A DNA stretch of 64,000 nucleotides from Erythrobacter ani (GTDB taxonomy: Bacteria; Pseudomonadota; Alphaproteobacteria; Sphingomonadales; Sphingomonadaceae): the NCBI RefSeq assembly GCF_019204025.1, contig NZ_JAGSPB010000002.1, positions 1 to 64,000 of the forward strand, written 5' to 3'. Below the pieces are notes generated by a model. That model was not told where the DNA came from. It searched no databases and saw nothing but the letters and a program-made list of their open reading frames with translations. Shown in pieces: positions 1-64,000 of the stretch (positions are counted from its first letter, which is position 1; each line of letters starts with the position of its first letter). The position numbers and the translations under genes are program-made.

Positions 1-1
1 A

Positions 2-3000
2 ACAATCGATCCATCTGGATCGCAAGGTGGGCCGATGGGCGACGGTATCTACCAGGTCACCGTCATCGCCGACGATGGCAATGGCGGCACGGTCAGCAAC
101 ATCGTTCGCTGGACCATCACCAATCCGCCGCCGGTTGCTGCGAACGACACGGCCACCACCGATGAGGACGTGGCCGTTAACATCGATGTGTTGGCGAACG
201 ACACCGATCCGGATGGCGATACGCTGAGCTTGGCTTCGGCCACAGCTCTGAACGGCTCGGCCGTGATCGAGGCCGACGGCACGATCACTTACACGCCTGC
301 CCAGGACTTCAATGGCACGGACACAATCACCTACCAGATCAGCGATGGCGAGGGCGGGGTCGACACAGCGACTGTCACCGTCACGATCAACCCGGTTAAC
401 GATGATCCGACCGTCAGCGCGCAAATCCTCAACCAAGACAACAGCGATGCCGACGTGGTCGCGCTCGATGTATCCGGCAATTTCGAAGATCTTGATGGCG
501 ACACGCTGATCTTTGGCGCGACTGGCCTTCCCCCTGGGCTCAGCATTGATGCCGCCGGTAAAATTACTGGCACAGTCGATCCCTCGGCCTCGCAGGGTGG
601 CCCGGCCGGCAATGGCGTTTACCAAATCACCGTCACCGCAGGTGATGGCAATGGGGGCACGGTCAGTTCAACCTTCTTCTGGACGATTGATAACCCCGCG
701 CCGACCGCTGCGAACGACACGGCCTCGATCGTGGAAGACAACACGGTCATTATCGATGTGCTTGCGAACGACGGTGATCCCGATGGCGACGCGCTGACAG
801 TTATCTCCGCTAACGCCAATAATGGTTCGGTGTTTATCGAGGCCGATGGCACGCTAACCTACACGCCCGATGCTAACTTCAATGGCACCGACACGATCAC
901 ATACCTGATCAGCGACGGTGAAGGCGGCACTTCGACCGCTTTTGTAACTGTTACCGTGTCTGCAGTGAATGACGCACCGGAAACCGACGGTCTGCCGAAC
1001 CTTACCGATGGCAATAACGAGATGATCAACGTGCCACTTGGCGCAGCATTCTTCGATCCCGAAGGCGACGCGATCAGCTACATCATCACCGGGCTGCCCG
1101 ACGGACTGACTTTCGATTCGGCAACTGGCACTGTCTCCGGCACGACCACGGCCACCGCCTCCACCGGTGGCCCGGGCGGGGACGGGATCTACACTGTCAC
1201 GGTCACTGCGAACGATGGCAATGGAGGCGTGGCGTCGACGAGTTTCACCTGGACCATCAACAACCAACCGCCGACCGCTGTGAATGACAGCTTCACGGGC
1301 ACTGAAGATTCACCGCAAATCCTCGACGTGCTAGCGAACGATATCGATCCCGATGGCGACCCGATCACGCCGATCGTGATCACCAGCGCAATCGCGACAA
1401 ACGGCACCGCGCTGGTCAATCCAGACGGTACGATATTGTTCACGCCGGACCCCAATTTTAACGGCGTGGCGACAGTCACTTACACTATCGAGGACGCCAA
1501 CGGTGATCCCGCCACGGCCGTCGCGACGATCAATATCGCAGCAGTCAACGATGCACCGGAAGTTACCCCGTTGCCCGACCGGGCTGATCAGGACGGAGAT
1601 ACGATCACGATCGACGCATCCAGCCTGTTCACCGACGTCGAAGGCGACACGCTGACCTATTCGGTCGCCAATCTGCCCGCCGGCCTTTCGATCAATCCGA
1701 CAACCGGTCTCATCACCGGCACGATCGATTCCAGCGCCAGTCAGTTCAATGGCGGTGTTTATTCATCGGTTATCACGGCGGATGACGGCAATGGCGGCGT
1801 GACCGATGTTATGTTCGTGTGGACTGTCACTAATCCTGGACCGACCGCAGTAGATGACACCGCTTCAACGACCGAAGACGCTGCTTCGGCACCGATCGAT
1901 GTGCTCGCGAATGACATCGACCCGGATAATGACACACTGACGGTCATCTCGGCCAACGCGCCAAACGGCACAGTCGTCATCAATCCCGACAACACGCTTA
2001 CTTATACGCCCGACGCGAACTTCAACGGTACGGACACGATAACCTACCAGATCAGCGACGGTGAAGGCGGCATTTCGACGGCAATGGTCAGCCTAAATGT
2101 CATAGCGGACAATGACGATCCGACCGCGCAGCCGCTCCCTGCGCGCGGCAGCCTTGATGCCGAGGTTGTAAATCTCGACCTCTCGGGCGGGTTCGACGAT
2201 CTCGATAACGACACGCTGACCTTCAGCGCGACCGGTCTGCCAACCGGGCTGAGCATTGATGCCAATGGCGTTGTGATCGGCACTATCGATCGGTCCGCAT
2301 CGCAGGGCGGGCCGGCCGGCGACGGCGTATATTCCGTTACGGTCACCGCCAATGATGGTAATGGCGGCACGGTCAGCACCAGCTTCACTTGGACTGTCAC
2401 CAACCCGGCGCCGACCGCGGTCAATGACACGGCAACGACCAACGAAGATGCACCGGTTAATACCGACGTCCTTGCGAATGACAATGATCCGGACGGCGAT
2501 GGGCTGGCGGTCACGCTCGCGAGCGCTGCCAACGGTACAATAGTGATTGAGGCCGACGGCACGCTGACCTACACGCCGGATACCGATTTCACCGGCACTG
2601 ACACTATAACCTACGAGATCAGCGACGGTGAAGGTGGCACCTCGACCGCTACTTTGACAGTCACTGTCAACGCACAGAACGACGATCCGACTGCCACTCC
2701 TGTGCCTCCGCGCGCCGATGTCGATGGCGCAATGGTAAGTGTTTCGATCGCCAGCAATTTCGATGACGTCGAAGGTGACACGCTCACCTTCAGCGCAACC
2801 GGACTACCAACAGGTCTCTTGATCGATGCGGCGGGCAGTATTACCGGCACGATCGACGCTGCAGCCTCGCAGGGCGGCCCGTTAAACGATGGCTTCTATT
2901 CCGTCACGATAACCGCCGATGACGGCAATGGCGGCAGCGTGTCGACCACGTTTGACTGGACGGTCACCAACCCGGTTCCCGTGGCAGCCGATGACTCGGC

Positions 3001-5407
3001 GACGACCGATGAAGACACTACCGTCAACATCGACGTGCTCGCGAACGACAATGATCCCGATGGTGATCCTCTGACGGTCGTTACTGCAACTGCGGGCAAT
3101 GGCACGGTCACCATCCGGTCTGACGGAACGATCGATTACACGCCCGTCGGGGACTTCATCGGCACCGATACGATCCTCTACACGATCAGCGACGGCAATG
3201 GCGGCACGGCTTCGGCCAGCGTCACGGTCGCGGTCAATCCGGGCAACGATGATCCGATTGCGGCCGATGATACCGCCACGACCGACGAAGATACGTCGGT
3301 CACGATTGCGCCGCTCGCCAATGACAGCGATGTGGATGGCGATCCGCTCACTATCACCAGCGCAACCGCTCCAAACGGCAACGTGACGATCAATCGCGAT
3401 GGCACGGTGACATACACACCAAATCGGGACTTCAACGGCACCGACACGATCACGTATGGGCTTTCGGACGGCAATGGCGGCACCGATATAGCGACAATTG
3501 CCGTGCTAGTTGCACCGATGAATGACGATCCGGTTGCAGTGCCGGACACGGTGACGACGCCCGAAGATACGCCGATCAGGATCCCGGTTCTTACGAATGA
3601 CACTGACGTCGACGGCGATCCGCTGATTATCGCAGCTGCGACTTCGCCCAATGGCACCGTCACCATCAATCCTGATGGTACGATTACGTTCGTGCCTAAC
3701 CCTGATTTCAACGGTCCGACCGCTATCAACTATGCGATCAGCGATGGCATGGGCGGTACAGCCACCGCGACGGTCACGGTAAACGTCAATCCGGTGAACG
3801 ACCCGCCCGTAGGCCAGCTGGACACCGCAACCACCGATGAAGACACGCCGGTGACTATTCCGGTGCTCGCCAACGATAGCGATCTTGACGGCGATCCGCT
3901 GACAGTCGTGTCCGCCAGCGCGCCCAACGGCACAGTGACGATCAATCCCGACGGCACGGTCACCTACACACCCGAACCGAACTTCAGCGGCACAGATACG
4001 ATCACCTACCAGGTGAGCGATGGCATGGGCGGGTTCGACACGGCCACGGCCACTATCACGGTCAACCCGGTCAACGACGCGCCGATTGCTGGCGCCGACG
4101 TGGCGACGGTGGATGAAGACTCGCAAGTTACCATCTCGATCCTCGCCAATGACAGCGATCCCGACGGTGATCCGATCACCGTCACAGATGCGAGCGCGCC
4201 GAACGGCACTGTCACTATCAACCCGGATGGCACGGTCACCTACTCGCCGAATCCTGATTTCTTTGGCACCGATACGATCACCTACCGGGTGAGCGATGGC
4301 AATGGCGGGATTGCAACCGGCACGGTTGATGTCACGGTCAACAACGTTAATGACTTGCCGGCGGATGAGCCGGAGGCAGTGGATGCATTCAGCGGCGCGC
4401 CTACCATCATCGACGTGCTTGAAAATGCCAGCGACCCCGACGGCGATCCGCTCAGCGTTATCATGGCAAGCGTCGATATCGGGAAAGTTTTTATCAATTC
4501 CGACGGCACACTTAGCTACACGCCGCCCGATGGCTTCACTGGTCTCGCAACGATCCTCTATACAATCTCGGACGGAAACGGCGGGTTCGTGAATTCCACT
4601 GCCATCGTGGATGTTTCAGCTGCTGGTGCCGATGTCAGATTTTTGCTGCGCGGAGATCTTGGTACGGGGCCGCTTGATTTTCGTGCTGTCGAGGAGGTGC
4701 TCGACCAATCCAGCAGTTTTGTGACTACACCGCTGATTATTCTCGATGCTGTGAATGGCTTCCGTCCGCTCAGCGGCTTCGGAGCACTTAGTGTCGAACA
4801 ACCTTTGCTTGAAGCCGTAAATGTTATCAGGTCGTTGGATGGCGTTGGTGACTTTGACCGAAGTGGACGTCCGATCGACAGCGTAATGCGTCAGATTGAC
4901 CAAGTTCGCGATTTACGTTTTGGCGCGGACCGGTTGTTCGATCCGCGTTTCGCCGACCTTATTCCTCAATCCTTGACCGGGTTCTCTCTCCGCCAGCTCG
5001 ATGCCGGAAATGATCGAGTGATGATCGATTCGATCGTACGCGCTCGAGTGGTTTACATCGAAATGCGCGATATCGGCGAGAGTGCATCGTCACCCATCGC
5101 CGAATTTCAGCTGCTTACCCGCGACGGTTCGCCGCTCCCCGATTGGATCCGAATCGACCCTCGCGGTTTGGCGATCATTGAGCGCCCGGTTGATTTCGAA
5201 GAATTGCGGCTGATAGTGAGGGCCATCACCGAGGACATTGAAACCATCGATATCCCAATTAGAATTCAAGGTGCGACCGGTGAAATTCAGGCCGACGTGC
5301 CCTTTGATCGATCGTTGATCCGTACGGAAACGCTCAGTGAGATGATGACGCGAGAAAGCTCTGGAACAAGCGATGAAGTCGAGAATTTGCTCGCGGCGTT
5401 CCTTTGA
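2..5407 (+). CDS. Giant cadherin/Ig-like repeat surface adhesin (5' end outside window)
   Basis: This is an open frame with no start inside the window; it reads in from base 2, so only the C-terminal ~1800 residues are present. They are built from at least 11 cadherin-like (Big_9/VCBS-type) modules, recognised by repeated cores such as 'TATTDEDT', 'DVLANDxDPDGD', 'DGTxTYTP' and 'FNGTDTITY'. The first five alternate with putative-Ig (He_PIG/CADG-like) modules carrying 'GLPxGLSID' and 'GTIDxSASQGGP'. The last ~260 residues (from about base 4620) are non-repetitive and contain a CADG-like segment 'DGSPLPDWIRID'. No RTX GGxGxD nonapeptides or LPxTG-like anchor are visible. Asp-rich loops suggest Ca2+ binding. 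The downstream TolC/HlyD/M50 genes suggest export to the cell surface for adhesion or biofilm formation; this role is inferred. Confidence 0.85.
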   Translation, partial: TIDPSGSQGGPMGDGIYQVTVIADDGNGGTVSNIVRWTITNPPPVAANDTATTDEDVAVNIDVLANDTDPDGDTLSLASATALNGSAVIEADGTITYTPAQDFNGTDTITYQISDGEGGVDTATVTVTINPVNDDPTVSAQILNQDNSDADVVALDVSGNFEDLDGDTLIFGATGLPPGLSIDAAGKITGTVDPSASQGGPAGNGVYQITVTAGDGNGGTVSSTFFWTIDNPAPTAANDTASIVEDNTVIIDVLANDGDPDGDALTVISANANNGSVFIEADGTLTYTPDANFNGTDTITYLISDGEGGTSTAFVTVTVSAVNDAPETDGLPNLTDGNNEMINVPLGAAFFDPEGDAISYIITGLPDGLTFDSATGTVSGTTTATASTGGPGGDGIYTVTVTANDGNGGVASTSFTWTINNQPPTAVNDSFTGTEDSPQILDVLANDIDPDGDPITPIVITSAIATNGTALVNPDGTILFTPDPNFNGVATVTYTIEDANGDPATAVATINIAAVNDAPEVTPLPDRADQDGDTITIDASSLFTDVEGDTLTYSVANLPAGLSINPTTGLITGTIDSSASQFNGGVYSSVITADDGNGGVTDVMFVWTVTNPGPTAVDDTASTTEDAASAPIDVLANDIDPDNDTLTVISANAPNGTVVINPDNTLTYTPDANFNGTDTITYQISDGEGGISTAMVSLNVIADNDDPTAQPLPARGSLDAEVVNLDLSGGFDDLDNDTLTFSATGLPTGLSIDANGVVIGTIDRSASQGGPAGDGVYSVTVTANDGNGGTVSTSFTWTVTNPAPTAVNDTATTNEDAPVNTDVLANDNDPDGDGLAVTLASAANGTIVIEADGTLTYTPDTDFTGTDTITYEISDGEGGTSTATLTVTVNAQNDDPTATPVPPRADVDGAMVSVSIASNFDDVEGDTLTFSATGLPTGLLIDAAGSITGTIDAAASQGGPLNDGFYSVTITADDGNGGSVSTTFDWTVTNPVPVAADDSATTDEDTTVNIDVLANDNDPDGDPLTVVTATAGNGTVTIRSDGTIDYTPVGDFIGTDTILYTISDGNGGTASASVTVAVNPGNDDPIAADDTATTDEDTSVTIAPLANDSDVDGDPLTITSATAPNGNVTINRDGTVTYTPNRDFNGTDTITYGLSDGNGGTDIATIAVLVAPMNDDPVAVPDTVTTPEDTPIRIPVLTNDTDVDGDPLIIAAATSPNGTVTINPDGTITFVPNPDFNGPTAINYAISDGMGGTATATVTVNVNPVNDPPVGQLDTATTDEDTPVTIPVLANDSDLDGDPLTVVSASAPNGTVTINPDGTVTYTPEPNFSGTDTITYQVSDGMGGFDTATATITVNPVNDAPIAGADVATVDEDSQVTISILANDSDPDGDPITVTDASAPNGTVTINPDGTVTYSPNPDFFGTDTITYRVSDGNGGIATGTVDVTVNNVNDLPADEPEAVDAFSGAPTIIDVLENASDPDGDPLSVIMASVDIGKVFINSDGTLSYTPPDGFTGLATILYTISDGNGGFVNSTAIVDVSAAGADVRFLLRGDLGTGPLDFRAVEEVLDQSSSFVTTPLIILDAVNGFRPLSGFGALSVEQPLLEAVNVIRSLDGVGDFDRSGRPIDSVMRQIDQVRDLRFGADRLFDPRFADLIPQSLTGFSLRQLDAGNDRVMIDSIVRARVVYIEMRDIGESASSPIAEFQLLTRDGSPLPDWIRIDPRGLAIIERPVDFEELRLIVRAITEDIETIDIPIRIQGATGEIQADVPFDRSLIRTETLSEMMTRESSGTSDEVENLLAAFL
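125..2975 (+). repeat. ~570-bp tandem super-repeat (Big_9 + He_PIG pairs)
   Basis: Cadherin-like module starts recur near bases 125, 700, 1267, 1838, 2408 and 2975, a period of 567-575 bp (about 190 residues). Each unit is one cadherin-like module plus one putative-Ig module. Units differ at many silent sites, so this is an old or diversified array rather than a recent duplication. Confidence 0.75.
2975..4620 (+). repeat. ~276-bp tandem repeat (cadherin-like modules only)
   Basis: From about base 2975 the putative-Ig partner is lost and cadherin-like modules follow each other directly. Starts lie near 2975, 3256, 3532, 3808, 4081 and 4360 (period 273-281 bp, about 92 residues). The last copy (4360-4620) has lost the 'TTDEDT' core and looks degenerate. 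Confidence 0.75.
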
Positions 5408-5434
5408 AGGATATGAACGAATGAAGGTAAGTCA

Positions 5435-6931
5435 GTGAATCAGAGAAGCCCACTTCTCGGCGCATCAATACTCTTACTGAGTGGTTGTGCCACCGTGCCA
5501 GAACCGTTCACGCCGATCGAATTGAACGAGGCAGCTTCGCGCAATTTCGCCGAAGTCGATGCCGAGCAAGAGCCTGTGACGGCTCCTATCGATCTTTACG
5601 AGGCGATGGCTCGAGCCCTCAAATATAATCTTGATTATAAAGTCGAGCTAATGGAAATGGCGTTACGTGAGCGCGAGCTCGATCTGCAGCGATACGATAT
5701 GTTGCCGCAATTGGTCGCAAATGCTGGATATGCCGGGCGGAACAATTTTTCTGGCGCAAGCTCCTTGTCGCTGATTACTCAGCAACAATCACTTGAGCCA
5801 TCGACCTCACAAGAACGCGATCTGTTCACCGCCGATCTCACGCTGAGCTGGGACGTTCTCGACTTTGGTTTGTCCTATGTTCGTGCAAAGCAAGGAGCGG
5901 ACGAGATCCTGATATCTCAGGAGCGCCGGCGCAAGGTTGCCAATCGGGTAATCGAGGACGTGCGGTCGTCTTACTGGCGTGCGGTCAGCGCCGAGCGGTT
6001 GCTGACCAAACTTCAAGAACTTGAAAGCTCGGTCACTACAACACTTGAAAATTCGGAACGCTTGTCTGAACGTCGTCTCTCCGCACCACTCACGGCCCTG
6101 ACTTACCAGAGGGAACTGCTTCAAATACAGTCGCAGATCCGTAAGCTTCAACGCGAACTGGTGGTCGCGAAATCCCAACTTGCCGCGCTAATGAACCTGC
6201 GGCCAGGTACTGAATTCGGTCTCGCATTGCCCGATCGGACGAATCAGCTACCCGCCGTGAGATATGACGGCGAAGACATGATGATGACAGCCTTGCTCAA
6301 TCGCGCTGAGTTGCGCGAAGTGAGCTATCGCCAAAGGATCAACGCGCGCGAGATTGATGCAGCCTTGCTTTCAGCGCTGCCTAGCTTTCGAGGTGTACTT
6401 GGCGTCAATATCGATTCGAACGATTTTCTATTTAATAACGACTGGGTTAATTACGGCGCACGTGCAAGCTGGAATGTTCTCAACCTGTTCCGCTTGCCCG
6501 CTCAAAAGAGAGCTGTGCGCGCTCAAGGCGATCTGCTGCAACAGCGCGAATTGGCGCTGACGATGGCTGTCGTCACGCAGGTCCATGTCGCGCGGGCGCG
6601 CTTCGGTCATTTGAGCGACGAACTAGAAACCGCATCCCGACAGATGAATGTACAAGACAAGATTCTCGACCAGATTCGAGCAGGTCATACGACCGGAGTA
6701 ATGAGCCGACAGACCTTGCTGCGAGAAGAAATGAATACGCTAGTGGCAGAAGTGCAGTACGATATCGCCTATGCTGAAGCGCAGAACGCGTATGCAAACC
6801 TGTTTGCTTCCATGGGCATCGATGAATTCAGCCCCGAAGTGACAGGTCAGGAAGATGTTGCCACGCTCAGAGCGTCACTGGCAAAACTGTGGCAAGAGCG
6901 CGAAGCAGCTGTAAGGCTGTCGGGACAGTGA
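5435..6931 (+). CDS. TolC-family outer-membrane efflux lipoprotein
   Basis: 498-residue protein with a GTG start at 5435 and AAGG about 7 nt upstream. The N-terminus is a lipoprotein signal with lipobox 'LLSGC' (Cys18). The body has two long helical OEP repeats (about 60-270 and 280-470), including 'LSWDVLDFGLSYVRAKQ' and 'ARASWNVLNLFRLPAQKRA', typical of TolC/OprM-type channel proteins. It should form the outer-membrane duct for the exporter encoded by the next three genes. It starts 27 bp after the adhesin stop and ends 3 bp before the adaptor gene, implying one operon. Base composition is somewhat more A+T-rich than in the housekeeping genes further right. Confidence 0.88.
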   Translation: MNQRSPLLGASILLLSGCATVPEPFTPIELNEAASRNFAEVDAEQEPVTAPIDLYEAMARALKYNLDYKVELMEMALRERELDLQRYDMLPQLVANAGYAGRNNFSGASSLSLITQQQSLEPSTSQERDLFTADLTLSWDVLDFGLSYVRAKQGADEILISQERRRKVANRVIEDVRSSYWRAVSAERLLTKLQELESSVTTTLENSERLSERRLSAPLTALTYQRELLQIQSQIRKLQRELVVAKSQLAALMNLRPGTEFGLALPDRTNQLPAVRYDGEDMMMTALLNRAELREVSYRQRINAREIDAALLSALPSFRGVLGVNIDSNDFLFNNDWVNYGARASWNVLNLFRLPAQKRAVRAQGDLLQQRELALTMAVVTQVHVARARFGHLSDELETASRQMNVQDKILDQIRAGHTTGVMSRQTLLREEMNTLVAEVQYDIAYAEAQNAYANLFASMGIDEFSPEVTGQEDVATLRASLAKLWQEREAAVRLSGQ

Positions 6932-6934
6932 AGG

Positions 6935-7858
6935 ATGAGTGAAACCGAAAAGGTGGAGAAAGCAGAAACGCCCAAAGCAAGCGACAGGCGCAAATACGCT
7001 ATCGCAGGAACCGTTGCGATTGGCATACTGGTTGTTTTCACAGCAGCGTTCACTGGAGGCGATGCGACAGAATGGTCAAGCAGCGAACCAAACGACTTCG
7101 CAAATCAGCAAATTGCAGACGTTTCTGAAAAACAGGCGGCGCCTGAGCCCGCTGTCGAACCGGTGTTAGATGCGCGCGGCGTAATCGCCGCAAAAAACGA
7201 GTCAACAATCGCCTCTCGCATGACAGCGCGTATACTTTCGATACCTGTTGGTGAGGGACGGAGTTTCCGTCGGGGCGCGACGCTTGCCACCTTCGACTGC
7301 TCGACGATCCGAGCACAGCTTACAGCGGCGCGTGCAGCAACAACCGCGTACCGAAAAACTCACGAAACCAACGTCGAGCTCGATTCTTATGAAGCCGTCG
7401 GAACAAACGAAGTGGAAGTGTCGAAGGCAAATCTCGGGCAAGCTATTGCGGAAGCCAACGCAATACAGGCACAGCTGAAAGATTGCAGAGTTACAGCTCC
7501 TTTCTCTGGCACAGTCGTTGAGCAGATTGCCAATCGCGGCGAGGTTGCAGGAAGCGGGCAGCCGCTGCTGAAAATTCAAAGCGGCAATGACCTCGAGGCA
7601 GAACTGATTGTTCCCAGTAACTGGCTCAACTGGTTGCGAGCTGGGGCCGAATTCGATTTTGTAATTGACGAAACGGGCGCTGCGATACCGGGGGTTGTCA
7701 CGCAATTAGGTGCCTCGGTTGATCCGGTCAGCAAGACGATCCGGGTAAAGGCCGACATCGATCAAGGCGAAGCATTGGTTCTGCCTGGCATGAGCGGAAC
7801 TGCAGCGTTTGCTACGTCTGAGGCGCAGGTTGATTCGGCGAAGGCGCCAGGCAGATAA
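6935..7858 (+). CDS. HlyD/RND-type periplasmic adaptor protein
   Basis: 307 residues with a single N-terminal membrane anchor (about 24-43, 'AIAGTVAIGILVVFTAAF'). A split biotinyl-lipoyl-like domain follows ('IPVGEGRSFRRGATLATFD' and 'VTAPFSGTVVEQIANRGEV') around a short coiled coil, then a beta-barrel domain. This is the layout of RND/MFP adaptors, shorter than classical HlyD of haemolysin systems. Position between the TolC-like gene and the GAF-HlyD gene suggests it links the inner-membrane parts to the outer-membrane channel. Start chosen at the ATG 3 bp after the upstream stop; the Shine-Dalgarno is poor, so translational coupling is likely. Confidence 0.82.
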   Translation: MSETEKVEKAETPKASDRRKYAIAGTVAIGILVVFTAAFTGGDATEWSSSEPNDFANQQIADVSEKQAAPEPAVEPVLDARGVIAAKNESTIASRMTARILSIPVGEGRSFRRGATLATFDCSTIRAQLTAARAATTAYRKTHETNVELDSYEAVGTNEVEVSKANLGQAIAEANAIQAQLKDCRVTAPFSGTVVEQIANRGEVAGSGQPLLKIQSGNDLEAELIVPSNWLNWLRAGAEFDFVIDETGAAIPGVVTQLGASVDPVSKTIRVKADIDQGEALVLPGMSGTAAFATSEAQVDSAKAPGR

Positions 7859-7859
7859 G

Positions 7860-9248
7860 ATGGCAGCCCCTCTTCCTGAGCCGACAAAGACTCGGCCTCA
7901 GCTGAGCGGCGTGGCGACCGGTGGCAGCTCGGGGGATGCCAAGATGCTCGCGGTTCTGCTTCAGTTCGAGGCCGATATTCGGCGCCAGTCGACTGTTGCC
8001 GAACTGCAATATTTCGTTGCCAACGAAGCACGCGCTATCCTTCCGTACGGCCAGATGTTTGTGTTGCGGCAAGCCACCATTGGCAAAGGCTATACGACTA
8101 AGTGCGTATCCTCGCTGGCGACGGTCGATCCTAACGCGCCGCTGATCGATGCGCTGGAGAAGGCCGTGAGCAACCTTGCGGATAAATTCACCTTGGCAAA
8201 GCCACGCGAATTCGATGCCCAACGCTCGAGACCAGATGAAGCGCTCTCTGATTATCCTTACACGCAAATGTATTGGCAGCCGCTGCTCGATGCAGAGGGT
8301 TCTCCGTTCGCCGGGTTGTTGCTTGCCCGCGAGGAAACCCTGCGGAACGGGGAGAAAATCCGCATCGCGCGAATTGGCGACACGACCGCACACAGTTGGC
8401 TCGCGCTTACCGGCAAGAAACCGGTGCGCCGTCTGCCCGTACTCGACAGCCGAAAGAAAAAATGGATTGCAATCGCTATTGCAGTTGTCCTGCTTTTCCC
8501 GGTGCGTCTGACCGCACTCGCTCCGGCAGAGATCGTTGCTGAACGGCCCTATGTCGTGGCCGCTCCATTTTCCGGCCGCATCGCGTCGGTCGAGGTCACG
8601 CCCAACGCCCCTGTCACCGAAGGGCAGGTGTTGTTGCGCTTCGACGATATACGGCTGACGAACGAGCTCGAATTGGCTAAAGAGCGCTTGGCGGTAGCAC
8701 GTTCTCGGCTTGAGCGTTCGACCAGCTCTGCGTTTGCTGAGCGCGATGAGACTTCCGACATCGCGATCATGCAGGCCGAGGTCGAAGTGGCGCAGGCGGA
8801 GTTTGATTACGCTCGGCAGCTCGCGATTCAATCGACGATCACCGCGCCGCGTGAGGGCATGGCGTTGTTCAGCGATCGCCGCGACTGGGAGGGCCGCGCG
8901 GTCAATGTCGGCGATCCGATTATGCAAGTTGTGAACCCCGCTGAGGTGATGATCCGGATCGACTTGCCCTCTGCCGAACAGATGTCGCTGGAGCGTGGGG
9001 CCAAAGTCAAGATGTGGCTCGATTCGCAGCCCCTCTGGGCAATTGATGGCTTGCTAGAAGCGGCAAGCTACCAAGCCCGCCAAACGCCGGACGGCACCTT
9101 GGCCTTTGCGCTCACGGCAAAGATCGATGGTGCAAACCCGCGCATCGGTTCACGCGGGACAGCGCAGGTATACGGACAGTGGGTGCCGTTCGTCTATTCG
9201 CTGCTGCGTCGGCCGATTTCTGCGCTCCGCCAGTTCGTCGGGATATGA
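7860..9248 (+). CDS. GAF-like domain + membrane span + HlyD-like adaptor
   Basis: 462 residues from the ATG at 7860, one base after the previous stop. An upstream in-frame ATG at 7809 would overlap the preceding gene and adds an unlikely Arg-rich tail. Residues ~25-185 resemble a GAF-type sensory fold ('LQFEADIRRQSTVAELQYFV', 'YPYTQMYWQPLLDAEGSPFA'). One transmembrane helix follows at about 202-218. Residues ~225-440 are HlyD-like: a lipoyl half-motif 'APFSGRIASVEVTPNAPVTE', a coiled-coil hairpin, the second half 'ITAPREGMALF' and a beta-barrel. The cytoplasmic GAF-like part could sense a ligand or dock a partner; that is inference. It overlaps the next gene by ATGA. Confidence 0.75.
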   Translation: MAAPLPEPTKTRPQLSGVATGGSSGDAKMLAVLLQFEADIRRQSTVAELQYFVANEARAILPYGQMFVLRQATIGKGYTTKCVSSLATVDPNAPLIDALEKAVSNLADKFTLAKPREFDAQRSRPDEALSDYPYTQMYWQPLLDAEGSPFAGLLLAREETLRNGEKIRIARIGDTTAHSWLALTGKKPVRRLPVLDSRKKKWIAIAIAVVLLFPVRLTALAPAEIVAERPYVVAAPFSGRIASVEVTPNAPVTEGQVLLRFDDIRLTNELELAKERLAVARSRLERSTSSAFAERDETSDIAIMQAEVEVAQAEFDYARQLAIQSTITAPREGMALFSDRRDWEGRAVNVGDPIMQVVNPAEVMIRIDLPSAEQMSLERGAKVKMWLDSQPLWAIDGLLEAASYQARQTPDGTLAFALTAKIDGANPRIGSRGTAQVYGQWVPFVYSLLRRPISALRQFVGI

Positions 9249-11404
9249 CCTCCGCCGCTATCCCGATCGAGCTGCCAGAGGCTGCCAAGCCGCCACCGAT
9301 CCCGGCGCTGCGACAGGAATTGCGGATCGAACCGGGTGCTTCGCTCGTGAATGGAGCGCCCAGCTGGACCCTGTTCGACCCCGTTCGGCATTCCTTTTTC
9401 CAGCTCGGTCGGGTCGAGTTCTTGATTCTCTCTCATTGGGCTCGCGGCGACTTTGTGACGATTGGCTACGAACTTGAACGCGAAGGGCTGGAGAGCGATG
9501 AGGCAAACGACGCCTTCAATCGGGTCATCGAATTTGCTGCGACTAATGGCCTGACCGTCGGTCCGGTTGGACAAGAGACTGTCGCGGCCTTTACCGAGCA
9601 GCATGCGCGCGGCAAGAAGGCGGCGTGGAAATGGTTGCTAGATAACTACCTGTTTATCCGGATCCCGCTAGTCAAACCGGCGCGGTTTCTGGAGGGGACA
9701 ATCGAGCACGTCCGCCCGCTCTGGTCGGTGCATAGTCTCGTTTTCTTTTCGGTCCTCGCGAGTACCAGCCTCTTGCTTGTGTCGCGCCAGTGGGATGTAT
9801 TTGTTGCTTCGTTTCTGTACTTTTTCAGCTGGCAGGGCTTGATCGCATACGGGCTCGGCCTGTTCGTGATAAAGATCCTGCACGAGCTTGGCCATGCCTA
9901 CACGGCGACCCGATACGGTTGCCGGATCCCGACGATGGGCGTGAGCTTCCTGGTCATGATGCCGGTACTCTACACTGACACGACTGCAGCCTGGCGGCTT
10001 AAATCGCGCAAGCAGCGCCTCGCTATCGATTGCGCAGGTGTTGCGACCGAGCTGATTGTCGCAAGCATTGCGACAATGGCCTGGGTGCTATTACCTGACG
10101 GAATACTCCGCAGCGTCGCCTTCATCCTAGCGACCACAAGCTGGGTGATGAGTCTGTTCGTCAACCTCAACCCGTTCATGCGGTTCGACGGGTACTACGT
10201 GCTGGCCGATCTGCTTAACGTACCAAACCTTCAGCCGCGCGCGTTCGCCCTTGGCAGGTGGAAAATGCGCGAATGGCTGTTCTCGGTTGGGGACGCTGCG
10301 CCCGAAGAAGTGCCGAAGAAGCTGCGTCGCGGCATGATCTTCTATGCTTATGGGACTTGGATCTACCGGCTGTTCCTGTTTACCGGGATCGCGATCCTCG
10401 TTTACAATGTTTTCTTCCAGCCGCTAGGCCTGATCCTCGCCGCAGTCGAGATGGCGGTGTTTGTGGGGCGCCCGATTTTCGTCGAATTGCGCGTCTGGTG
10501 GGCGGAACGCGAACGAATCATTCGGGGGCGTCGTGGCGCAACTTGGCTCTGGGTCGGGGGAGCCTTGCTTCTGCTCGCATTCCTGCCGCTAGACCGCCAT
10601 GTTAGCGGATATGCTGTGCTCACGCCGGTCGGTGCTGCCCCAATCGTCTCCGGAGAACCTGCGCGCGTTACGAGGGTAATCGTTCAGAATGGCCAGCGCG
10701 TTTCGGTCGGCGATCCGATTATTGAGTTGGTTGCGCCCGAACTCGAAGCTCAGGCCGCGAAGACCAAGGTCCGTATCGCGCAGCTCCGCTTACAGATGGG
10801 ACGCGCCATTTCCAGCGAAGACGATCGGTCCAACCGTACTGTGATCGAGCGCGAGTTGGCGCGCGAGACCGACGCGCTGGCAGGCATGGAACGCCGCGCC
10901 GACAAGCTGATCCTTCGCGCCGAGGTGAGTGGCATAGTGTCCGACCTCGATGCATTAATGCATCGAGGTCGCTGGATCGGCGGTGAAGAAGTTATTGCGC
11001 ATATCGTGACGCCGTCCGATTATGATGTGCAGGCCTACGTCTCCGAGGACGATATCTGGCGCGTCAAGCAGGGTGCTTTGGCTACTTTCGTGGCGTCCGA
11101 TGCTGGCGGCCCATCGCGCTCGGCAAAGCTGATTGAAGTTTCATCAAGCGCGATTGAGCGACTAGAGCAACCGATCCTTGCATCCACCAATGGTGGACCG
11201 ATTGCGGTCGAGGAAATGGGTGAGGAACTCGCACCCCGCGAGGGGCTTTACCGTGTTCGTCTGATTGCGGAAAAGGGGACGCTGAGTGGCCATAAACACC
11301 AAATCCAGCTCGTGCCGGGCATCGTCCAAATCCGCACGGATGGGCGCTCGTTTGCCAGCTGGGCAGCAACGCAGATCGCTCGAATGGTCCGCAGAATCGT
11401 GTGA
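9245..11404 (+). CDS. M50-family site-2-protease-like membrane protein fused to HlyD-like adaptor
   Basis: 719 residues from the ATG at 9245, which overlaps the upstream TGA. A cytoplasmic N-terminal region (~1-150) precedes a polytopic membrane domain (~160-430). This carries the zinc protease motif HELGH (H213, E214, H217) and the second motif NPFMRFD (N309, P310, D315), as in M50 'peptide zinc metalloprotease' proteins. After another span (~436-453) comes a HlyD-like arm: 'VIVQNGQRVSVGDPIIELVA', a coiled coil, 'LRAEVSGIVSDLDALMHRG' and a barrel. All zinc ligands are present, so it may be an active intramembrane protease. It may process or export the adhesin encoded upstream. Similar M50-HlyD fusions occur beside cadherin-repeat proteins in other proteobacteria, but their mechanism is poorly defined. 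Confidence 0.8.
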   Translation: MTSAAIPIELPEAAKPPPIPALRQELRIEPGASLVNGAPSWTLFDPVRHSFFQLGRVEFLILSHWARGDFVTIGYELEREGLESDEANDAFNRVIEFAATNGLTVGPVGQETVAAFTEQHARGKKAAWKWLLDNYLFIRIPLVKPARFLEGTIEHVRPLWSVHSLVFFSVLASTSLLLVSRQWDVFVASFLYFFSWQGLIAYGLGLFVIKILHELGHAYTATRYGCRIPTMGVSFLVMMPVLYTDTTAAWRLKSRKQRLAIDCAGVATELIVASIATMAWVLLPDGILRSVAFILATTSWVMSLFVNLNPFMRFDGYYVLADLLNVPNLQPRAFALGRWKMREWLFSVGDAAPEEVPKKLRRGMIFYAYGTWIYRLFLFTGIAILVYNVFFQPLGLILAAVEMAVFVGRPIFVELRVWWAERERIIRGRRGATWLWVGGALLLLAFLPLDRHVSGYAVLTPVGAAPIVSGEPARVTRVIVQNGQRVSVGDPIIELVAPELEAQAAKTKVRIAQLRLQMGRAISSEDDRSNRTVIERELARETDALAGMERRADKLILRAEVSGIVSDLDALMHRGRWIGGEEVIAHIVTPSDYDVQAYVSEDDIWRVKQGALATFVASDAGGPSRSAKLIEVSSSAIERLEQPILASTNGGPIAVEEMGEELAPREGLYRVRLIAEKGTLSGHKHQIQLVPGIVQIRTDGRSFASWAATQIARMVRRIV

Positions 11405-11809
11405 GTACGCCATTCTAGACTGGCGGCGCGCTTTCTCTTTCTCGGCAGCAGCAAGAGGCTTCCTGCTGTCAATCTCAGCGATACAGAAGAATGCCCAAAT
11501 TGGGTCTTCGTCCCGCACCTCGACCATATCATTCACTTACTGCTGCGCCGGGCGGCAGGGATCCTGGCTTAATCGAGATAGTACAAAGCAACATTTATCC
11601 TAGCAACCAAATGCCACTCGAGTCAGAAGCGCGAGATCGGATGACAGTCGATGGCGCGCTCAGTGTCTAGGACTGCCAATTCGGTCTTAGGACCGATTGG
11701 CGACCTTGTAGCAGGTCTATTCTTTTTTCCGGACCAGAAAGAAAGAAGATCGCAAAACTAATGATCTCGGTTGCGTTCCAGCGTTGTGTCACTTGTTGAG
11801 CGGCGCGCT
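11405..11809. other. Intergenic region between converging M50-HlyD and PilZ genes
   Basis: No convincing gene. An imperfect hairpin lies at 11676-11700 (arms CCAAT-CGGTC / GACCGATTGG around TTAG, one bulged base). It has no adjacent T-run, but a T-rich stretch (TTCTTTTTT) follows about 20 nt later, so it is a weak candidate transcription end for either strand. Confidence 0.4.
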
Positions 11810-12481
11810 TCATGCAAAGTCTCCGATAACATCGAGATTAGTCTGCTGTGAAGCGTTCCCAAACTCGATGTTTTTCAGCTTGAAGCGCTCATCCAGAAGT
11901 AATTGGGCAAGTGATTCTCGAGTCAGTCGTTTCGCAAATCGAAGACCAGCGCGCTTTCCGTCAGACCAGCGGATCGACACAGAACCGAATTCGAGGCCGC
12001 AGAACCCGATTGTCATCAAGGCGCCAGGTGCGAGCCATTTCGAAGTTCGTATGCGCATTCCGCCCAGGGAAATGTTTTCCACCTTAGCGGTGTGCTTCTC
12101 GTCTCTAATCCAGTAGTCCGCCTGCGCTTCGGACGGGACGCGGACAGATCTTGGCGGATACACTGCGGGAGTCTTAGGATCATGATCCATATTCTCGACG
12201 CCGCACGTATTTGATTTGTGCCACACAATCTTGGCATAAATGCGTAAGTTGGATTCCCAGAAATAGCTTATTTTGTCGCCAGGAGAAAAATTCCCTTCGA
12301 CCTCTATAAGTGCACCGCGATTAGAGAAGTTTCTGATCAGGCCCATGGTAACCCGGTCGGACGCGATCACGCAGCAAGGGCGGTATGTTGCCTGATGACG
12401 TCGTTCGTTTCGGCGTTCGCCGCCACGTCCCTCATAAGCGAGGCCCTTCGCTGAAATTTGCTCTGCTAGTATCGTCATCAT
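11810..12481 (-). CDS. Tandem PilZ-domain protein (probable c-di-GMP receptor)
   Basis: 223 residues from the ATG at 12481. GGAGG (complement of 12486-12490) sits 4 nt upstream of this ATG and 7 nt upstream of a second ATG at 12478; a GTG/ATG further out lacks such a site. The first PilZ-like domain has an Arg cluster 'RRNERR' (RxxxR) followed by 'NFSNRG' (NxSxxG), the two motifs that bind cyclic di-GMP. The second has 'NISLGG' but no clear RxxxR. No signal peptide or span, so it is cytoplasmic. Next to an adhesin export operon, it plausibly couples c-di-GMP level to surface attachment (inference). Confidence 0.75.
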   Translation of the reverse strand: MMTILAEQISAKGLAYEGRGGERRNERRHQATYRPCCVIASDRVTMGLIRNFSNRGALIEVEGNFSPGDKISYFWESNLRIYAKIVWHKSNTCGVENMDHDPKTPAVYPPRSVRVPSEAQADYWIRDEKHTAKVENISLGGMRIRTSKWLAPGALMTIGFCGLEFGSVSIRWSDGKRAGLRFAKRLTRESLAQLLLDERFKLKNIEFGNASQQTNLDVIGDFA

Positions 12482-12782
12482 CAGACCTCCGGTTGGGTTT
12501 CGTTCGTGAAACTTCACAATCCCTCAGCTCGCTGGTGCATCGCTGGGGACGAACCAAAGAATATTTATCACTGGTCCTGCTGGTAAGTTCCAGACGGTGT
12601 CTGAAACGTCTGAACGGCCGCCACCTTCACAAAACCTTAAGTTACATATGGCCGTGTAACCCTGTAACTGTGTCGGAAATTCGCGGCTTCCGCTCCAGTT
12701 TGAGAAGCTTCAGCGCAGCCGATGCGTTAACAAATATTGAATCTGAGAGAGCAGAGTCTAACAACTTTTTAGGGATGCCATC
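12482..12782. promoter_or_regulatory. Divergent regulatory region between PilZ and membrane-regulator genes
   Basis: 300 bp with promoters for both flanking divergent genes expected here. Visible symmetric sites are CAGAC-GGT-GTCTG at 12591-12603 (also CAGACG...CGTCTG to 12612) and the GTTACA/TGTAAC cluster at 12641-12668. I see no open frame of interest. Confidence 0.45.
12641..12668. promoter_or_regulatory. Candidate operator: GTTACA-N8-TGTAAC plus third half-site
   Basis: GTTACA (12641-12646) and TGTAAC (12655-12660) form a perfect inverted repeat; another TGTAAC follows at 12663-12668 in direct orientation. It lies about 115 bp upstream of the membrane-anchored regulator gene and may be its own binding site. 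No experimental support; inferred from symmetry only. Confidence 0.4.
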
Positions 12783-14417
12783 GTGCCAAAGGACCATGTG
12801 CCACAGCTAGTATTCGAGCAGCAGCTCAAGCTTGAGGCTCAACGAGTCCTAGATGATTTTATTTTTCAGCGCGCGCCTGTCCAAAGTCGCTTGCTGCAAT
12901 TTCTTGTCGAGCGAACCCTCTCTGGAAGGACGGCTCCTAGCCAATACGAGATTGCCGTCGACGGGCTTGGTAAAGACGGAGATTATGATGTCGAAAATGA
13001 CAGCTACCCGCGTGTGCAGATATCGCGGCTAAGGCGCAATCTGGAAAACTACTATGCGCGAAATCTGCCGCTAAATGGGTTGCGTATCAGGATCGCGTCG
13101 AGTTCTTACAGGATCGAGATGCTGCCGCTTGATGGATCACTCCAGAATGCTGACGAAAGCGAAAGTCCGGTATCTGAACTGCGGGTCTCCACCGCAAATA
13201 ATCCAACCAAAATGGTGATTGGCGTGATCATTGCGTTTGGCATACTCACGGGCTGCTTAATTCTAGCGGTACGATTCTTTTCTGAAGGCTCTACCAGCGA
13301 AGCTAGAGCCATCGCGAAACCATACACAGTGCTCAGATTCGACGAAAATCCTTTAATGTTAGGTGCAGAAGTCTCTTCAGAGATGGTCCAAACTGTCCGA
13401 GTGATCAGCGAATTGCAATTGCGCAACTCCTTTGTATCGAACCATCTTGATCCTGGACAATACGACAACGATGCACGCTACCTAGTCGACATGAATTTCG
13501 GACCTGAAGACGAAATGCCAGCTATATTTGTCACCCTATCCGATCAGGACGGCAATACTCTCTATTTTGACACAATCTCGCTTGAGGGCTCATCGGAAGG
13601 GATCACAGACAAGATTGAGGCCTCCCTGGTCTATATAACTTCGCCTACCGGCGCGATCGCGCAGGCAGAGCTTAAAGGCGTCAACGATGCGACCAGCTCC
13701 GGATATAGCTGCTTTCTGAGCATAGAAAATTTAAGGTCCGAAGGAACTAAGACTTCAAGTCTCGTCAATGAATGTCTCGATCGATATCCGAATAGCGAAT
13801 TTCGATCTTTCTGGTTTGCCCGCCGTGCTTTTGCCACTTATCAAATGCAGATACGTGACGGCAACCCGGTCCAAAAAAGCGGCCCAGCCTGGGATGATCT
13901 GCGAAACGCGTTGCAGGCAGACCGGTTCAATGCATTCGCGAATTTTGTCGCTGCAAAGGTTGAGCTCGCCGAAGGTAATTGCCCACGAGCCCAGTCCTTG
14001 ATCGACAGATCGCTTGAACGCGGCGCTTCTTATCCCATTCTTGTCGCTGCTGCAGAAGCGAGCGCGTTGTCCTGTACCACATCGGATATCGACCTGCGCC
14101 GGCAGAAAGATCGCTTGCTCGCGATTGCTCAAAGCAATTTAAATCCGGATCCTCTGCTTCACGTATACCTAATGATCGGGCTGCTGGCGACTGAGGATCG
14201 GGGTATGGCAGCCTCTATCGCAGACCGTCTTGTTATACCCAACCCAGACGGACTTGTAGAAATTACGGCAGACACTCTGCGTCGTGCACTTAATGATCGC
14301 GATTTTGCGAAAGAAAATCGGCCGCAACTCGAGACAATGGTAAGATCGCTTGTCTGGAATGACGGCCTAGCCAGCAATATCTTAGAATTGCTTGAGGCCG
14401 AAAGGCCAGGGCAATGA
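12783..14417 (+). CDS. CadC-like membrane-anchored winged-helix regulator with periplasmic TPR-like region
   Basis: 544 residues starting at a GTG (12783) with AGGGA 7 nt upstream; the ATG at 12775 is out of frame. Residues ~20-105 match the winged-helix-like N-terminal domain seen in many membrane regulators, with the core 'QYEIAVDGLGKDGDYDVEND' followed by 'PRVQISRLRRNLENYYARN'. One transmembrane helix at about 143-165 ('MVIGVIIAFGILTGCLILAV') separates it from a ~380-residue C-terminal region with helical, TPR-like character. The topology is CadC/ToxR-like: cytoplasmic DNA-binding head and periplasmic sensor. Divergent from the PilZ gene and near the adhesin operon, it is a candidate local regulator. 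The DNA-binding role is from family resemblance, not shown. Confidence 0.6.
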   Translation: MPKDHVPQLVFEQQLKLEAQRVLDDFIFQRAPVQSRLLQFLVERTLSGRTAPSQYEIAVDGLGKDGDYDVENDSYPRVQISRLRRNLENYYARNLPLNGLRIRIASSSYRIEMLPLDGSLQNADESESPVSELRVSTANNPTKMVIGVIIAFGILTGCLILAVRFFSEGSTSEARAIAKPYTVLRFDENPLMLGAEVSSEMVQTVRVISELQLRNSFVSNHLDPGQYDNDARYLVDMNFGPEDEMPAIFVTLSDQDGNTLYFDTISLEGSSEGITDKIEASLVYITSPTGAIAQAELKGVNDATSSGYSCFLSIENLRSEGTKTSSLVNECLDRYPNSEFRSFWFARRAFATYQMQIRDGNPVQKSGPAWDDLRNALQADRFNAFANFVAAKVELAEGNCPRAQSLIDRSLERGASYPILVAAAEASALSCTTSDIDLRRQKDRLLAIAQSNLNPDPLLHVYLMIGLLATEDRGMAASIADRLVIPNPDGLVEITADTLRRALNDRDFAKENRPQLETMVRSLVWNDGLASNILELLEAERPGQ

Positions 14418-14825
14418 AGTAACAAAACAGCGCGATCTTGTTCTTAATCACGGGAGATTAGAACCGGTTCCCGCTCGCTCTTGTCGAATTGATCAACGGC
14501 AATGCCGGGCCGTCGCTTTCGTGCCTCTTGCGAAGACGCGTGTAAAACAACGGTTCCTCACCTCTTGAGTATCCCAAGGTGGTCAAACACGAGGCATGGC
14601 AATGATAAGGGTCACTATGGCGCTTACGAGCCGAGTAGCGCTGAAACTTGGGGAATTTCACTTCACATCAGACAAGCAAATCGGTTCGTGGTAGTAAGGT
14701 CAGTTCAACTGTCAAGGAGGACAGGAGTGAACGCAAGTCGGCCCATAAATCTGTAGGTTTGGCGCTCGAATATATCCGTAGGACGATGGGGCAGCGACAA
14801 ACGAGCTCCACCTCGGAGTCGTCTC
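14418..14825. other. Intergenic region upstream of the serine recombinase
   Basis: No gene supported. A near-perfect hairpin at 14440-14464 (GTTCTTAATC / GATT-AGAAC around ACGGGA) follows the regulator gene and may end its transcript, though no T-run follows. A strong ribosome site AAGGAGG (14714-14720) precedes a GTG at 14727 that opens only nine codons before TAG (14754-14756): a leader peptide, a gene stump or chance. Recombinase attachment half-sites would be expected near here, but none can be proven from one copy. Confidence 0.35.
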
Positions 14826-16628
14826 ATGGTTACGGAATTGATCTTACCGACGAAACGGTGCGCCATCTATACCCGCAAAAGCACGAACAAGCGCCTCGAT
14901 CACGATGTGAATTCGCTAGTCACCCAGCGCGAAGTCAGCAGTGCTTATATCAGAAGCCAGCAATACAAGGGCTGGGTCGAACTGCCTAACCGCTATGACG
15001 ATGGTGGCCATTCAGGCAGCGGCCTAGAGCGGCCAGGGCTCACCAGGCTCATGCGGGACATAGAAGCTGGCGATATTGACGTTGTGGTAGTTTACAAGAT
15101 TGATCGGCTCACACGAAGCCTGGCGGACTTCATCCGGCTAATCGAGATTTTTGACAGACGCGATATTGCGCTCGTGTCGATCTCGCAGGCTTTCGACACA
15201 TCAAACAGCATGGGGCGTATGATCCTCAACGTGTTACTCACTTTCTCGCAATTCGAGCGAGAGTTGATTGCCGAACGCGTGCGGGATAGCGTTCGGACGC
15301 GAAAGCGACATGGGAAGATCCACGGAGGTCTGCCTCCGTTTGGCTATGTCGCCGCACCAGATGGTCTCAGGATCGATGATCGCGAAGCCGAGATCGTTCG
15401 CTTTATCTTCGAAGAATTTCGACGAACGAAGCGCTACACTCAGGTCATGACGGCGGTACGCGAGCGCGGCCTCTGCAGTTCGGTTAAATATTCGCCGCGC
15501 GGTAAGTCGCGCGGCGGAACACCGATTTCACCAAGCACTGTCTATGGAATTGTCCAGAACCCAATATATGTCGGCGAGATACGAGGTCACGATCAAAATT
15601 ATGCTGGCGAACACGAGCCGTTGATATCACGGGAAATCTGGGAGGAGGCACAATCGATCTGCCAAGCGCGCAAGAGGCGAAAGCCCGATTGCCGCGATAC
15701 TAGCCACTTCTTGGCCGGGCTTTTGTGGGACGATTTGGGCCGCCATATGCGGCTCGATCTCAAATGGAAGAGAAACAAATTCTACAAAACCTATGTATCG
15801 AGCAACGCGATGTGGTCGCAAAAGCTCTTTATTAGACAGTACCGTTCCAGCGCTGACGAGCTCGATGCGATAGTTCTCGCGTCGGTCGCCGAATTCCTAT
15901 GCGATCGCATCAAGCTCAGGAAGGCGCTGAAACGATTGGGGCTCTCTGGCGAGGAACTAGAGGCCTTGGCCGAGAAGGGGTCGGCTACATCCGATCGCCT
16001 ATTGTCGACCCCGAAGTCGCACCTACACGAGCTTTTCAAGGCAATTTTTTATCGGATTGAGCTTGGCGAGGACCAAGTCTCGATCGCATTTCGCACTCTC
16101 GAATTGCGCCGCTATCTCGAATGGACGAGCGAAATGAGCTTTCGCGGGCGTCCGGCAGATTGGCCGTGTAGTAGCGGGCGCTATGAACATGTTGTTGCCG
16201 TAAGGGCAATAAGTGCTGAGCGCTGGCCCTCCCTTCACATAAAGCCGCGACAAGCGCTTTGCGTAGGCACACCTGATAAGAAGCTAATCGACCTTATCCG
16301 CAGCGCTCGCAAGGCGCAGCGTCTCGTGGAAGAGAATCGAGAGTTGGGCCTCGAAGCACTTGCGAAGATTCAAGGTTGCCGTACTGCGCAATTCGCGCGT
16401 CTGGTGCGGCTCAATTATTTGGCGCCGGATATCGTCACTGCAGTATTCGATGGCACCCAACCACCGGGCCTCAGCAGAAAGGTGCTATTGAATTCCAATG
16501 TGCCGACTGATTGGGCGGTGCAGAGAAAGCTCTACGGATTTCCGCAACCTGAACGCACCATCAGCCCACGAAATCTATTCGGTCGCGGAATGTGGCCGAG
16601 CGCTCCGGATAGGATTGCTAAGCAGTGA
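14826..16628 (+). CDS. Large serine recombinase (resolvase/invertase family), Cys-less ribbon type
   Basis: 600 residues from the ATG at 14826, with GGAG 7 nt upstream. N-terminal resolvase domain has 'CAIYTRKST' with the catalytic Ser19, 'YKIDRLTRS' and 'FSQFERELIAERVRDSVRTR'. The Recombinase domain follows ('PPFGYVAAPDGLRID', 'TPISPSTVYGIVQNPIYVGE'). The zinc-ribbon region 'FLAGLLWDDLGRHMRLDLKW' lacks the usual Cys pairs, as in a known proteobacterial subgroup. The C-terminal HTH-like end 'LAPDIVTAVFDGTQPPGLS' is intact. It should catalyse site-specific integration or excision of DNA through a Ser-DNA intermediate. It stands alone, without phage structural or transposon genes in view. Confidence 0.9.
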   Translation: MVTELILPTKRCAIYTRKSTNKRLDHDVNSLVTQREVSSAYIRSQQYKGWVELPNRYDDGGHSGSGLERPGLTRLMRDIEAGDIDVVVVYKIDRLTRSLADFIRLIEIFDRRDIALVSISQAFDTSNSMGRMILNVLLTFSQFERELIAERVRDSVRTRKRHGKIHGGLPPFGYVAAPDGLRIDDREAEIVRFIFEEFRRTKRYTQVMTAVRERGLCSSVKYSPRGKSRGGTPISPSTVYGIVQNPIYVGEIRGHDQNYAGEHEPLISREIWEEAQSICQARKRRKPDCRDTSHFLAGLLWDDLGRHMRLDLKWKRNKFYKTYVSSNAMWSQKLFIRQYRSSADELDAIVLASVAEFLCDRIKLRKALKRLGLSGEELEALAEKGSATSDRLLSTPKSHLHELFKAIFYRIELGEDQVSIAFRTLELRRYLEWTSEMSFRGRPADWPCSSGRYEHVVAVRAISAERWPSLHIKPRQALCVGTPDKKLIDLIRSARKAQRLVEENRELGLEALAKIQGCRTAQFARLVRLNYLAPDIVTAVFDGTQPPGLSRKVLLNSNVPTDWAVQRKLYGFPQPERTISPRNLFGRGMWPSAPDRIAKQ

Positions 16629-17070
16629 TTGTTGGTTCGTGCTCGCAGCAGAAGAAAGACCCAGAATGTCGTTTAATATCAGATAATTGCTATTTATAAT
16701 TAGGGGCGGTTGGGCCTTTTTGCGGGCCTATCGGCAACGCCAAATAATTTAACAGAATAAAAACAGTCGATTGTCTCATCAGTGCGGTGCCTCTTCTGGC
16801 ACCATTTACCGCAATGATTGACGCCGATTTCGTCTCTACTACGCGCCTCCCCTTTGTTGCTCCCGGCTATCACACGCCTCGGACGGCTTACGAGAAACGG
16901 AGAATACCCAAGACGGGAAGGTGATCCGAAGCCTTTGCTGCAAGCGCACTTCGATGAACGCCGCAACCGATTGCCACTGAATGCCTTTCGTGCATGATCT
17001 GATCCAATTGCGCAACGTGCCGCATTGCGCTCGCCTGCAATCAGTCTGCAGCGGGTCACATGGTTCGGGG
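16629..17070. other. Intergenic region between recombinase and the EPS remnant
   Basis: About 440 bp between converging genes. The first ~150 bp is A+T-rich compared with the flanking genes. No supported gene on either strand; several short frames exist but show no family features. It may hold an element boundary, but I see no clear terminal repeat. Confidence 0.35.
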
Positions 17071-17787
17071 TCAACATCGATCGCGCACCACAGCGTCAAG
17101 CCTGCGCGATGCCTTTGCGTTTTCTCGCCCCGCAACCTCGGTGGTTTGGAGGAGCAGCCCGCAGTCAAAACTTGCGCCGCGCTCAGCAGATTGCGCGACT
17201 ATAGCAGCGAAACTTGCCGCGGGCAGGACGCTCACGCCTCGCCTTAAAAAGGTTGGTTGCCAGCGCTCACCGCCAGCCACGATGTCGGTTAGCGTTTGCG
17301 CCGCCTGACTGGTTGGATCGCTAAACAGAGCCTCGCCGAATTCTTCGAGAAGTTGGTCGCTGGTCCCTCTTCTGACAAGGAGCGCAGCATATCGTCTCGC
17401 CGCTTCGGCTTGATCATCAGCGGCGAGCGCTATCCTCATCATTGCTTCCTGGGCTGCCGGATCGCGCCATCCTCGCTGGGCCGAGATCTGGATCGTGGCG
17501 AAACCTGCTTCAGAGTGCCCCGCCTGCATTTGCGCCTGCGCCAGCATGCGCAGCGGCTCTGCCGGTAGCGGGCGGCGAGCGACGAGTTTGCGCGTTTGCT
17601 GCACGGCCTCCGCAGGGTTTGACCCCGCAAGCGCGCGCGCCGCGATTTGCGCCTGCGCGAAGCTCCTGAAGGGTTCCGGTGTCAGATCTGCATAATATGG
17701 CGTTACGGCTGATTGGCGGTCGAGCTGCACCGAGATCGTGAGCGCCGCGACCAGAAACAACGATATATACCAGGCGGAGCGAGCCAT
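17071..17787 (-). other. C-terminal segment of the fusion: small anchored TPR-like protein with its own start
   Basis: ATG at 17787 overlaps the TGA of the O-antigen-ligase remnant as TGATG, the normal arrangement of coupled genes. This suggests the segment was, and may still be, an independent 238-residue gene. It has an N-terminal anchor ('WYISLFLVAALTISV') and Ala-rich helical pairs like TPR units ('AEPLRMLAQAQMQAGHSEAG', 'AAQEAMMRIALAADDQAEAA'). Function is unknown; proteins of this look often close exopolysaccharide operons. Confidence 0.55.
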
Positions 17788-18900
17788 CACGTGCTGCGCT
17801 TCTCTGGGTCTGTCGCTATGCGCGCGAGGATCAAAAAGGCCAGGGCTGCGAGCACCAACATGGTCTGGCTCCGCAATGGGTAGTCGGTCGCGGATTGAAC
17901 TCATGAATTCCATGATTTTATTCATAGTCGACTTGTCGTTCATTGCGTTGACCCGGTCCGGGTTTACCCCGACATCCATGGTCGAAAGTATTTCGAGAAG
18001 CAGATCGTCGGGCGCCCGTCCGGTGAAGGTGACGAAGTCCTCCAAGCCCTTGTTCTTGGTAAGCGCGCGCATGTCCTTTAGCGCCGGGCCGCTGCCCACC
18101 AGGACGAACTGAATGTCCTCTCGGCCAAGCTTGCAGACGATAAACTCAGCCGCCTCGATCAGCAGGTCAATCCCCTCCTGCTCGCCCATGACACCGACGT
18201 AACCGATCATGTGTGCGCGCCCGTTTTTCCAGACATTGGCAGGCGGCACGCGTTTCAATTTCGAGAGGTCGGGTCCAGAGCGCACGACGTGCACACGGTC
18301 AGGCGGCATCCCGCCCCGCTCCACTGCGATCTTGCGGTAGCTCTCATTCGTAGCGATCGACACGTCGGCGGCCTTGAAAGTCATTTTTTCGAACAGCAAC
18401 ATGAGCTTCCAGAAAAACCCGCGCTTGCCGAACTTCGCCTCGTAGAGTTCCGGATTGATGTCGTGATGATCGAAGATGTAGCGCACGCCCAAGAACTTGA
18501 AGGGAAGCGCCACGAGGAACACCAGATCAGGCGGATTGCATCCCTGGATTACGTCGAAGCGGCGCTTCAGAAATATGCGCCATGCAAGGACCGTTTCCCA
18601 GAATAGCGCAGCGCCGTACTCGGCAAGGAAACCCATTGGCCCCTTCGCCTCGAGCGGTAAAGAATGCCGGTGGATTTCTATGCTATCGATCACTTCGTAG
18701 CGTTTTTCATATCCTTGCCCTGTCGGACATATTATCGAAACGTGCGCTCCTGCGGCCTTGAGCGTGCGCGCTTCCTGCCACACCCGCCGGTCGAATGGCA
18801 GCGGCAGATTCTCCACGACGATAAGTATGTGGCGATCCGCCAAAGGCTCGCCTTCGATGACTGCCGGAATTCCATCATGCGCGTCCGGTTTTTCGCTCAA
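17071..18900 (-). CDS. In-frame fusion: truncated GT4 glycosyltransferase + EPS-locus repeat protein
   Basis: A single 609-codon frame that looks like a deletion product. Residues 1-~332 are the N-terminal three-quarters of a GT-B/GT4 glycosyltransferase of the WcaI/EPS type ('RRVWQEARTLKAAGAHVSII', 'DHHDINPELYEAKFGKRGFF', 'GYVGVMGEQEGIDLLIEAAE', 'DKSTMNKIMEFM'). The sequence breaks off where 'a.G.PvV' and the second E of the ExxxxxxxE region should follow. About 39 codons then read an O-antigen-ligase tail in the wrong frame. From Met at 17787 the frame enters a separate small membrane-anchored protein (238 residues). The start overlaps the upstream dehydrogenase stop by ATGA. Glycosyltransferase activity is probably lost. 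Confidence 0.75.
   Translation of the reverse strand: MSEKPDAHDGIPAVIEGEPLADRHILIVVENLPLPFDRRVWQEARTLKAAGAHVSIICPTGQGYEKRYEVIDSIEIHRHSLPLEAKGPMGFLAEYGAALFWETVLAWRIFLKRRFDVIQGCNPPDLVFLVALPFKFLGVRYIFDHHDINPELYEAKFGKRGFFWKLMLLFEKMTFKAADVSIATNESYRKIAVERGGMPPDRVHVVRSGPDLSKLKRVPPANVWKNGRAHMIGYVGVMGEQEGIDLLIEAAEFIVCKLGREDIQFVLVGSGPALKDMRALTKNKGLEDFVTFTGRAPDDLLLEILSTMDVGVNPDRVNAMNDKSTMNKIMEFMSSIRDRLPIAEPDHVGARSPGLFDPRAHSDRPREAQHVMARSAWYISLFLVAALTISVQLDRQSAVTPYYADLTPEPFRSFAQAQIAARALAGSNPAEAVQQTRKLVARRPLPAEPLRMLAQAQMQAGHSEAGFATIQISAQRGWRDPAAQEAMMRIALAADDQAEAARRYAALLVRRGTSDQLLEEFGEALFSDPTSQAAQTLTDIVAGGERWQPTFLRRGVSVLPAASFAAIVAQSAERGASFDCGLLLQTTEVAGRENAKASRRLDAVVRDRC
17787..17900 (-). pseudogene. C-terminal remnant of an O-antigen ligase/polymerase (Wzy/WaaL-like)
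   Basis: In the frame one base off the fusion ORF, 37 codons read V-Q-S-A-T-DYPLRSQTM followed by a hydrophobic helix 'LVLAALAFLILARIA' and 'TDPEKRST', ending at TGA 17789-17787. The DYPLR motif plus a final transmembrane helix is typical of the C-terminus of O-antigen ligase-type proteins. An upstream stop in this frame (17903-17901) marks the join with glycosyltransferase sequence, so the breakpoint lies at about 17897-17906. Confidence 0.65.
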
Positions 18901-20162
18901 GGTATGACACTCATATCGACAAGTCTGCTCGCGTCGATCGCGATGTCATCGACTAGGCGGTTCGTCGCGATAACACGGTCGTGTACGCGGCTCTCTGCGC
19001 GCGCCTTGTCCACGAGCAGACCGTCGATCGCCGGGAGCCACGCATAGGTGTAGCCGAGATTTTGCCCGACCAGATTGCCGGGCTCGACCCATGGGTCGTA
19101 AATCTCCAGCTCGTACCCGGCTTCGAGGAGCTTGCGTGCCATATCGACCGCCGGGCTCTCGCGCAGATCATCGGTCTCCAGTTTGAACGACAGCCCCACC
19201 ATCAGCACTTTGGCACCGCGCTCCAGCCCTTCCGTTGCCTGTTGGAACTGATGATGCTTGTGCGCTTCATTCGATCGTAACAGCGCATCCACCAGATGCG
19301 TCGCCGATCCGGTATCCGCCGCGATGTATTGCAACGCACGAACGTCCTTGGGGAGACAGGATCCGCCAAAAGCGCCTCCGGGACGAGTGTACGTCGCAGA
19401 GATGTTGAGCTTGCTGTCGCTCTTGAATATCTCGTGAACCTGCCGCGCCGAAAGGTCGAGATTTTGGCAGATCCGCCCGATCTCGTTTGCGAAAGCGACT
19501 TTTACGGCATGCCAGCTGTTGTCGACGAATTTGGTGATCTCCGCCTCGCGCATTCCTACATGGAAGATCGGAGCGTCAATCTCATCATACAGGGCCGCCA
19601 TGTTGGCCGAGCGCGCGCCTTGCAGCGTGCCGATCACGATCTTGGGCGGGTTGAAATAGTCGTCAATTGCCGACGCTTCGCGCAGGAATTCCGGATTGTA
19701 GACGAGTTCGACCGCCTTGCCGGTAGCATCGCCCAGCGAGGCTTCGATGATCGGCAGGATGAATTTCTCGCATGATCCTGGCCGCATGGTCGATCGGTAG
19801 ACCAGCGTAAGCGGGTGATGGCGCGTGGGATCGATGTGACGGGCAATCGTGCGCGTCACCTCCGCAACATGGTTCATATCATGAGCGCCGTCTACACCGC
19901 TGGGAGTGCCGACGCAGACGATAGCGATATCGCATTCGGCAAGCTCGTCCGACAGTTCCGTCACGGCAGCGATGCGTCCATCCTTGCGTGCAGCCGATAT
20001 CAAATCGTCGAGACCGGGTTCATGGACAGGCGCGCGGCCTGCATTGATAGCCTCTACCTTGACCGGGTTGACGTCGATGCCGATCACGCAATGCCCCTGT
20101 GAAGCGATGCACCCGGCAGCGGTTGAGCCAACATAGCCCAACCCGAAAATTGCGATTTTCAA
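18897..20162 (-). CDS. GDP-mannose/UDP-glucose 6-dehydrogenase family protein
   Basis: 421 residues. The start is a TTG at 20162 with GGGAG (20171-20175) 8 nt upstream; longer frames add non-conserved sequence. N-terminal Rossmann motif 'IAIFGLGYVGSTAAG'; catalytic-Cys motif 'GGAFGGSCLPKDVRAL', the AlgD-like form; NAD-binding C-terminal domain with 'GLSFKLETDDLRESP'. It oxidises a nucleotide sugar (GDP-mannose or UDP-sugar) to the uronic acid for exopolysaccharide synthesis, via two NAD+ steps. It overlaps the glycosyltransferase start by 4 bp and so heads an EPS operon. The motif form favours GDP-mannose over UDP-glucose, but substrate cannot be fixed by eye. Confidence 0.82.
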   Translation of the reverse strand: MKIAIFGLGYVGSTAAGCIASQGHCVIGIDVNPVKVEAINAGRAPVHEPGLDDLISAARKDGRIAAVTELSDELAECDIAIVCVGTPSGVDGAHDMNHVAEVTRTIARHIDPTRHHPLTLVYRSTMRPGSCEKFILPIIEASLGDATGKAVELVYNPEFLREASAIDDYFNPPKIVIGTLQGARSANMAALYDEIDAPIFHVGMREAEITKFVDNSWHAVKVAFANEIGRICQNLDLSARQVHEIFKSDSKLNISATYTRPGGAFGGSCLPKDVRALQYIAADTGSATHLVDALLRSNEAHKHHQFQQATEGLERGAKVLMVGLSFKLETDDLRESPAVDMARKLLEAGYELEIYDPWVEPGNLVGQNLGYTYAWLPAIDGLLVDKARAESRVHDRVIATNRLVDDIAIDASRLVDMSVIP

Positions 20163-20319
20163 AAGAACTTCTCCCGGGCCGAATTCAATCGAGCCATGCG
20201 CGGCGAAACCTAGCGAAGGTCGAATAGAGGCGCAACGCATCGACAAACTCCGCGTGTGGATCGCGGGCTTGTCAGCACAAGCTGCCATCGGCACAGAGGC
20301 GGGGAGAAGGAGAACAGGA

Positions 20320-21399
20320 ATGAGTGCAGCCGCAGGCCCTTTGGTCGGCCTCAAGGTTATCGAATTCGCCGGGATCGGGCCTGGCCCCCATGTCGCGATG
20401 CTGCTCGCCGATCTCGGAGCCGAGGTGGTGAAGATCGAACGGCCCGGCGCGCCCATCACCAACCCGGTGGTCGAGCGTGCGCGGCACCGCGCCGCCGTCG
20501 ATCTCAAGACAGAAGAAGGCAAGGCGTTCTGCCTCGATGCGGCGAAAAAAGCGGATGTGCTGATCGAAGGATTTCGTCCCGGTGTGATGGAGCGACTGGG
20601 TCTCGGTCCGGACGTGTTGCTCGAACTGAATGAGCGGCTGGTGTTCGCGCGCATGACAGGTTGGGGGCAGGATGGACCGCTCGCCCAAGCCGCGGGCCAC
20701 GACATCAACTACATTGCGGTGACTGGCGCTCTTTCCGCAGTTGGCAGAGCAGGGGAAACGGCTGTTCCGCCGCAGAACCTCGTGGGCGATTTTGGCGGCG
20801 GGTCTATGTATTGCGCTTTCGGCATCCTCGCTGCGCTGTTCGAGCGCGAACGCTCCGGCAAAGGGCAAGTCATCGATGCGGCGATCGTCGACGGCACGAC
20901 CAGTCTCATGAGCTTTTTCTTCGGCGTGCGCGACCGGCCTTACCTGACGACCGAACGCGGGAAGGGCATGCTGGGCGGCGCTGCGCATTTCTATCGCTGT
21001 TTCGAGTGCGTCGATGGAAAAGAAGTATCGGTCGGCGCGATCGAACCGCAATTCTACGCCGAGCTCCTGGCGAAATCGGGCGCTCCGGCCCAGCTAGCGG
21101 AAGGTCAGATGAACCCCGCCAATTGGGATGAATATGCCGATACACTTGCGGCCATGTTCAAAACCAAGACGCAGGCCGAATGGACCGAATTGCTCGAAGG
21201 AACCGATGCTTGCTTCGCGCCAGTGCTCGAAGTGGAAGAGGCGAGGGAACACCCCCACATGAAAGCGCGAGGAGCGTTCGTCGAACATGACGGGATGTGG
21301 CACACCGCCCCAGCGCCGCGGTTCAGCCGCACGCCCGGCGCCGTCCGTTCGAGCATGGAAAACGGCGCCGATGTCGTTGCGAACTGGAAAGAGGGCTGA
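20320..21399 (+). CDS. Alpha-methylacyl-CoA racemase-like CaiB/BaiF family III CoA protein
   Basis: 359 residues from the ATG at 20320 with AAGGAG about 7 nt upstream. The N-terminus 'LKVIEFAGIGPGPHVAMLLA' and 'DLGAEVVKIERPG' are characteristic of AMACR/MCR. Catalytic candidates are the His of 'GHDINYIAVTGAL' and the Asp of 'VGDFGGGSMYCAFG', matching the His/Asp pair of bacterial MCR. Expected reaction: epimerisation of 2-methylacyl-CoA thioesters in branched-chain lipid breakdown. A MaoC-type hydratase starts 3 bp downstream, consistent with a joint role in acyl-CoA metabolism. It is divergent from the EPS dehydrogenase. Confidence 0.88.
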   Translation: MSAAAGPLVGLKVIEFAGIGPGPHVAMLLADLGAEVVKIERPGAPITNPVVERARHRAAVDLKTEEGKAFCLDAAKKADVLIEGFRPGVMERLGLGPDVLLELNERLVFARMTGWGQDGPLAQAAGHDINYIAVTGALSAVGRAGETAVPPQNLVGDFGGGSMYCAFGILAALFERERSGKGQVIDAAIVDGTTSLMSFFFGVRDRPYLTTERGKGMLGGAAHFYRCFECVDGKEVSVGAIEPQFYAELLAKSGAPAQLAEGQMNPANWDEYADTLAAMFKTKTQAEWTELLEGTDACFAPVLEVEEAREHPHMKARGAFVEHDGMWHTAPAPRFSRTPGAVRSSMENGADVVANWKEG

Positions 21400-21402
21400 G
21401 CG

Positions 21403-21852
21403 ATGGCCGGTAGATTCTTCGATGAGTGGCAGGTTGGCGACACGCTGGATCACGAGATCAGGCGCACCGTCACCGAAACGGACAACCTGCTTTTTTCGAC
21501 CATGACCCATAACCCGCAGCCGCTCCATCTCGATGTCGAGGCGGCAAAGGAAAGCGGCTTTGGCCAGATCCTGGTCAATTCGACTTTCACCTTTTCACTG
21601 CTCGTAGGACTTTCCGTCGGCGACACGACTCTGGGGACCCTGGTTGCCAATCTTGGCTTCGACAAGGTCGTTACGCCGAAGCCCGTTTTCATCGGAGATA
21701 CATTGCGCGCTCGCAGCGAAGTTAAGGAACTGCGGGAAAGCAAATCTCGTCCCGAAGCGGGAATTGCCACGTTTATTCATGAGCTTGTGAATCAGCGGGA
21801 TGAAGTCGTCTGCCGCTGCGAACGATCCGCGCTGTTGCATAAATCCGCATAA
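21403..21852 (+). CDS. MaoC-family (R)-specific enoyl-CoA hydratase-like protein
   Basis: 149 residues, single hot-dog fold. The hydratase motif region '[20 protein letters not shown]' contains the conserved His/Asp part of the family pattern, with Asn where many relatives have Asp. '[20 protein letters not shown]' and '[18 protein letters not shown]' follow. Probably hydrates an enoyl- or mesaconyl-type CoA. Coupled to the upstream racemase gene (3 bp gap). Confidence 0.8.
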
Positions 21853-21892
21853 TTCGGGACCGATTGCCCTTGCTTGAGCGTTAGTTCGAGCA

Positions 21893-22534
21893 ATGACCGA
21901 TAATACCAAAGATCCGCAATCAATTACCGACGTCGTCGAGGGGCTGAGCGAACTCGCCGAGACTGAGAACGAGGTGTCGCTTGGTGACGTACTCGACAAG
22001 TTCGGCGACCGCAGCTTCGCGCCTGTAATGATGATCCTTGCGCTACTGGAACTGACTCCGGTCGGAGTCATCCCTGGTGTCCCGAGCATCCTGGCGCTGT
22101 GTATCATCTTGATCGCAGTTCAATTGCTTATCGGCCGCGAGCATATCTGGGTCCCCGACTGGATCGAGAGTCGCTCCGTGACTTCGCGCAAGCTCGAAAA
22201 ATCCACCGACAAACTTGGCGGCCCTGCCGAAACGCTCGACAACCTTGCGAAAGGCCGGCTGCAGTTTCTTGCCGAGGGCCCTGCTCTGCAGGTTGCGGCC
22301 GCAATCATTATCCTCCTCGCTCTCGCCGTCCCACCGCTAGAACTGCTTCCGTGGGCGAGCGCAGGCCCGATGATCGCGAACGCGATCATCTGCCTTGCCA
22401 TGATGGTCCGCGATGGACTTGCGATGCTGCTGGCATGGGTGCTCGCCGCAGCGGCGATGGTTGGCCTCGGCTTCTACTATTTCGGCTCCGAGGGTGCGGG
22501 CGAGAGGTATCTGCCGTTCGAGATGCGCGCTTGA
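21893..22534 (+). CDS. ExoD-family membrane protein
   Basis: 213 residues. The N-terminal third is soluble and acidic with 'SLGDVLDKFGDRSFAPVMMI', the ExoD family start. Several hydrophobic helices follow ('GVPSILALCIILIAVQLLIG', 'LQVAAAIIILLALAVPPLEL' and a C-terminal span). ExoD was named for an exopolysaccharide/alkaline-stress phenotype in rhizobia; molecular function is not established. It starts 40 bp after the MaoC gene and may share its transcript. Confidence 0.82.
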   Translation: MTDNTKDPQSITDVVEGLSELAETENEVSLGDVLDKFGDRSFAPVMMILALLELTPVGVIPGVPSILALCIILIAVQLLIGREHIWVPDWIESRSVTSRKLEKSTDKLGGPAETLDNLAKGRLQFLAEGPALQVAAAIIILLALAVPPLELLPWASAGPMIANAIICLAMMVRDGLAMLLAWVLAAAAMVGLGFYYFGSEGAGERYLPFEMRA

Positions 22535-22588
22535 CGAGGGCGCGATTGTAGCGCCAAACTCCCTCTCGGAGAGATGAGGGGAACGCAC

Positions 22589-24505
22589 ATGCAAAAAGCA
22601 TGGCAAAAATACGCCTTGGCAGGCATTGCATCATTCGTTCTGGCTTCTTGCGATGAGGTGGCAACACTGGATGCGAGCCAAACCGGTGACGGCAGCGATA
22701 CTATAGAACTCGCAGAATTTCCTGACCGGCCATATTGGGGTGACACCCACCTCCATACCGACAATTCCGTCGACGCTTTCGGCTTTGGCGTGCGGCTTGG
22801 ACCCGAAGAGGCCCTGCGTTTCGCCAGCGGGGAAGAAGTAACCGCGACGACTGGCGCACAGGCGAAACTCGCGCGGCCGCTCGATTTTCTAGTCATCGCC
22901 GATCACTCCGACGGACTAGGAGCCACGCGGCGTCTGTATGATGCACCCCGCATTGGCGTTGTCGCGCAGTACGATGAGACGCTGCTTCGCTGGTATGACA
23001 TGATGCATGAGGGCCCTGAGCAATCGCAGCTTGCGATCGCGGAGCTGATCACAGCGGCCGCCAACGGAACCCTACCCGAAGCGCTCCGAGACCCGGAGCG
23101 TCAGGCGGAAAACACCCGCGATATCTGGAACACGCAGCTCGGGCTGCTCGATCGGTATAACCGTCCCGGCGTCTTCACAGCGTTTGCCGGGTTCGAGTGG
23201 ACCCGAATGCCAGATGGTAACAATCTGCACCGGGTGGTCATGTTCCGCGATGGCAGTGACAAGACCGGCCAGGTCGTTCCGTTTCCTGGCATCGACAGTA
23301 CGGCGGAGCAGCTTTGGGACTATATGGCCGCCTATGCCGAGAAGACTGGCGGACAGGCGCTGGCGATCCCGCACAATTCCAACCTTTCGAACGGGCTGAT
23401 GTTCGAGATGACCATGCCTGATGGCTCGCCCATGACCGCCGCGTACGCGGCGAAAAGGGCAGCGTCCGAGCCGGTGGTCGAGGTGACCCAAATCAAAGGT
23501 GATAGCGAGACGCACCCCTTCCTGTCGCCGAATGACGAAATGGCAGGGTTCGGAGTAACTGGATGGGAGCTTGGCAATTTGCCGCTTACGGCCCGAATGG
23601 AGCCCGAGATGTTTGCCGGTTCGTATGTCCGCGAGGCATTGAAACGGGGTCTGTCTCTGGAACAACAGCTCGGCGTGAACCCGTATGCATTCGGGATGAT
23701 CGGCGCGACTGACAGTCACACCGCGCTTGCGACAGGGGATGAAGACAATTTCTGGGGCAAGCATACCGGGAACGAGCTGGGCAACGAAACCCGCGCCGTG
23801 GACGCGCAAAATCTCGGCACGCGGCAGGGCCGCTTCGGCTGGCATTACCTCGCTGGCGGGTACGCGGCGGCATGGGCGCGTGGAAACACGCGGGCGGAAA
23901 TCTTCGATGCGTTTGCGCGGCGCGAGGTCTATGCGACGACAGGACCGCGCATGAGCGTGCGCATTTTCGGCGGCTTTGGTTTCACTGAAGATGACTGGGA
24001 CGGCGATTGGGTGCGCAAGGGGTATACCGAAGGCGTGCCAATGGGCGGCGAGTTGGAAGATGGCGGCACGGCTCCCAGCTTCATCATAGCCGCGTTGAAG
24101 GATCCTGACGGGGCCAATCTCGACCGGGTGCAGGTGGTTAAGGGTTGGCTCGATGCGTCGGGAGAGCTGCAGGAACGGGTCTATGACGTGGTATGGAGCG
24201 ACATGGAAAACCGCCCACGCACCGGCGGCAAAGTCCCTGCTGTCGGCGATACGGTCAATCGCGAAAACGCCACGTATACGAACGACATCGGCGCGTCAGA
24301 ACTGCGCAGCGTCTGGACCGATCCCGACTATACCGAGGGGGAAAGGGCGTTCTACTATGTCCGCGTGCTCGAAATACCGACCCCGCGCTGGACTTTGTTC
24401 GATGCGGTGCGGTTCGGTATTGAGCTGAGCGAGGCTGCGATGGCCGACGCCGTCGCGCAGGAACGTGCCTACACGTCGCCGATCTGGCTGAAGCCGTCGG
24501 TCTGA
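22589..24505 (+). CDS. DUF3604-domain lipoprotein
   Basis: 638 residues from the ATG at 22589 (AGGGGA upstream); an ATG at 22574 adds five residues only. Lipoprotein signal with 'VLASC' (Cys21). A PHP-like metal-binding start 'YWGDTHLHTDNSVDAFGFG' and 'DFLVIADHSDGLG' are diagnostic of DUF3604, as are 'IPHNSNLSNG', 'GATDSHTAL' and 'YATTGPRMSVRIFGGF'. The HxH and Asp/His clusters suggest a metal-dependent hydrolase in the periplasm or on the outer membrane; the substrate is unknown. It leads a three-gene cassette with PpiC and HupE/UreJ-like genes, spaced 10 and -4 bp. Confidence 0.85.
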   Translation: MQKAWQKYALAGIASFVLASCDEVATLDASQTGDGSDTIELAEFPDRPYWGDTHLHTDNSVDAFGFGVRLGPEEALRFASGEEVTATTGAQAKLARPLDFLVIADHSDGLGATRRLYDAPRIGVVAQYDETLLRWYDMMHEGPEQSQLAIAELITAAANGTLPEALRDPERQAENTRDIWNTQLGLLDRYNRPGVFTAFAGFEWTRMPDGNNLHRVVMFRDGSDKTGQVVPFPGIDSTAEQLWDYMAAYAEKTGGQALAIPHNSNLSNGLMFEMTMPDGSPMTAAYAAKRAASEPVVEVTQIKGDSETHPFLSPNDEMAGFGVTGWELGNLPLTARMEPEMFAGSYVREALKRGLSLEQQLGVNPYAFGMIGATDSHTALATGDEDNFWGKHTGNELGNETRAVDAQNLGTRQGRFGWHYLAGGYAAAWARGNTRAEIFDAFARREVYATTGPRMSVRIFGGFGFTEDDWDGDWVRKGYTEGVPMGGELEDGGTAPSFIIAALKDPDGANLDRVQVVKGWLDASGELQERVYDVVWSDMENRPRTGGKVPAVGDTVNRENATYTNDIGASELRSVWTDPDYTEGERAFYYVRVLEIPTPRWTLFDAVRFGIELSEAAMADAVAQERAYTSPIWLKPSV

Positions 24506-24515
24506 AGCGCGGACC

Positions 24516-25325
24516 GTGACACTTCCGGGTTGGACCCGCGAACCACTGGTGCATTTCCTCGCTGCGGGGGCGCTCGTTTACGCGTTGTCCGCGTGGTCTG
24601 GCGGCAGTTCGGTGGACCCGGCATCGCGCGTGATCGACGTCGGGCAGGATCAGCAGGCGCAGCTCGCTATCCAGTTTGAGCGGGTCATGGGGCGCTCGCC
24701 AACCGATGCCGAGCTTGATGCGCAGATCGATCGGTTTGTTCGTGACGAGGTACTCTACCGCGAAGCCTTGCGGCTCGGGCTGGACCAGGGCGATGCCGTG
24801 GTCCGCCGGCGGTTGGTGTCAAAAATGGACCTCGCTGCAGCGGCTGCAGCCGAAAGCGCGACCCCGGATGAAGCTGTGTTGCGCGCTTATTTTAGCTCCA
24901 ACAGCGAGCGCTACCGCGCGGACATTTCCATGAGTTTCGACCAGCTGCTGTTTTCCGATGAGGCGGCGGTTCGCGTTGCACTTGATCAGTTGGAAGCGAA
25001 CGATAGCTGGCAGAAGACGGGCGAGCGATCGGCCCTTCCTCCGAGCATGGATCGCAAGTCCCTGCGCGATGTTCGCCGCGTGTTCGGAGAAGAGTTTGCG
25101 CAGGCCATCCTTCGTCTCGATCAAGGTAGTGAGTGGCAGGGACCCGTGAGATCCGGCTTCGGTTGGCATGCCGTGCGGATGCGAGAGCAATCGCGTGCAA
25201 CAGCAGATTTCGAGGCCATCCGCGCGCAGGTCGAGAACGATTGGCGCAGCGCGGAAATCGCCGCCCGCAAGGAGCAAGCCTTTAAACTGCTCCGCGATGC
25301 ATACCGCATAGAGATCGACCGATGA
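24516..25325 (+). CDS. Membrane-anchored PpiC-type peptidyl-prolyl isomerase
   Basis: 269 residues from a GTG at 24516. An N-terminal anchor (about 10-27, 'LVHFLAAGALVYALSAW') precedes a SurA/PrsA-like helical arm ('RFVRDEVLYREALRLGLDQG') and a parvulin domain ('FGEEFAQAIL', 'WQGPVRSGFGWHAVRM'). Probably a periplasmic folding catalyst. The parvulin core is shorter than usual, so activity is not certain. ATGA overlap with the next gene shows coupling. Confidence 0.75.
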   Translation: MTLPGWTREPLVHFLAAGALVYALSAWSGGSSVDPASRVIDVGQDQQAQLAIQFERVMGRSPTDAELDAQIDRFVRDEVLYREALRLGLDQGDAVVRRRLVSKMDLAAAAAAESATPDEAVLRAYFSSNSERYRADISMSFDQLLFSDEAAVRVALDQLEANDSWQKTGERSALPPSMDRKSLRDVRRVFGEEFAQAILRLDQGSEWQGPVRSGFGWHAVRMREQSRATADFEAIRAQVENDWRSAEIAARKEQAFKLLRDAYRIEIDR

Positions 25326-26323
25326 CGCGGTGTGAGCTAGCGCTGCTGTCAGTGATTCTCGCCGTATTTGCCGCGCCGCTTTCCGCCGATGACCTTCGTC
25401 CTGCAGTTTTGGAGCTTTCTCAGACCGGACCGAATCACTGGTCGCTCGAATGGACGGTTCCGGTCGCGCCAGGCGCAAGTGGCACAGCATTTCCAATCGC
25501 CGGGCCGGTTATCCCGGAGAATTGCGAATTGGTTGGAGGGCCCGTGCGCCGTGCCGCTCCGCTTGCGTTGATGGGTCACGCGCAGATGCAGTGCAGACAC
25601 CCAATGGCTGGCAAGTCATTCGGCCTCACCGGACTCATTGGGAATGCCGACGCGATCGCGCGCTACGTTCCGCTCGATGGGCCCGTGCAGTCTTTTCGGC
25701 TGACGCACGCGGCGTCCGTTGCCGTCATTGCTTCGCAACCTGACAGTTGGGCGGTGGCCCGAGACTACTTCGTCATCGGTGCGGAGCATATCCTGTTCGG
25801 CTGGGACCACCTGTTGTTCGTGATCGCGCTCGTGTTTCTTGTCCGAAAGGGCTGGGCGGTGGTCAAGGCGGCCACAGCCTTCACGATTGCGCATTCGATC
25901 ACATTGGTCGCGACGACGTTTGGTTATACGGGTCTGCCGAGCCGCCCGGTCGAGGCGCTGATCGCACTGTCCATCGTGTTTCTCGCCGTCGAGGTAATGC
26001 GCGCCCTGCGCAAACCGGATCGACGGACATGGACGCGGCGCGTGCCGTGGCTTGTCGCATTTGGCTTCGGCCTGCTGCACGGCTTCGGGTTTGCAGGAGC
26101 CTTGGCAGAGATCGGGCTTCCCCAAACGGAGATCGCGAGCGCGTTGATCGCCTTCAATCTCGGTGTTGAGGCCGGGCAGCTTCTGGTGATCGCTGCGCTC
26201 ATGGTTTTGCTTTCAGCTATGCGGCGCCTTGCACCCATGGCAGAAACTCCGGCAATTCGCGTTGCCACGTACGGGATTGGCATCACGGGGAGTTTCTGGC
26301 TGTTCGAAAGGATAGTGGGCTAG
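25322..26323 (+). CDS. HupE/UreJ-like integral membrane protein
   Basis: 333 residues: signal peptide (cleavage near 'PLSADDL'), an extracytoplasmic domain of ~140 residues, then six or so transmembrane helices. His-rich motifs fit the HupE/UreJ_2 family: 'GAEHILFGWDHLLFVIALVF', 'FTIAHSITLVATTFG' and 'GLLHGFGFAGALAEIGLP'. Relatives are linked to nickel/metal movement, but the version paired with PpiC and DUF3604 has no assigned substrate. Its stop overlaps the convergent NodT gene by 4 bp. Confidence 0.8.
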   Translation: MTRCELALLSVILAVFAAPLSADDLRPAVLELSQTGPNHWSLEWTVPVAPGASGTAFPIAGPVIPENCELVGGPVRRAAPLALMGHAQMQCRHPMAGKSFGLTGLIGNADAIARYVPLDGPVQSFRLTHAASVAVIASQPDSWAVARDYFVIGAEHILFGWDHLLFVIALVFLVRKGWAVVKAATAFTIAHSITLVATTFGYTGLPSRPVEALIALSIVFLAVEVMRALRKPDRRTWTRRVPWLVAFGFGLLHGFGFAGALAEIGLPQTEIASALIAFNLGVEAGQLLVIAALMVLLSAMRRLAPMAETPAIRVATYGIGITGSFWLFERIVG

Positions 26324-27735
26324 CCTTCCTGCGCGGCAGACGGTGTTCCGCCGAGAGCCTGCCACAGCAGCACGCGCGCGCGCTCCGCGCGGCCAAGCGC
26401 TGCCGCAGCGCGCTCCCCGCTTGCATCCGCCGCCCGCCGTGCTTCAAGCACTTCGAGGAAGTTTGCGAGACCAGCGCGAAAGCGCGTGTTTGCAAGGCTC
26501 GCGGCGCGGGCGAGTTCGTCGCGCTCCTGCACTGCGAGTGCGGCTTCGGCGTCGGCTGCATCGATCAGGCCGTACGCCGCCTCGGCATCGCCAAGCGCCT
26601 GGAACACGGCACCACGATAGGCGGCGAAAGCGATCCGCTTGTTCGCAGCCGCCCCGTCAATCTCCGCCTCGATTCGCCCGAAATCGAGCAGCGGCGCTGC
26701 GAGACCAGCTGTGAGCGTTCCGACGATGGAGTCCTCATCGAAAAAATCACCGGGGCTGAAGGCGAGCAAGCCGACGACCGCGGACAAGGTGAGCCGGGGA
26801 AAGCGTGCCCGCGCGGCGGCAGCAAGATCGGCGTCGGTCGCAGCGAGCTCACTTGCGGCAGCAAGGACATCGGGCCGATTGCTAAGCAAGTCGGATGGCA
26901 AAGCATCTGGGGCCGGCCCGGGATCGAGTGCCATGCCGGATTGCGCGAGCGCTGCCGTGACATCTCCGCCTCCTTGCCCCGTCAGCGTGATCAGCCGCCC
27001 GACTATCCGCACGCGCTCGCTTTCCAGCGCCGCAAGGCGCGAACGCGATGCGCTGGCTGCCGCTTCGGCTCGCACCCGGTCAAAGCCAGGTGCGATGCCG
27101 GCGTCTTCGCGGGCCTTCGCCAATGATGCGAGCTGCGTTGCTGCCTCGACATCCTGCCGAAGGGCATCGCTGCGCGCGGAAAGCACGCGCCAGTCGATCA
27201 CGCTCCCGGCAATCTCCGCGAGCAGAGCGATCCGGACGGCATTGGCCGAAGCGCCGGCGCTGTCGATCCTCGCGACAGCCGCGCGTTCCTGCGCTTTCAG
27301 CCGACCGAAAAGGTCCGCATCCCAGCTTGCGACCAGATTGGCGCCGTAGGAAACCTGCTCGGTATCGATGAAGCCGCCTTGCGCTGCTCCGTCACCGAAT
27401 TGATTCGGATTGATCCGGGACCCCGTAACCGCGCCTTCAGCGTTGACATTGGGCAGGCGTTCCGCCCCCGCGCGGCGCGCGCCAGCACGCGCAGCCTCGA
27501 TCCGGGCGAGCGCTTCGGAAAGGCTCGGCGCGTCCCGAACGGCATCGGCTGCCAGCGATTGGAAAGCGGGATCATCTCTCGGCAACAGTGCTGCGACAGT
27601 CGACGCGACTTCGCGGTCGCTTGAGAAATGGAAGTCGTCCGGCAATTCAGGCGTCGGCGTGGCGATTTCGGGTGGCGGGCCCGCGACACACGCACCCAGC
27701 ACAACCGGCAGAGACAGAGCAACAAGGCGGCGCAT
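26320..27735 (-). CDS. NodT-family outer-membrane efflux lipoprotein
   Basis: 471 residues with a lipobox 'VVLGAC' (Cys16). Two OEP repeats contain 'LVASWDADLFGRLKAQERAA' and 'GLAAPLLDFGRIEAEIDGAA', the NodT/RND outer-membrane factor pattern. It is the last gene of a four-gene exporter operon (permease, ATPase, adaptor, channel), starting 5 bp after the HlyD gene. Forms the outer-membrane exit duct. Confidence 0.9.
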   Translation of the reverse strand: MRRLVALSLPVVLGACVAGPPPEIATPTPELPDDFHFSSDREVASTVAALLPRDDPAFQSLAADAVRDAPSLSEALARIEAARAGARRAGAERLPNVNAEGAVTGSRINPNQFGDGAAQGGFIDTEQVSYGANLVASWDADLFGRLKAQERAAVARIDSAGASANAVRIALLAEIAGSVIDWRVLSARSDALRQDVEAATQLASLAKAREDAGIAPGFDRVRAEAAASASRSRLAALESERVRIVGRLITLTGQGGGDVTAALAQSGMALDPGPAPDALPSDLLSNRPDVLAAASELAATDADLAAAARARFPRLTLSAVVGLLAFSPGDFFDEDSIVGTLTAGLAAPLLDFGRIEAEIDGAAANKRIAFAAYRGAVFQALGDAEAAYGLIDAADAEAALAVQERDELARAASLANTRFRAGLANFLEVLEARRAADASGERAAAALGRAERARVLLWQALGGTPSAAQEG

Positions 27736-27740
27736 AGCTG

Positions 27741-28727
27741 CTATCCTTCCTCAGCAGGGGAGCCATCGGCGGGGATGAAGGCATCGACCTGCTGGCCCAC
27801 CCGGAAGGCGTCGCCCTGCGGAAGCGCGTAGATGATCTGAAGCACCCGGACATCAACCCGCTCGGCAGCGCTGTTGGTAAGCTGTCTTTTCGGCACGACC
27901 AGCGGCTCTGCGCGGACGAATTTGGCATTGGCCCGGATCTCAGCCGCTCCCCTCGGCGAGATAATCGCATCCGCGCCGAGCTTCACCCGCACCGCTTCGT
28001 TCTCGTCGATATCTACGCGCACATGCAGCGGGATGGTTTCGCCCATCTGGATGAAAGGCTGGGAGTTTCCGCCTTGTGTTGCAACGAATTCTCCCGGGCG
28101 GATGTTCACTGCAAGGATCTCTCCAGTGATCGGCGCGCGGACGGTGAGCCTGTTCAATTCGGTTTGCGCGCTTCCCGCCTGTGCCTGTGCGGCAGCGAGC
28201 CTCGCACGGGACAGTTCGAGCCGGCTCTGAGCGGCTGCAGCGTCACCTTCTGCACGGATGACTTCGGCGCGGCTGACCGCTGCGGGATCGTCCAGATTGT
28301 CGTACAGTGCGAGTTGTTGGTTCGCGGTGCGCTGCGCAGCTTGCGCCTCGACGATGGCGGCGCGCGCCTCGCTGATAGCGGCATTGGCTTCGGCAAGGCG
28401 CGCACGTGCAGCGCGGTCATCGACCAGGAAGAGCGGCTGCCCTTTCTCGACACGGTCGCCGGGCTGCACGCGTAGGTCGGTGACCAGTCCCGAAAGTGCC
28501 GAGCCGATGTCGATGATCTCGCTCGAAGGCTCGACCAAGCCTGCACCTGCGACCCTCGCCGAATTGGCCATATCACCGGTCGCTCTCGGAGGCTGTTGCT
28601 CAGGCTCGCTCGTCGAACGATCCGGCAGGCTGGAAAAAATGTAAAGCGCTGCAACGACCAGACCGATTACCGCCAAAACTGGAAGTATCTGGCGCGAAAA
28701 GCTCACGTTCTTGGGAAGAATGGACAT
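27741..28727 (-). CDS. HlyD/DevB-type membrane fusion protein
   Basis: 328 residues. Anchor at about 13-31 ('ILPVLAVIGLVVAALYIFS'), lipoyl half 'LVTDLRVQPGDRVEKGQPLF', long Ala-rich coiled coil, second half 'TVRAPITGEILAVNIRPGEF', then a barrel domain. DevB-like adaptor of an ABC-type tripartite exporter, bridging the FtsX-type permease and the NodT channel encoded on either side. Confidence 0.88.
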   Translation of the reverse strand: MSILPKNVSFSRQILPVLAVIGLVVAALYIFSSLPDRSTSEPEQQPPRATGDMANSARVAGAGLVEPSSEIIDIGSALSGLVTDLRVQPGDRVEKGQPLFLVDDRAARARLAEANAAISEARAAIVEAQAAQRTANQQLALYDNLDDPAAVSRAEVIRAEGDAAAAQSRLELSRARLAAAQAQAGSAQTELNRLTVRAPITGEILAVNIRPGEFVATQGGNSQPFIQMGETIPLHVRVDIDENEAVRVKLGADAIISPRGAAEIRANAKFVRAEPLVVPKRQLTNSAAERVDVRVLQIIYALPQGDAFRVGQQVDAFIPADGSPAEEG

Positions 28728-28747
28728 GGTTTCCTCGGGTGCCTTAT

Positions 28748-29505
<758 letters not shown>

Positions 29506-29509
<4 letters not shown>

Positions 29510-30642
29510 CGAAACACCGCCGCGGGTTCGGTGTTCAGCACGCTCCGCAAGGCGATGAAGCCGGTCATCGCAAGGATGATGATGACCGAAACCAGACTGA
29601 TGAGCGGGATCTGCCAAGGTATATAAAACCCTTTGAAGAAGGGATTTCCGCTGAATGCGTAAATGAATACCACCGTACCGATCACGCCCAGCGCGTATCC
29701 CACGGTGCCGACCAATGCGGCCTGAGCGCCGACCATGCTCACTATCTTCGCATTGGTGACGCCGATCGCCTTCAGCGCGCCGAACTGCTTGATGTTGTCG
29801 CGAATGAACAGGCTGAAGGTCAGGCCGACGATTGCGACGCCAACGACAAAACCCAGCACCACGGTGATCCCGAAATTCGTCGGGATTCCGGTGTTTTCGA
29901 CGATGAAGCTCACCCCGGCATCGGCGAATTCCTGGCGCGTTTCCGCCTTTAGCCCGGTTTGCTGTTCGATGCGCGCAGCAACGTCTTCTGCAGAGAGGCC
30001 CTCCGATACGCCTGCGAGCACGAACGTCAGGCGGTTGCGCGTGCCGGGCACGAAGTTCAGAGCCTGACTGTATTTCGTATAAAGCGTGACCTGGCTGGTG
30101 AACGACGGGATGGAATCGGCGATGCCTCGGATGACTGCGCGCTGATCATTCAGTTCGAGCCGCTGTCCAATTGGCTCTTCTCCGTTCTCGAACAGATTCA
30201 CCACGCCGCCATCATCGATGATGACGCTATCGGGGCGCGAAAGGATCGACTTGTCGCCTTCCAAAAGGCGCTCGGGCAGCCCGATCAGAGTTGCGTCGTC
30301 GACGCCGATGATTGCGACACCTTCCAGATCGCCTGCACTCGTCCGAACAGAAGCGGCGGCGCGCAAATGCGGCACGGCCCATTCGACGCCGGGGACGGAC
30401 CTTACCTCATCAAGCGCGGTCGAGGGCATCGCGTAATTCACGTCGGTCGTGCGGCTGACCGGGTCCATGACCCAGATTTCTGCTTCCGGCGCATTGTAAA
30501 CGCCGCTTGCCCCACGCTCGATCAGATTGACGAAAATCGTCAGCTGCTGGGTGATCAGCAGTGTCGAAAAAGCGATGCCGAACAGCAGTCCATAGAACTT
30601 CTGCGCGTCGCCGGTGAGCATTCGGATTGCGATCCAGAGCAC
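29506..30642 (-). CDS. FtsX/MacB-like ABC transporter permease (DevC type)
   Basis: 378 residues: N-terminal span (~18-38), a ~210-residue periplasmic MacB_PCD-like domain ('VYNAPEAEIWVMDPVSRTTD'), and three C-terminal spans with 'KQFGALKAIGVTNAKIVSMV', the FtsX signature region. This four-span architecture is that of DevC/MacB mechanotransmission permeases, which drive export of lipids or hydrophobic compounds through a TolC-like duct. First gene of the exporter operon, about 95 bp from the divergent TetR gene. Confidence 0.88.
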
Positions 30643-30700
30643 GTCGTCGGAACCTTTACAAAGGGCGGGGGTTGCCTAGTCGATGGGTTCGTACCATTAT

Positions 30701-30734
30701 TGAACGGTCGCGTTTAACTGAACGGAGTCGTTCA
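30701..30734. promoter_or_regulatory. Two tandem palindromic TetR-type operators
   Basis: TGAACG-GTCG-CGTTTA (30701-30716, one mismatch) and TGAACG-GAGT-CGTTCA (30719-30734, perfect) share the same arms and 4-bp spacer, with centres 18 bp apart. They lie in the gap between the exporter operon and the divergent tetR-like gene. The second overlaps the ribosome site (GGAG) just before the tetR start, so binding would block both directions. Confidence 0.65.
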
Positions 30735-30736
30735 CT

Positions 30737-31363
30737 TTGTCAACAGCTGTTCCGAAAAAGCAGGGCCGACCCTCCGATCTCGCCAAAAGGAAGGCGATCG
30801 TCGAAGCGGCTGCACGAAGCTTTTTCGATGTCGGGTATGCGGCCAGCTCGATCGAACAGATCGCGTTGAATGCCGCAGTGTCCAAGGTCACGATCTACAA
30901 CAATTTCGGAGACAAGCGCGCCTTGTTCGCAGCCGCTGTCGAGCTTGAATGTGAGAAAATGCGCGGACATTTCAGCATCGAGGATATGCCGCGCGGTTCG
31001 ATACGCGAACGGCTTACGGTGATCGGGAAGGCGATGTTCGCTTTCTTGTCCCGCCCGGAAATGATTCAGTTCGAACGACGAATTGCCGCTGAAACAGAAA
31101 GCGAGCCAGCGATTGGGAAGGCTTTCCTGGAGGCGGGTCCGTGGCGCATGAAACAGGCGTTCAGCGCGTTTTTGGCCTACGCATCGGCGAATGGTGAACT
31201 GAACGTGGGCGATCCGCAGCTCGCAGCTGAACAGTTCGTTTCCATGTGCAAGGGCATGGGCGATCTTGAACGGCGCTTCGGCGCGGAAGTCTCCCCAGAA
31301 GAGAGTGACCGCCGGATCGCAGGCGCAGTCGACGTATTTCTTGCGGCTTACGGAGCAGACTGA
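30737..31363 (+). CDS. TetR/AcrR-family transcriptional regulator
   Basis: 208 residues from a TTG at 30737 with GGAG 9 nt upstream. N-terminal helix-turn-helix 'AARSFFDVGYAASSIEQIAL' and 'AVSKVTIYNNFGDKRALFAA' is typical. The C-terminal domain resembles AcrR-type ligand-binding domains. By position and the tandem palindromes, it most likely represses the divergent DevBCA-NodT exporter and itself. Ligand unknown. Confidence 0.88.
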   Translation: MSTAVPKKQGRPSDLAKRKAIVEAAARSFFDVGYAASSIEQIALNAAVSKVTIYNNFGDKRALFAAAVELECEKMRGHFSIEDMPRGSIRERLTVIGKAMFAFLSRPEMIQFERRIAAETESEPAIGKAFLEAGPWRMKQAFSAFLAYASANGELNVGDPQLAAEQFVSMCKGMGDLERRFGAEVSPEESDRRIAGAVDVFLAAYGAD

Positions 31364-31437
31364 CCTCGACGGCGGAATTCGATAATTCGCATCACGCTGT
31401 TCGAAGATTGGCAAGCTGCGCGAATGCGCGCATTATC

Positions 31438-31467
31438 TTGCCATTCACAGGTCCGACCCTACATTAT
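31438..31467 (+). promoter_or_regulatory. Candidate sigma70-type promoter of ftsH
   Basis: TTGCCA (31438-31443) and CATTAT (31462-31467) are separated by 18 bp and lie 22 bp before the ftsH start. The match to -35/-10 is moderate; supported by position only. Confidence 0.35.
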
Positions 31468-31489
31468 CGGGCGAGAAAGGAATCCCCTG

Positions 31490-33454
31490 ATGAGTGACCC
31501 TAACGATCCGCAGCAGCAGCCACCCGAGGGCCAGAACCCGTGGATCAAGCAATTGATGATCTGGGGCGGCATTTTCCTCGCCCTGCTTCTGGTCGTTTCG
31601 CTGTTTAACAACGCGGGCCAGAATCCCGGTACTCAGATTCAATATTCGGAATTCCGTGCCCAGGTCGCCAATGGCGATGTGCAGGAGGTTGCACTGGGCG
31701 AAGACCTCATAACGGGTACGCTCAAGAATGGGCAGACGTTCTCCACCGTACCGGTTCCGGCGGATACCGGCATCACGCAATTGCTGCAGGAGAACGACGT
31801 ACGGTTCTCTGGCAAGCCGCGTGAGGAGCCCAATTTGCTGCTCTACATCCTTATCCAGTCTCTTCCCTTTATCCTGATCCTCGGCATCGCGTTCTTCGCG
31901 CTCCGTCAGGTTCAAAAGGGCGGCGGGGGAGGCGCGATGGGCTTCGGCAAGTCGAAGGCCAAGATGCTCACCGAGCGATCGGGCCGGGTTACTTTCGACG
32001 ATGTCGCCGGGATCGACGAAGCCCGCGAGGAGCTGGAGGAGGTTGTCGAGTTCCTGAAGGACCCGCAGCGATTCTCGAAACTGGGCGGTCAGATTCCGAA
32101 AGGCGCTTTGCTGGTCGGTTCGCCGGGTACAGGTAAGACGCTGCTTGCCCGCGCAATCGCAGGCGAAGCTGGCGTTCCGTTTTTCACGATTTCGGGTTCG
32201 GACTTTGTTGAAATGTTCGTCGGCGTTGGCGCAAGCCGCGTGCGCGACATGTTTGAACAGGCCAAGAAGAACGCACCGTGCATCGTCTTCATTGATGAGA
32301 TCGACGCCGTCGGCCGGTCGCGTGGTCACGGCCTCGGCAATTCCAATGATGAGCGCGAGCAGACACTGAACCAGCTTCTCGTCGAGATGGATGGTTTCGA
32401 AGCAAACGAAGGCATCATTATCGTTGCGGCAACGAACCGCCCCGATGTTCTCGACCCCGCATTGCTGCGTCCGGGCCGTTTCGACCGTCAGGTCGTGGTG
32501 CCGATCCCCGACATCGATGGGCGTGAGAAGATTCTCGGCGTGCACATGAAGAAGGTGCCGCTCGCACCCGACGTGAACCCGCGCACGATTGCGCGCGGTA
32601 CACCGGGCTTCTCGGGCGCTGATCTCGCCAACCTCGTCAACGAAGCGGCCCTGCTTGCTGCGCGCCGAAACAAGCGTCTCGTCGCTATGCAGGAATTCGA
32701 GGATGCAAAGGACAAGGTTATGATGGGGGCGGAACGCCGCTCCATGGTCATGACCGACGATGAGAAGAAGATGACGGCCTATCACGAAGCAGGTCACGCT
32801 CTCGTCAGCATCAATGAGCCGGCTTCCGACCCGATCCACAAGGCGACGATCATTCCGCGTGGCCGGGCGCTGGGCATGGTCATGCGCCTGCCGGAGCGGG
32901 ACAATTACTCTTATCACCGGGACAAGATGCACGCGAACCTCGCCGTAGCGATGGGCGGGCGTGTCGCCGAAGAGATCATCTTCGGGCATGACAAGGTCTC
33001 ATCCGGTGCTTCGGGTGATATCCAGTACGCCACCGATCTTGCGCGCAACATGGTGACAAAGTGGGGCATGAGCGACAAGCTTGGTCCGCTCCAGTACGAG
33101 GAAAGCCAGGAAGGCTATCTGGGCATGGGCCAGACCGCGCGCACGATGGCGGGCGCTGAAACGAACAAGCTGATCGATGCCGAGATCAAGGATCTCGTCG
33201 AAGGTGGGTTGAAGCGTGCGACCGAAATCCTGACCGAGCAGGAGGACAAGCTCCACCTGCTCGCGCAGGCGATGCTCGAATACGAGACGCTGACCGGTGA
33301 CGAAATCACCCAGCTTCTCGAGAATGGCAAGATTGATCGTCCCGACGAACCCAAGGGTCCGACCAAAGTGGTTCCGACCCACGGCAGCGCCATTCCCAAG
33401 GCAGGGAAGCGTTTCGGCGGATCGAAAAGCGGCGAGGCTCCGCAAGGCGCCTGA
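31490..33454 (+). CDS. ftsH: ATP-dependent zinc metalloprotease FtsH
   Basis: 654 residues from the ATG at 31490 (AAAGGA upstream). Two N-terminal spans (about 23-42 and 121-140) flank a periplasmic loop. The AAA module has Walker A 'GSPGTGKT', Walker B '[12 protein letters not shown]' and the SRH '[20 protein letters not shown]'. The M41 protease has 'HEAGH'. It degrades membrane and some soluble proteins in the inner membrane. Ends in a strong terminator. Unlike many relatives it is not preceded by tilS; the upstream gene is a TetR regulator. Confidence 0.98.
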
Positions 33455-33473
33455 TCCCCACTATGGCTTGAAC

Positions 33474-33509
33474 AAAAAGGCCGCGCGGAGCGATCCGGGC
33501 GGCCTTTTT
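33474..33509. terminator. Bidirectional rho-independent terminator (ftsH / DUF3667 gene)
   Basis: Perfect 11-bp stem AAAAAGGCCGC (33474-33484) / GCGGCCTTTTT (33499-33509) with a 14-nt loop. It gives a T5 tail on both strands between the convergent genes. Confidence 0.88.
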
Positions 33510-33528
33510 GTGCATGTTCTGTGCGGCG

Positions 33529-34809
33529 TCAGAAGGCGCCAAGCAGCAACAGCGTCTGCAAAAACAGTACCAGCACTACGACTATGAACGCCAACGTCGC
33601 GAAAAAGCGCCAAAGCGCTGACAGGCGAGATAGGCCATAAGCGTGTCGCAAATGTTTGTAGAGATGAAGCGGTGCAATCGTAACGAGCAACACGAAAATC
33701 AGCGTGCCCGGCATCTGGATCGCGCCCAGCAGCGACAACGCGATAAGCAGGAGCGACATGAAGCTGAGTGAATAGGTGATGAAGATCGCATGATCATACG
33801 CCTTGTAGCGCCGTTTCCATGCGAACATCAGCCACACGAAGGGAATGGATAGCGGGATCAGCAGCCAGCTGAATTTGTAGCCGTTCGCCTGTAATTTGTA
33901 GATCATCAGGCTGGGGTTCTGCCGCCACTTTTTAAGCGCCTCGTCAATCACGGGAATTCCCGATTTCTCGATGGTCATGCGTGCATTGCCGTCATCATCA
34001 AGAGGAATGATCTTGACGGGTCCGTCCTCAAGACGCCGCAATTGCGCAAGACCCTCTTCTGCAGACTGTATTTCCGCAGCGAGATCAGCCCGCTCCGCCG
34101 ACCCTTCAGGCATTGCCTCGAGCCGTTGTTTTGCTTCTGCAATCTGTGCCGCGCCGTCCGTCTCAAGGTTCTCGATCGCGTTGGTTCCGCGGGATGCGAT
34201 CCATTTGGCAATGCCTTCGCCGTTGCTATCGAGTAGTGCGAGGTCCTCGCTCAGGTTGTTCCGCTCAAGCTCAAGCTCTTCACGGTCCTGCCGTGAGAGA
34301 TTGGGCTGCGCCAGTTCTTCGTCGATCGCGATGATCCGGGCCGAAATGCGTTCGCTCTCGTTCTGGATGAGGCGTTCCACGCCGTCGCGAGCACTGCCGT
34401 TGATGTCGGTCGGAGCGGTCAGGCCGACCATCTGAAACACCGCAAACATCGCAAAGACGCTGAAGAGGAACATAGCCATCGGGCTGACGAATTTCGCCCG
34501 CTCGCCTTCAATGTACCGCCGCGTCAGCTTTCCCGGTTTGAACACCAGTAAGGGAAGCGTGCGCCAGAATTTCCCATCGAGATGCAAGACACCGTGAATG
34601 AGGTCATGGCCGATAGCGGACAAGGTGCGATGCACATGCTGTTTCTGGCCGCAATTCTGGCAATAGCTCCCAAGCGGGCGCTCGCCGCAATTGAGGCATT
34701 CGCTAACGCCCAGTCCGCCGTCTCCGAATTCGCCGCGAGACGGCTCCACGGCTTTTCCGGCAAGCGCACCTTCGATCGCGCTGCCGATCCCTTCGGTAAT
34801 ATCGTTCAT
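33529..34809 (-). CDS. DUF3667 membrane protein with zinc ribbon and coiled-coil insert
   Basis: 426 residues from the ATG at 34809, preceded by a G-rich ribosome site; longer frames run into the next gene's 3' region. A zinc ribbon (C38, C41, C50, C53) is followed by the DUF3667 core 'HDLIHGVLHLDGKFWRTL' and 'FKPGKLTRRYIEGERAKFVS'. Then come a span (~110-130), an unusually long charged coiled-coil stretch (~140-270) and four or so C-terminal spans. Function unknown. The ParA-like gene lies 82 bp upstream on the same strand. Confidence 0.82.
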   Translation of the reverse strand: MNDITEGIGSAIEGALAGKAVEPSRGEFGDGGLGVSECLNCGERPLGSYCQNCGQKQHVHRTLSAIGHDLIHGVLHLDGKFWRTLPLLVFKPGKLTRRYIEGERAKFVSPMAMFLFSVFAMFAVFQMVGLTAPTDINGSARDGVERLIQNESERISARIIAIDEELAQPNLSRQDREELELERNNLSEDLALLDSNGEGIAKWIASRGTNAIENLETDGAAQIAEAKQRLEAMPEGSAERADLAAEIQSAEEGLAQLRRLEDGPVKIIPLDDDGNARMTIEKSGIPVIDEALKKWRQNPSLMIYKLQANGYKFSWLLIPLSIPFVWLMFAWKRRYKAYDHAIFITYSLSFMSLLLIALSLLGAIQMPGTLIFVLLVTIAPLHLYKHLRHAYGLSRLSALWRFFATLAFIVVVLVLFLQTLLLLGAF

Positions 34810-34891
34810 TCGGACCCCCACGAAATCGCGCTCACTATAGACGAGGGACCGGGCCGCTGGAAAGCGCGCCGAAATTTCGCTGGGCCGTGAG

Positions 34892-35623
34892 TTAAAGCTT
34901 GGCCAGTTTGCGTTCGATTGCGGTCCAGAGCTGTGCAAAGGCGCGAGCACCGGGCGATCGAGGCGCGAAGGCACCGACCGGACTGCGCGAAACCGCGCAT
35001 TGTTCGATTGCACTTGCGAGCGGTACCACCGGCCATTTCGGATTGGCTTCGCGCGCTTGCTTATGAAGGTTGCGGCGCATGTCGAGCATCGAAAGCACGG
35101 GCAAGATTGGCGGGTGCGCCTTACCGCTTCCGCGTACCTCGGCGACCACCGTTTCGAACGCGCGGGTCGAAAGCGGCGATGGCGGCAAAGGGACTATCAC
35201 AAGGTCTGCGGCGCGCATCACCTGGGCGCTGACCTCGTTCAAGACCGGCGGGCAATCGAAGATGATGCGATCATATTCCTTGGCCAGCGCAGCCGTCAGC
35301 TTCGCCAGGCGTTTCTTCTTGCCGATTTGGCTGAACTGACGGTCCAGCGTTCGGATGCTCTCATCAGCAGGCAGCAGGTGAAGATTGTCGTAGTCGGTTT
35401 TGCGGATCAGTTTGGCCGGACTGCGATCGGCAGAGAAAACAGATTCGGCGGCGCGCTTCTTCTTCGCCTCGACACCCAGAAGAAAACCCGATCCATTTGC
35501 GGGATCCAGGTCCCAGAGCAATGTCTGACGGCGGGAAATGGTCGCAGCGCACCAGGCCAGGTTGACCGCGAAGGTCGTCTTCCCGACACCACCCTTGACA
35601 CTGTAGACTGCGATCGACGCCAT
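34892..35623 (-). CDS. ParA/MinD-like P-loop ATPase (orphan)
   Basis: 243 residues. Deviant Walker A 'YSVKGGVGKTT' with the signature Lys, 'LLWDLDPANGSGFLLG' (switch region) and 'IIFDCPPVL' (Walker B). Such ATPases position cargo such as DNA or protein complexes on the nucleoid or membrane. No parB or parS-like gene is next to it. The neighbouring DUF3667 protein on the same strand is the only candidate partner in view. Confidence 0.85.
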   Translation of the reverse strand: MASIAVYSVKGGVGKTTFAVNLAWCAATISRRQTLLWDLDPANGSGFLLGVEAKKKRAAESVFSADRSPAKLIRKTDYDNLHLLPADESIRTLDRQFSQIGKKKRLAKLTAALAKEYDRIIFDCPPVLNEVSAQVMRAADLVIVPLPPSPLSTRAFETVVAEVRGSGKAHPPILPVLSMLDMRRNLHKQAREANPKWPVVPLASAIEQCAVSRSPVGAFAPRSPGARAFAQLWTAIERKLAKL

Positions 35624-35773
35624 GACGTTCTAACGGTTTCCTCCGAGCTATCGGGACAGCGAATGCCCGCTATATTGCCTGCGAGACACTGTTACATTCG
35701 GGCAAGTGCGGCGCAAGGATTACGCTGCCAGGCAACGCGGCTGGTTTCCCGTCGTGATCCCACCTCCAACGAG

Positions 35774-35800
35774 AAAAGGCCACCAATCTGGCGGCCTTTT
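35774..35800 (-). terminator. Rho-independent terminator of rpoZ
   Basis: Stem AAAAGGCC (35774-35781) / GGCCTTTT (35793-35800). On the minus strand it follows the rpoZ stop by about 40 nt and gives a T-run. Confidence 0.7.
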
Positions 35801-35840
35801 CCAAAAACGGGACAATCAGTCCCGAATATCTTCATTCGGA

Positions 35841-36185
35841 TCAGCCGTCGTAATCGGCACCAATCGAAGTTGAGCGGGTTGGCGCGCTTGCGGTGATTCG
35901 CAGAGCCTCCGCCGACTGGCTCAGCGAACCAATTTCATCGGCATCGTCTTCATCGTCGGGCAGTATCTTCTGCAGGTTGGTCACCAGCGCTTCGTGCAGT
36001 TCTTTCGGCTTCACGGTTTGCTCTGCAATCTCGCGCAGAGCGACCACCGGGTTCTTATCCCGGTCGCGCTCGATCGTCATTTCGCTACCGCCCGAAATTT
36101 CGCGCGCACGCTGTGCGGCGAGCAGGACGAGGTCGAAACGGTTTGGAACCTTGTCGACGCAATCTTCAACGGTAACGCGTGCCAT
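35841..36185 (-). CDS. rpoZ: RNA polymerase omega subunit
   Basis: 114 residues from the ATG at 36185 (AAAAGG upstream); six extra residues in frame are not conserved. '[20 protein letters not shown]' and 'AAQRAREI' are the invariant omega N-terminus, and '[14 protein letters not shown]' follows. The acidic C-terminal tail is typical of alphaproteobacteria. Helps RNA polymerase assembly and stability. Confidence 0.95.
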
Positions 36186-36297
36186 CGGCGGGCCTTTTCT
36201 CAAAAATCGGATTGTTTGAAGGAGCGCTCCAACTAGGGTTGCAGGGGCGCAGAGTCAAGATTTTGCAACTTCTCGCGCCTCTGAGCATTGGTGCAAT

Positions 36298-37482
36298 GTG
36301 TCCGGTCAAGTATCCCAACAGCAAAGCAGCGAAATCGCTTGCGATTTCGTCGATGCGGATTGCTTCGATGTCGAGGCGGGCGGGCATACATTCGCCTTCT
36401 ATCCGGATGGCGTATCGCGCCGTGAAGCCCTGATCGAATTGATCGACGGAGCCGAGCGCTCGCTTTATGTTTTCTATTACATGTTTCAGGACGACAAGTC
36501 CGGCCAGAAGGTGCTCGATGCGCTTGTGCGCGCTGCCGATCGCGGGATCACGGTCGAACTGATCATCGATGATTTCGGCAGCGACGCTCCGGACGAATTC
36601 TTCGACCCGTTGATCGCAGCGGGTGGCGAGTTCAGGAAATTCGCCGCGCGTTTGAGCGTGCGTTACCTCATCCGTAATCACCAGAAGTTCGCGATAGCCG
36701 ATGAATCGCGCGTGATGAGCGGAGGTTTCAACATCTCCGATCATTACTTCAACGGTCCGGAAGACAACGGCTGGTGCGATCTCGGGGTGAAGATCGAAGG
36801 TCCTGTCGTTGATCAGTTCAAGAGCTGGTACGATTTGCTGCGCGACTGGATCGACGGTGAGGGTTCGCAGCTGCGCCGCATTCGCCGGATGGTGAAGGAC
36901 TGGGATGGCGGTGATGGCAAGGTGCAACTTCTAATAGGCGGTCCGTTGACGCGCAAAAGCCGGTGGGCGCTGCGCTTTCGCAAGGATCTGGCCGCGTGCG
37001 ACAAGCTCGATCTGGTGACGGCATATTTCTCGCCGCCGCGCAGCCTGCGGCGGCAAATGCGCAAGCTTGCAAAGCGAGGCAGCCTCAGGATGATCGTGGC
37101 CGGTGTCTCAGACATCGATGCCGCGATCGATGTGGCGCGGATGCATTATCGCAAATTGCTGAACGCGGGCGCGAAGATTTTCGAATTCCAGCCGTGCAAG
37201 CTCCATATGAAACTGCTGGTGATCGACAATTTCAGCTATTTCGGTAGCGCCAATCTCGACAAGAGATCCGTGCGGCTTAATGTCGAACTGATGGTGCGGG
37301 TCGAGGACGAAGCCCTGGCCGCGCGGTTGCGCGAATTCATCGATCACATGCAAAATGCAAGTCGGGAAGTGACGCCTGAACTTTACGAGCGCGAGTCAGG
37401 CTGGCTGACGCGCGCGCGGCGGCGTTTCAATTACGTGCTGTCGATGGCCGATTACCGGATCACCGCAGGACTGGCAGGATGA
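36298..37482 (+). CDS. Phospholipase D-superfamily protein (cardiolipin synthase-like)
   Basis: 394 residues; the first usable start is a GTG at 36298 with a weak ribosome site. Two HKD motifs: the first 'NHQKFAIADESRVMSGGFN', the second 'LHMKLLVIDNFSYFGSANLD'. There is no N-terminal transmembrane pair, unlike classical Cls. Related to ClsB/phosphatidylserine-type PLD enzymes; probably makes cardiolipin or transfers phosphatidyl groups at the membrane. Convergent with dnaB (13 bp gap). Confidence 0.82.
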   Translation: MSGQVSQQQSSEIACDFVDADCFDVEAGGHTFAFYPDGVSRREALIELIDGAERSLYVFYYMFQDDKSGQKVLDALVRAADRGITVELIIDDFGSDAPDEFFDPLIAAGGEFRKFAARLSVRYLIRNHQKFAIADESRVMSGGFNISDHYFNGPEDNGWCDLGVKIEGPVVDQFKSWYDLLRDWIDGEGSQLRRIRRMVKDWDGGDGKVQLLIGGPLTRKSRWALRFRKDLAACDKLDLVTAYFSPPRSLRRQMRKLAKRGSLRMIVAGVSDIDAAIDVARMHYRKLLNAGAKIFEFQPCKLHMKLLVIDNFSYFGSANLDKRSVRLNVELMVRVEDEALAARLREFIDHMQNASREVTPELYERESGWLTRARRRFNYVLSMADYRITAGLAG

Positions 37483-37495
37483 TTGCCATGCGCGA

Positions 37496-39004
37496 CTATT
37501 CGTAACCGTAATCCGAATAGTCTTTCATGTTCGGCGACGTGAATTTGGTGATCTCGCTCTGGAAATGCAGCGGGACATTGCCGGTCGAACCATGGCGCTG
37601 TTTCGCCACGATGAGCGAGGCTTTGTTCTTTAGCTCAAGATAGCGCTCTTCCCACGTGCGGTATTTCTCCACGACATCTGCGCCGCTGCTTTCGGTCGGC
37701 ATGTCGGGACGGATTGCCTCGTGATAATAATCGGCACGATAGATGAACCAGACCATATCGGCGTCCTGCTCGATCGAACCGGATTCGCGCAGGTCGGACA
37801 GCATCGGGCGTTTGTCATCGCGTTGTTCGACAGCGCGGCTGAGCTGTGAAAGTGCGATCACGGGCACCGAAAGTTCTTTCGCCAAAGTCTTGAGGCCTCG
37901 GCTGATTTCGGAGATTTCGTTTACGCGGTTGTCGTTGGCGCGTCCTGAACCTTGCAACAGCTGGAGGTAATCGACCACGATCAAACCAATGTCGTGGCGC
38001 CGCTTGAGCCTGCGCGCGCGCGTGCGCAGCGCACCGATTGTCAAGGCAGGGGTATCGTCAATGTAAAGCGGCAGTTCGGCAAGCCGCTGGCTTGCAAAAC
38101 TGAGCTTCTGAAAATCTTCGCGGCTCATCTTGCCTGTCCGCAAGGTTTCCGAGCTGATCTCGGCCTGTTCTGCAAGAATACGTGTTGCAAGCTGGTCGGC
38201 GCTCATCTCCAGACTGAAAAAGGCGGTTGGCGCCCCGTAATTGTGCTCGCCGCCATCGCGCTGCCAGTCGAGATGCGCCTCGGCGCAATTGAAGGCGATG
38301 TTGGTCGCGAGCGATGTCTTGCCCATGCCGGGCCGGCCAGCAAGGATCACCAGGTCGGAATTGTGCAGACCGGCGGTTTTCTGATCGAGCACTTCAAGGC
38401 CCGAGGTCTTGCCCGATAGCCCGCCGCCCGAATTCATCGCCGCTTCGGCCATCTTGATCGCAGTGAGCGCCGCATCGCGGAAGCTCGAGGCTTCGCTACC
38501 GGTCGCCGCGCCTTCGGCGACCTTGAACAGGTCCGCTTCCGCCTGGCTGATCCGGTCCATGGGATTGGTTTCTTCGGAGGTGTCCAGCGCCCCCTCGACC
38601 AAGCCGCGCCCGACGCTGACTAATTCGCGCAGCAGGGCAAGGTCATAGATTTGCTGAGCCAGTTCGCGCGGTGCGAGCAGGCCAGCCCCGTTGGCTGTAA
38701 GCTGAGCGAGATATTTCGGCCCGCCCAATTCCTTCAAAGCTTCATCCGCTTCGAAATAGGGACGCAAGGTGACCGGCGAAGCGGTCGCGTTGCGCTCGAT
38801 CAGCGTCAGGACACGTTCGTAAATGCGTTCGTGCAGCGGTTCGAAGAAATGATCGGGCCGGATCGGCGTCTGCAGTTCCTCGATCACCCGGTTATCGATC
38901 AGCACCGCGCCGAGGAAGGCCGCCTCCGCCTCCAGGTTCGAGGGCAGCTTGCGCGCGGTAGTGCCGTCGCCAGAGACGAGCTCGAGTTTTCCGGGTTCAG
39001 CCAT
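37496..39004 (-). CDS. dnaB: Replicative DNA helicase
   Basis: 502 residues from the ATG at 39004; an upstream extension is not conserved. N-terminal domain 'LPSNLEAEAAFLGAVLIDN', Walker A 'ILAGRPGMGKTSLA', Walker B 'GLIVVDYLQLL', arginine-finger region 'LSQLSRAVEQRDDKRPMLSD' and the C-terminal 'VAKQRHGSTG'. Hexameric helicase of the replication fork. Divergent from the UPF0262 gene. Confidence 0.97.
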   Translation of the reverse strand: MAEPGKLELVSGDGTTARKLPSNLEAEAAFLGAVLIDNRVIEELQTPIRPDHFFEPLHERIYERVLTLIERNATASPVTLRPYFEADEALKELGGPKYLAQLTANGAGLLAPRELAQQIYDLALLRELVSVGRGLVEGALDTSEETNPMDRISQAEADLFKVAEGAATGSEASSFRDAALTAIKMAEAAMNSGGGLSGKTSGLEVLDQKTAGLHNSDLVILAGRPGMGKTSLATNIAFNCAEAHLDWQRDGGEHNYGAPTAFFSLEMSADQLATRILAEQAEISSETLRTGKMSREDFQKLSFASQRLAELPLYIDDTPALTIGALRTRARRLKRRHDIGLIVVDYLQLLQGSGRANDNRVNEISEISRGLKTLAKELSVPVIALSQLSRAVEQRDDKRPMLSDLRESGSIEQDADMVWFIYRADYYHEAIRPDMPTESSGADVVEKYRTWEERYLELKNKASLIVAKQRHGSTGNVPLHFQSEITKFTSPNMKDYSDYGYE

Positions 39005-39152
39005 GCGGCCCTGATGCGTTTTTTGGAGGCGGTTTTGCAAGGGTAAAGCGCCCGAATTTATTTTCTGCGAGACCGCTTGCGCTGTGGATAGCGGGGATTG
39101 AAAATCTGAACGCTTGAAGTGTGGCCTATCTATCTGCGAAGGCGGCCCGGTC

Positions 39153-39659
39153 ATGGCCGATTTGCCCTCCGATTCCGCGAATACGCATCGTATCGCCCAC
39201 ATCGCTCTCGACGAAGAGACGATCCTGTGGCGCAATGCCGATGTTGAGCAGGAACGGCGAGTCGCCATTTACGACCTGATCGAAGAGAACACCTTCAAAC
39301 CCGTCCGCAGCGCCGAGCGCGGCGCGAAAGGCCCGTACCGCCTGCGATTGGGCGTCCGCGATGGCCGCCTGGCCATGGAGATCAGCGACGAAGACGAGCG
39401 CGAGCTCGAAACGCTCCTGATCGGCCTCGCGCGATTCCGCCGCCCGATCCGCGAATATTTCGCGATTTGCGACAGCTATTACCAAGCAATCCGCAAGGCT
39501 ACTCCGTCCGAGATCGAGACGATCGATATGGCCCGGCGGGGCATCCACAACAACGCTGCCGAGCTTCTGCTGGAGAGGCTCGACGGCAAAGTCCAGACGG
39601 ATTTCGCGACCGCGAGGCGTCTCTTCACGCTGATTTGCGTGCTGCATATCAAGGGCTAG
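39153..39659 (+). CDS. UPF0262 family protein
   Basis: 168 residues from the ATG at 39153. 'RIAHIALDEETILWRNADVE', 'ERRVAIYDLIEENTF' and 'FRRPIREYFAICDSYYQAIR' are the conserved blocks of this alphaproteobacterial family. Soluble, function unknown. In many relatives it neighbours low-molecular-weight phosphatases; here it is followed at once by the GH25-like gene. Confidence 0.9.
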   Translation: MADLPSDSANTHRIAHIALDEETILWRNADVEQERRVAIYDLIEENTFKPVRSAERGAKGPYRLRLGVRDGRLAMEISDEDERELETLLIGLARFRRPIREYFAICDSYYQAIRKATPSEIETIDMARRGIHNNAAELLLERLDGKVQTDFATARRLFTLICVLHIKG

Positions 39660-39667
39660 CGGCGGCT

Positions 39668-40399
39668 ATGGCAAAGGCCAGACGCGCGGGTTCTCGGCGG
39701 CGCAGGAAAGCGAGTGTGGGTCGGTGGATATTCCGGCTGCTCGCGATGCTGGCTTTGTTCGGCACGGTGTTCGCCGCGTGGTTCTGGTGGGACATGCGGG
39801 GATGGAAACCGGATGAGGCTCGATATCCGGAGCAGGGCGCAGTCATCGCCAGTGGCGCGTCCGGCACAAGATTTCAGACGCTGAAAGCACTTGGCGGAGA
39901 TTTCGTATATCTTGAACTCGCGTCGGTCGGAGGCGCGCCGGATCCCGGCTTCGCCGCGCGTCTGAAAGCTGCGCAGGCTTCCGGGCTGAAGGTGGGTGTA
40001 ATCTACCCATTCGATCCGTGCCGCCGGGCCGACCCGCAAAGCGCACGGTTCACGCGGATGGTCCCGCGCAGCGCGGATTTGCTTCCCCCGGCAGTCGCGC
40101 TTCGCAACCCAGCAGACGGGTGTGCATCGCCGGTCAGCGATGCTGCGGTCGAAAGCGAACTGCTGACGCTGGTCAATCAGATCGAAATGCATGCCGGTAA
40201 ATCGGCCGTGCTGAAGCTGAGTAAAACGTTTCAGTCACGCTACAACGCAGCCCGCACCTTCTCGCGGGATCTGTGGCTTATGCGTGACCGCGCGCGGCCG
40301 GATTACGCCGGGCGGCCATGGCTGCTATGGAGCGTCAACAGTCAATTGGTGAGCGCGGCCTCACCCGATCCGATCGAATGGGTGGTGGTGCAGAGATGA
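39668..40399 (+). CDS. Membrane-anchored GH25-like (lysozyme-fold) protein, probably catalytically degenerate
   Basis: 243 residues from the ATG at 39668, 8 bp after the previous stop. Arg-rich cytoplasmic tip, one anchor (~19-43) and a GH25-like barrel. The usual first-strand Asp (as in 'GIDVSxxQG') is replaced by 'QGAVIASGASG'. The central DxE pair is replaced by 'LLPPAVALRNPADG'. Cell-wall muramidase activity is therefore doubtful. The stop overlaps the cdd start (ATGA). Confidence 0.6.
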   Translation: MAKARRAGSRRRRKASVGRWIFRLLAMLALFGTVFAAWFWWDMRGWKPDEARYPEQGAVIASGASGTRFQTLKALGGDFVYLELASVGGAPDPGFAARLKAAQASGLKVGVIYPFDPCRRADPQSARFTRMVPRSADLLPPAVALRNPADGCASPVSDAAVESELLTLVNQIEMHAGKSAVLKLSKTFQSRYNAARTFSRDLWLMRDRARPDYAGRPWLLWSVNSQLVSAASPDPIEWVVVQR

Positions 40400-40827
40400 C
40401 ATTGAACGAGGAAACCGAGGGCCGCCTGATCGCTGCGGCGCGAAAGGCAGCCTCGCACGCTTACGCGCCCTATTCCGACTATCAGGTAGGTGCGGCGTTG
40501 CTGTTTGGGGATGGCGCGGTCATCACCGGCAGCAACGTTGAAAACGCAAGCTATGGCCTCGCGCTCTGTGCCGAAACGGTAGCGGTCGCGCGTGCTCTCG
40601 GTGAAGGGCGCCGCGGCGGACTGGAAGCGGTCGCCGTGGTTGGCCCCGACGATAAAGGCGATGGTGCGCCCATCACGCCCTGCGGGCGGTGTCGGCAAGT
40701 GCTCAACGAGATTGCACAATTGGGAGGCAGCGATCCGCTGGTCCTGTGCGTCGGCAGCGAAGAGGTACGAAAAGTCAGGCTGTCGGCGCTGTTACCGCAC
40801 GCTTTCGGCCCAAGGCACCTCGACTAA
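40396..40827 (+). CDS. cdd: Cytidine deaminase
   Basis: 143 residues from the ATG at 40396. Zinc/catalytic motifs 'LCAETVAVARAL' (C-A-E) and 'PCGRCRQVL' are complete; 'YAPYSDYQVGAALLFGDG' and 'GSNVENASYGLALCAE' match small homotetrameric cytidine deaminases. Converts (deoxy)cytidine to (deoxy)uridine in pyrimidine salvage. It overlaps the convergent DUF4197 gene by 4 bp. Confidence 0.94.
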   Translation: MTLNEETEGRLIAAARKAASHAYAPYSDYQVGAALLFGDGAVITGSNVENASYGLALCAETVAVARALGEGRRGGLEAVAVVGPDDKGDGAPITPCGRCRQVLNEIAQLGGSDPLVLCVGSEEVRKVRLSALLPHAFGPRHLD

Positions 40828-41519
40828 TTCCCTAGCAGACTGCCGAGTCCGCGCAGGGGGTTTTGGCGGAAACCGCGTTCCTCACTCCCGATATAAGCGA
40901 AGATGCCGTCCAATCCCTGATCGGTAACGGAGCGGTTGATGCTTTGCCTGTTGAGCCCAGCATCGCGGATGAAACTGTGCTCACCTGCGAGCCCGTCGAA
41001 AGCCGAATATACGCCGAGTTCCTGAAGCGCGCCATCGACGAGGGGTTCGAGGCGCGCGTGGAGCCGGTCGTTCGATGATTGCCGCAAATATTGTGTGCCG
41101 CCATCGTCCTGGCGAATGATCCCGGGAGCATCACTGAATGAAAGATCGTCGATCGCATCGCGGAAGATCGGCTTGGCTTCGCCCGCCGCTATCCCGGCTG
41201 CGTCGTTGATCGACCGGGTAACGTCCCCGAGAATGCCGAGGCGATTGCCACCGCCGAGAATCGAACCGAGCAAGCCGCCTGCCCTGCTGCCCATGTCGCC
41301 GATGATCGGAAGGGCGATCCGGATGGCCTCGTCATTATAGAAGGCACCGGGCTGAGCCAGTTTGTCGAGCGCGCTGTCCGTAGCCTGACCCAGAATTGAA
41401 AACAGGCCGAGTCCGCCCTGTGCGCTCGCACGCGACGGCATGGCCGCGAGCAGGCTCGTCGCAGCCGCACCGGCAATCAGCGCCCGCCTGCCTATGCGAA
41501 TCTTGTTGTCGGCCATCAT
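40824..41519 (-). CDS. DUF4197 exported protein
   Basis: 231 residues with a Tat-like signal ('IGRRALIAGAAATSLLAAMP', cleavage after ASA). 'GLFSILGQATDSALDKLAQP', 'FRDAIDDLSFSDAPGIIRQ' and 'GLDGIFAYIGSEERGFRQNP' are the DUF4197 blocks. Periplasmic, function unknown. Translation may be restrained by a hairpin holding its ribosome site. Confidence 0.85.
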   Translation of the reverse strand: MMADNKIRIGRRALIAGAAATSLLAAMPSRASAQGGLGLFSILGQATDSALDKLAQPGAFYNDEAIRIALPIIGDMGSRAGGLLGSILGGGNRLGILGDVTRSINDAAGIAAGEAKPIFRDAIDDLSFSDAPGIIRQDDGGTQYLRQSSNDRLHARLEPLVDGALQELGVYSAFDGLAGEHSFIRDAGLNRQSINRSVTDQGLDGIFAYIGSEERGFRQNPLRGLGSLLGN

Positions 41520-41525
41520 CGATTT

Positions 41526-41541
41526 CTCCCGCTATCGGGAG
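41526..41541 (-). promoter_or_regulatory. Perfect hairpin sequestering the DUF4197 ribosome binding site
   Basis: On the minus strand CTCCCG-ATAG-CGGGAG forms a 6-bp stem. Its 3' arm CGGGAG is the Shine-Dalgarno 6 nt before the ATG at 41519. It could act as a simple translational gate or be incidental. Confidence 0.45.
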
Positions 41542-41570
41542 CGATCATAGCACGGCTTTGCAGAATTGCG

Positions 41571-42710
41571 TCAGGCCTGTTCGGTTTCCAGCCATTCAAG
41601 CAGTGCCCCAAGGCACTCGCGCGCCAGCAGTTTGCACCGTTCTGGCGACCAACCCTGCTCGGGCTCGGGAAAATCGGCGAGATCCTTGTACGGCATTTCC
41701 AGCGTCATCGCACACGCGCCGTAGCGCTCCGCTACAAGATTTGTGCTGATGGTGAGATTGGCCTTGCCGGATGGCGTCTTTGGATAGCCGAGTTTGGTCT
41801 GAAAGTCGGGTGTGCGGCGATCGAGGATCCGCTGGTAGCGGTAGAATTGCTCGCCGTGCTCGTCGGTCCAGCTGGGGATGCCCTCGTAACCTGCGAGGAA
41901 CACGGCCGGGATGGCTTCATCGCCATGGACGTCCATGGCGTAATCGACGCCGGTTTCGTCCATCTTGTTTCTGATTGATAGCACTTCTGGCGATTTGTCG
42001 GCGCTCGGATCGGACCATTCGCGGTTCAAATTGGTTCCGGCAGCGTTGGTGCGCAGGTGTCCGCGGCGTGAGCCGTCCGGATTGCAATTGGGGACGATGT
42101 GCAAGCGGCAGCGTTTACGCAGGCCCCGTGCCACGGGATCGGCGGGATCGGTAAGGCATTCCAATGCGCCTTCCATCCACCACTCGGCCTGAGTTTCGCC
42201 GGGGTGCTGGCGCGCGTACAGCCAGACCTGCTTGTCGCCTTCACCCATCTCGAGCAGGTCGAGCGGCTGACCGTCCAGCGTTTGGGCAAGCCGGGTCAGC
42301 TCAACCCCTTCGCACGTTGCCGCCTCGGCGACGAGGTCGTGATGCCGTTCCATCGAATACGGTGCGAAATAGGCGAACCAGGCTGTGTTTGACGCCGGTG
42401 TGTACCGGATTGTGAGCGTGCCATTGTCTGCCGACTTGTCGAAAGTGCTGGCCGCTCGCGCCCAATATTCCCGGTCTTCGGACACGCAGGCGTCGTAACC
42501 GGGCCAGCCACCGGGGTAGGCACTGTCGTTGAGGCCGATGATCGTGAGCTCGATCTCTTCACCGGCACACCCGGTTACGCGGAAGTGAAACCATTGTGCG
42601 AAGTCGGAATTGTGATCCTTGCGGATAGTCAGCTTCGCGCTGTTGCCGTCGATGGAGAGGGTTTCGATATTGCCGCTGTCGAAAGCGTCGTCGATGAAAA
42701 TTGAGGTCAT
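41571..42710 (-). CDS. M14-family zinc carboxypeptidase (cytosolic CCP-like)
   Basis: 379 residues, no signal peptide. The N-terminal beta domain is typical of CCP/AGBL-type enzymes ('[12 protein letters not shown]'). Zinc motif '[17 protein letters not shown]' (HxxE), '[19 protein letters not shown]', '[15 protein letters not shown]' (third ligand His) and '[11 protein letters not shown]' (catalytic Glu) are all present. Cytosolic peptidase that removes C-terminal residues; substrate unknown. Its start overlaps the upstream lipoprotein stop by 4 bp. Confidence 0.9.
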
Positions 42711-43339
42711 GGGGTCCTTTCGAGTTCATCGACCGATACTTGCACCGTTTCGCCATTGCCACCCGGAAAATCGCGGAAAAGCGCAGCCGCGAGAGCCTGT
42801 GCGCTCGCGCCTATTTCGGAGTAAGGCGAATTCACCGAGGTAGGCAGCTCGGAACGGCCTTCCCAAAGGGTTTCGCCGCTTGCTGCAGTGATCCGTACCG
42901 ACAGTTCGCTGACCAGTTCAGGGCGTCCGTTGCCGCCGCCAAGGTTGATGCCGACGCCCAGGCCAACACCGCTGCCGAACGATCCAGTCGACGCGCCGCC
43001 GCCTACGGTAACGGGGCCCCGCCGATCGAAACGCTCAACCGGACCGCGTGATGTGCTGATCGCGGCTTCCTGCACATCTCCGCCCCGCTCCATAACAAGC
43101 GTGTATCCCAGATTTTCCAATTCGCCCGCGACTGCATCGGCAAAGGCGTTGCGCGCTATCTCATTGGTAATCTCCCTCGGAAACGTGAGAGTGATCTGAC
43201 CCTCGCCGAGCCCGACCGGATTCTCGGCAACGAACCGCGTCACCTCGACCGGTCCTGTGTAAGTGCCCGCGCATGCGGGAAGCGCCAGCATTGCGAGCGC
43301 GGTGAAGGATGTCCGAAAGGGGTAGAATGGGCGGGTCAT
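42707..43339 (-). CDS. DUF4136-type lipoprotein
   Basis: 210 residues with a lipoprotein signal ('LALPAC', Cys23). The body has '[17 protein letters not shown]', a Gly-rich strand region '[19 protein letters not shown]' and '[18 protein letters not shown]', as in DUF4136-like outer-membrane lipoproteins. Function unknown; co-transcribed with the M14 peptidase gene. Confidence 0.75.
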
Positions 43340-43450
43340 GGTACTTTCCTCTTAAGTCGTTCGAAAGTGAGCGCATTTTCAAATGCAAAACGTCTCGCTA
43401 TGCACACAGGTTCCGCGACCGACATGGCGACACACAGGCGACCAGTTCAC

Positions 43451-44464
43451 ATGAGCGACAATTCGAAACCTTCAGTCCTTGTTACAGGAGGCGCCGGTTA
43501 CATTGGAAGTCACGCCGTTCTCGCGCTGAAGGATGCAGGGTGGAACGTCGCTGTCATCGACAATCTCAGCACTGGGTTCCGTTTCGCCGTTCCCGACGAT
43601 GTACCCTTGTTCGAGGGCGATATCCAAGATGCAGGCCTCCTCGCCCGCATCTTCGCGGAGCAGAAAACGGGCGCCATTATGCACTTTGCAGGGTCGATCA
43701 TCGTGCCCGAAAGTGTCGAGCACCCGCTCAAATATTATCACAACAACACAGTCAAAAGCCGCGGTCTGATCGATGCTGCAGTCAAGGCTGGGGTGCCGCA
43801 CTTCCTGTTCTCATCGACCGCCGCGACATATGGGCTGCCCGAAGTGTCGCCCGTCCCCGAAGAGGCAGCAGGTAAGCCGATCAATCCGTATGGCTGGTCC
43901 AAGCTCATGACCGAGCAGATGCTGGCCGATGCGTCGGCTGCACATGCACTCAATTACTGCGCCCTGAGGTACTTCAACGTTGCAGGCGCCGATCCACATG
44001 CGCGCTCGGGCCAGTCGACGGCCGGCGCAACGCACCTCATCAAGGTCGCGGTCGAAGCGGCGCTGGGCAAACGGAGCCACGTCAGTGTCTTCGGCACCGA
44101 TTACGACACATCCGACGGCACGGGCGTGCGCGATTACATCCACGTCAGTGACCTTGCCGCGGCGCATGTCCTGGCATTGGAGGCGCTGGTCGAACAACCC
44201 GACCGCTCACTCACGATGAATTGCGGCTACGGGCGCGGGTTTTCGGTGCTGGAAGTGCTTGATGCAGTCGACCGGGTTACCAATCTCACGATCGAGCGCC
44301 GGATCGAGGGAAGGCGCGCTGGCGACCCGGATTCGCTCGTGTCCGATCCATCACGCATCCGCGAAACGCTTTCGTGGGAGCCAAAGTTTGCCGATCTCGA
44401 CACTATTATCGAGCACGCGCTCGCGTGGGAGCGGAAACTCACCGAAATCCGCGAAGTTGATTGA
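43451..44464 (+). CDS. galE: UDP-glucose 4-epimerase
   Basis: 337 residues from the ATG at 43451; upstream in-frame ATGs add non-conserved residues. NAD-binding 'VLVTGGAGYIGSHAVLAL', 'HFAGSIIVPESVEHPLKYYH', catalytic 'SSTAATYG' and 'YGWSKLMTEQML' (YxxxK), and C-terminal 'RRIEGRRAGDPDSLVSD'. Interconverts UDP-glucose and UDP-galactose for LPS or exopolysaccharide. Confidence 0.95.
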   Translation: MSDNSKPSVLVTGGAGYIGSHAVLALKDAGWNVAVIDNLSTGFRFAVPDDVPLFEGDIQDAGLLARIFAEQKTGAIMHFAGSIIVPESVEHPLKYYHNNTVKSRGLIDAAVKAGVPHFLFSSTAATYGLPEVSPVPEEAAGKPINPYGWSKLMTEQMLADASAAHALNYCALRYFNVAGADPHARSGQSTAGATHLIKVAVEAALGKRSHVSVFGTDYDTSDGTGVRDYIHVSDLAAAHVLALEALVEQPDRSLTMNCGYGRGFSVLEVLDAVDRVTNLTIERRIEGRRAGDPDSLVSDPSRIRETLSWEPKFADLDTIIEHALAWERKLTEIREVD

Positions 44465-44553
44465 CTTTGCGCGATTCGCCGCTTAGGCGCGCGGCTTGAA
44501 TTTCCGGCATCGGAGCTTACCTCCGGTGCCTGTTTTATTTCCGGGAAGAAATC

Positions 44554-44679
44554 ATGAAAGTCCGTAACAGCCTTAAGTCGCTGAAGAACCGTCACCGCGA
44601 TTGCCGCGTCATCCGCCGCCGCGGTCGTACCTATGTCATCAACAAGACCAATCGCCGCTTCAAAGCCCGCCAGGGCTGA
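44554..44679 (+). CDS. rpmJ: 50S ribosomal protein L36 (long, Cys-poor form)
   Basis: 41 residues from the ATG at 44554 with GGGAAG about 6 nt upstream. '[20 protein letters not shown]' and '[20 protein letters not shown]' match the YkgO-like L36 form of alphaproteobacteria, which lacks the full four-ligand zinc motif. Monocistronic and followed by a G+C-rich hairpin. Confidence 0.95.
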
Positions 44680-44728
44680 ACCAGAACGTATTGGCCGGTC
44701 GTCTGACAAAGATGACTGAGTAAACGCA

Positions 44729-44759
44729 GCGGCCCGCCTCCGATTGGGGAGCGGGCCGC
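44729..44759 (+). terminator. G+C-rich hairpin after rpmJ
   Basis: Left arm GCGGCCCGCCTCC (from 44729) pairs with GGAGCGGGCCGC (44748-44759), with one bulge. Only a weak T-rich tail (GTTTC) follows. Confidence 0.5.
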
Positions 44760-44784
44760 AGCCGTTTCTGCAAGGGACGCGCAA

Positions 44785-45390
44785 GTGACAAAGAAAGCCG
44801 TGGTGTTCGATATTGGCCGTGTGCTGTTCCACTGGCAGCTCCGCAATCTGTTTGAAAAGCTGATCGATGACGAGCGTGAACTCGACTGGTTCCTTGCCAA
44901 CGTGATCACGGAAGATTGGCATTTTCAGCACGACAGGGGCGTTCCGCTTGGTGAACTGCTCCCCGCACGGATCGCACAATTTCCGGATCAGGCGCTGCGC
45001 ATCGCTGCCTACGCTGCGCGGTTCAACGAAACTGCGGCAGAGCCGGTGGATGGGGTTCACGCGCTCGTGCACCAGCTGAAAGAGCGAGGAGTCCCGCTTT
45101 TCTGCCTGACCAATTTCGGCGTGGAGTTGTTCGAGCAATTCCGCGCAGCAAACCCGATCTTCTCGGTGTTCGAAGACATCATCGTCTCGGGGGCAGAGAA
45201 AATCGCCAAGCCGGATCCGCGCATCTATGAGATAACCGAAACGCGCTGTGGACGTTCAGGCGGCGACCTGTTTTTCACCGATGACAATCTGGTGAATGTC
45301 GAGGCGGCGAAAACGCGCGGCTGGGACGCCCATATCTTTACAGGGGCAGCGGCATTGGAATCGCAGCTCGAATGCGCGGGCTTTCTCTAA
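44785..45390 (+). CDS. HAD-superfamily hydrolase (YihX-like)
   Basis: 201 residues from a GTG at 44785. HAD motif I 'VVFDIGRVLFHWQ' (D-x-G form seen in YihX-like enzymes), motif II 'LFCLTNFG', motif III Lys in 'AEKIAKPDPRIYEI', motif IV 'LFFTDDNLVNVEAAKTRGWD'. Probably a small-molecule phosphatase, e.g. of sugar phosphates. Confidence 0.87.
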   Translation: MTKKAVVFDIGRVLFHWQLRNLFEKLIDDERELDWFLANVITEDWHFQHDRGVPLGELLPARIAQFPDQALRIAAYAARFNETAAEPVDGVHALVHQLKERGVPLFCLTNFGVELFEQFRAANPIFSVFEDIIVSGAEKIAKPDPRIYEITETRCGRSGGDLFFTDDNLVNVEAAKTRGWDAHIFTGAAALESQLECAGFL

Positions 45391-45396
45391 AAAAAT

Positions 45397-45434
45397 CCCC
45401 CGAGGCAGCGAATTGGGGAACGCTGCATCGGGGG
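45397..45434 (-). terminator. Rho-independent terminator of the CC_3452-type gene
   Basis: A 14-bp stem with one mismatch, CCCCCGAGGCAGCG (45397-45410) / CGCTGCATCGGGGG (45421-45434). On the minus strand it is followed by seven T (complement of 45389-45395). It also lies just after the HAD gene stop. Confidence 0.82.
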
Positions 45435-45519
45435 CTTCGAGTTTCGTCCGCTGTGGAGAGATGCGGAACGATGTGACGCGAAGGATATGTCGCGTCCGGG
45501 GGGATCAATCTTTACCGGC

Positions 45520-45861
45520 TCAGTTGCCGTTGCATTTCGCCAGCTTTTCGCCGGTCATTTCTTCGCCTTTGGCGGTGAAGCTGGTGATTTCACCAAATTC
45601 ACGGGCAAGGCCGCGGCAAATGCGGAGCGGGCGTGACGGGCCTTTGTTGGCGATGCAGGTAGTGTCCTTGCAAGCCCAGGCGACGCCGCCAGCTACGGCG
45701 CGGTTGCTTTCAACCGGCTGCGCCAGCTGCGCCGTGTAGTAAGCGCCGCTTTGCGCAGCGACAGGAGCCGGAGCGACAGCCACGCCAAACGTAAGGCCGG
45801 TATATGCGAGAGCCAGCACGAAGATCGAAAGACGGCTGGAACGGGGGAGGGAGAGGGTCAT
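45520..45861 (-). CDS. CC_3452-family small exported protein
   Basis: 113 residues from the ATG at 45861 with AAGGA 7 nt upstream; a TTG five codons earlier overlaps that site. Signal peptide (cleavage after 'PVAAQ'), then 'YYTAQLAQPVESNRAVAGGV', 'WACKDTTCIANKGPSRPLRI' and 'KLAKC' with conserved Cys residues. Family limited to Caulobacterales/Sphingomonadales relatives; function unknown. Divergent from the HxlR regulator. Confidence 0.85.
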   Translation of the reverse strand: MTLSLPRSSRLSIFVLALAYTGLTFGVAVAPAPVAAQSGAYYTAQLAQPVESNRAVAGGVAWACKDTTCIANKGPSRPLRICRGLAREFGEITSFTAKGEEMTGEKLAKCNGN

Positions 45862-45909
45862 CGTCGTTTCCTTCAAGGGGCGGGTGTAATTGCCTGTTTG
45901 TGCGAATCA

Positions 45910-45970
45910 GGTTTCAGATTAAAACCAGTTGCGAATCACTACCTATGCCATTAGGTTTCAGGTTGCAACT
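45910..45970. promoter_or_regulatory. Cluster of inverted repeats between CC_3452 and HxlR genes
   Basis: GGTTT...AAACC (45910-45926), ACCTA-TGCCAT-TAGGT (45941-45956) and AGTTGC...GCAACT (45927-45932 / 45965-45970), plus direct GTTTCAG copies 44 bp apart. These A+T-rich symmetric sites are plausible binding sites for the HxlR regulator and contain the promoters. Confidence 0.45.
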
Positions 45971-46072
45971 AAAAACTTAAATCCGGTGTTTGCCTCCGCC
46001 GTCCGCGCAATTCGTGCGCCATTTTGAGATTGCGGCGAATCGGGTTAGATAGGTTGCAGCAAGAGGACTGAT

Positions 46073-46624
46073 ATGGGCGACATGAGAGAACCACTGCGTG
46101 AGCTGATCGAATGCGGTCTGCCGCAAGCGCTTGAAGTTATGGGTGAACGTTGGTCGTTCATGATACTTCGGGCGAGCTTCAATGGGCTCAAACATTTCGA
46201 AGAGTTCCTGAGCGAGCTGGGGATCGCTCGAAATATCCTTTCGAATCGCCTCGCCAAACTTGTTGAGCACGGCATCCTCAAACGCGAACCGTGTGAGGAT
46301 GATCGCCGCAAAATCGAATATCGGCTGACGGAAAAAGGCTTCGACCTCCTTCCTGCCATGCTCGCCTTGCGTCAGTGGGGCCAGAAATACGGCACGGAAA
46401 TGACCGAGAATCCGGTGCTGGTCGACGAACGCGATCGCTTGCCGATCGGCCCTGTGTCTATACTTGGTCATGACGGACGGATCCTCTCGCATCAGGACTT
46501 GTGGCTGGTGAAACGCGAAGATCTCGGCAAACGCGCCGATGGTTCGATCGCTTCGCCGAGCGATGCCCTTCATGCCGGCGATGTCGTCGATCTCGACTCC
46601 GCCAAGAAGGCTGCCGCTGGCTGA
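46073..46624 (+). CDS. HxlR-family transcriptional regulator
   Basis: 183 residues. Winged helix: 'ALEVMGERWSFMILRASFNG', 'FEEFLSELGIARNILSNRLA', 'LVEHGILKREPCEDDRRKIE', 'YRLTEKGFDLLPAMLALRQW'. The C-terminal ~70 residues extend beyond the compact HxlR domain. A regulator with unknown signal. A small conserved gene overlaps its 3' end. Confidence 0.88.
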   Translation: MGDMREPLRELIECGLPQALEVMGERWSFMILRASFNGLKHFEEFLSELGIARNILSNRLAKLVEHGILKREPCEDDRRKIEYRLTEKGFDLLPAMLALRQWGQKYGTEMTENPVLVDERDRLPIGPVSILGHDGRILSHQDLWLVKREDLGKRADGSIASPSDALHAGDVVDLDSAKKAAAG

Positions 46625-46958
46625 GCCTGAAGGCCCGCCGACGACGCCGGACGGGCGTTACATCATTGTCAGAGGGCGACTCTGGCGTGCGAGCAATCCC
46701 GATCTTCCGGAAGATCGCCGTCAGGAACTCGTCGGTGATCTGATGGACGCGCGGCGCGGGGTCGCGGCTGCAAAGCGTGCAGGCGATGCGGCCGCCGAAA
46801 AAGCGGCTCGGGCCAGCGTTCATCTGACCAAGGTCGCTCTCGGAGAGCGCGGTCCCGTATGGTGGAATGACGGCGCGCCCGATCAAAACCGAAAGCTCGT
46901 GCATAACTCCACCTACGCAGGCTGGTGGGAAGCCCGCGAAGGCGCTAGCCCCGACTGA
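46539..46958 (+). CDS. Conserved hypothetical protein overlapping the HxlR gene
   Basis: Up to 139 residues; the true start is uncertain (ATGs at 46539, 46563, 46572 and 46581 all lie inside the HxlR gene). The conserved core '[20 protein letters not shown]', '[16 protein letters not shown]' and '[17 protein letters not shown]' recurs in many alphaproteobacteria. No signal or span; function unknown. It is out of frame with the HxlR gene, and codon use and the conserved block show the frame is real. Confidence 0.7.
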
Positions 46959-46992
46959 CCTTCTCAAATCCGGCAGCGGGACCGAACTGGCG

Positions 46993-48783
46993 ATGGATGC
47001 GGGCGTAAGCACCGATCTCGAAGAAATTCTGCGTACGACGTTTGGCTTCAGCGGGTTTCGTGGCCGGCAGGAAGCAGTTGTGGCGCGGATCATGCGTGGC
47101 GAGCATACCTGTGCGCTGATGCCGACGGGCGCGGGCAAGTCGCTTTGCTATCAACTGCCCGCAGTGGCCCGGCCCGGAACGGCCATCGTAATTTCGCCGC
47201 TCATCGCGTTGATGCACGACCAGATCCGCGCCGCCAGCGCCGTCGGGATCAGGGCCGCCTCGATGACTTCCGCGGATCACGACAATGCGGAGACTGCGCG
47301 GCGCTTGTGTGCAGGTGAGCTCGACCTGCTCTATGTCGCTCCCGAACGCGCCAACACGGCGTCGTTCCGGTCGCTGCTCGATGGCGCCGACATCTCGCTT
47401 TTTGCCATCGATGAGGCCCACTGCGTTTCGGAATGGGGGCATGATTTCCGGCCCGACTACCGGCAATTGAGGCCGCTTTTCGACCACTATCCGAATGTCC
47501 CGAAACTTGCGCTTACAGCGACGGCCGACGAGACGACCCGGAAAGATATACTGCGCCAGCTTGGGATCCCTGATGACGGCCTGATCGTCGCGGAGTTCGA
47601 CCGCCCCAACATCCGTTATTCGATTTTGCCGCGAAACAATGGCGCGAAGCAGATCACCGAATTCATCAGCCGCAACCCGGGCGCAGGTATTGTCTACGCC
47701 AATAGCCGCAAAGGGACCGAAGACCTTGCATCGCGCATTGCCGAAACGGGGCGTGCGGTCGGTGCTTATCATGCTGGTCTGCCACCCGAGCAGCGTGCAG
47801 CGGTGCAAGCCGAATTCGTACGCTCCGATGACATGGTGATGGTCGCGACCATCGCATTCGGCATGGGAATCGATAAACCCGACGTCCGTTTCGTCGTCCA
47901 TGCAGGCCTGCCGAAATCGATCGAGGCGTATTATCAGGAAACGGGCCGTGCCGGACGCGATGGCGATCCAGCGGAGGCGCAGCTGTTTTGGAGCGCAAAC
48001 GATTTCGCCAAGGCGCGTCAATGGCTCGGCGATGTCGAGGCTGACCGGCTTTCTGGCGAGCGTGCCCGGTTGAATGCGCTCGCCGCCTTGGTGGAGTCCG
48101 CGGGATGCCGCCGCGCGATCCTCCTGAAGCATTTCGGAGAAGAGCCGGCTGCGAAATGCGGCAATTGCGACAATTGCGAATGCCCGCCGAAGGTCATCGA
48201 TGTGACGGAAATCGCGCGCAAACTTTTAAGCGCTGTTTACCGGACCGGGCAGAGCTTCGGCATCGGTCACATCGAAAAGGTCTTGCTGGGCCGCGATGAT
48301 GACCGGGTGAGCCAGCGTGGGCATGACCGTCTCTCTGTATTCGGCATTCTCGAGCATGAGGAGGAGGCTGCGCTCCTGCGTCCGGTGATGCGTCACCTCA
48401 CGGCTCACGAAATGCTGGCAACGACTGAGCATGGTGGCCTGGCGCTTGGCGAAGCCGCCGTGCCAGTGCTGCGCGGCGAGCGGGCGGTGATGATCGCGGA
48501 GCCGCCCAGGAAATCGCGAAACGCACGCGGTCGTCGTTCGGGCCGGGAAGCCAATCCGGTGGGCGATCCGCTATTCGATGCACTGCGTGAAAAGCGCAAG
48601 GCGCTCGCCAGCGAACACGGCATCCCCGCCTACATCATCTTCCACGACAGCGTGCTGCGCGCGATGGCCAGCGAACGGCCAGCTTCGTTAGAGGCCTTGG
48701 CTCAGATCCAGGGGATCGGCGCGAAAAAGCATGAGAATTACGGGAAGCAATTCTTCGATGTGATCCGCGCCTTCGCCGCCTAG
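46993..48783 (+). CDS. recQ: ATP-dependent DNA helicase RecQ
   Basis: 596 residues from the ATG at 46993; upstream codons overlap the preceding gene. Motif I '[16 protein letters not shown]', motif II '[20 protein letters not shown]', motif VI '[12 protein letters not shown]', zinc-binding Cys set ending '[12 protein letters not shown]', RQC domain and a C-terminal HRDC ('[19 protein letters not shown]'). 3'-5' helicase acting in recombination repair. Confidence 0.96.
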
Positions 48784-48797
48784 AGCGGGTTCGCAGA

Positions 48798-49604
48798 TCA
48801 TGGCCGCGCGACGTAATCGATCCTGATCCGCACCCATGATCCCACTTGGGAACGGCCGCCAACTGTCGCGGGACGGACGCGGAACTGCCAGGCAGCGGCC
48901 AAAACTGCGCGTCCGATTTGCGAACCCGGCGGCGTCTCGCCCAGCAATTCGCAATCTTCTACGTAGAAATCGGGGACAGTCCGGCACACGATCATGGCCG
49001 CGCCCGGACCGGTGGCGGTCGAAAGGTAGCCTGCAAGCTCACCATCGGTCGGCTCGCGATACCACCGCGCCGCATACAACGGTTCGCCATTGGGAGCATT
49101 CCCGACGCGCTGGCTGTCGACTGAGCTTGATGATCCGGTGCTGGGCGGCCCGTATGATCGGGCTGGCCGCGCAGGTGCTGCGGGCGGCGGTGCAGGAGGC
49201 TGAGCGGGTGGAGCGGGTGCCGGGACGGGCAAGACGACGGCGGGCGGTTGCGCGACAGGCGGCGCGGGCTGCTCCGGTACGGGTTCGGGCGGCACTTCGG
49301 GCGCGGGCTGCTGCGGGGTCTCGGGTGCAGGCGGCGCTTCGGCAGGGGGAGGCGCTTCCTCCACGGCGGGTTCGGGCTCCGTGGTAGGATCAATTGCGGA
49401 GAATGTCGTGAGCGTCTCTTCCGCCTCAGGTTCACCGATTATCTCCGCGCCAAGAGAGAATAGCAGCGCAATGATCAGCGCCTCGATAATCAGCGCCGCG
49501 GCAAGGCCGAAAACCCGCCGATCGATGTTGCGATCCTGCAAAACGCTCAGCAGACCGGGCCGCTGCGCAGCTTCGGATGCGTCAGGTGAAGGGGTTGATG
49601 CCAT
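48798..49604 (-). CDS. TonB-like energy transducer
   Basis: 268 residues. One N-terminal span (~32-52, 'FGLAAALIIEALIIALLFSL'), a ~100-residue Pro/Ala/Glu-rich periplasmic linker, and a C-terminal beta domain with 'AAWQFRVRPATVGGRSQVGS' and 'WVRIRIDY' as in TonB C-termini. No exbB/exbD next to it. May energise a TonB-dependent receptor elsewhere. Confidence 0.78.
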   Translation of the reverse strand: MASTPSPDASEAAQRPGLLSVLQDRNIDRRVFGLAAALIIEALIIALLFSLGAEIIGEPEAEETLTTFSAIDPTTEPEPAVEEAPPPAEAPPAPETPQQPAPEVPPEPVPEQPAPPVAQPPAVVLPVPAPAPPAQPPAPPPAAPARPARSYGPPSTGSSSSVDSQRVGNAPNGEPLYAARWYREPTDGELAGYLSTATGPGAAMIVCRTVPDFYVEDCELLGETPPGSQIGRAVLAAAWQFRVRPATVGGRSQVGSWVRIRIDYVARP

Positions 49605-49688
49605 GCGCTCCGTAGGCCGACTCGCGGGGTAGGGGGCAAAGCGCTAACACGGTTCGGCCTTACGCTGCGATGAATCTTTCGCGGCGGC

Positions 49689-51185
49689 TCAGCCGCGACC
49701 GATCATTTGCCGGTAAGACAGCGCCTCTGCGATATGCGCGCGTCCGACATCGCGCGTTCCGGCAAGATCGGCGATGGTGCGCGCGACGCGCAGCATCCGG
49801 GTGTAACTGCGTGCGGACAGGCGCAGTTTTTCCGCCGCCTGCATCAGCAAATGCTTCCCCGCATCGTCGGGCGCGGCGAACCGCTCCAGCTTTTCGCCAT
49901 CAAGTTCCGCATTCGAACGCACGCCCCGCTCTCCGCTCAGCGCGCGCGCCGTTGCCACGCGCCGGGCCACGCGATCCGAACCCTCAGCCGCTGGAGGAAG
50001 GCTAAGATCCGCCGCGCTGACTGCCCCAACTTCGACATGCAAATCGATCCGGTCGAGCAAAGGGCCGGACAGGCGGGCCTGGTATTCGCTCGCGCAGCGC
50101 GGCCCGCGAGAGCAAGTGTGGCCGGGCTCTCCCGCATGGCCGCAGCGACAAGGGTTCATGGCCGCGACAAGCTGTACGCGCGCAGGGAAAGTGACGTGCG
50201 CATTGGCGCGTGCGACATCGACCTGTCCGGTTTCGAGCGGCTGGCGCAGCGAATCCAGCACTGGCCGCTGGAATTCCGGCAGTTCGTCGAGGAACAGCAC
50301 GCCCAAGTGCGCGAGGCTGACTTCGCCTGGGCGCACTTTGAGGCCGCCGCCGGTCAGCGCCGCCATGCTGGCCGAATGATGCGGCGCGCGGAATGGTCGG
50401 GCCCGGCTGATCCGACCAGCGTCGAGCAGGCCCGCGACCGATTGCACCATCGAAACCTCTAGCGCTTCTGTCGGCGAAAGTTCGGGCAGGATACCGGGCA
50501 GGCAGCTCGCGAGCAGGCTCTTGCCCGATCCCGGCGGCCCCATCATCAGCATATTGTGCCCGCCAGCAGCAGCGATCTCGAGCGCGCGTTTGGCGGTTTC
50601 CTGTCCCTTCACCTGTTTGAGGTCGGTCACTGGCGGCGCTTCTGCCACGTCCCCGCGCTCCGGCTCATCCAGCACCTGCGTGCCTTTTAGATGCCCGAGT
50701 AAACCGGAAAGATCGCACGGGGCCAGCACGGGCACGCCGCTCGCCCATTTCGCCTCCGAACCCTGATCGGCCGGGCAGATCAGACCTGCATCCGCCTCGC
50801 TTGCATGGAGCGCGGCTATTAGGACGCCTGGGCTGGCGACGATCCTGCCGTCGAGCGATAGCTCCCCGACTGCTATCCAGTCACCCAATTGTTCGGCATC
50901 GGTCACGCCCATGGCCGCAAGCAGGGCCAAGGCAATCGGTAGGTCGTAATGCGAGCCGTCCTTGGGCAGGTCGGCAGGCGACAGGTTGATCGTGATCCGC
51001 TTGGGCGGAAGCGCGAGCCCCATCGCAGCCAAAGCGGCCTGAACCCTTTCGCGGCTTTCACTAACCGCTTTGTCCGGCAAGCCGACAATCGAGAATCGCG
51101 GTAGGCCCGATGCAACCTGGCATTGCACCTCGACTTGGCGCGCATCGAGACCGAGATAGGCCACAGTCCTAACCAGCGCTACCAA
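49689..51185 (-). CDS. YifB-family Mg-chelatase-like AAA ATPase (ComM)
   Basis: 498 residues. N-terminal ChlI-like domain 'LGLDARQVEVQCQVASGLPR' and 'ITINLSPADLPKDGSHYDLP', Walker A 'MGPPGSGKSLLASCLPGI', 'LGVLFLDELPEFQRPVLDSL' (Walker B), and a C-terminal Mg_chelatase_C. ComM-type helicases promote branch migration during natural transformation. Divergent from rpmH. Confidence 0.93.
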   Translation of the reverse strand: MVALVRTVAYLGLDARQVEVQCQVASGLPRFSIVGLPDKAVSESRERVQAALAAMGLALPPKRITINLSPADLPKDGSHYDLPIALALLAAMGVTDAEQLGDWIAVGELSLDGRIVASPGVLIAALHASEADAGLICPADQGSEAKWASGVPVLAPCDLSGLLGHLKGTQVLDEPERGDVAEAPPVTDLKQVKGQETAKRALEIAAAGGHNMLMMGPPGSGKSLLASCLPGILPELSPTEALEVSMVQSVAGLLDAGRISRARPFRAPHHSASMAALTGGGLKVRPGEVSLAHLGVLFLDELPEFQRPVLDSLRQPLETGQVDVARANAHVTFPARVQLVAAMNPCRCGHAGEPGHTCSRGPRCASEYQARLSGPLLDRIDLHVEVGAVSAADLSLPPAAEGSDRVARRVATARALSGERGVRSNAELDGEKLERFAAPDDAGKHLLMQAAEKLRLSARSYTRMLRVARTIADLAGTRDVGRAHIAEALSYRQMIGRG

Positions 51186-51509
51186 AGTAAATCCTCGTGT
51201 GATTTGCGACCTTTATACTTACGGTATTGCAGCGCTCGTTGCAGATTGTCGAGCAAATAGAAACGCTTTTGCCGGAGCAGGCTGCTTTTCGCGATGTCAT
51301 GCGCTGCGCCTGCGGGCATGCGGTTCGGGCGCGGTTTTGTGACGATCGCGCCAGCCCGATAATGCGCTTCGCGGCTTGACTCGTTCACCGCTATCCCATA
51401 GTGGCGCGCGCCTGACAGACTGCCTTTTGCGGTGGTCGCTATTTATCGATGAGCAGCCGGAGACGTTAATCCCGGCCTCGGCTTGTCGAACCAGTTTATC
51501 GAGGACGAT
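51186..51509. promoter_or_regulatory. Divergent region between yifB and rpmH
   Basis: 324 bp without a gene. A TTGACT (51376-51381) with CATAGT (51397-51402) after 15 bp is a possible, short-spaced rpmH promoter. Little else stands out. Confidence 0.3.
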
Positions 51510-51644
51510 ATGAAGCGGACTTTTCAGCCTAGCAATCTCGTGCGTGCCCGTCGGCACGGCTTTTTCGCGCGCAAGGCCACCACGGGTGGCCGTAAAGTGC
51601 TTCGCGCGCGCCGGAAGCGTGGCCGCAAGAAACTCTGCGCTTAA
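51510..51644 (+). CDS. rpmH: 50S ribosomal protein L34
   Basis: 44 residues from the ATG at 51510 with GAGGA 5-6 nt upstream. '[20 protein letters not shown]' and '[20 protein letters not shown]' are the universal L34 sequence. First gene of the rpmH-rnpA-yidD-yidC-engB cluster. Confidence 0.98.
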
Positions 51645-51729
51645 TCTGTTTTCCGCACGTCCTCCGGCGTGCGAAATCCTCGCCTATGCGACCTTGCGGT
51701 CGCATCGATGCGGGCGGCCAGTCGGCCTA

Positions 51730-51752
51730 ACGGGCTCCTTGCGGGAGCCCGT
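51730..51752 (+). other. Perfect hairpin in the long rpmH-rnpA spacer
   Basis: ACGGGCTCC (51730-51738) / GGAGCCCGT (51744-51752) forms a 9-bp stem with a 5-nt loop and no T-run. It sits in the 225-bp gap between rpmH and rnpA and could be an attenuator or an RNA-processing site. Confidence 0.5.
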
Positions 51753-51869
51753 ATGTATTTGAGGGCGTCTGGCTTGGCGGCGGAGCACGCCCCGGACGGC
51801 CGCAAGCGCGACCGCGCTGCGGAAAATAAAGATTCGGGCAGCCGAAACGCTTCGGCTAAAATCTGATCC

Positions 51870-52256
51870 ATGATCCAAGTCCTTACCAAGCGTGCCGATT
51901 TCATCGCCGCCAACAAGGGGCTTCGTAATGCCCGGCCCGGTTTCGTGTTGCTAACGGTGCCGAACGGCGGGAAGGGCATTCGCTATGGGATCACGGTCAC
52001 CAAGAAGATCGGCAATGCTGTCGTACGCAACCGGATGAAACGACGTTTTCGCGAGCTCCTTCGGGCTGCTCTACCGGACGGGGGACTGATCGATCACGAC
52101 CATGTCCTGATCGGGCGGTCCGGCGGCATCGAGCGGGAATTCAAGACGATGGCCGATGAGCTGGACCGCGCTCTGGAGCGAGCGCGAGAGGGAAAATCGG
52201 ATCCGGGCCGTTCTCGCAGGCCGCGCCGTGGAAATAGAAAGGTCGGGGGACAATGA
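51870..52256 (+). CDS. rnpA: Ribonuclease P protein component
   Basis: 128 residues. '[17 protein letters not shown]', '[20 protein letters not shown]' and '[13 protein letters not shown]' carry the RNR motif ([10 protein letters not shown]). It pairs with RNase P RNA for tRNA 5' maturation. The basic tail of ~20 residues is longer than usual. Stop overlaps the yidD start. Confidence 0.95.
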
Positions 52257-52462
52257 AATACATCATGATCGCCATTGCCCGCGCCTGGCAGCTCGGACCA
52301 TCGCTGATCCTGCCACCGACCTGCCGCTACTCCCCGTCCTGCAGCCAATACGCGATCGAGGCCTTGCGCAAATATGGCGCGCTCAAGGGTGGATGGCTGA
52401 CGCTAAAGCGGCTAGGGCGCTGCCATCCATGGGGCGGGCATGGACACGACCCCGTGCCGTGA
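52253..52462 (+). CDS. yidD: Membrane protein insertion efficiency factor YidD
   Basis: 69 residues; ATG overlaps the rnpA TGA. '[20 protein letters not shown]' with three conserved Cys, and '[20 protein letters not shown]'. Small membrane-associated helper of YidC insertion. Confidence 0.95.
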
Positions 52463-52531
52463 CCGCACCATAGAATTCTGCACTGTAGTATCTATATAAC
52501 ACAGCATTCGACGACTTAACGGGATTTCATC

Positions 52532-54313
52532 TTGGACAATCAGCGCAATCTCCTGCTCGCCGTCGCGCTTTCCGGCCTGCTTATCCTCGGCTGGGATTTC
52601 GCGATGCGAACCTTCTATCCGGAGGCTTCTCTTTCCGCGCCCACCGCAGCCGTGGAACCTGCCGCGCAAACAAGTGCGGGGTCCGCGCCTGGCACTACGA
52701 CGGTCGCCGCCGATCTCCCCGAAGGTGCAGAAATGCCGAGCGGTCCGATAGACCTATCCGCTGCGCTGGCCGATCCCAACCGCGTGGTGATCGAAACGCC
52801 GAAACTGGCCGGATCGATCAACCTCCAGGGCGCGCGGATCGACGATATCGTGCTCAAGGATTACCGGCAGAGCGTCGATAAGGATAGCGGCCCGGTTCGT
52901 CTCTTCGCGCCCGAACGGACCGACAATCAGTACTTCGCCGAGTTCGGCTTTGTTGTTGGCGGAGAGCGCATTTCATCGAGCGAGCTATGGCAGGCGGATG
53001 GCGAGCGTCTGACGCCGCAGACGCCTGTGACGCTGTCCCGCACTGACGAGGACGGACGCACCTACCGGATCGCGCTGTCGATCGATGAGAATTATATGAT
53101 CACGGCGGACCAATCGGTCGACAATGCATCCGGCAATGCCGCCATCATTCAGCCCTTCGCTCTCATCAAGCGGGATACCCGCAATGCATCGCCAGACGAG
53201 TTCATCGTTCATTCGGGGCCCGTCGGTGTGTTCGGTGGGACGCTGCACGACCCTAACAGCTACGAAGAACTGGCAGAGATCGGCCGCGACACGCCTGAAG
53301 GGGCTGCCTCTTGGCTCGGCTTTACCGACCGGTACTGGCATTCCGCGCTTATCCCGGGCGATGGTGCCGTCGACAATGCAGGCTTCCGCTCGCTCGGTGA
53401 CCGCCTGTTCCGCAGCGACCTCATTTACGACGCGCAGACCATCCCTGCCGGCGCTACACTGTCGCAGACGACCCAGTTGTTTGCCGGGGCAAAGAACAGC
53501 GTGATCCTCGACGAATACGAGGACACCGGCATTACCTATTTCGGCAAGGCGATTTCGTGGGGCTGGTTCGAATGGTTCGAGAAACCGCTGCTCTGGCTCT
53601 TGCGTACGCTCAACGAACTGGTCGGCAATTTCGGCATCGCCATCATCCTGTTGACGGTCGTAGTCCGCGCGCTGATGTTCCCCATCGCGCAAAAGGGGTT
53701 TGCCTCGATGGCGTCGATGAAGGCGATCCAGCCGAAAATGAAAGCCGTCCAGGAACGTTACAAGGACGACAAGCAGAAGCAGCAGCAGGAGATCATGAAG
53801 CTGTACAAGGAGGAGAAGGTCAACCCGGTTGCCGGTTGCCTTCCCATGCTGCTGCAAATTCCGATCTTCTTCGCGCTGTACAAGGTGCTGATCCTCTCGA
53901 TCGAAATGCGACACGAGCCATTCATCGATTTCTGGATCAAGGATCTGTCCGCACCCGATCCGTGGACCATCCTTAACCTCGGCGGATTACTGCCATTTGC
54001 GGTTCCGGGCTTCCTTGGGATCGGTGTGCTGGCCGTCCTGCTTGGCGTGACGATGTGGCTCACCTTCAAGCTGAACCCGTCGGTGATGGACCCGATGCAG
54101 CAGAAAATCTTCAACTTCATGCCTTGGATCCTGATGTTCGTGATGGCGCCCTTTGCGGCCGGATTGCTGCTCTACTGGGTAACTTCCAACCTGCTGACTG
54201 TCGCGCAGCAGAGCTACCTTTATTCCAAGCATCCGCAGTTGAAAGCGCAGGCGGCAAAGGACAAGGCTGAGCTGGAGAAGAAGAAGGCCAAGGAAGAAAA
54301 GAGCAAGGCGTGA
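52532..54313 (+). CDS. yidC: Membrane protein insertase YidC
   Basis: 593 residues from a TTG at 52532 (GGGA upstream). N-terminal span, a large periplasmic beta domain (~80-340), and the conserved insertase core 'FGIAIILLTVVVRALMFPIA' with its hydrophilic-groove Arg. 'PVAGCLPMLLQIPIFFALYK' and three more spans follow, then a Lys-rich tail. Inserts and folds inner-membrane proteins with or without Sec. Overlaps engB by 4 bp. Confidence 0.97.
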   Translation: MDNQRNLLLAVALSGLLILGWDFAMRTFYPEASLSAPTAAVEPAAQTSAGSAPGTTTVAADLPEGAEMPSGPIDLSAALADPNRVVIETPKLAGSINLQGARIDDIVLKDYRQSVDKDSGPVRLFAPERTDNQYFAEFGFVVGGERISSSELWQADGERLTPQTPVTLSRTDEDGRTYRIALSIDENYMITADQSVDNASGNAAIIQPFALIKRDTRNASPDEFIVHSGPVGVFGGTLHDPNSYEELAEIGRDTPEGAASWLGFTDRYWHSALIPGDGAVDNAGFRSLGDRLFRSDLIYDAQTIPAGATLSQTTQLFAGAKNSVILDEYEDTGITYFGKAISWGWFEWFEKPLLWLLRTLNELVGNFGIAIILLTVVVRALMFPIAQKGFASMASMKAIQPKMKAVQERYKDDKQKQQQEIMKLYKEEKVNPVAGCLPMLLQIPIFFALYKVLILSIEMRHEPFIDFWIKDLSAPDPWTILNLGGLLPFAVPGFLGIGVLAVLLGVTMWLTFKLNPSVMDPMQQKIFNFMPWILMFVMAPFAAGLLLYWVTSNLLTVAQQSYLYSKHPQLKAQAAKDKAELEKKKAKEEKSKA

Positions 54314-54999
54314 GCGAGGCCGAACTCTCCAACGCGGAAATCGAAGAACGCGCACGACAGCGCCGCGAAAAGCAGGCTGCGCGCCTTTTTTCGGGACGTG
54401 TGGATTTTCTGTTGTCCGCACCGCAGCTCAAATTCCTGCCCGAACCAACCGTCCCGGAAATCGCGTTTTGCGGACGGAGCAATGTCGGCAAGTCGTCGCT
54501 GCTGAATGCCCTCACGATGCGCAGATCCATCGCGCGCGCATCGGTGACGCCGGGCCGGACGCAGGAGCTCAACTATTTCGAGGTTGGCGATCCCACGCAA
54601 ATCCGGCTGGTTGACATGCCGGGCTACGGTTTTGCCAAGGCGCCCGTATCGGTTGTCGACAAATGGAAAAAGCTGGTGCGCAGCTATTTGCGCGGACGGC
54701 AGGTTCTGGCGCGCAATCTGGTGTTGGTGGACAGCCGCCACGGGTTGAAGGACGTGGACCGCGAGATGATGACCATGCTGGACGAGGCCGCGGTGGGATA
54801 CCGGATCGTCCTGACCAAAACCGACAAGATCAAGGCGAGCGCGCTCGAACAAGTGGCGGGCAAGGTGGCGGAGGAATCCCGCAAGCACCCCGCCGCCTAT
54901 CCCGAACTGCACCTCACCAGCGCGGAGAAGGGGATGGGGATCGATGCGTTACGGGCGGCATTGGTTGCAGATGCTTTGGGTGAGGGGTGGTTCTCTTAA
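54310..54999 (+). CDS. engB: Ribosome biogenesis GTP-binding protein EngB/YihA
   Basis: 229 residues from a GTG at 54310. G1 'FCGRSNVGKSSLLNALT', G2 'ASVTPGRTQELNYF', G3 'LVDMPGYGFAK', G4 'VLTKTDKI', G5 'LTSAEKGMG'. Essential GTPase of large-subunit assembly. Its stop overlaps the convergent NTF2-like gene by 4 bp. Confidence 0.96.
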   Translation: MSEAELSNAEIEERARQRREKQAARLFSGRVDFLLSAPQLKFLPEPTVPEIAFCGRSNVGKSSLLNALTMRRSIARASVTPGRTQELNYFEVGDPTQIRLVDMPGYGFAKAPVSVVDKWKKLVRSYLRGRQVLARNLVLVDSRHGLKDVDREMMTMLDEAAVGYRIVLTKTDKIKASALEQVAGKVAEESRKHPAAYPELHLTSAEKGMGIDALRAALVADALGEGWFS

Positions 55000-55370
55000 A
55001 GCGCGAGCACTGCTGTATCGAAGATCACATATTCCTCCACCGCCATGCCGTTTTTGATGCGGAAGCGATCGACCCCGACATACTCCCGGCGTTCTCCGGA
55101 AATGATCGCTGCAGTTTTCCAATGAATGTAGAGCAGATCGTCGTTGCCGGCACAGTCCAACGGCGTCACTTCCAGACCTTCGAAGCTGTCCAGCGTTCCT
55201 TGCATGGCGTGGATGTATTCGGCGCCTGAGAATGTGCCCTGGCCGGAAAAGTGAATGGTCGCGTCAGGTGATATGATTTCGGCCACGCGCTCGCCTGACG
55301 GGTCCGCCCAGAAGGATTTGAAGCGCTTGTAAAAGTCCCGGTGCTCGGCGCTCAATTCGGACTGGTTCAT
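54996..55370 (-). CDS. NTF2/SnoaL-like family protein
   Basis: 124 residues, no signal peptide. A small alpha+beta cone fold is suggested by 'HRDFYKRFKSFWADPSGERV', 'ISPDATIHFSGQGTFSGAEY' and 'REYVGVDRFRIKNGMAVEEY'. May be a small enzyme or ligand binder; no catalytic assignment. Divergent from the MarR-type regulator with the palindromic operator between them. Confidence 0.78.
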   Translation of the reverse strand: MNQSELSAEHRDFYKRFKSFWADPSGERVAEIISPDATIHFSGQGTFSGAEYIHAMQGTLDSFEGLEVTPLDCAGNDDLLYIHWKTAAIISGERREYVGVDRFRIKNGMAVEEYVIFDTAVLAL

Positions 55371-55422
55371 GGCTGCCCTCGTTTGCGTGTCAAAAGATCG
55401 TCGATTCGATCATCTCCAGCAA

Positions 55423-55470
55423 TTATGTGCGCTGCGCACATAACGTCAAGTTGAAAAACGTGCGCCGCAC
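55423..55470. promoter_or_regulatory. Perfect 21-bp palindrome plus a second site (MarR-type operator)
   Basis: TTATGTGCGC / GCGCACATAA around a central T (55423-55443) is a perfect palindrome. A shorter one, GTGCG-C-CGCAC (55460-55470), shares its core, with centres 32 bp (about three helical turns) apart. Both sit between the divergent NTF2-like and MarR-type genes. Confidence 0.75.
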
Positions 55471-55485
55471 ACATATTGCGCATTC

Positions 55486-56004
55486 ATGATTGAACGGACT
55501 GCAAACCTGCTAGGCGTTGTCGGCGTCATGGTCGCCGATGCGATTGAACAGACGGCGCGCGATGTCGTGAGGCACGCCGGTGAAACGCCTGCGGCGCTCG
55601 TGGTGATAGGGTATGGCTTCGGCCCATCGAACGACCGCCTGAGGCGCATTCTTGGACTTTCTCACCCGGGCACGGTGCGTCTTGTCGATCGGCTCGTGCG
55701 CGATAACCTCGTCGAGAGACGGCCCGATTTGAAGGACCGACGATCGATCAGCCTCCACCTTACTCCGCAGGGTGAACAGGCCCGCGAAGCTTTCTTGAAA
55801 GGTCGGCTTGCCGCAATCGCACAGGTCATCGAACCTCTCTCAACAGCAGAATGCGAACAACTTACGGGATTGCTCCGCAAAATGTTGTCGTCGCTCGACC
55901 CGTCCGATGAACAGCGCTGCTATCTCTGCCGACTCTGCGACGACCGGGTCTGCACGAATTGTCCGATCCCGGCTGATTTTCGAGCAGACGTCGCCTCAGC
56001 CTAA
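55486..56004 (+). CDS. MarR-family regulator with a Cys-rich C-terminus
   Basis: 172 residues from the ATG at 55486. No Shine-Dalgarno is visible, so translation may be leaderless. Winged helix '[20 protein letters not shown]' and '[20 protein letters not shown]'. After the dimerisation helix come C145, C148, C151, C156 and C159 in '[15 protein letters not shown]', plus C123. Such spacing suggests a metal or Fe-S site or a redox switch. It should act on the palindromes upstream, controlling itself and the NTF2-like gene. Confidence 0.8.
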
Positions 56005-56417
56005 GTCGCAAACAGCTGCCCTATATCCGCGAACGCCTTGAACTCCAGCGCGTTGCCTGACGGGTCGCGCAGGAACATCGTCGCCTGCTCGCCGGGCTTG
56101 CCTTCGAAACGCACTGTCGGCTCGATCACGAATTCTGTGTCGGCGGCTGTCAGCTTGTCGGCGAGAGTCTGCCAATCATCCATCGTCATCACCAGTCCGA
56201 AATGCGGGACGGGCACGTCGTGGCCGTCGACCGGATTGCTCGTGCGATCGCCCGCGTTTCTCGACAGATGGGCGACGATCTGGTGCCCGTGGAAATCGAA
56301 ATCGATCCACTCATCGCTGCTGCGCCCCTCTGCGCATCCCAGTAATTCGCCGTAAAACGTCCGCGCCTGAACCAAATCGTCGACGGGAAAGGCAAGGTGA
56401 AATGGCGGAAGGTTCAT
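56001..56417 (-). CDS. VOC-family (glyoxalase-like) protein
   Basis: 138 residues from the ATG at 56417. '[20 protein letters not shown]' and '[16 protein letters not shown]' are the two beta-alpha-beta-beta-beta halves, with His and Glu metal-ligand candidates. '[19 protein letters not shown]' and '[18 protein letters not shown]' match the DUF1311-free VOC type often annotated as lactoylglutathione lyase-like. Overlaps the MarR gene stop by 4 bp. Confidence 0.82.
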
Positions 56418-56532
56418 TGCGGTTTCTCCATGTGATATTGCCTGCAACAGTAACTTGTTCAGCCTCGACAGCGAAAGACTGAATATCTACGGCAGGCAAA
56501 CGAGGACCTACCAGCAACGCGGGAGCACGCAC

Positions 56533-57201
56533 ATGAAGCTCATTATCGGCAACAAGAATTATTCGAGCTGGTCGATGCGCGGATGGCTGGCGGCTAAGCA
56601 ATCGGGCCTGCATTTCGAGGAAATCACGGTGCCGATTCTAGGCGAGCACTGGGAGAAAACGAAGCAGCAAATGGGCGATATGGCCCCGTCGCACGGCAAG
56701 GTCCCGATCCTATGGGATGACGAAACCGTGATCTGGGACAGTCTCGCCATTCTGGAATATCTTGGCGACAAGGTAGGCCGCGACCGGTTCTGGCCAAAGG
56801 ATGACGCGCCGCGCGGCATGGCCCGCGCGATGGTGGCGGAGATGCACTCGTCCTATGCATCGCTGCGAACCGAAATGCCGATGAATGTGCGCCGCCGGGT
56901 GGAGCTGAAAACGGTTTCCGACCAGACCAGGGCGGATATCGTGCGCATCCTCCAGCTTTGGGCAGAAGCGCGTGCGCGCCATGGCAGCGCAGGCCCGTTT
57001 CTGTTCGGGACGTATGGTGCGGCGGATATCTTCTTCGCGCCGGTCGTTTCCCGGTTCATCACCTACGGGATTGGTGTACCCGGCTTTGCACAAAGCTATA
57101 TGGAAGCGATCTGGGAGCACGCCTGGACACAGGAATGGATCTCTGCGGCAGAGGACGAACAATGGGTCATCGAGCAATACGAAAGCGTTGGAGCGCAGTA
57201 G
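56533..57201 (+). CDS. Glutathione S-transferase family protein
   Basis: 222 residues from the ATG at 56533. N-terminal thioredoxin-like domain with a Ser-type active site 'IIGNKNYSSWSMRGWLAAKQ' and 'GKVPILWDDETVIWDSLAIL' (gamma-Glu binding), then an all-helical C-terminal domain. Resembles zeta/maleylacetoacetate isomerase-like GSTs. Its 3' end overlaps the nuclease gene by 40 bp. Confidence 0.88.
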   Translation: MKLIIGNKNYSSWSMRGWLAAKQSGLHFEEITVPILGEHWEKTKQQMGDMAPSHGKVPILWDDETVIWDSLAILEYLGDKVGRDRFWPKDDAPRGMARAMVAEMHSSYASLRTEMPMNVRRRVELKTVSDQTRADIVRILQLWAEARARHGSAGPFLFGTYGAADIFFAPVVSRFITYGIGVPGFAQSYMEAIWEHAWTQEWISAAEDEQWVIEQYESVGAQ

Positions 57202-58067
57202 TTCTCGCGAGCGTATGCGCGCTCATCCTAGGTTTTCCCGCACCTGCTCATGCCTGGGGCTTCTTTGCCCACCGCAAGACCGCCGAAATTGCCGAAGCCA
57301 ATGTCTCTGCGGAGACCCGCGCGAAAATTCGCCAGCTCATGCGCGCGCAGGCATTGCTCGGGACACCCGAATGCGAACTTGGTACGATTGAAGACGCTAG
57401 CGTTTGGCCCGATTGCGTGCGGCGCACTCGCTGGCGCTGGGGATATACCGCAGCCTGGCATTACCGCACCGCGCCCATTTGCGAGGCCTATGATGCTGGC
57501 TCCAATTGTCCCGGGGGCAATTGCGTGACGGCACAGGTAGAGCGCAGCCATCGCATCCTGGCCGATGAGACCCTGCCTGATCATATCCGGCTGGAGGCGC
57601 TTGCATTCATGGTGCATTTCGCCGGCGATGTGCACATGCCGCTCCATTCGGGCGACAGGAACGATCGCGGCGGCAACGATCGCGAAACCGATTACGGCAT
57701 TGTGCCCGGACTCAACCTGCATTGGATCTGGGATGGCCCTCTGGCTGAGCGTGCCATCACGAGCGGGGAGCGCCCGATCGTACGCCGATATTCGCCGGCT
57801 GAGCGCGCCGATCTGGGCGGGGGCGATGCTGCGGATTGGGGCAGGGAGAGCTGGTCGATCAGTCGCAGCTTTGTCTATCCGACAGCCTTCGACACCGAAG
57901 ATGTCTGCTCGGCGGACCTTCCCGAAAAAACCGCTCTTAGCCAGGAAGACATTGTGCGCGGCGTACCGATCGCTCGGCGCCGTGTTCAGCAGGCCGGCAT
58001 CCGGATTGCCGAATTGCTGGAGAGCGCGTTTGCGCCCGGTCCACTTCCCGAACCTGAGCGCAATTAG
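57162..58067 (+). CDS. S1/P1-type zinc nuclease
   Basis: 301 residues from the ATG at 57162, inside the 3' end of the GST gene. The signal peptide would be cleaved at 'PAHA|WGFF', leaving Trp as residue 1, which binds zinc in S1/P1 nucleases. 'WGFFAHRKTAEIAEANVSAE', 'EALAFMVHFAGDVHMPLHSG' and 'DRNDRGGNDRETDYG' give the other His/Asp ligands. Periplasmic or secreted single-strand nuclease/3'-nucleotidase, likely for nucleic-acid scavenging. Confidence 0.88.
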   Translation: MGHRAIRKRWSAVVLASVCALILGFPAPAHAWGFFAHRKTAEIAEANVSAETRAKIRQLMRAQALLGTPECELGTIEDASVWPDCVRRTRWRWGYTAAWHYRTAPICEAYDAGSNCPGGNCVTAQVERSHRILADETLPDHIRLEALAFMVHFAGDVHMPLHSGDRNDRGGNDRETDYGIVPGLNLHWIWDGPLAERAITSGERPIVRRYSPAERADLGGGDAADWGRESWSISRSFVYPTAFDTEDVCSADLPEKTALSQEDIVRGVPIARRRVQQAGIRIAELLESAFAPGPLPEPERN

Positions 58068-58531
58068 GGCAGTCGTTCCGTGTCATAGGGTGTGCCGTCC
58101 CTGCGAAAATAGCCATCCGCGTTGAAAACCATGTCGATGTCGGGATATTCTCCGCCGTCAGCCGAACGGTCGCCTGCACTGATGGCGACGTACACGCAGT
58201 CGTTCTCGCTGCGATTGTGCAGGCGATGACCATTCTCCACCCCTGCAGCCCACGCCAGTAAGTCTCCTGGACCGACCGGGGTTTCGCCATCATCTTCGAT
58301 CAGCACGGCTTCGCCTGAGAGCATCACGACCAATTCGTCCTGACCGCGATGCCAATGCCGCTGTGATGAGAACGCGCCCGGCCTTAGGACGACGTGGCTC
58401 GCTCCCATCATCGTGAGCCCGGCGGCGGGCGCCAGCCTGCGGTAATGCCTCCCGGCGACGTCCTGGTCGTAAGGGGCAGGGTAACCGGTCGCGTTCGTTT
58501 GCGCGATTGCATCGAGATCGAGCTTGGGCAT
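58064..58531 (-). CDS. Cupin-domain protein
   Basis: 155 residues from the ATG at 58531 (AGGAG 9 nt upstream; a GTG at 58534 is also possible). Cupin motif 1 'RHWHRGQDELVVMLSGEAVL' (H-x-H...E) and motif 2 'PGDLLAWAAGVENGHRLHN'. Single-domain metal-binding cupin; role unknown. Stop overlaps the convergent nuclease stop region by 4 bp; divergent from dapE. Confidence 0.87.
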   Translation of the reverse strand: MPKLDLDAIAQTNATGYPAPYDQDVAGRHYRRLAPAAGLTMMGASHVVLRPGAFSSQRHWHRGQDELVVMLSGEAVLIEDDGETPVGPGDLLAWAAGVENGHRLHNRSENDCVYVAISAGDRSADGGEYPDIDMVFNADGYFRRDGTPYDTERLP

Positions 58532-58561
58532 CACGAGTTTCTCCTGCTAGGCCCTGCACCA

Positions 58562-59710
58562 ATGTCTGAAGTTCTAGCGATTGCCAAACGCCTGATGGCG
58601 GCCCCGAGCGTGACCCCGGCCACAGGCGCGGCGTTTGACGAATTGGAAGCGATGCTCTCACCGCTCGGTTTTGCGGTTCATCGCTTCACGCGCGGCGAGG
58701 GGCCGGAAGGCAGCGATGAAGCCCCGGTCGAAAACCTCTTCGCAATACGCCGAGGTCCTGAAGGATCGAGGCATTTTGCATTTGCCGGACATCTTGACGT
58801 CGTTCCTCCGGGCGAAGGCTGGACCAGCGCGCCGTTCGAACCGGAAGAACGCGGCGAGCTGCTTTACGGTCGCGGCGCGGTGGACATGAAAGGCGCGATC
58901 GCTGCCATGGTGGCCGCGGTTGCGGACGTCCCGGCTGACGCAGGCACGATCAGTTTCATCATCACTGGCGATGAAGAAGGCCCTGCCCTGCATGGCACGC
59001 GCGCCCTCATCGATTACATGCGGGACGAGGGCATCCAGCCCGATCTGTGCCTTGTCGGCGAACCGACCAGCGTCGACCGGTTGGGCGACATGATGAAGAT
59101 CGGCCGCCGCGGCTCGGTGAACATCTGGCTCGAGGTTGATGGCACACAGGGTCATGTCGCCTATCCGCACCTGGCCGATAATCCGCTGCCTGCGATGGTT
59201 GCCATGCTGTCCGACCTGAACAATTTGCATCTGGACGAGGGAACCGACTGGTTTCAGCCGAGCAATCTCGAAATTACCGAAGTCGATGTGCCCAACCGCG
59301 CGCACAACGTGATCCCGGCCAAGGCGAAAGCGCGCATATCGATTCGTTTCAACGACAGGCATTCGGGTGCTTCGCTGTCGCGCAAGGTCGCCGAGATCGC
59401 GGGAAAGCATGGCGGCACGGCCCGACCGGTGATTTCAGGCGAGCCATTCCTGACCAAACCGGGCGCGTTCTCCGACTTGCTGGCAAAGGCGGTCGAAGCC
59501 GAGACGGGCATTGTGCCTGAGGCGTCCACCAGCGGCGGCACGTCGGATGCGCGGTTTCTGCGCGCAGTGTGCCCGGTGATCGAATTCGGGCTGTGCAACG
59601 CGACGATGCATAAGCTCGACGAGGCGGTGGCCATCCCCGACCTCGATGCGCTAGCCAGGGTTTATACAAGAGCCGCGCTGGGGGCGCTGGCGCTCGAAGA
59701 AGGGATCTGA
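58562..59710 (+). CDS. dapE: Succinyl-diaminopimelate desuccinylase
   Basis: 382 residues from the ATG at 58562; upstream in-frame codons lie antisense to the cupin gene. 'FAFAGHLDVVPPGEGWTSAP', 'LLYGRGAVDMKGAIAAMVAA', 'SFIITGDEEGPALHGTRALI' (catalytic Glu and zinc ligands) and 'GTSDARFLRAVCPVIEFGLC'. Hydrolyses N-succinyl-LL-2,6-diaminopimelate in lysine/DAP biosynthesis; dapB lies 3 kb away. Confidence 0.95.
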   Translation: MSEVLAIAKRLMAAPSVTPATGAAFDELEAMLSPLGFAVHRFTRGEGPEGSDEAPVENLFAIRRGPEGSRHFAFAGHLDVVPPGEGWTSAPFEPEERGELLYGRGAVDMKGAIAAMVAAVADVPADAGTISFIITGDEEGPALHGTRALIDYMRDEGIQPDLCLVGEPTSVDRLGDMMKIGRRGSVNIWLEVDGTQGHVAYPHLADNPLPAMVAMLSDLNNLHLDEGTDWFQPSNLEITEVDVPNRAHNVIPAKAKARISIRFNDRHSGASLSRKVAEIAGKHGGTARPVISGEPFLTKPGAFSDLLAKAVEAETGIVPEASTSGGTSDARFLRAVCPVIEFGLCNATMHKLDEAVAIPDLDALARVYTRAALGALALEEGI

Positions 59711-59711
59711 C

Positions 59712-60950
59712 GTGCTGAAAACCTGGTTCAACATTCCGCTGTGGCAGCGGGTGATCGGCGCGCTCATCCTCGGTGTGATCGTGGGCCGCCTGTGGGGGCC
59801 GGACGCAACCAGTATCAAGATTATCGGCGACGTCTTCATCGCGTTCATCAAGATGTTGGTCGTGCCCCTGATCTTTTTCAGCCTGGTCGCAGGGGTCGCC
59901 AGCATCGGCGACCTGCGGAAACTCGGCAGCGTGGGTTGGCGTGCTTTACTGCTGTTTGTCGTGAGCGGTCAGCTGGCGGTGTGGCTCGGCCTTGCGCTCG
60001 GCACGTTCGTCGCGCCCGGAGCCGGGGTGGACACCAGCGCCATTCAGATGGGCGCTGTGCCCGAGCCTAACGAAACGACGTTCAATGACATGATCCTCGG
60101 CATGATCCCGCAAAGCCCGGTCCAGGTCATGGCGGACGTGAACGTCCTGCCGCTGATCGTGTTCTCGCTTCTCATCGGGATCGGCATCCTTATGGCCAAG
60201 GAAGACGGCGAGCCTGTGCTCAAGATTTTTGAGAGCGGCAGCGTCGTCATGCAGAAAGTCACGATGATAGTGATGGAGCTGACGCCTTTCGGCGTTTTCG
60301 CGCTGATGGCATGGGTCGCCGGCACTCTGGGCTTCGACGCGCTCCAGGCGCTCGGTACGCTCGTTTTCCTCAATTACCTCGGCTGTTTCCTCATTATCGG
60401 TCTGATTTACGGCTCGATGATCAAGTTCATCGCGCGTCTCCCGGTCATCGATTTCTTCCGCGGCATCGTCGACGCGATGGCTGTGAGTTATTCGACGGCA
60501 AGCTCCAACGCGACGCTGCCCGTGACATTGCGCTGCGCAGAGCGAAATCTCGGTATCAGCAATTCGGTCGCCAGCTTCGTCATCTCGCTCGGCGCGACGA
60601 TCAACATGAACGGCACCGCGATGTATCTCGGCCTTGCGACCTTGTTCGGTGCGCAGATTTTCGGAGTCGACCTGAGCTGGGGCGATTACCTGCTGATTTC
60701 GATCCTCGGCACACTGGGAGCCGTTGGCGCAGCGGGCATTCCGGGCGCGGGGCTGATCATGATGGCGCTGGTATTCGGTGCGGTCGGCGTTCCGCTCGAG
60801 ACGATTGCGTTCGTCGCCGGTGTCGATCGCATCATGGACATGATGCGCACCACGACCAACGTATCAGGCGACGCAGCGGTGGCGACGACGGTGGCGGCGC
60901 TGACGAACGAGATCGACCGGGCCGAGATGATCTCGGCGGACGATGTTTGA
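59712..60950 (+). CDS. Dicarboxylate/amino acid:cation symporter (DAACS family)
   Basis: 412 residues from a GTG at 59712, one base after dapE. Eight or so spans, with re-entrant loop 'SYSTASSNATLPVTLRCAER' and the conserved 'SLGATINMNGTAMYLGLATL' of GltP/DctA. 'GIPGAGLIMMALVFGAVGVP' supports a substrate-binding transmembrane 8. Imports C4-dicarboxylates or glutamate/aspartate with Na+ or H+. Substrate not assignable by eye. Confidence 0.92.
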   Translation: MLKTWFNIPLWQRVIGALILGVIVGRLWGPDATSIKIIGDVFIAFIKMLVVPLIFFSLVAGVASIGDLRKLGSVGWRALLLFVVSGQLAVWLGLALGTFVAPGAGVDTSAIQMGAVPEPNETTFNDMILGMIPQSPVQVMADVNVLPLIVFSLLIGIGILMAKEDGEPVLKIFESGSVVMQKVTMIVMELTPFGVFALMAWVAGTLGFDALQALGTLVFLNYLGCFLIIGLIYGSMIKFIARLPVIDFFRGIVDAMAVSYSTASSNATLPVTLRCAERNLGISNSVASFVISLGATINMNGTAMYLGLATLFGAQIFGVDLSWGDYLLISILGTLGAVGAAGIPGAGLIMMALVFGAVGVPLETIAFVAGVDRIMDMMRTTTNVSGDAAVATTVAALTNEIDRAEMISADDV

Positions 60951-61453
60951 GCGAAGTGCCCGCCTTCGTTGTCGAGTACGACTTGCTTCAGAAGTATGCG
61001 TCAGGGCCGGGCGATGATCGAGTTGTCGTGATTACATGCGCAGCATTCTGTGAAAAATATAGCTTGCCTCTTATCAAAGCGCGTCTTCCCGCAATGGACG
61101 AAGAACTGGTCGAGAGGCTTTTTGGGGAGAATCGTCCCCTTAGCTCGGCGAGCTCGCGATATGATCTCGCCGAGGCGATTGGGCTGATCACAGCAGAATT
61201 CCGTAAAGAACTAAAAATCTTCATAAAGATCAGGAACCAGTTCGCTCACCATGTAGACATAGAAAATGCCGACGACACCAGGATTAGCGGCTTGACCAAT
61301 TCCCTTAGCCTGTCGTTGGGTAACGATCCCAAACTGCAGGAAGAGTATAAGAGCTGGCCTCAGAGCGGTCGCCTGCACTGGCATTCCCTGTTTTTTGCAG
61401 GGCGATTTTTGGATCAACTTAACTTCGAACACAGTCGCGGACGGATCGACTGA
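60947..61453 (+). CDS. MltR-like small helical protein
   Basis: 168 residues from a TTG at 60947 overlapping the symporter TGA, or from a GTG at 60956; the frame is open much further upstream but there it only shadows the symporter. The core 'LFGENRPLSSASSRYDLAEA', 'IGLITAEFRKELKIF' and 'IKIRNQFAHHVDI' matches MltR/YggD-type proteins. MltR is named as a mannitol operon repressor, but many relatives lack a DNA-binding role. It is more A+T-rich than the symporter gene. Confidence 0.6.
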   Translation: MSEVPAFVVEYDLLQKYASGPGDDRVVVITCAAFCEKYSLPLIKARLPAMDEELVERLFGENRPLSSASSRYDLAEAIGLITAEFRKELKIFIKIRNQFAHHVDIENADDTRISGLTNSLSLSLGNDPKLQEEYKSWPQSGRLHWHSLFFAGRFLDQLNFEHSRGRID

Positions 61454-61505
61454 CGACCCCGCGCGGATCCCCAGAGTCGAGCAATTCTATAGAGTTGGAA
61501 CTGCT

Positions 61506-61913
61506 CTAGCTATCCTCTTCGACGTATTCGACCGGCACGAACTCGCCGAGCCCGCATCCCGCTCCGCGCCGGGGTGCGCCGCCGCCGATCTGTTCGAGTA
61601 CGTAGATGATCTCGGTATTACAGATCTGGTTGATCGAGGTCGTATATGTGAACGCCTCTTCGAAACCGAGCCGCGGGCAACTTCTCGGGAGCACGCTTCT
61701 GAAGACGCGTCCGCCGCGCATTTCGAAATCGATCACCTGATCGCTGCGCACCCGCGTGTTCCTGATCTGCGAGCGCTGGATACAGTTTTCCGCCTCGCCC
61801 AACACTTTAACAGGTGGTCCGGCGAGCGCGGGGTCGGCGCGTTGGCCCTGTTCGACGGGAGCGCAGGCCGCGATTGCCGCTGCGCCGGCGATTACGAATG
61901 GATATCGGAACAT
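61506..61913 (-). CDS. Small conserved lipoprotein (DUF6491-like)
   Basis: 135 residues from the ATG at 61913. Lipoprotein signal 'AAIAAC' (Cys17). 'ENCIQRSQIRNTRVRSDQVI', 'GGRVFRSVLPRSCPRLGFEE' and 'CNTEIIYVLEQIGGGAPRRG' fit the DUF6491-type small lipoproteins of sphingomonads, with a conserved Cys pair. Function unknown. Confidence 0.72.
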   Translation of the reverse strand: MFRYPFVIAGAAAIAACAPVEQGQRADPALAGPPVKVLGEAENCIQRSQIRNTRVRSDQVIDFEMRGGRVFRSVLPRSCPRLGFEEAFTYTTSINQICNTEIIYVLEQIGGGAPRRGAGCGLGEFVPVEYVEEDS

Positions 61914-61978
61914 GACACGTCTCCTCTCGCTGCCCTCGCAGTAAGCGCCTCGCAAGCTGAACACCGCCTTAGACCAGC

Positions 61979-62629
61979 CTAGCGCCCCTTCGGCTTCTCC
62001 AGCACCTTCTTGCGGAAGCTGCACAGGTCGACAACCGGACAGCGCCAGCATTCCGGAGTGCGCGCCTTGCAGATATAACGGCCGTGCAGGATCAGCCAGT
62101 GATGCGCGTGGAGACGGAAGGGCTGCGGCACGCGCTTTTCCAGCTTCGCCTCGACCTGCTCCGGTGTCTTGCCTTTGGCGAGGCCGGTGCGATTGCCGAC
62201 GCGCAGGATGTGCGTATCGACTGCAAAAGTCTCCTGCTTGAACCAGCAGTTGAGCACGACATTGGCCGTCTTGCGGCCCACTCCTGGCAGCCGCACGAGG
62301 TCTTCGCGAGTGTCCGGCACCTCGCCGCCATACTCGTCGATCAGGAGGTGAGAGAGCGCGATGACGTTTTTCGCCTTCGAGTTAAACAGACCGATTGTCT
62401 TGATATGCTCGATCAGTCCCTCAAGCCCCAGATCGACCATCTGCTGCGGAGTCGCCACCTTGGCAAACAGCGGCCGTGTCGCTTTGTTGACACCGACATC
62501 GGTTGCCTGCGCAGACAAAGCGACCGCAACGACGAGTTGATAGGCGTTGCCGTATTCCAGTTCGGTCTCGGGTTCGGGATTGTCCTCCGCGAGACGGCGG
62601 AAGAATTCGAAAATCTGGTCCTTGGTCAT
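61979..62629 (-). CDS. nth: Endonuclease III
   Basis: 216 residues from the ATG at 62629. Helix-hairpin-helix 'VRLPGVGRKTANVVLNCW' with the catalytic Lys, 'FAVDTHILRVGNR' with the catalytic Asp, and a C-terminal 4Fe-4S motif 'CKARTPECWRCPVVDLC'. DNA glycosylase/AP lyase for oxidised pyrimidines. Located 14 bp downstream of dapB on the same strand. Confidence 0.96.
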   Translation of the reverse strand: MTKDQIFEFFRRLAEDNPEPETELEYGNAYQLVVAVALSAQATDVGVNKATRPLFAKVATPQQMVDLGLEGLIEHIKTIGLFNSKAKNVIALSHLLIDEYGGEVPDTREDLVRLPGVGRKTANVVLNCWFKQETFAVDTHILRVGNRTGLAKGKTPEQVEAKLEKRVPQPFRLHAHHWLILHGRYICKARTPECWRCPVVDLCSFRKKVLEKPKGR

Positions 62630-62643
62630 GGCTGCTCTGCCGG

Positions 62644-63375
62644 TCAGCCCAAACCGAGTACGTCGTTCATGGAATAGCGGCCCGGAGCTTTGCCGATCAG
62701 CCATTCGGCACCGCGCACGGCGCCGCGCGCAAAGATGCTGCGATCCTCGGCAGTGTGCGAAAGGGTAAGGCGTTCCTCCTTGCCCGCAAAGATGACCGAA
62801 TGCTCGCCCGCAACGGTTCCGCCGCGTAGGGTGGCGAAGCCGATCGCCCCTTCACGCCGTTCGCCGGTCTGCCCATGGCGCCCGCTTTCCATGTTGTCGG
62901 GCAGATCGATCCCGCGCGCATCTGCGGCCGCTTCGCCAAGCAGCTTTGCCGTGCCCGACGGCGCATCGACCTTCATGCGGTGATGCATTTCCAGGATCTC
63001 GATATCCCACTCGGCACCCAGCTTGGCCGAAGCTTCCCGCACCAGATGGGCAAGCAGAGTTACGCCCAATGACGTGTTCCCCGTTTGCAAGACGGGGATG
63101 GTTTCGGACGCCGCCGACAGCAGCACGAAGTGCTTTTCCTCCAACCCGGTTGTCCCGATCAGGATTGGTATTCCCGCCAGCTTCGCCGATCGGAGGTTCT
63201 GTTCCAGCGCTTCTGGTGAGGAAAAGTCGACCACCACATCGCACTGGCCAAGCAGCGGCGCGGGATCACCGCCGAGATCGACGCCGACGCAAAATTCGTG
63301 ACCCGCTTCCTCGATAGCATCGATAATTGCGCGGCCCATGCGACCCTTGTGTCCGATAATGCCAAACTGTGCCAT
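62644..63375 (-). CDS. dapB: 4-hydroxy-tetrahydrodipicolinate reductase
   Basis: 243 residues. NAD(P)-binding 'GIIGHKGRMGRAIIDAIEEA', 'DVVVDFSSPEALEQNL', 'GTTGLEEKHFVLL' and the catalytic 'EMHHRMKVDAPSGTA'. Lysine/diaminopimelate pathway. Operon with nth; divergent from the sirtuin gene. Confidence 0.95.
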   Translation of the reverse strand: MAQFGIIGHKGRMGRAIIDAIEEAGHEFCVGVDLGGDPAPLLGQCDVVVDFSSPEALEQNLRSAKLAGIPILIGTTGLEEKHFVLLSAASETIPVLQTGNTSLGVTLLAHLVREASAKLGAEWDIEILEMHHRMKVDAPSGTAKLLGEAAADARGIDLPDNMESGRHGQTGERREGAIGFATLRGGTVAGEHSVIFAGKEERLTLSHTAEDRSIFARGAVRGAEWLIGKAPGRYSMNDVLGLG

Positions 63376-63411
63376 TGATCCCTAACCGATTGCCGTGCTT
63401 CTTATGCGATC

Positions 63412-64000
63412 ATGGCAGAGATCGCACGCATCGTCATCCTTACCGGGGCCGGAATTTCCGCTGAAAGCGGCATTGACACCTTTCGTTCGGCGGGAGGGCT
63501 GTGGGAACAGCACAAGGTCGAGGATGTCGCGACGCCGGAGGGGTTCGCGCGCGATCCTGATCTCGTGCTGAGTTTCTACGACATGCGGCGCGAGGCGCTG
63601 TCAAAGGTCGAACCGAATGCCGCTCATGTTGCGATTGCGCGGCTGGAGCGGGAGTTCGCCGGCGAGCTGCTGTTGGTAACGCAGAATGTCGACGATCTGC
63701 ACGAACGAGGCGGATCGGACCGGGTGCTGCATATGCATGGTGAGTTAAAAAGCGCCCTGTGCGGAGCGTGCGGAATGCGCAGCCGGTGGGAAGGGCGCAT
63801 GATCGAGCGCCCTCCATGTCCCATATGCCAGGCTCCGAGCCTGCGGCCCGACGTCGTGTGGTTTGGAGAAATGCCGTATCAAATGGAACGCATCTACACG
63901 GCGCTTGGCAGGTGCGATCTCTTCGTCAGCATTGGTACGAGCGGCGCGGTCTACCCGGCCGCAGGTTTCGTCCAGGAAGCTCGCCAGTCGGGTGCGCACA
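63412..64000 (+). CDS. NAD-dependent protein deacylase (Sir2/CobB, class III-like); 3' end outside window
   Basis: 196 codons in the window from the ATG at 63412. 'VILTGAGISAESGIDTFRSA' (NAD-binding GAGxS), 'TQNVDDLHERGG' (TQNxD) and 'LHMHGELKSALCGACG' (catalytic His, first zinc Cys pair), then 'CPICQAP' (second pair). 'SFYDMRREALS' has the YxxR pair that favours succinyl/malonyl-lysine over acetyl-lysine. The frame runs off the edge. Confidence 0.92.
   Translation, partial: MAEIARIVILTGAGISAESGIDTFRSAGGLWEQHKVEDVATPEGFARDPDLVLSFYDMRREALSKVEPNAAHVAIARLEREFAGELLLVTQNVDDLHERGGSDRVLHMHGELKSALCGACGMRSRWEGRMIERPPCPICQAPSLRPDVVWFGEMPYQMERIYTALGRCDLFVSIGTSGAVYPAAGFVQEARQSGAH

Follow-up and report, generated by a model that had tools for sequence, protein, structure and literature searches.

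A putative export and processing system for giant leader-bearing proteins, distinct from type I secretion, is described here, in which the leader would be read by a RiPP recognition element (RRE); we give this reading as a whole a probability of roughly two in three. The evidence comes from sequence and statistics: a conserved N-terminal motif, its linkage with the machine, predicted folds, conserved residues and a SecA-like gene in a sister branch. The leader motif and the putative export machine travel together. If the reading is correct, an export route would be added for proteins that rank among the largest in bacteria (motif-bearing frames reach up to 19,427 aa), and two orphan annotations would be explained together, namely the purpose of the LEPR-XLL motif and the role of the M50-HlyD fusion. 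RiPP-style leader recognition would then have been carried over to giant surface proteins.

A giant adhesin and the genes behind it

The window is a stretch of 64,000 nucleotides from Erythrobacter ani, beginning at position 1 of a contig referred to here as C2 (NZ_JAGSPB010000002.1). An earlier note, made from the letters of the window alone, had described an adhesin followed by OEP, HlyD, GAF-HlyD and M50-HlyD genes at 2..11404, and both the order and the families are confirmed (Table 1). The genes had also been said to follow one another without gaps. This holds for the start of M50-HlyD, which overlaps GAF-HlyD by ATGA, but not for the 27 bases between adhesin and OEP or the 3 bases between OEP and HlyD; the ATG of GAF-HlyD lies one base past the HlyD stop. 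The 'GAF-like' label was correct, residues 25-187 of the GAF-HlyD model being a match to GAF domains. The Foldseek matches listed were adaptor folds. M50-HlyD starts at 9245 and has 719 aa, as in homologs; the open reading frame from 9179 (741 aa) is a longer reading.

Table 1. Coordinates of the adhesin and putative export genes in the window
Feature	Positions	Strand	Remarks
Giant Big_9/cadherin/He_PIG repeat adhesin, C-terminal part, putative substrate	2..5407	+	5' end open
Adhesin C-terminal tail, possible second signal	5339..5404	+	Tail type partly common to other giants; suggestive only
OEP/TolC-type outer-membrane channel	5435..6931	+	PF02321, E 1.5e-35
Short HlyD/RND-type adaptor	6935..7858	+	RND_mfp 104.8 bits, cut-off 94.9
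GAF-HlyD: GAF domain (about 7932-8420), one membrane helix, HlyD arm	7860..9248	+	
M50-HlyD fusion: RRE domain, intramembrane metalloprotease, HlyD arm	9245..11404	+	
RRE/PqqD-like leader-binding fold, residues 18-109 of the 719-aa M50-HlyD	9296..9571	+	Predicted fold
HELGH zinc motif of M50-HlyD	9881..9895	+	
NPxxxxD motif (NPFMRFD) of M50-HlyD	10169..10189	+	

Contig C2 ends at position 1, which leaves the adhesin gene truncated in the window. Contig C4 begins with an N-terminal half that has the same repeats (L019:1-4608:-). No exact overlap between C4 and C2 was found, the longest stretch common to the two adhesin ends being 29 bases, so repeats may be missing between the halves; in the relative G009 the adhesin gene is a single open frame of 4971 aa. 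The adhesin start on C4 carries the motif LEPRMMFDAAG and then DUF4347, both of which lie outside the window and were missed by the earlier note. No Sec-type signal peptide is evident, by eye, in the N-termini seen. The bodies of the giants differ; for instance, the giant of G002 has no Pfam match over its first 3000 aa.

The leader motif and M50-HlyD across genomes

The leader consensus is roughly A-L-E-(P/Q)-R-x-M-F-D-(G/A)-A, and the window-type motif is a variant of NCBI LEPR-XLL (NF012209) with FD(G/A)A. Against the NF012209 cut-off of 17 bits, the adhesin leader scores 15.2 bits as a cut peptide and 16.6, or 17 with neighbours, in the genome search, whereas giants of a sister branch match above the cut-off.

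The machine is present both in the phylum, where M50-HlyD was found in 84 of 397 sampled genomes (about a fifth), and in Nitrospirota. Searched in frames of at least 900 aa, the NCBI LEPR model matches 65 of the 397 phylum genomes, 64 of which have M50-HlyD. The 84-genome figure excludes three weak M50 matches without the fusion (G180, G295 and G339); when these are included, LEPR in long frames stands at 64/87. Counting LEPR or the window-type motif, 83/84 M50-HlyD genomes have a motif protein vs 2/313 others, with a window-type profile (A5) partly built from genomes on which it was later applied. The association of the block with giant proteins, proposed in the earlier note, is supported, and conservation of the block away from giants, which the note had said would refute its reading, was not seen in this count. 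In Nitrospirota, a profile without Nitrospirota rows detects the motif in 20/148 genomes, all 20 with M50-HlyD, while 3 of 23 fusion genomes lack it; this count leaves out the partial matches G592 and G599 and becomes 20/25 with them. By genus, the motif occurs in 38/48 fusion genera vs 0/183 others.

The pairing can also be seen at the level of loci. The motif is present at 61 of the 74 loci having a visible-start long or motif-bearing ORF, a count that also admits motif-bearing ORFs of at least 150 aa and is biased in the motif's favour. Among other ORFs the motif occurs in 3/586, all three of them cut or split giants, and a chance origin of the motif was rejected on this basis. At the remaining 13 loci the visible-start long ORFs are without the motif. 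Four are overlapped by ORFs of the opposite strand (L121, L124, L150 and L163), one contains unknown residues (L183) and one is a repeat fragment (L219); judging by their first residues, we take the others (L110, L111, L114, L135, L162, L199 and L215) for other genes.

These counts bear on whether an efflux or peptide-export pump merely adjoins the giant genes by chance. Efflux is the setting in which the adaptor and OEP families are best known, and the M50 part is similar to the proteases of RiPP maturation. However, the near one-to-one pairing holds in two phyla with giants of unlike body, and these genomes also encode further motif proteins at a distance from the block; we consider such an accident very improbable. 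Among the papers listed by searches of the open-access literature, none was seen to link LEPR-XLL or DUF4347 with M50-HlyD.

Predicted leader binding and proteolysis

M50 proteases work inside membranes. The earlier note had seen intact motifs in this one and suggested that intramembrane proteolysis is part of the transport or anchoring apparatus. The motifs are indeed intact, with HELGH at residues 213-217 and NPFMRFD at 309-315, and H213, E214, H217, N309 and D315 are invariant across 84 aligned M50-HlyD proteins. What that reading missed is the N-terminus, which has a fold match to an RRE solved with leader peptides. The Pfam PqqD model gave no match in the window's M50-HlyD and 14 close relatives (n=15), and PqqD was matched at E up to 1 in 30/60 M50-HlyD relatives. 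The daptide M50 model matches 60/60 relatives and the epipeptide model 55/60, and the window's M50-HlyD scores below both NCBIfam cut-offs (141.3 vs 300 bits and 36.5 vs 225 bits, respectively). Of the features of a RiPP-type M50 leader peptidase, HExxH and NPxxxxD are present, and RRE/PqqD is present as a fold match. Taken together, the LEPR-type motif, DUF4347 and the leader-binding fold point to leader recognition and processing, not to a generic release protease.

The likeness to RiPP leader recognition and to the M50 leader peptidases of daptides and epipeptides (EpeP/YydH) lies in the RRE-type fold and a related M50 core. In the case of EpeP, leader cutting and export are proposed to be coupled (PMC10885120). 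In contrast to these peptidases, the substrates here have thousands of residues, the protease carries a fused adaptor arm and the scores fall below the NCBIfam cut-offs. The window's giant shares the N-terminal motif family of LEPR-XLL proteins, although its motif is a variant near the cut-off. A Vibrio LEPR-XLL protein of about 8000 aa has been mentioned, in a passage that does not name a partner machine (PMC10868602).

DUF4347 looks like a caspase-like peptidase: in 32 sequences its His, Gly and Cys (His-Gly...Cys) are invariant, and Peptidase_C80 is matched by 9 of them at E values of 10 or below, the best being 5.5e-4. Searched against solved structures, the DUF4347 profile matched one DUF4347 chain (9qpe, E 9.2e-6), the rest being weak and mostly designed barrels. 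DUF4347 was not found in 14/68 motif ORFs, one of the 14 being a chance hit.

Alternatively, the giant could be exported by another route, such as Sec, with the RRE-M50-HlyD complex holding and then cutting its N-terminus in the inner membrane. DUF4347 and M50 are both located at the N-terminal end, M50 proteases are membrane enzymes, and OEP with adaptors could hold a retained adhesin. Yet the N-termini inspected by eye show no evident Sec-type signal peptide, and a channel with up to three adaptors exceeds what release needs. We regard this release device as unlikely.

ABC genes, a possible motor and a proposed mechanism

LapA is a giant adhesin secreted by the type I route. SiiE has likewise been described as a giant adhesin of type I secretion. 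The window's system is like theirs in its giant Ig/cadherin-type substrate, TolC-type channel and HlyD-type adaptor. It differs in the conserved N-terminal motif, the M50 and GAF adaptor fusions, the absence of a linked ABC ATPase and the absence of RTX repeats (HemolysinCabind), which had no match in either adhesin piece; with no ABC transporter in the block, plain type I secretion was rejected. The earlier note had seen no ABC gene or RTX signal, which stands for the block and the adhesin pieces, but both kinds of gene exist on C4. There, the adhesin start is preceded by an RTX-repeat gene at a distance of about 10 kb and by a HlyD/HlyB-type exporter pair at about 15-19 kb, HlyB having been assigned by reading the sequence. 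The pair sits beside its own RTX gene, and an IS1595-type transposase lies between it and the adhesin. In G009, an ABC-2 permease/M1-peptidase gene is found 1.6 kb upstream with an ABC ATPase behind it (ABC-2 type, 1.6-6 kb). A search of the first 15 kb upstream in G018 and on C4 found no ABC ORF. An operon ABC exporter just upstream, which the note had named as a refutation, therefore has candidates in two cases, but they differ in kind and neither is common to relatives, and it was rejected.

The block could still supply channel and adaptors to an unlinked ABC exporter such as the C4 pair, with a C-terminal signal on the giant and M50 trimming or releasing it. In favour of this are the TolC- and HlyD-type parts, the C4 pair and a partly common C-terminal tail, found in 8-13 of 36 held-out giants vs 2-7 of 1202 control ORFs, the halves containing relatives. 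However, ABC-labelled ORFs, variable in position, occur in just 16 of 140 context loci (60 of 117 places plus the best 80 of 525, not random samples), the C4 exporter already has its own RTX gene, RTX repeats had no match in the two pieces of the adhesin, and the machine is tracked by the N-terminal motif rather than by a pump. Moreover, in the sister branch the place expected of an ABC gene is taken by a SecA-like gene. Such disguised type I secretion seems improbable.

The label 'ATPase-less' given by the earlier note fits the window's branch but not the sister (LLSAD) branch, in which a SecA-like ATPase gene is linked to M50-HlyD. A second SecA was found in 13/45 genomes, all with LEPR-8K matches, and in 12 it lies within about 2 kb of the M50-HlyD match. 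The tree comprises 70 loci of known type, with the sister type assigned mainly by linked SecA. Accessory Sec (SecA2) is a route of giant adhesins, and the sister branch resembles it in having a second SecA for giant surface proteins. Unlike accessory Sec, the SecA-like gene adjoins M50-HlyD, its frames are mostly about 655-762 aa (one has 1370), and the window's branch has none. A linked motor was not found among the neighbours and context loci of the window's branch. When unlabelled neighbours were clustered, no further linked ATPase family proved constant among the clusters listed, which were read by sequence as sensor/regulator genes, LysR-type regulators, dehydrogenases and shadow ORFs. 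The window's own genome has a single SecA.

For RRE-guided export, we infer the binding, leader cleavage, route, motor and direction of transport as follows. The giant would be synthesised without an evident hydrophobic signal peptide, and M50-HlyD would bind the leader in the cytoplasm through its RRE/PqqD-like domain. The chain would then be fed through the inner membrane at an M50-HlyD/GAF-HlyD complex, where the M50 site would remove the leader, and the HlyD arms and OEP channel would provide the passage across the periplasm and the outer membrane. DUF4347, coming after the leader, may carry out a processing step, probably on itself, by which the giant is released or fixed. The motor is likely the linked SecA-like ATPase in the sister branch, and the housekeeping SecA is a first guess for the window's branch. 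That the whole forms an export type of its own has, in our view, even odds. In such a system a RiPP-like leader would be recognised by an RRE that forms one protein with an intramembrane protease and an adaptor arm, and the conduit would be of TolC type. The motor would be SecA-type rather than ABC, RND or MFS, with a dedicated SecA for the LLSAD branch and the housekeeping one for the FD(G/A)A branch, and a caspase-like domain next to the leader would complete the processing. From the sister branch, a SecA-type motor seems to act together with a TolC-type conduit.

The adhesin and its block

The window begins at the start of its contig (C2), and its 3' adhesin part and four block genes, five genes in all, share the plus strand. 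The nearest named protein relatives of this genome come from Erythrobacter. On the minus strand at the start of contig C4 lies an N-terminal half that shares the adhesin's repeats; it opens with MVGIATKKGLGSQAHIIPLEPRMMFDAAG, followed by DUF4347 (PF14252), and no hydrophobic signal is visible by eye at this N-terminus. Because the ends of C4 and C2 have no exact overlap, the link is drawn from the common repeats and from genome G009, where the gene order is identical and the adhesin is a single open frame of 4971 aa. From these sequences, we infer that the two halves form one adhesin gene. Upstream of the adhesin's start, C4 carries an RTX-repeat gene at a distance of about 10 kb and HlyD/HlyB-type genes at 15-19 kb.

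Features of the adhesin locus (unprefixed coordinates refer to the window, L numbers to annotated loci)
Feature	Coordinates	Strand	Location
Giant Big_9/cadherin/He_PIG repeat protein, 3' part only	2-5407	+	
OEP channel	5435-6931	+	
Short RND_mfp/HlyD adaptor	6935-7858	+	
GAF-HlyD protein	7860-9248	+	
M50-HlyD fusion	9245-11404	+	
RTX-repeat gene with own HlyD/HlyB-type genes, upstream of adhesin N-terminal half	L019:14305-19080 and L023:1575-5269	-	contig C4
IS1595-type transposase between adhesin start and HlyD/HlyB-type genes	L019:6666-7601		contig C4

The HELGH and NPFMRFD motifs of M50-HlyD are intact, as the earlier note had reported, and the key residues of both are invariant across 84 aligned proteins. 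Neither M50-HlyD nor GAF-HlyD of the window scores above the cut-off of any NCBIfam model. A serine recombinase lies downstream (14826-16628) and the IS1595-type transposase upstream, and of 37 genomes in the genus 4 have M50-HlyD; on these grounds the locus looks island-like. Behind the block lies a PilZ-domain gene (window 11810-12517, minus strand; in G018, L032:7808-8509, minus strand), a possible link to c-di-GMP.

Pairing of the LEPR-type motif with the machine

The M50-HlyD profile matches 87 of 397 genomes of the phylum, or 84 once three weak matches lacking the fusion are removed. NF012209, the NCBI-made LEPR-XLL/LEPR-8K model, matches 91 genomes; in 65 the match lies in a frame of at least 900 aa, and 64 of these 65 carry M50-HlyD. 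A further 19 genomes match the model but lack M50-HlyD, and their frames are all short. At the genus level, long-frame matches occur in 38 of 48 fusion genera versus 0 of 183 others. A5, our profile for the window-type motif, has matches in 70 of the 397 genomes. At least one of NF012209 and A5 matches 83 of the 84 fusion genomes versus 2 of 313 others; those two, G088 and G440, are borderline cases. Since the A5 test is partly circular, a version (A6) was built without Nitrospirota rows; among 148 Nitrospirota genomes it found the motif in 20, all 20 with M50-HlyD, and three of the 23 fusion genomes there had no motif.

Across 65 distinct stretches, the motif columns read L (65), E (65), P (32) or Q (17), R (65), F (59), D (63), G (33) or A (32) and A (62), with T (51) six columns past the aspartate. 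Because L, E, R and three looser columns were all that the selection pattern prescribed, the remaining conserved columns are independent support; judged from sequence, the LEPR-type motif is an N-terminal element shared among giants. The window adhesin's cut peptide scores 15.2 bits with NF012209 (cut-off 17). In G002, of the same genus, the block's M50-HlyD is 28% identical and the adjoining giant begins LEDRVLLSAD, with no Pfam family matched over its first 3000 aa. A second giant Big_9/cadherin gene of the window's genome (frame of 4242 aa; L022:8994-20000, about 620 kb on C2) lies far from the block, and NF012209 and A5 searches found no motif in it.

Gene context was annotated at 60 loci (of 117 places) and at 80 named loci (best 80 of 525). 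GAF-HlyD, HlyD, OEP and M50 were found at 57, 48, 26 and 53 of the 60, where some loci are cut by contig ends and the OEP profile is weak on distant channels, and at 77, 66, 65 and 78 of the 80. Where a long or motif-bearing ORF had a visible start, it carried the motif at 22 of 29 loci in the first set and 39 of 45 within the best 80 of 525; 13 loci across both sets had such an ORF without it. Other visible-start ORFs (an earlier annotation of the 60-locus set plus own or related contigs) had the motif in 3 of 586, all three cut or split giants. Named carriers among the matches listed include Erythrobacter, Azospirillum, Rhizobium, Pseudomonas, Pectobacterium, Nitrospira and one Campylobacteraceae MAG.

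Proposed export mechanism and the SecA-like gene

The simplest reading takes the block for a machine that exports and processes giant proteins, guided by the RRE, a predicted leader-binding fold at the M50-HlyD N-terminus. We put the probability that the motif proteins are its substrates at about 0.93; this figure and the gradings that follow are judgements. The RRE probably binds the leader, and, with slightly less confidence, M50 would cut it. The last 40-50 residues of the giants can also carry a partly shared tail, F-x-E-Q-L ... L-L-A-A-L (for example, window 5339-5404), matched in 8-13 of 36 held-out giants versus 2-7 of 1202 controls, which may be a second signal.

ABC ORFs were found at 6 of the 60 loci and 10 of the best 80 of 525. 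Judged by the trait that defines type I secretion, the system falls outside that class, as the earlier note had argued in calling it not a standard type I system; we therefore rate it, on computational evidence, as categorically new at the level of the system. Its component families are already known; in the open-access literature we found neither the motif-machine pairing, nor a leader role for the motif, nor a system that combines RRE, M50, adaptor, channel and SecA.

In the sister branch, whose leader is of the LLSAD type, a SecA-type motor is a somewhat favoured driver. A protein of 600-726 aa near M50-HlyD is common to 12 loci (60-locus set or related), and scans of two of these proteins showed SecA_DEAD, SecA_PP_bind and SecA P-loop domains in both. 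A second SecA was present in 13 of 45 chosen machine-bearing genomes, within about 2 kb of an M50-HlyD match in 12 of them, and each of the 13 matches NF012209 at 21 bits or higher. The other 32, including G000 (the window's genome), G009 and G018, have a single SecA; five single-SecA genomes have NF012209 matches (G070, G224, G335, G410 and G428), and our own SecA profile nonetheless labelled SecA in L116 (G070) and L128 (G428). It labelled none in the best 80 of 525 loci. That the housekeeping SecA drives the window's branch is a tentative idea, which we rather doubt. When 70 M50-HlyD proteins were placed on a tree, one locus with an S-type motif grouped with the 13 SecA-linked loci in a single 14-tip clade (support 1.0), and this type takes one change versus at least 10 in 500 shuffles. 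A SapC-like gene (one scanned) recurs in sister-branch loci L033, L119, L124, L126, L133 and L134.
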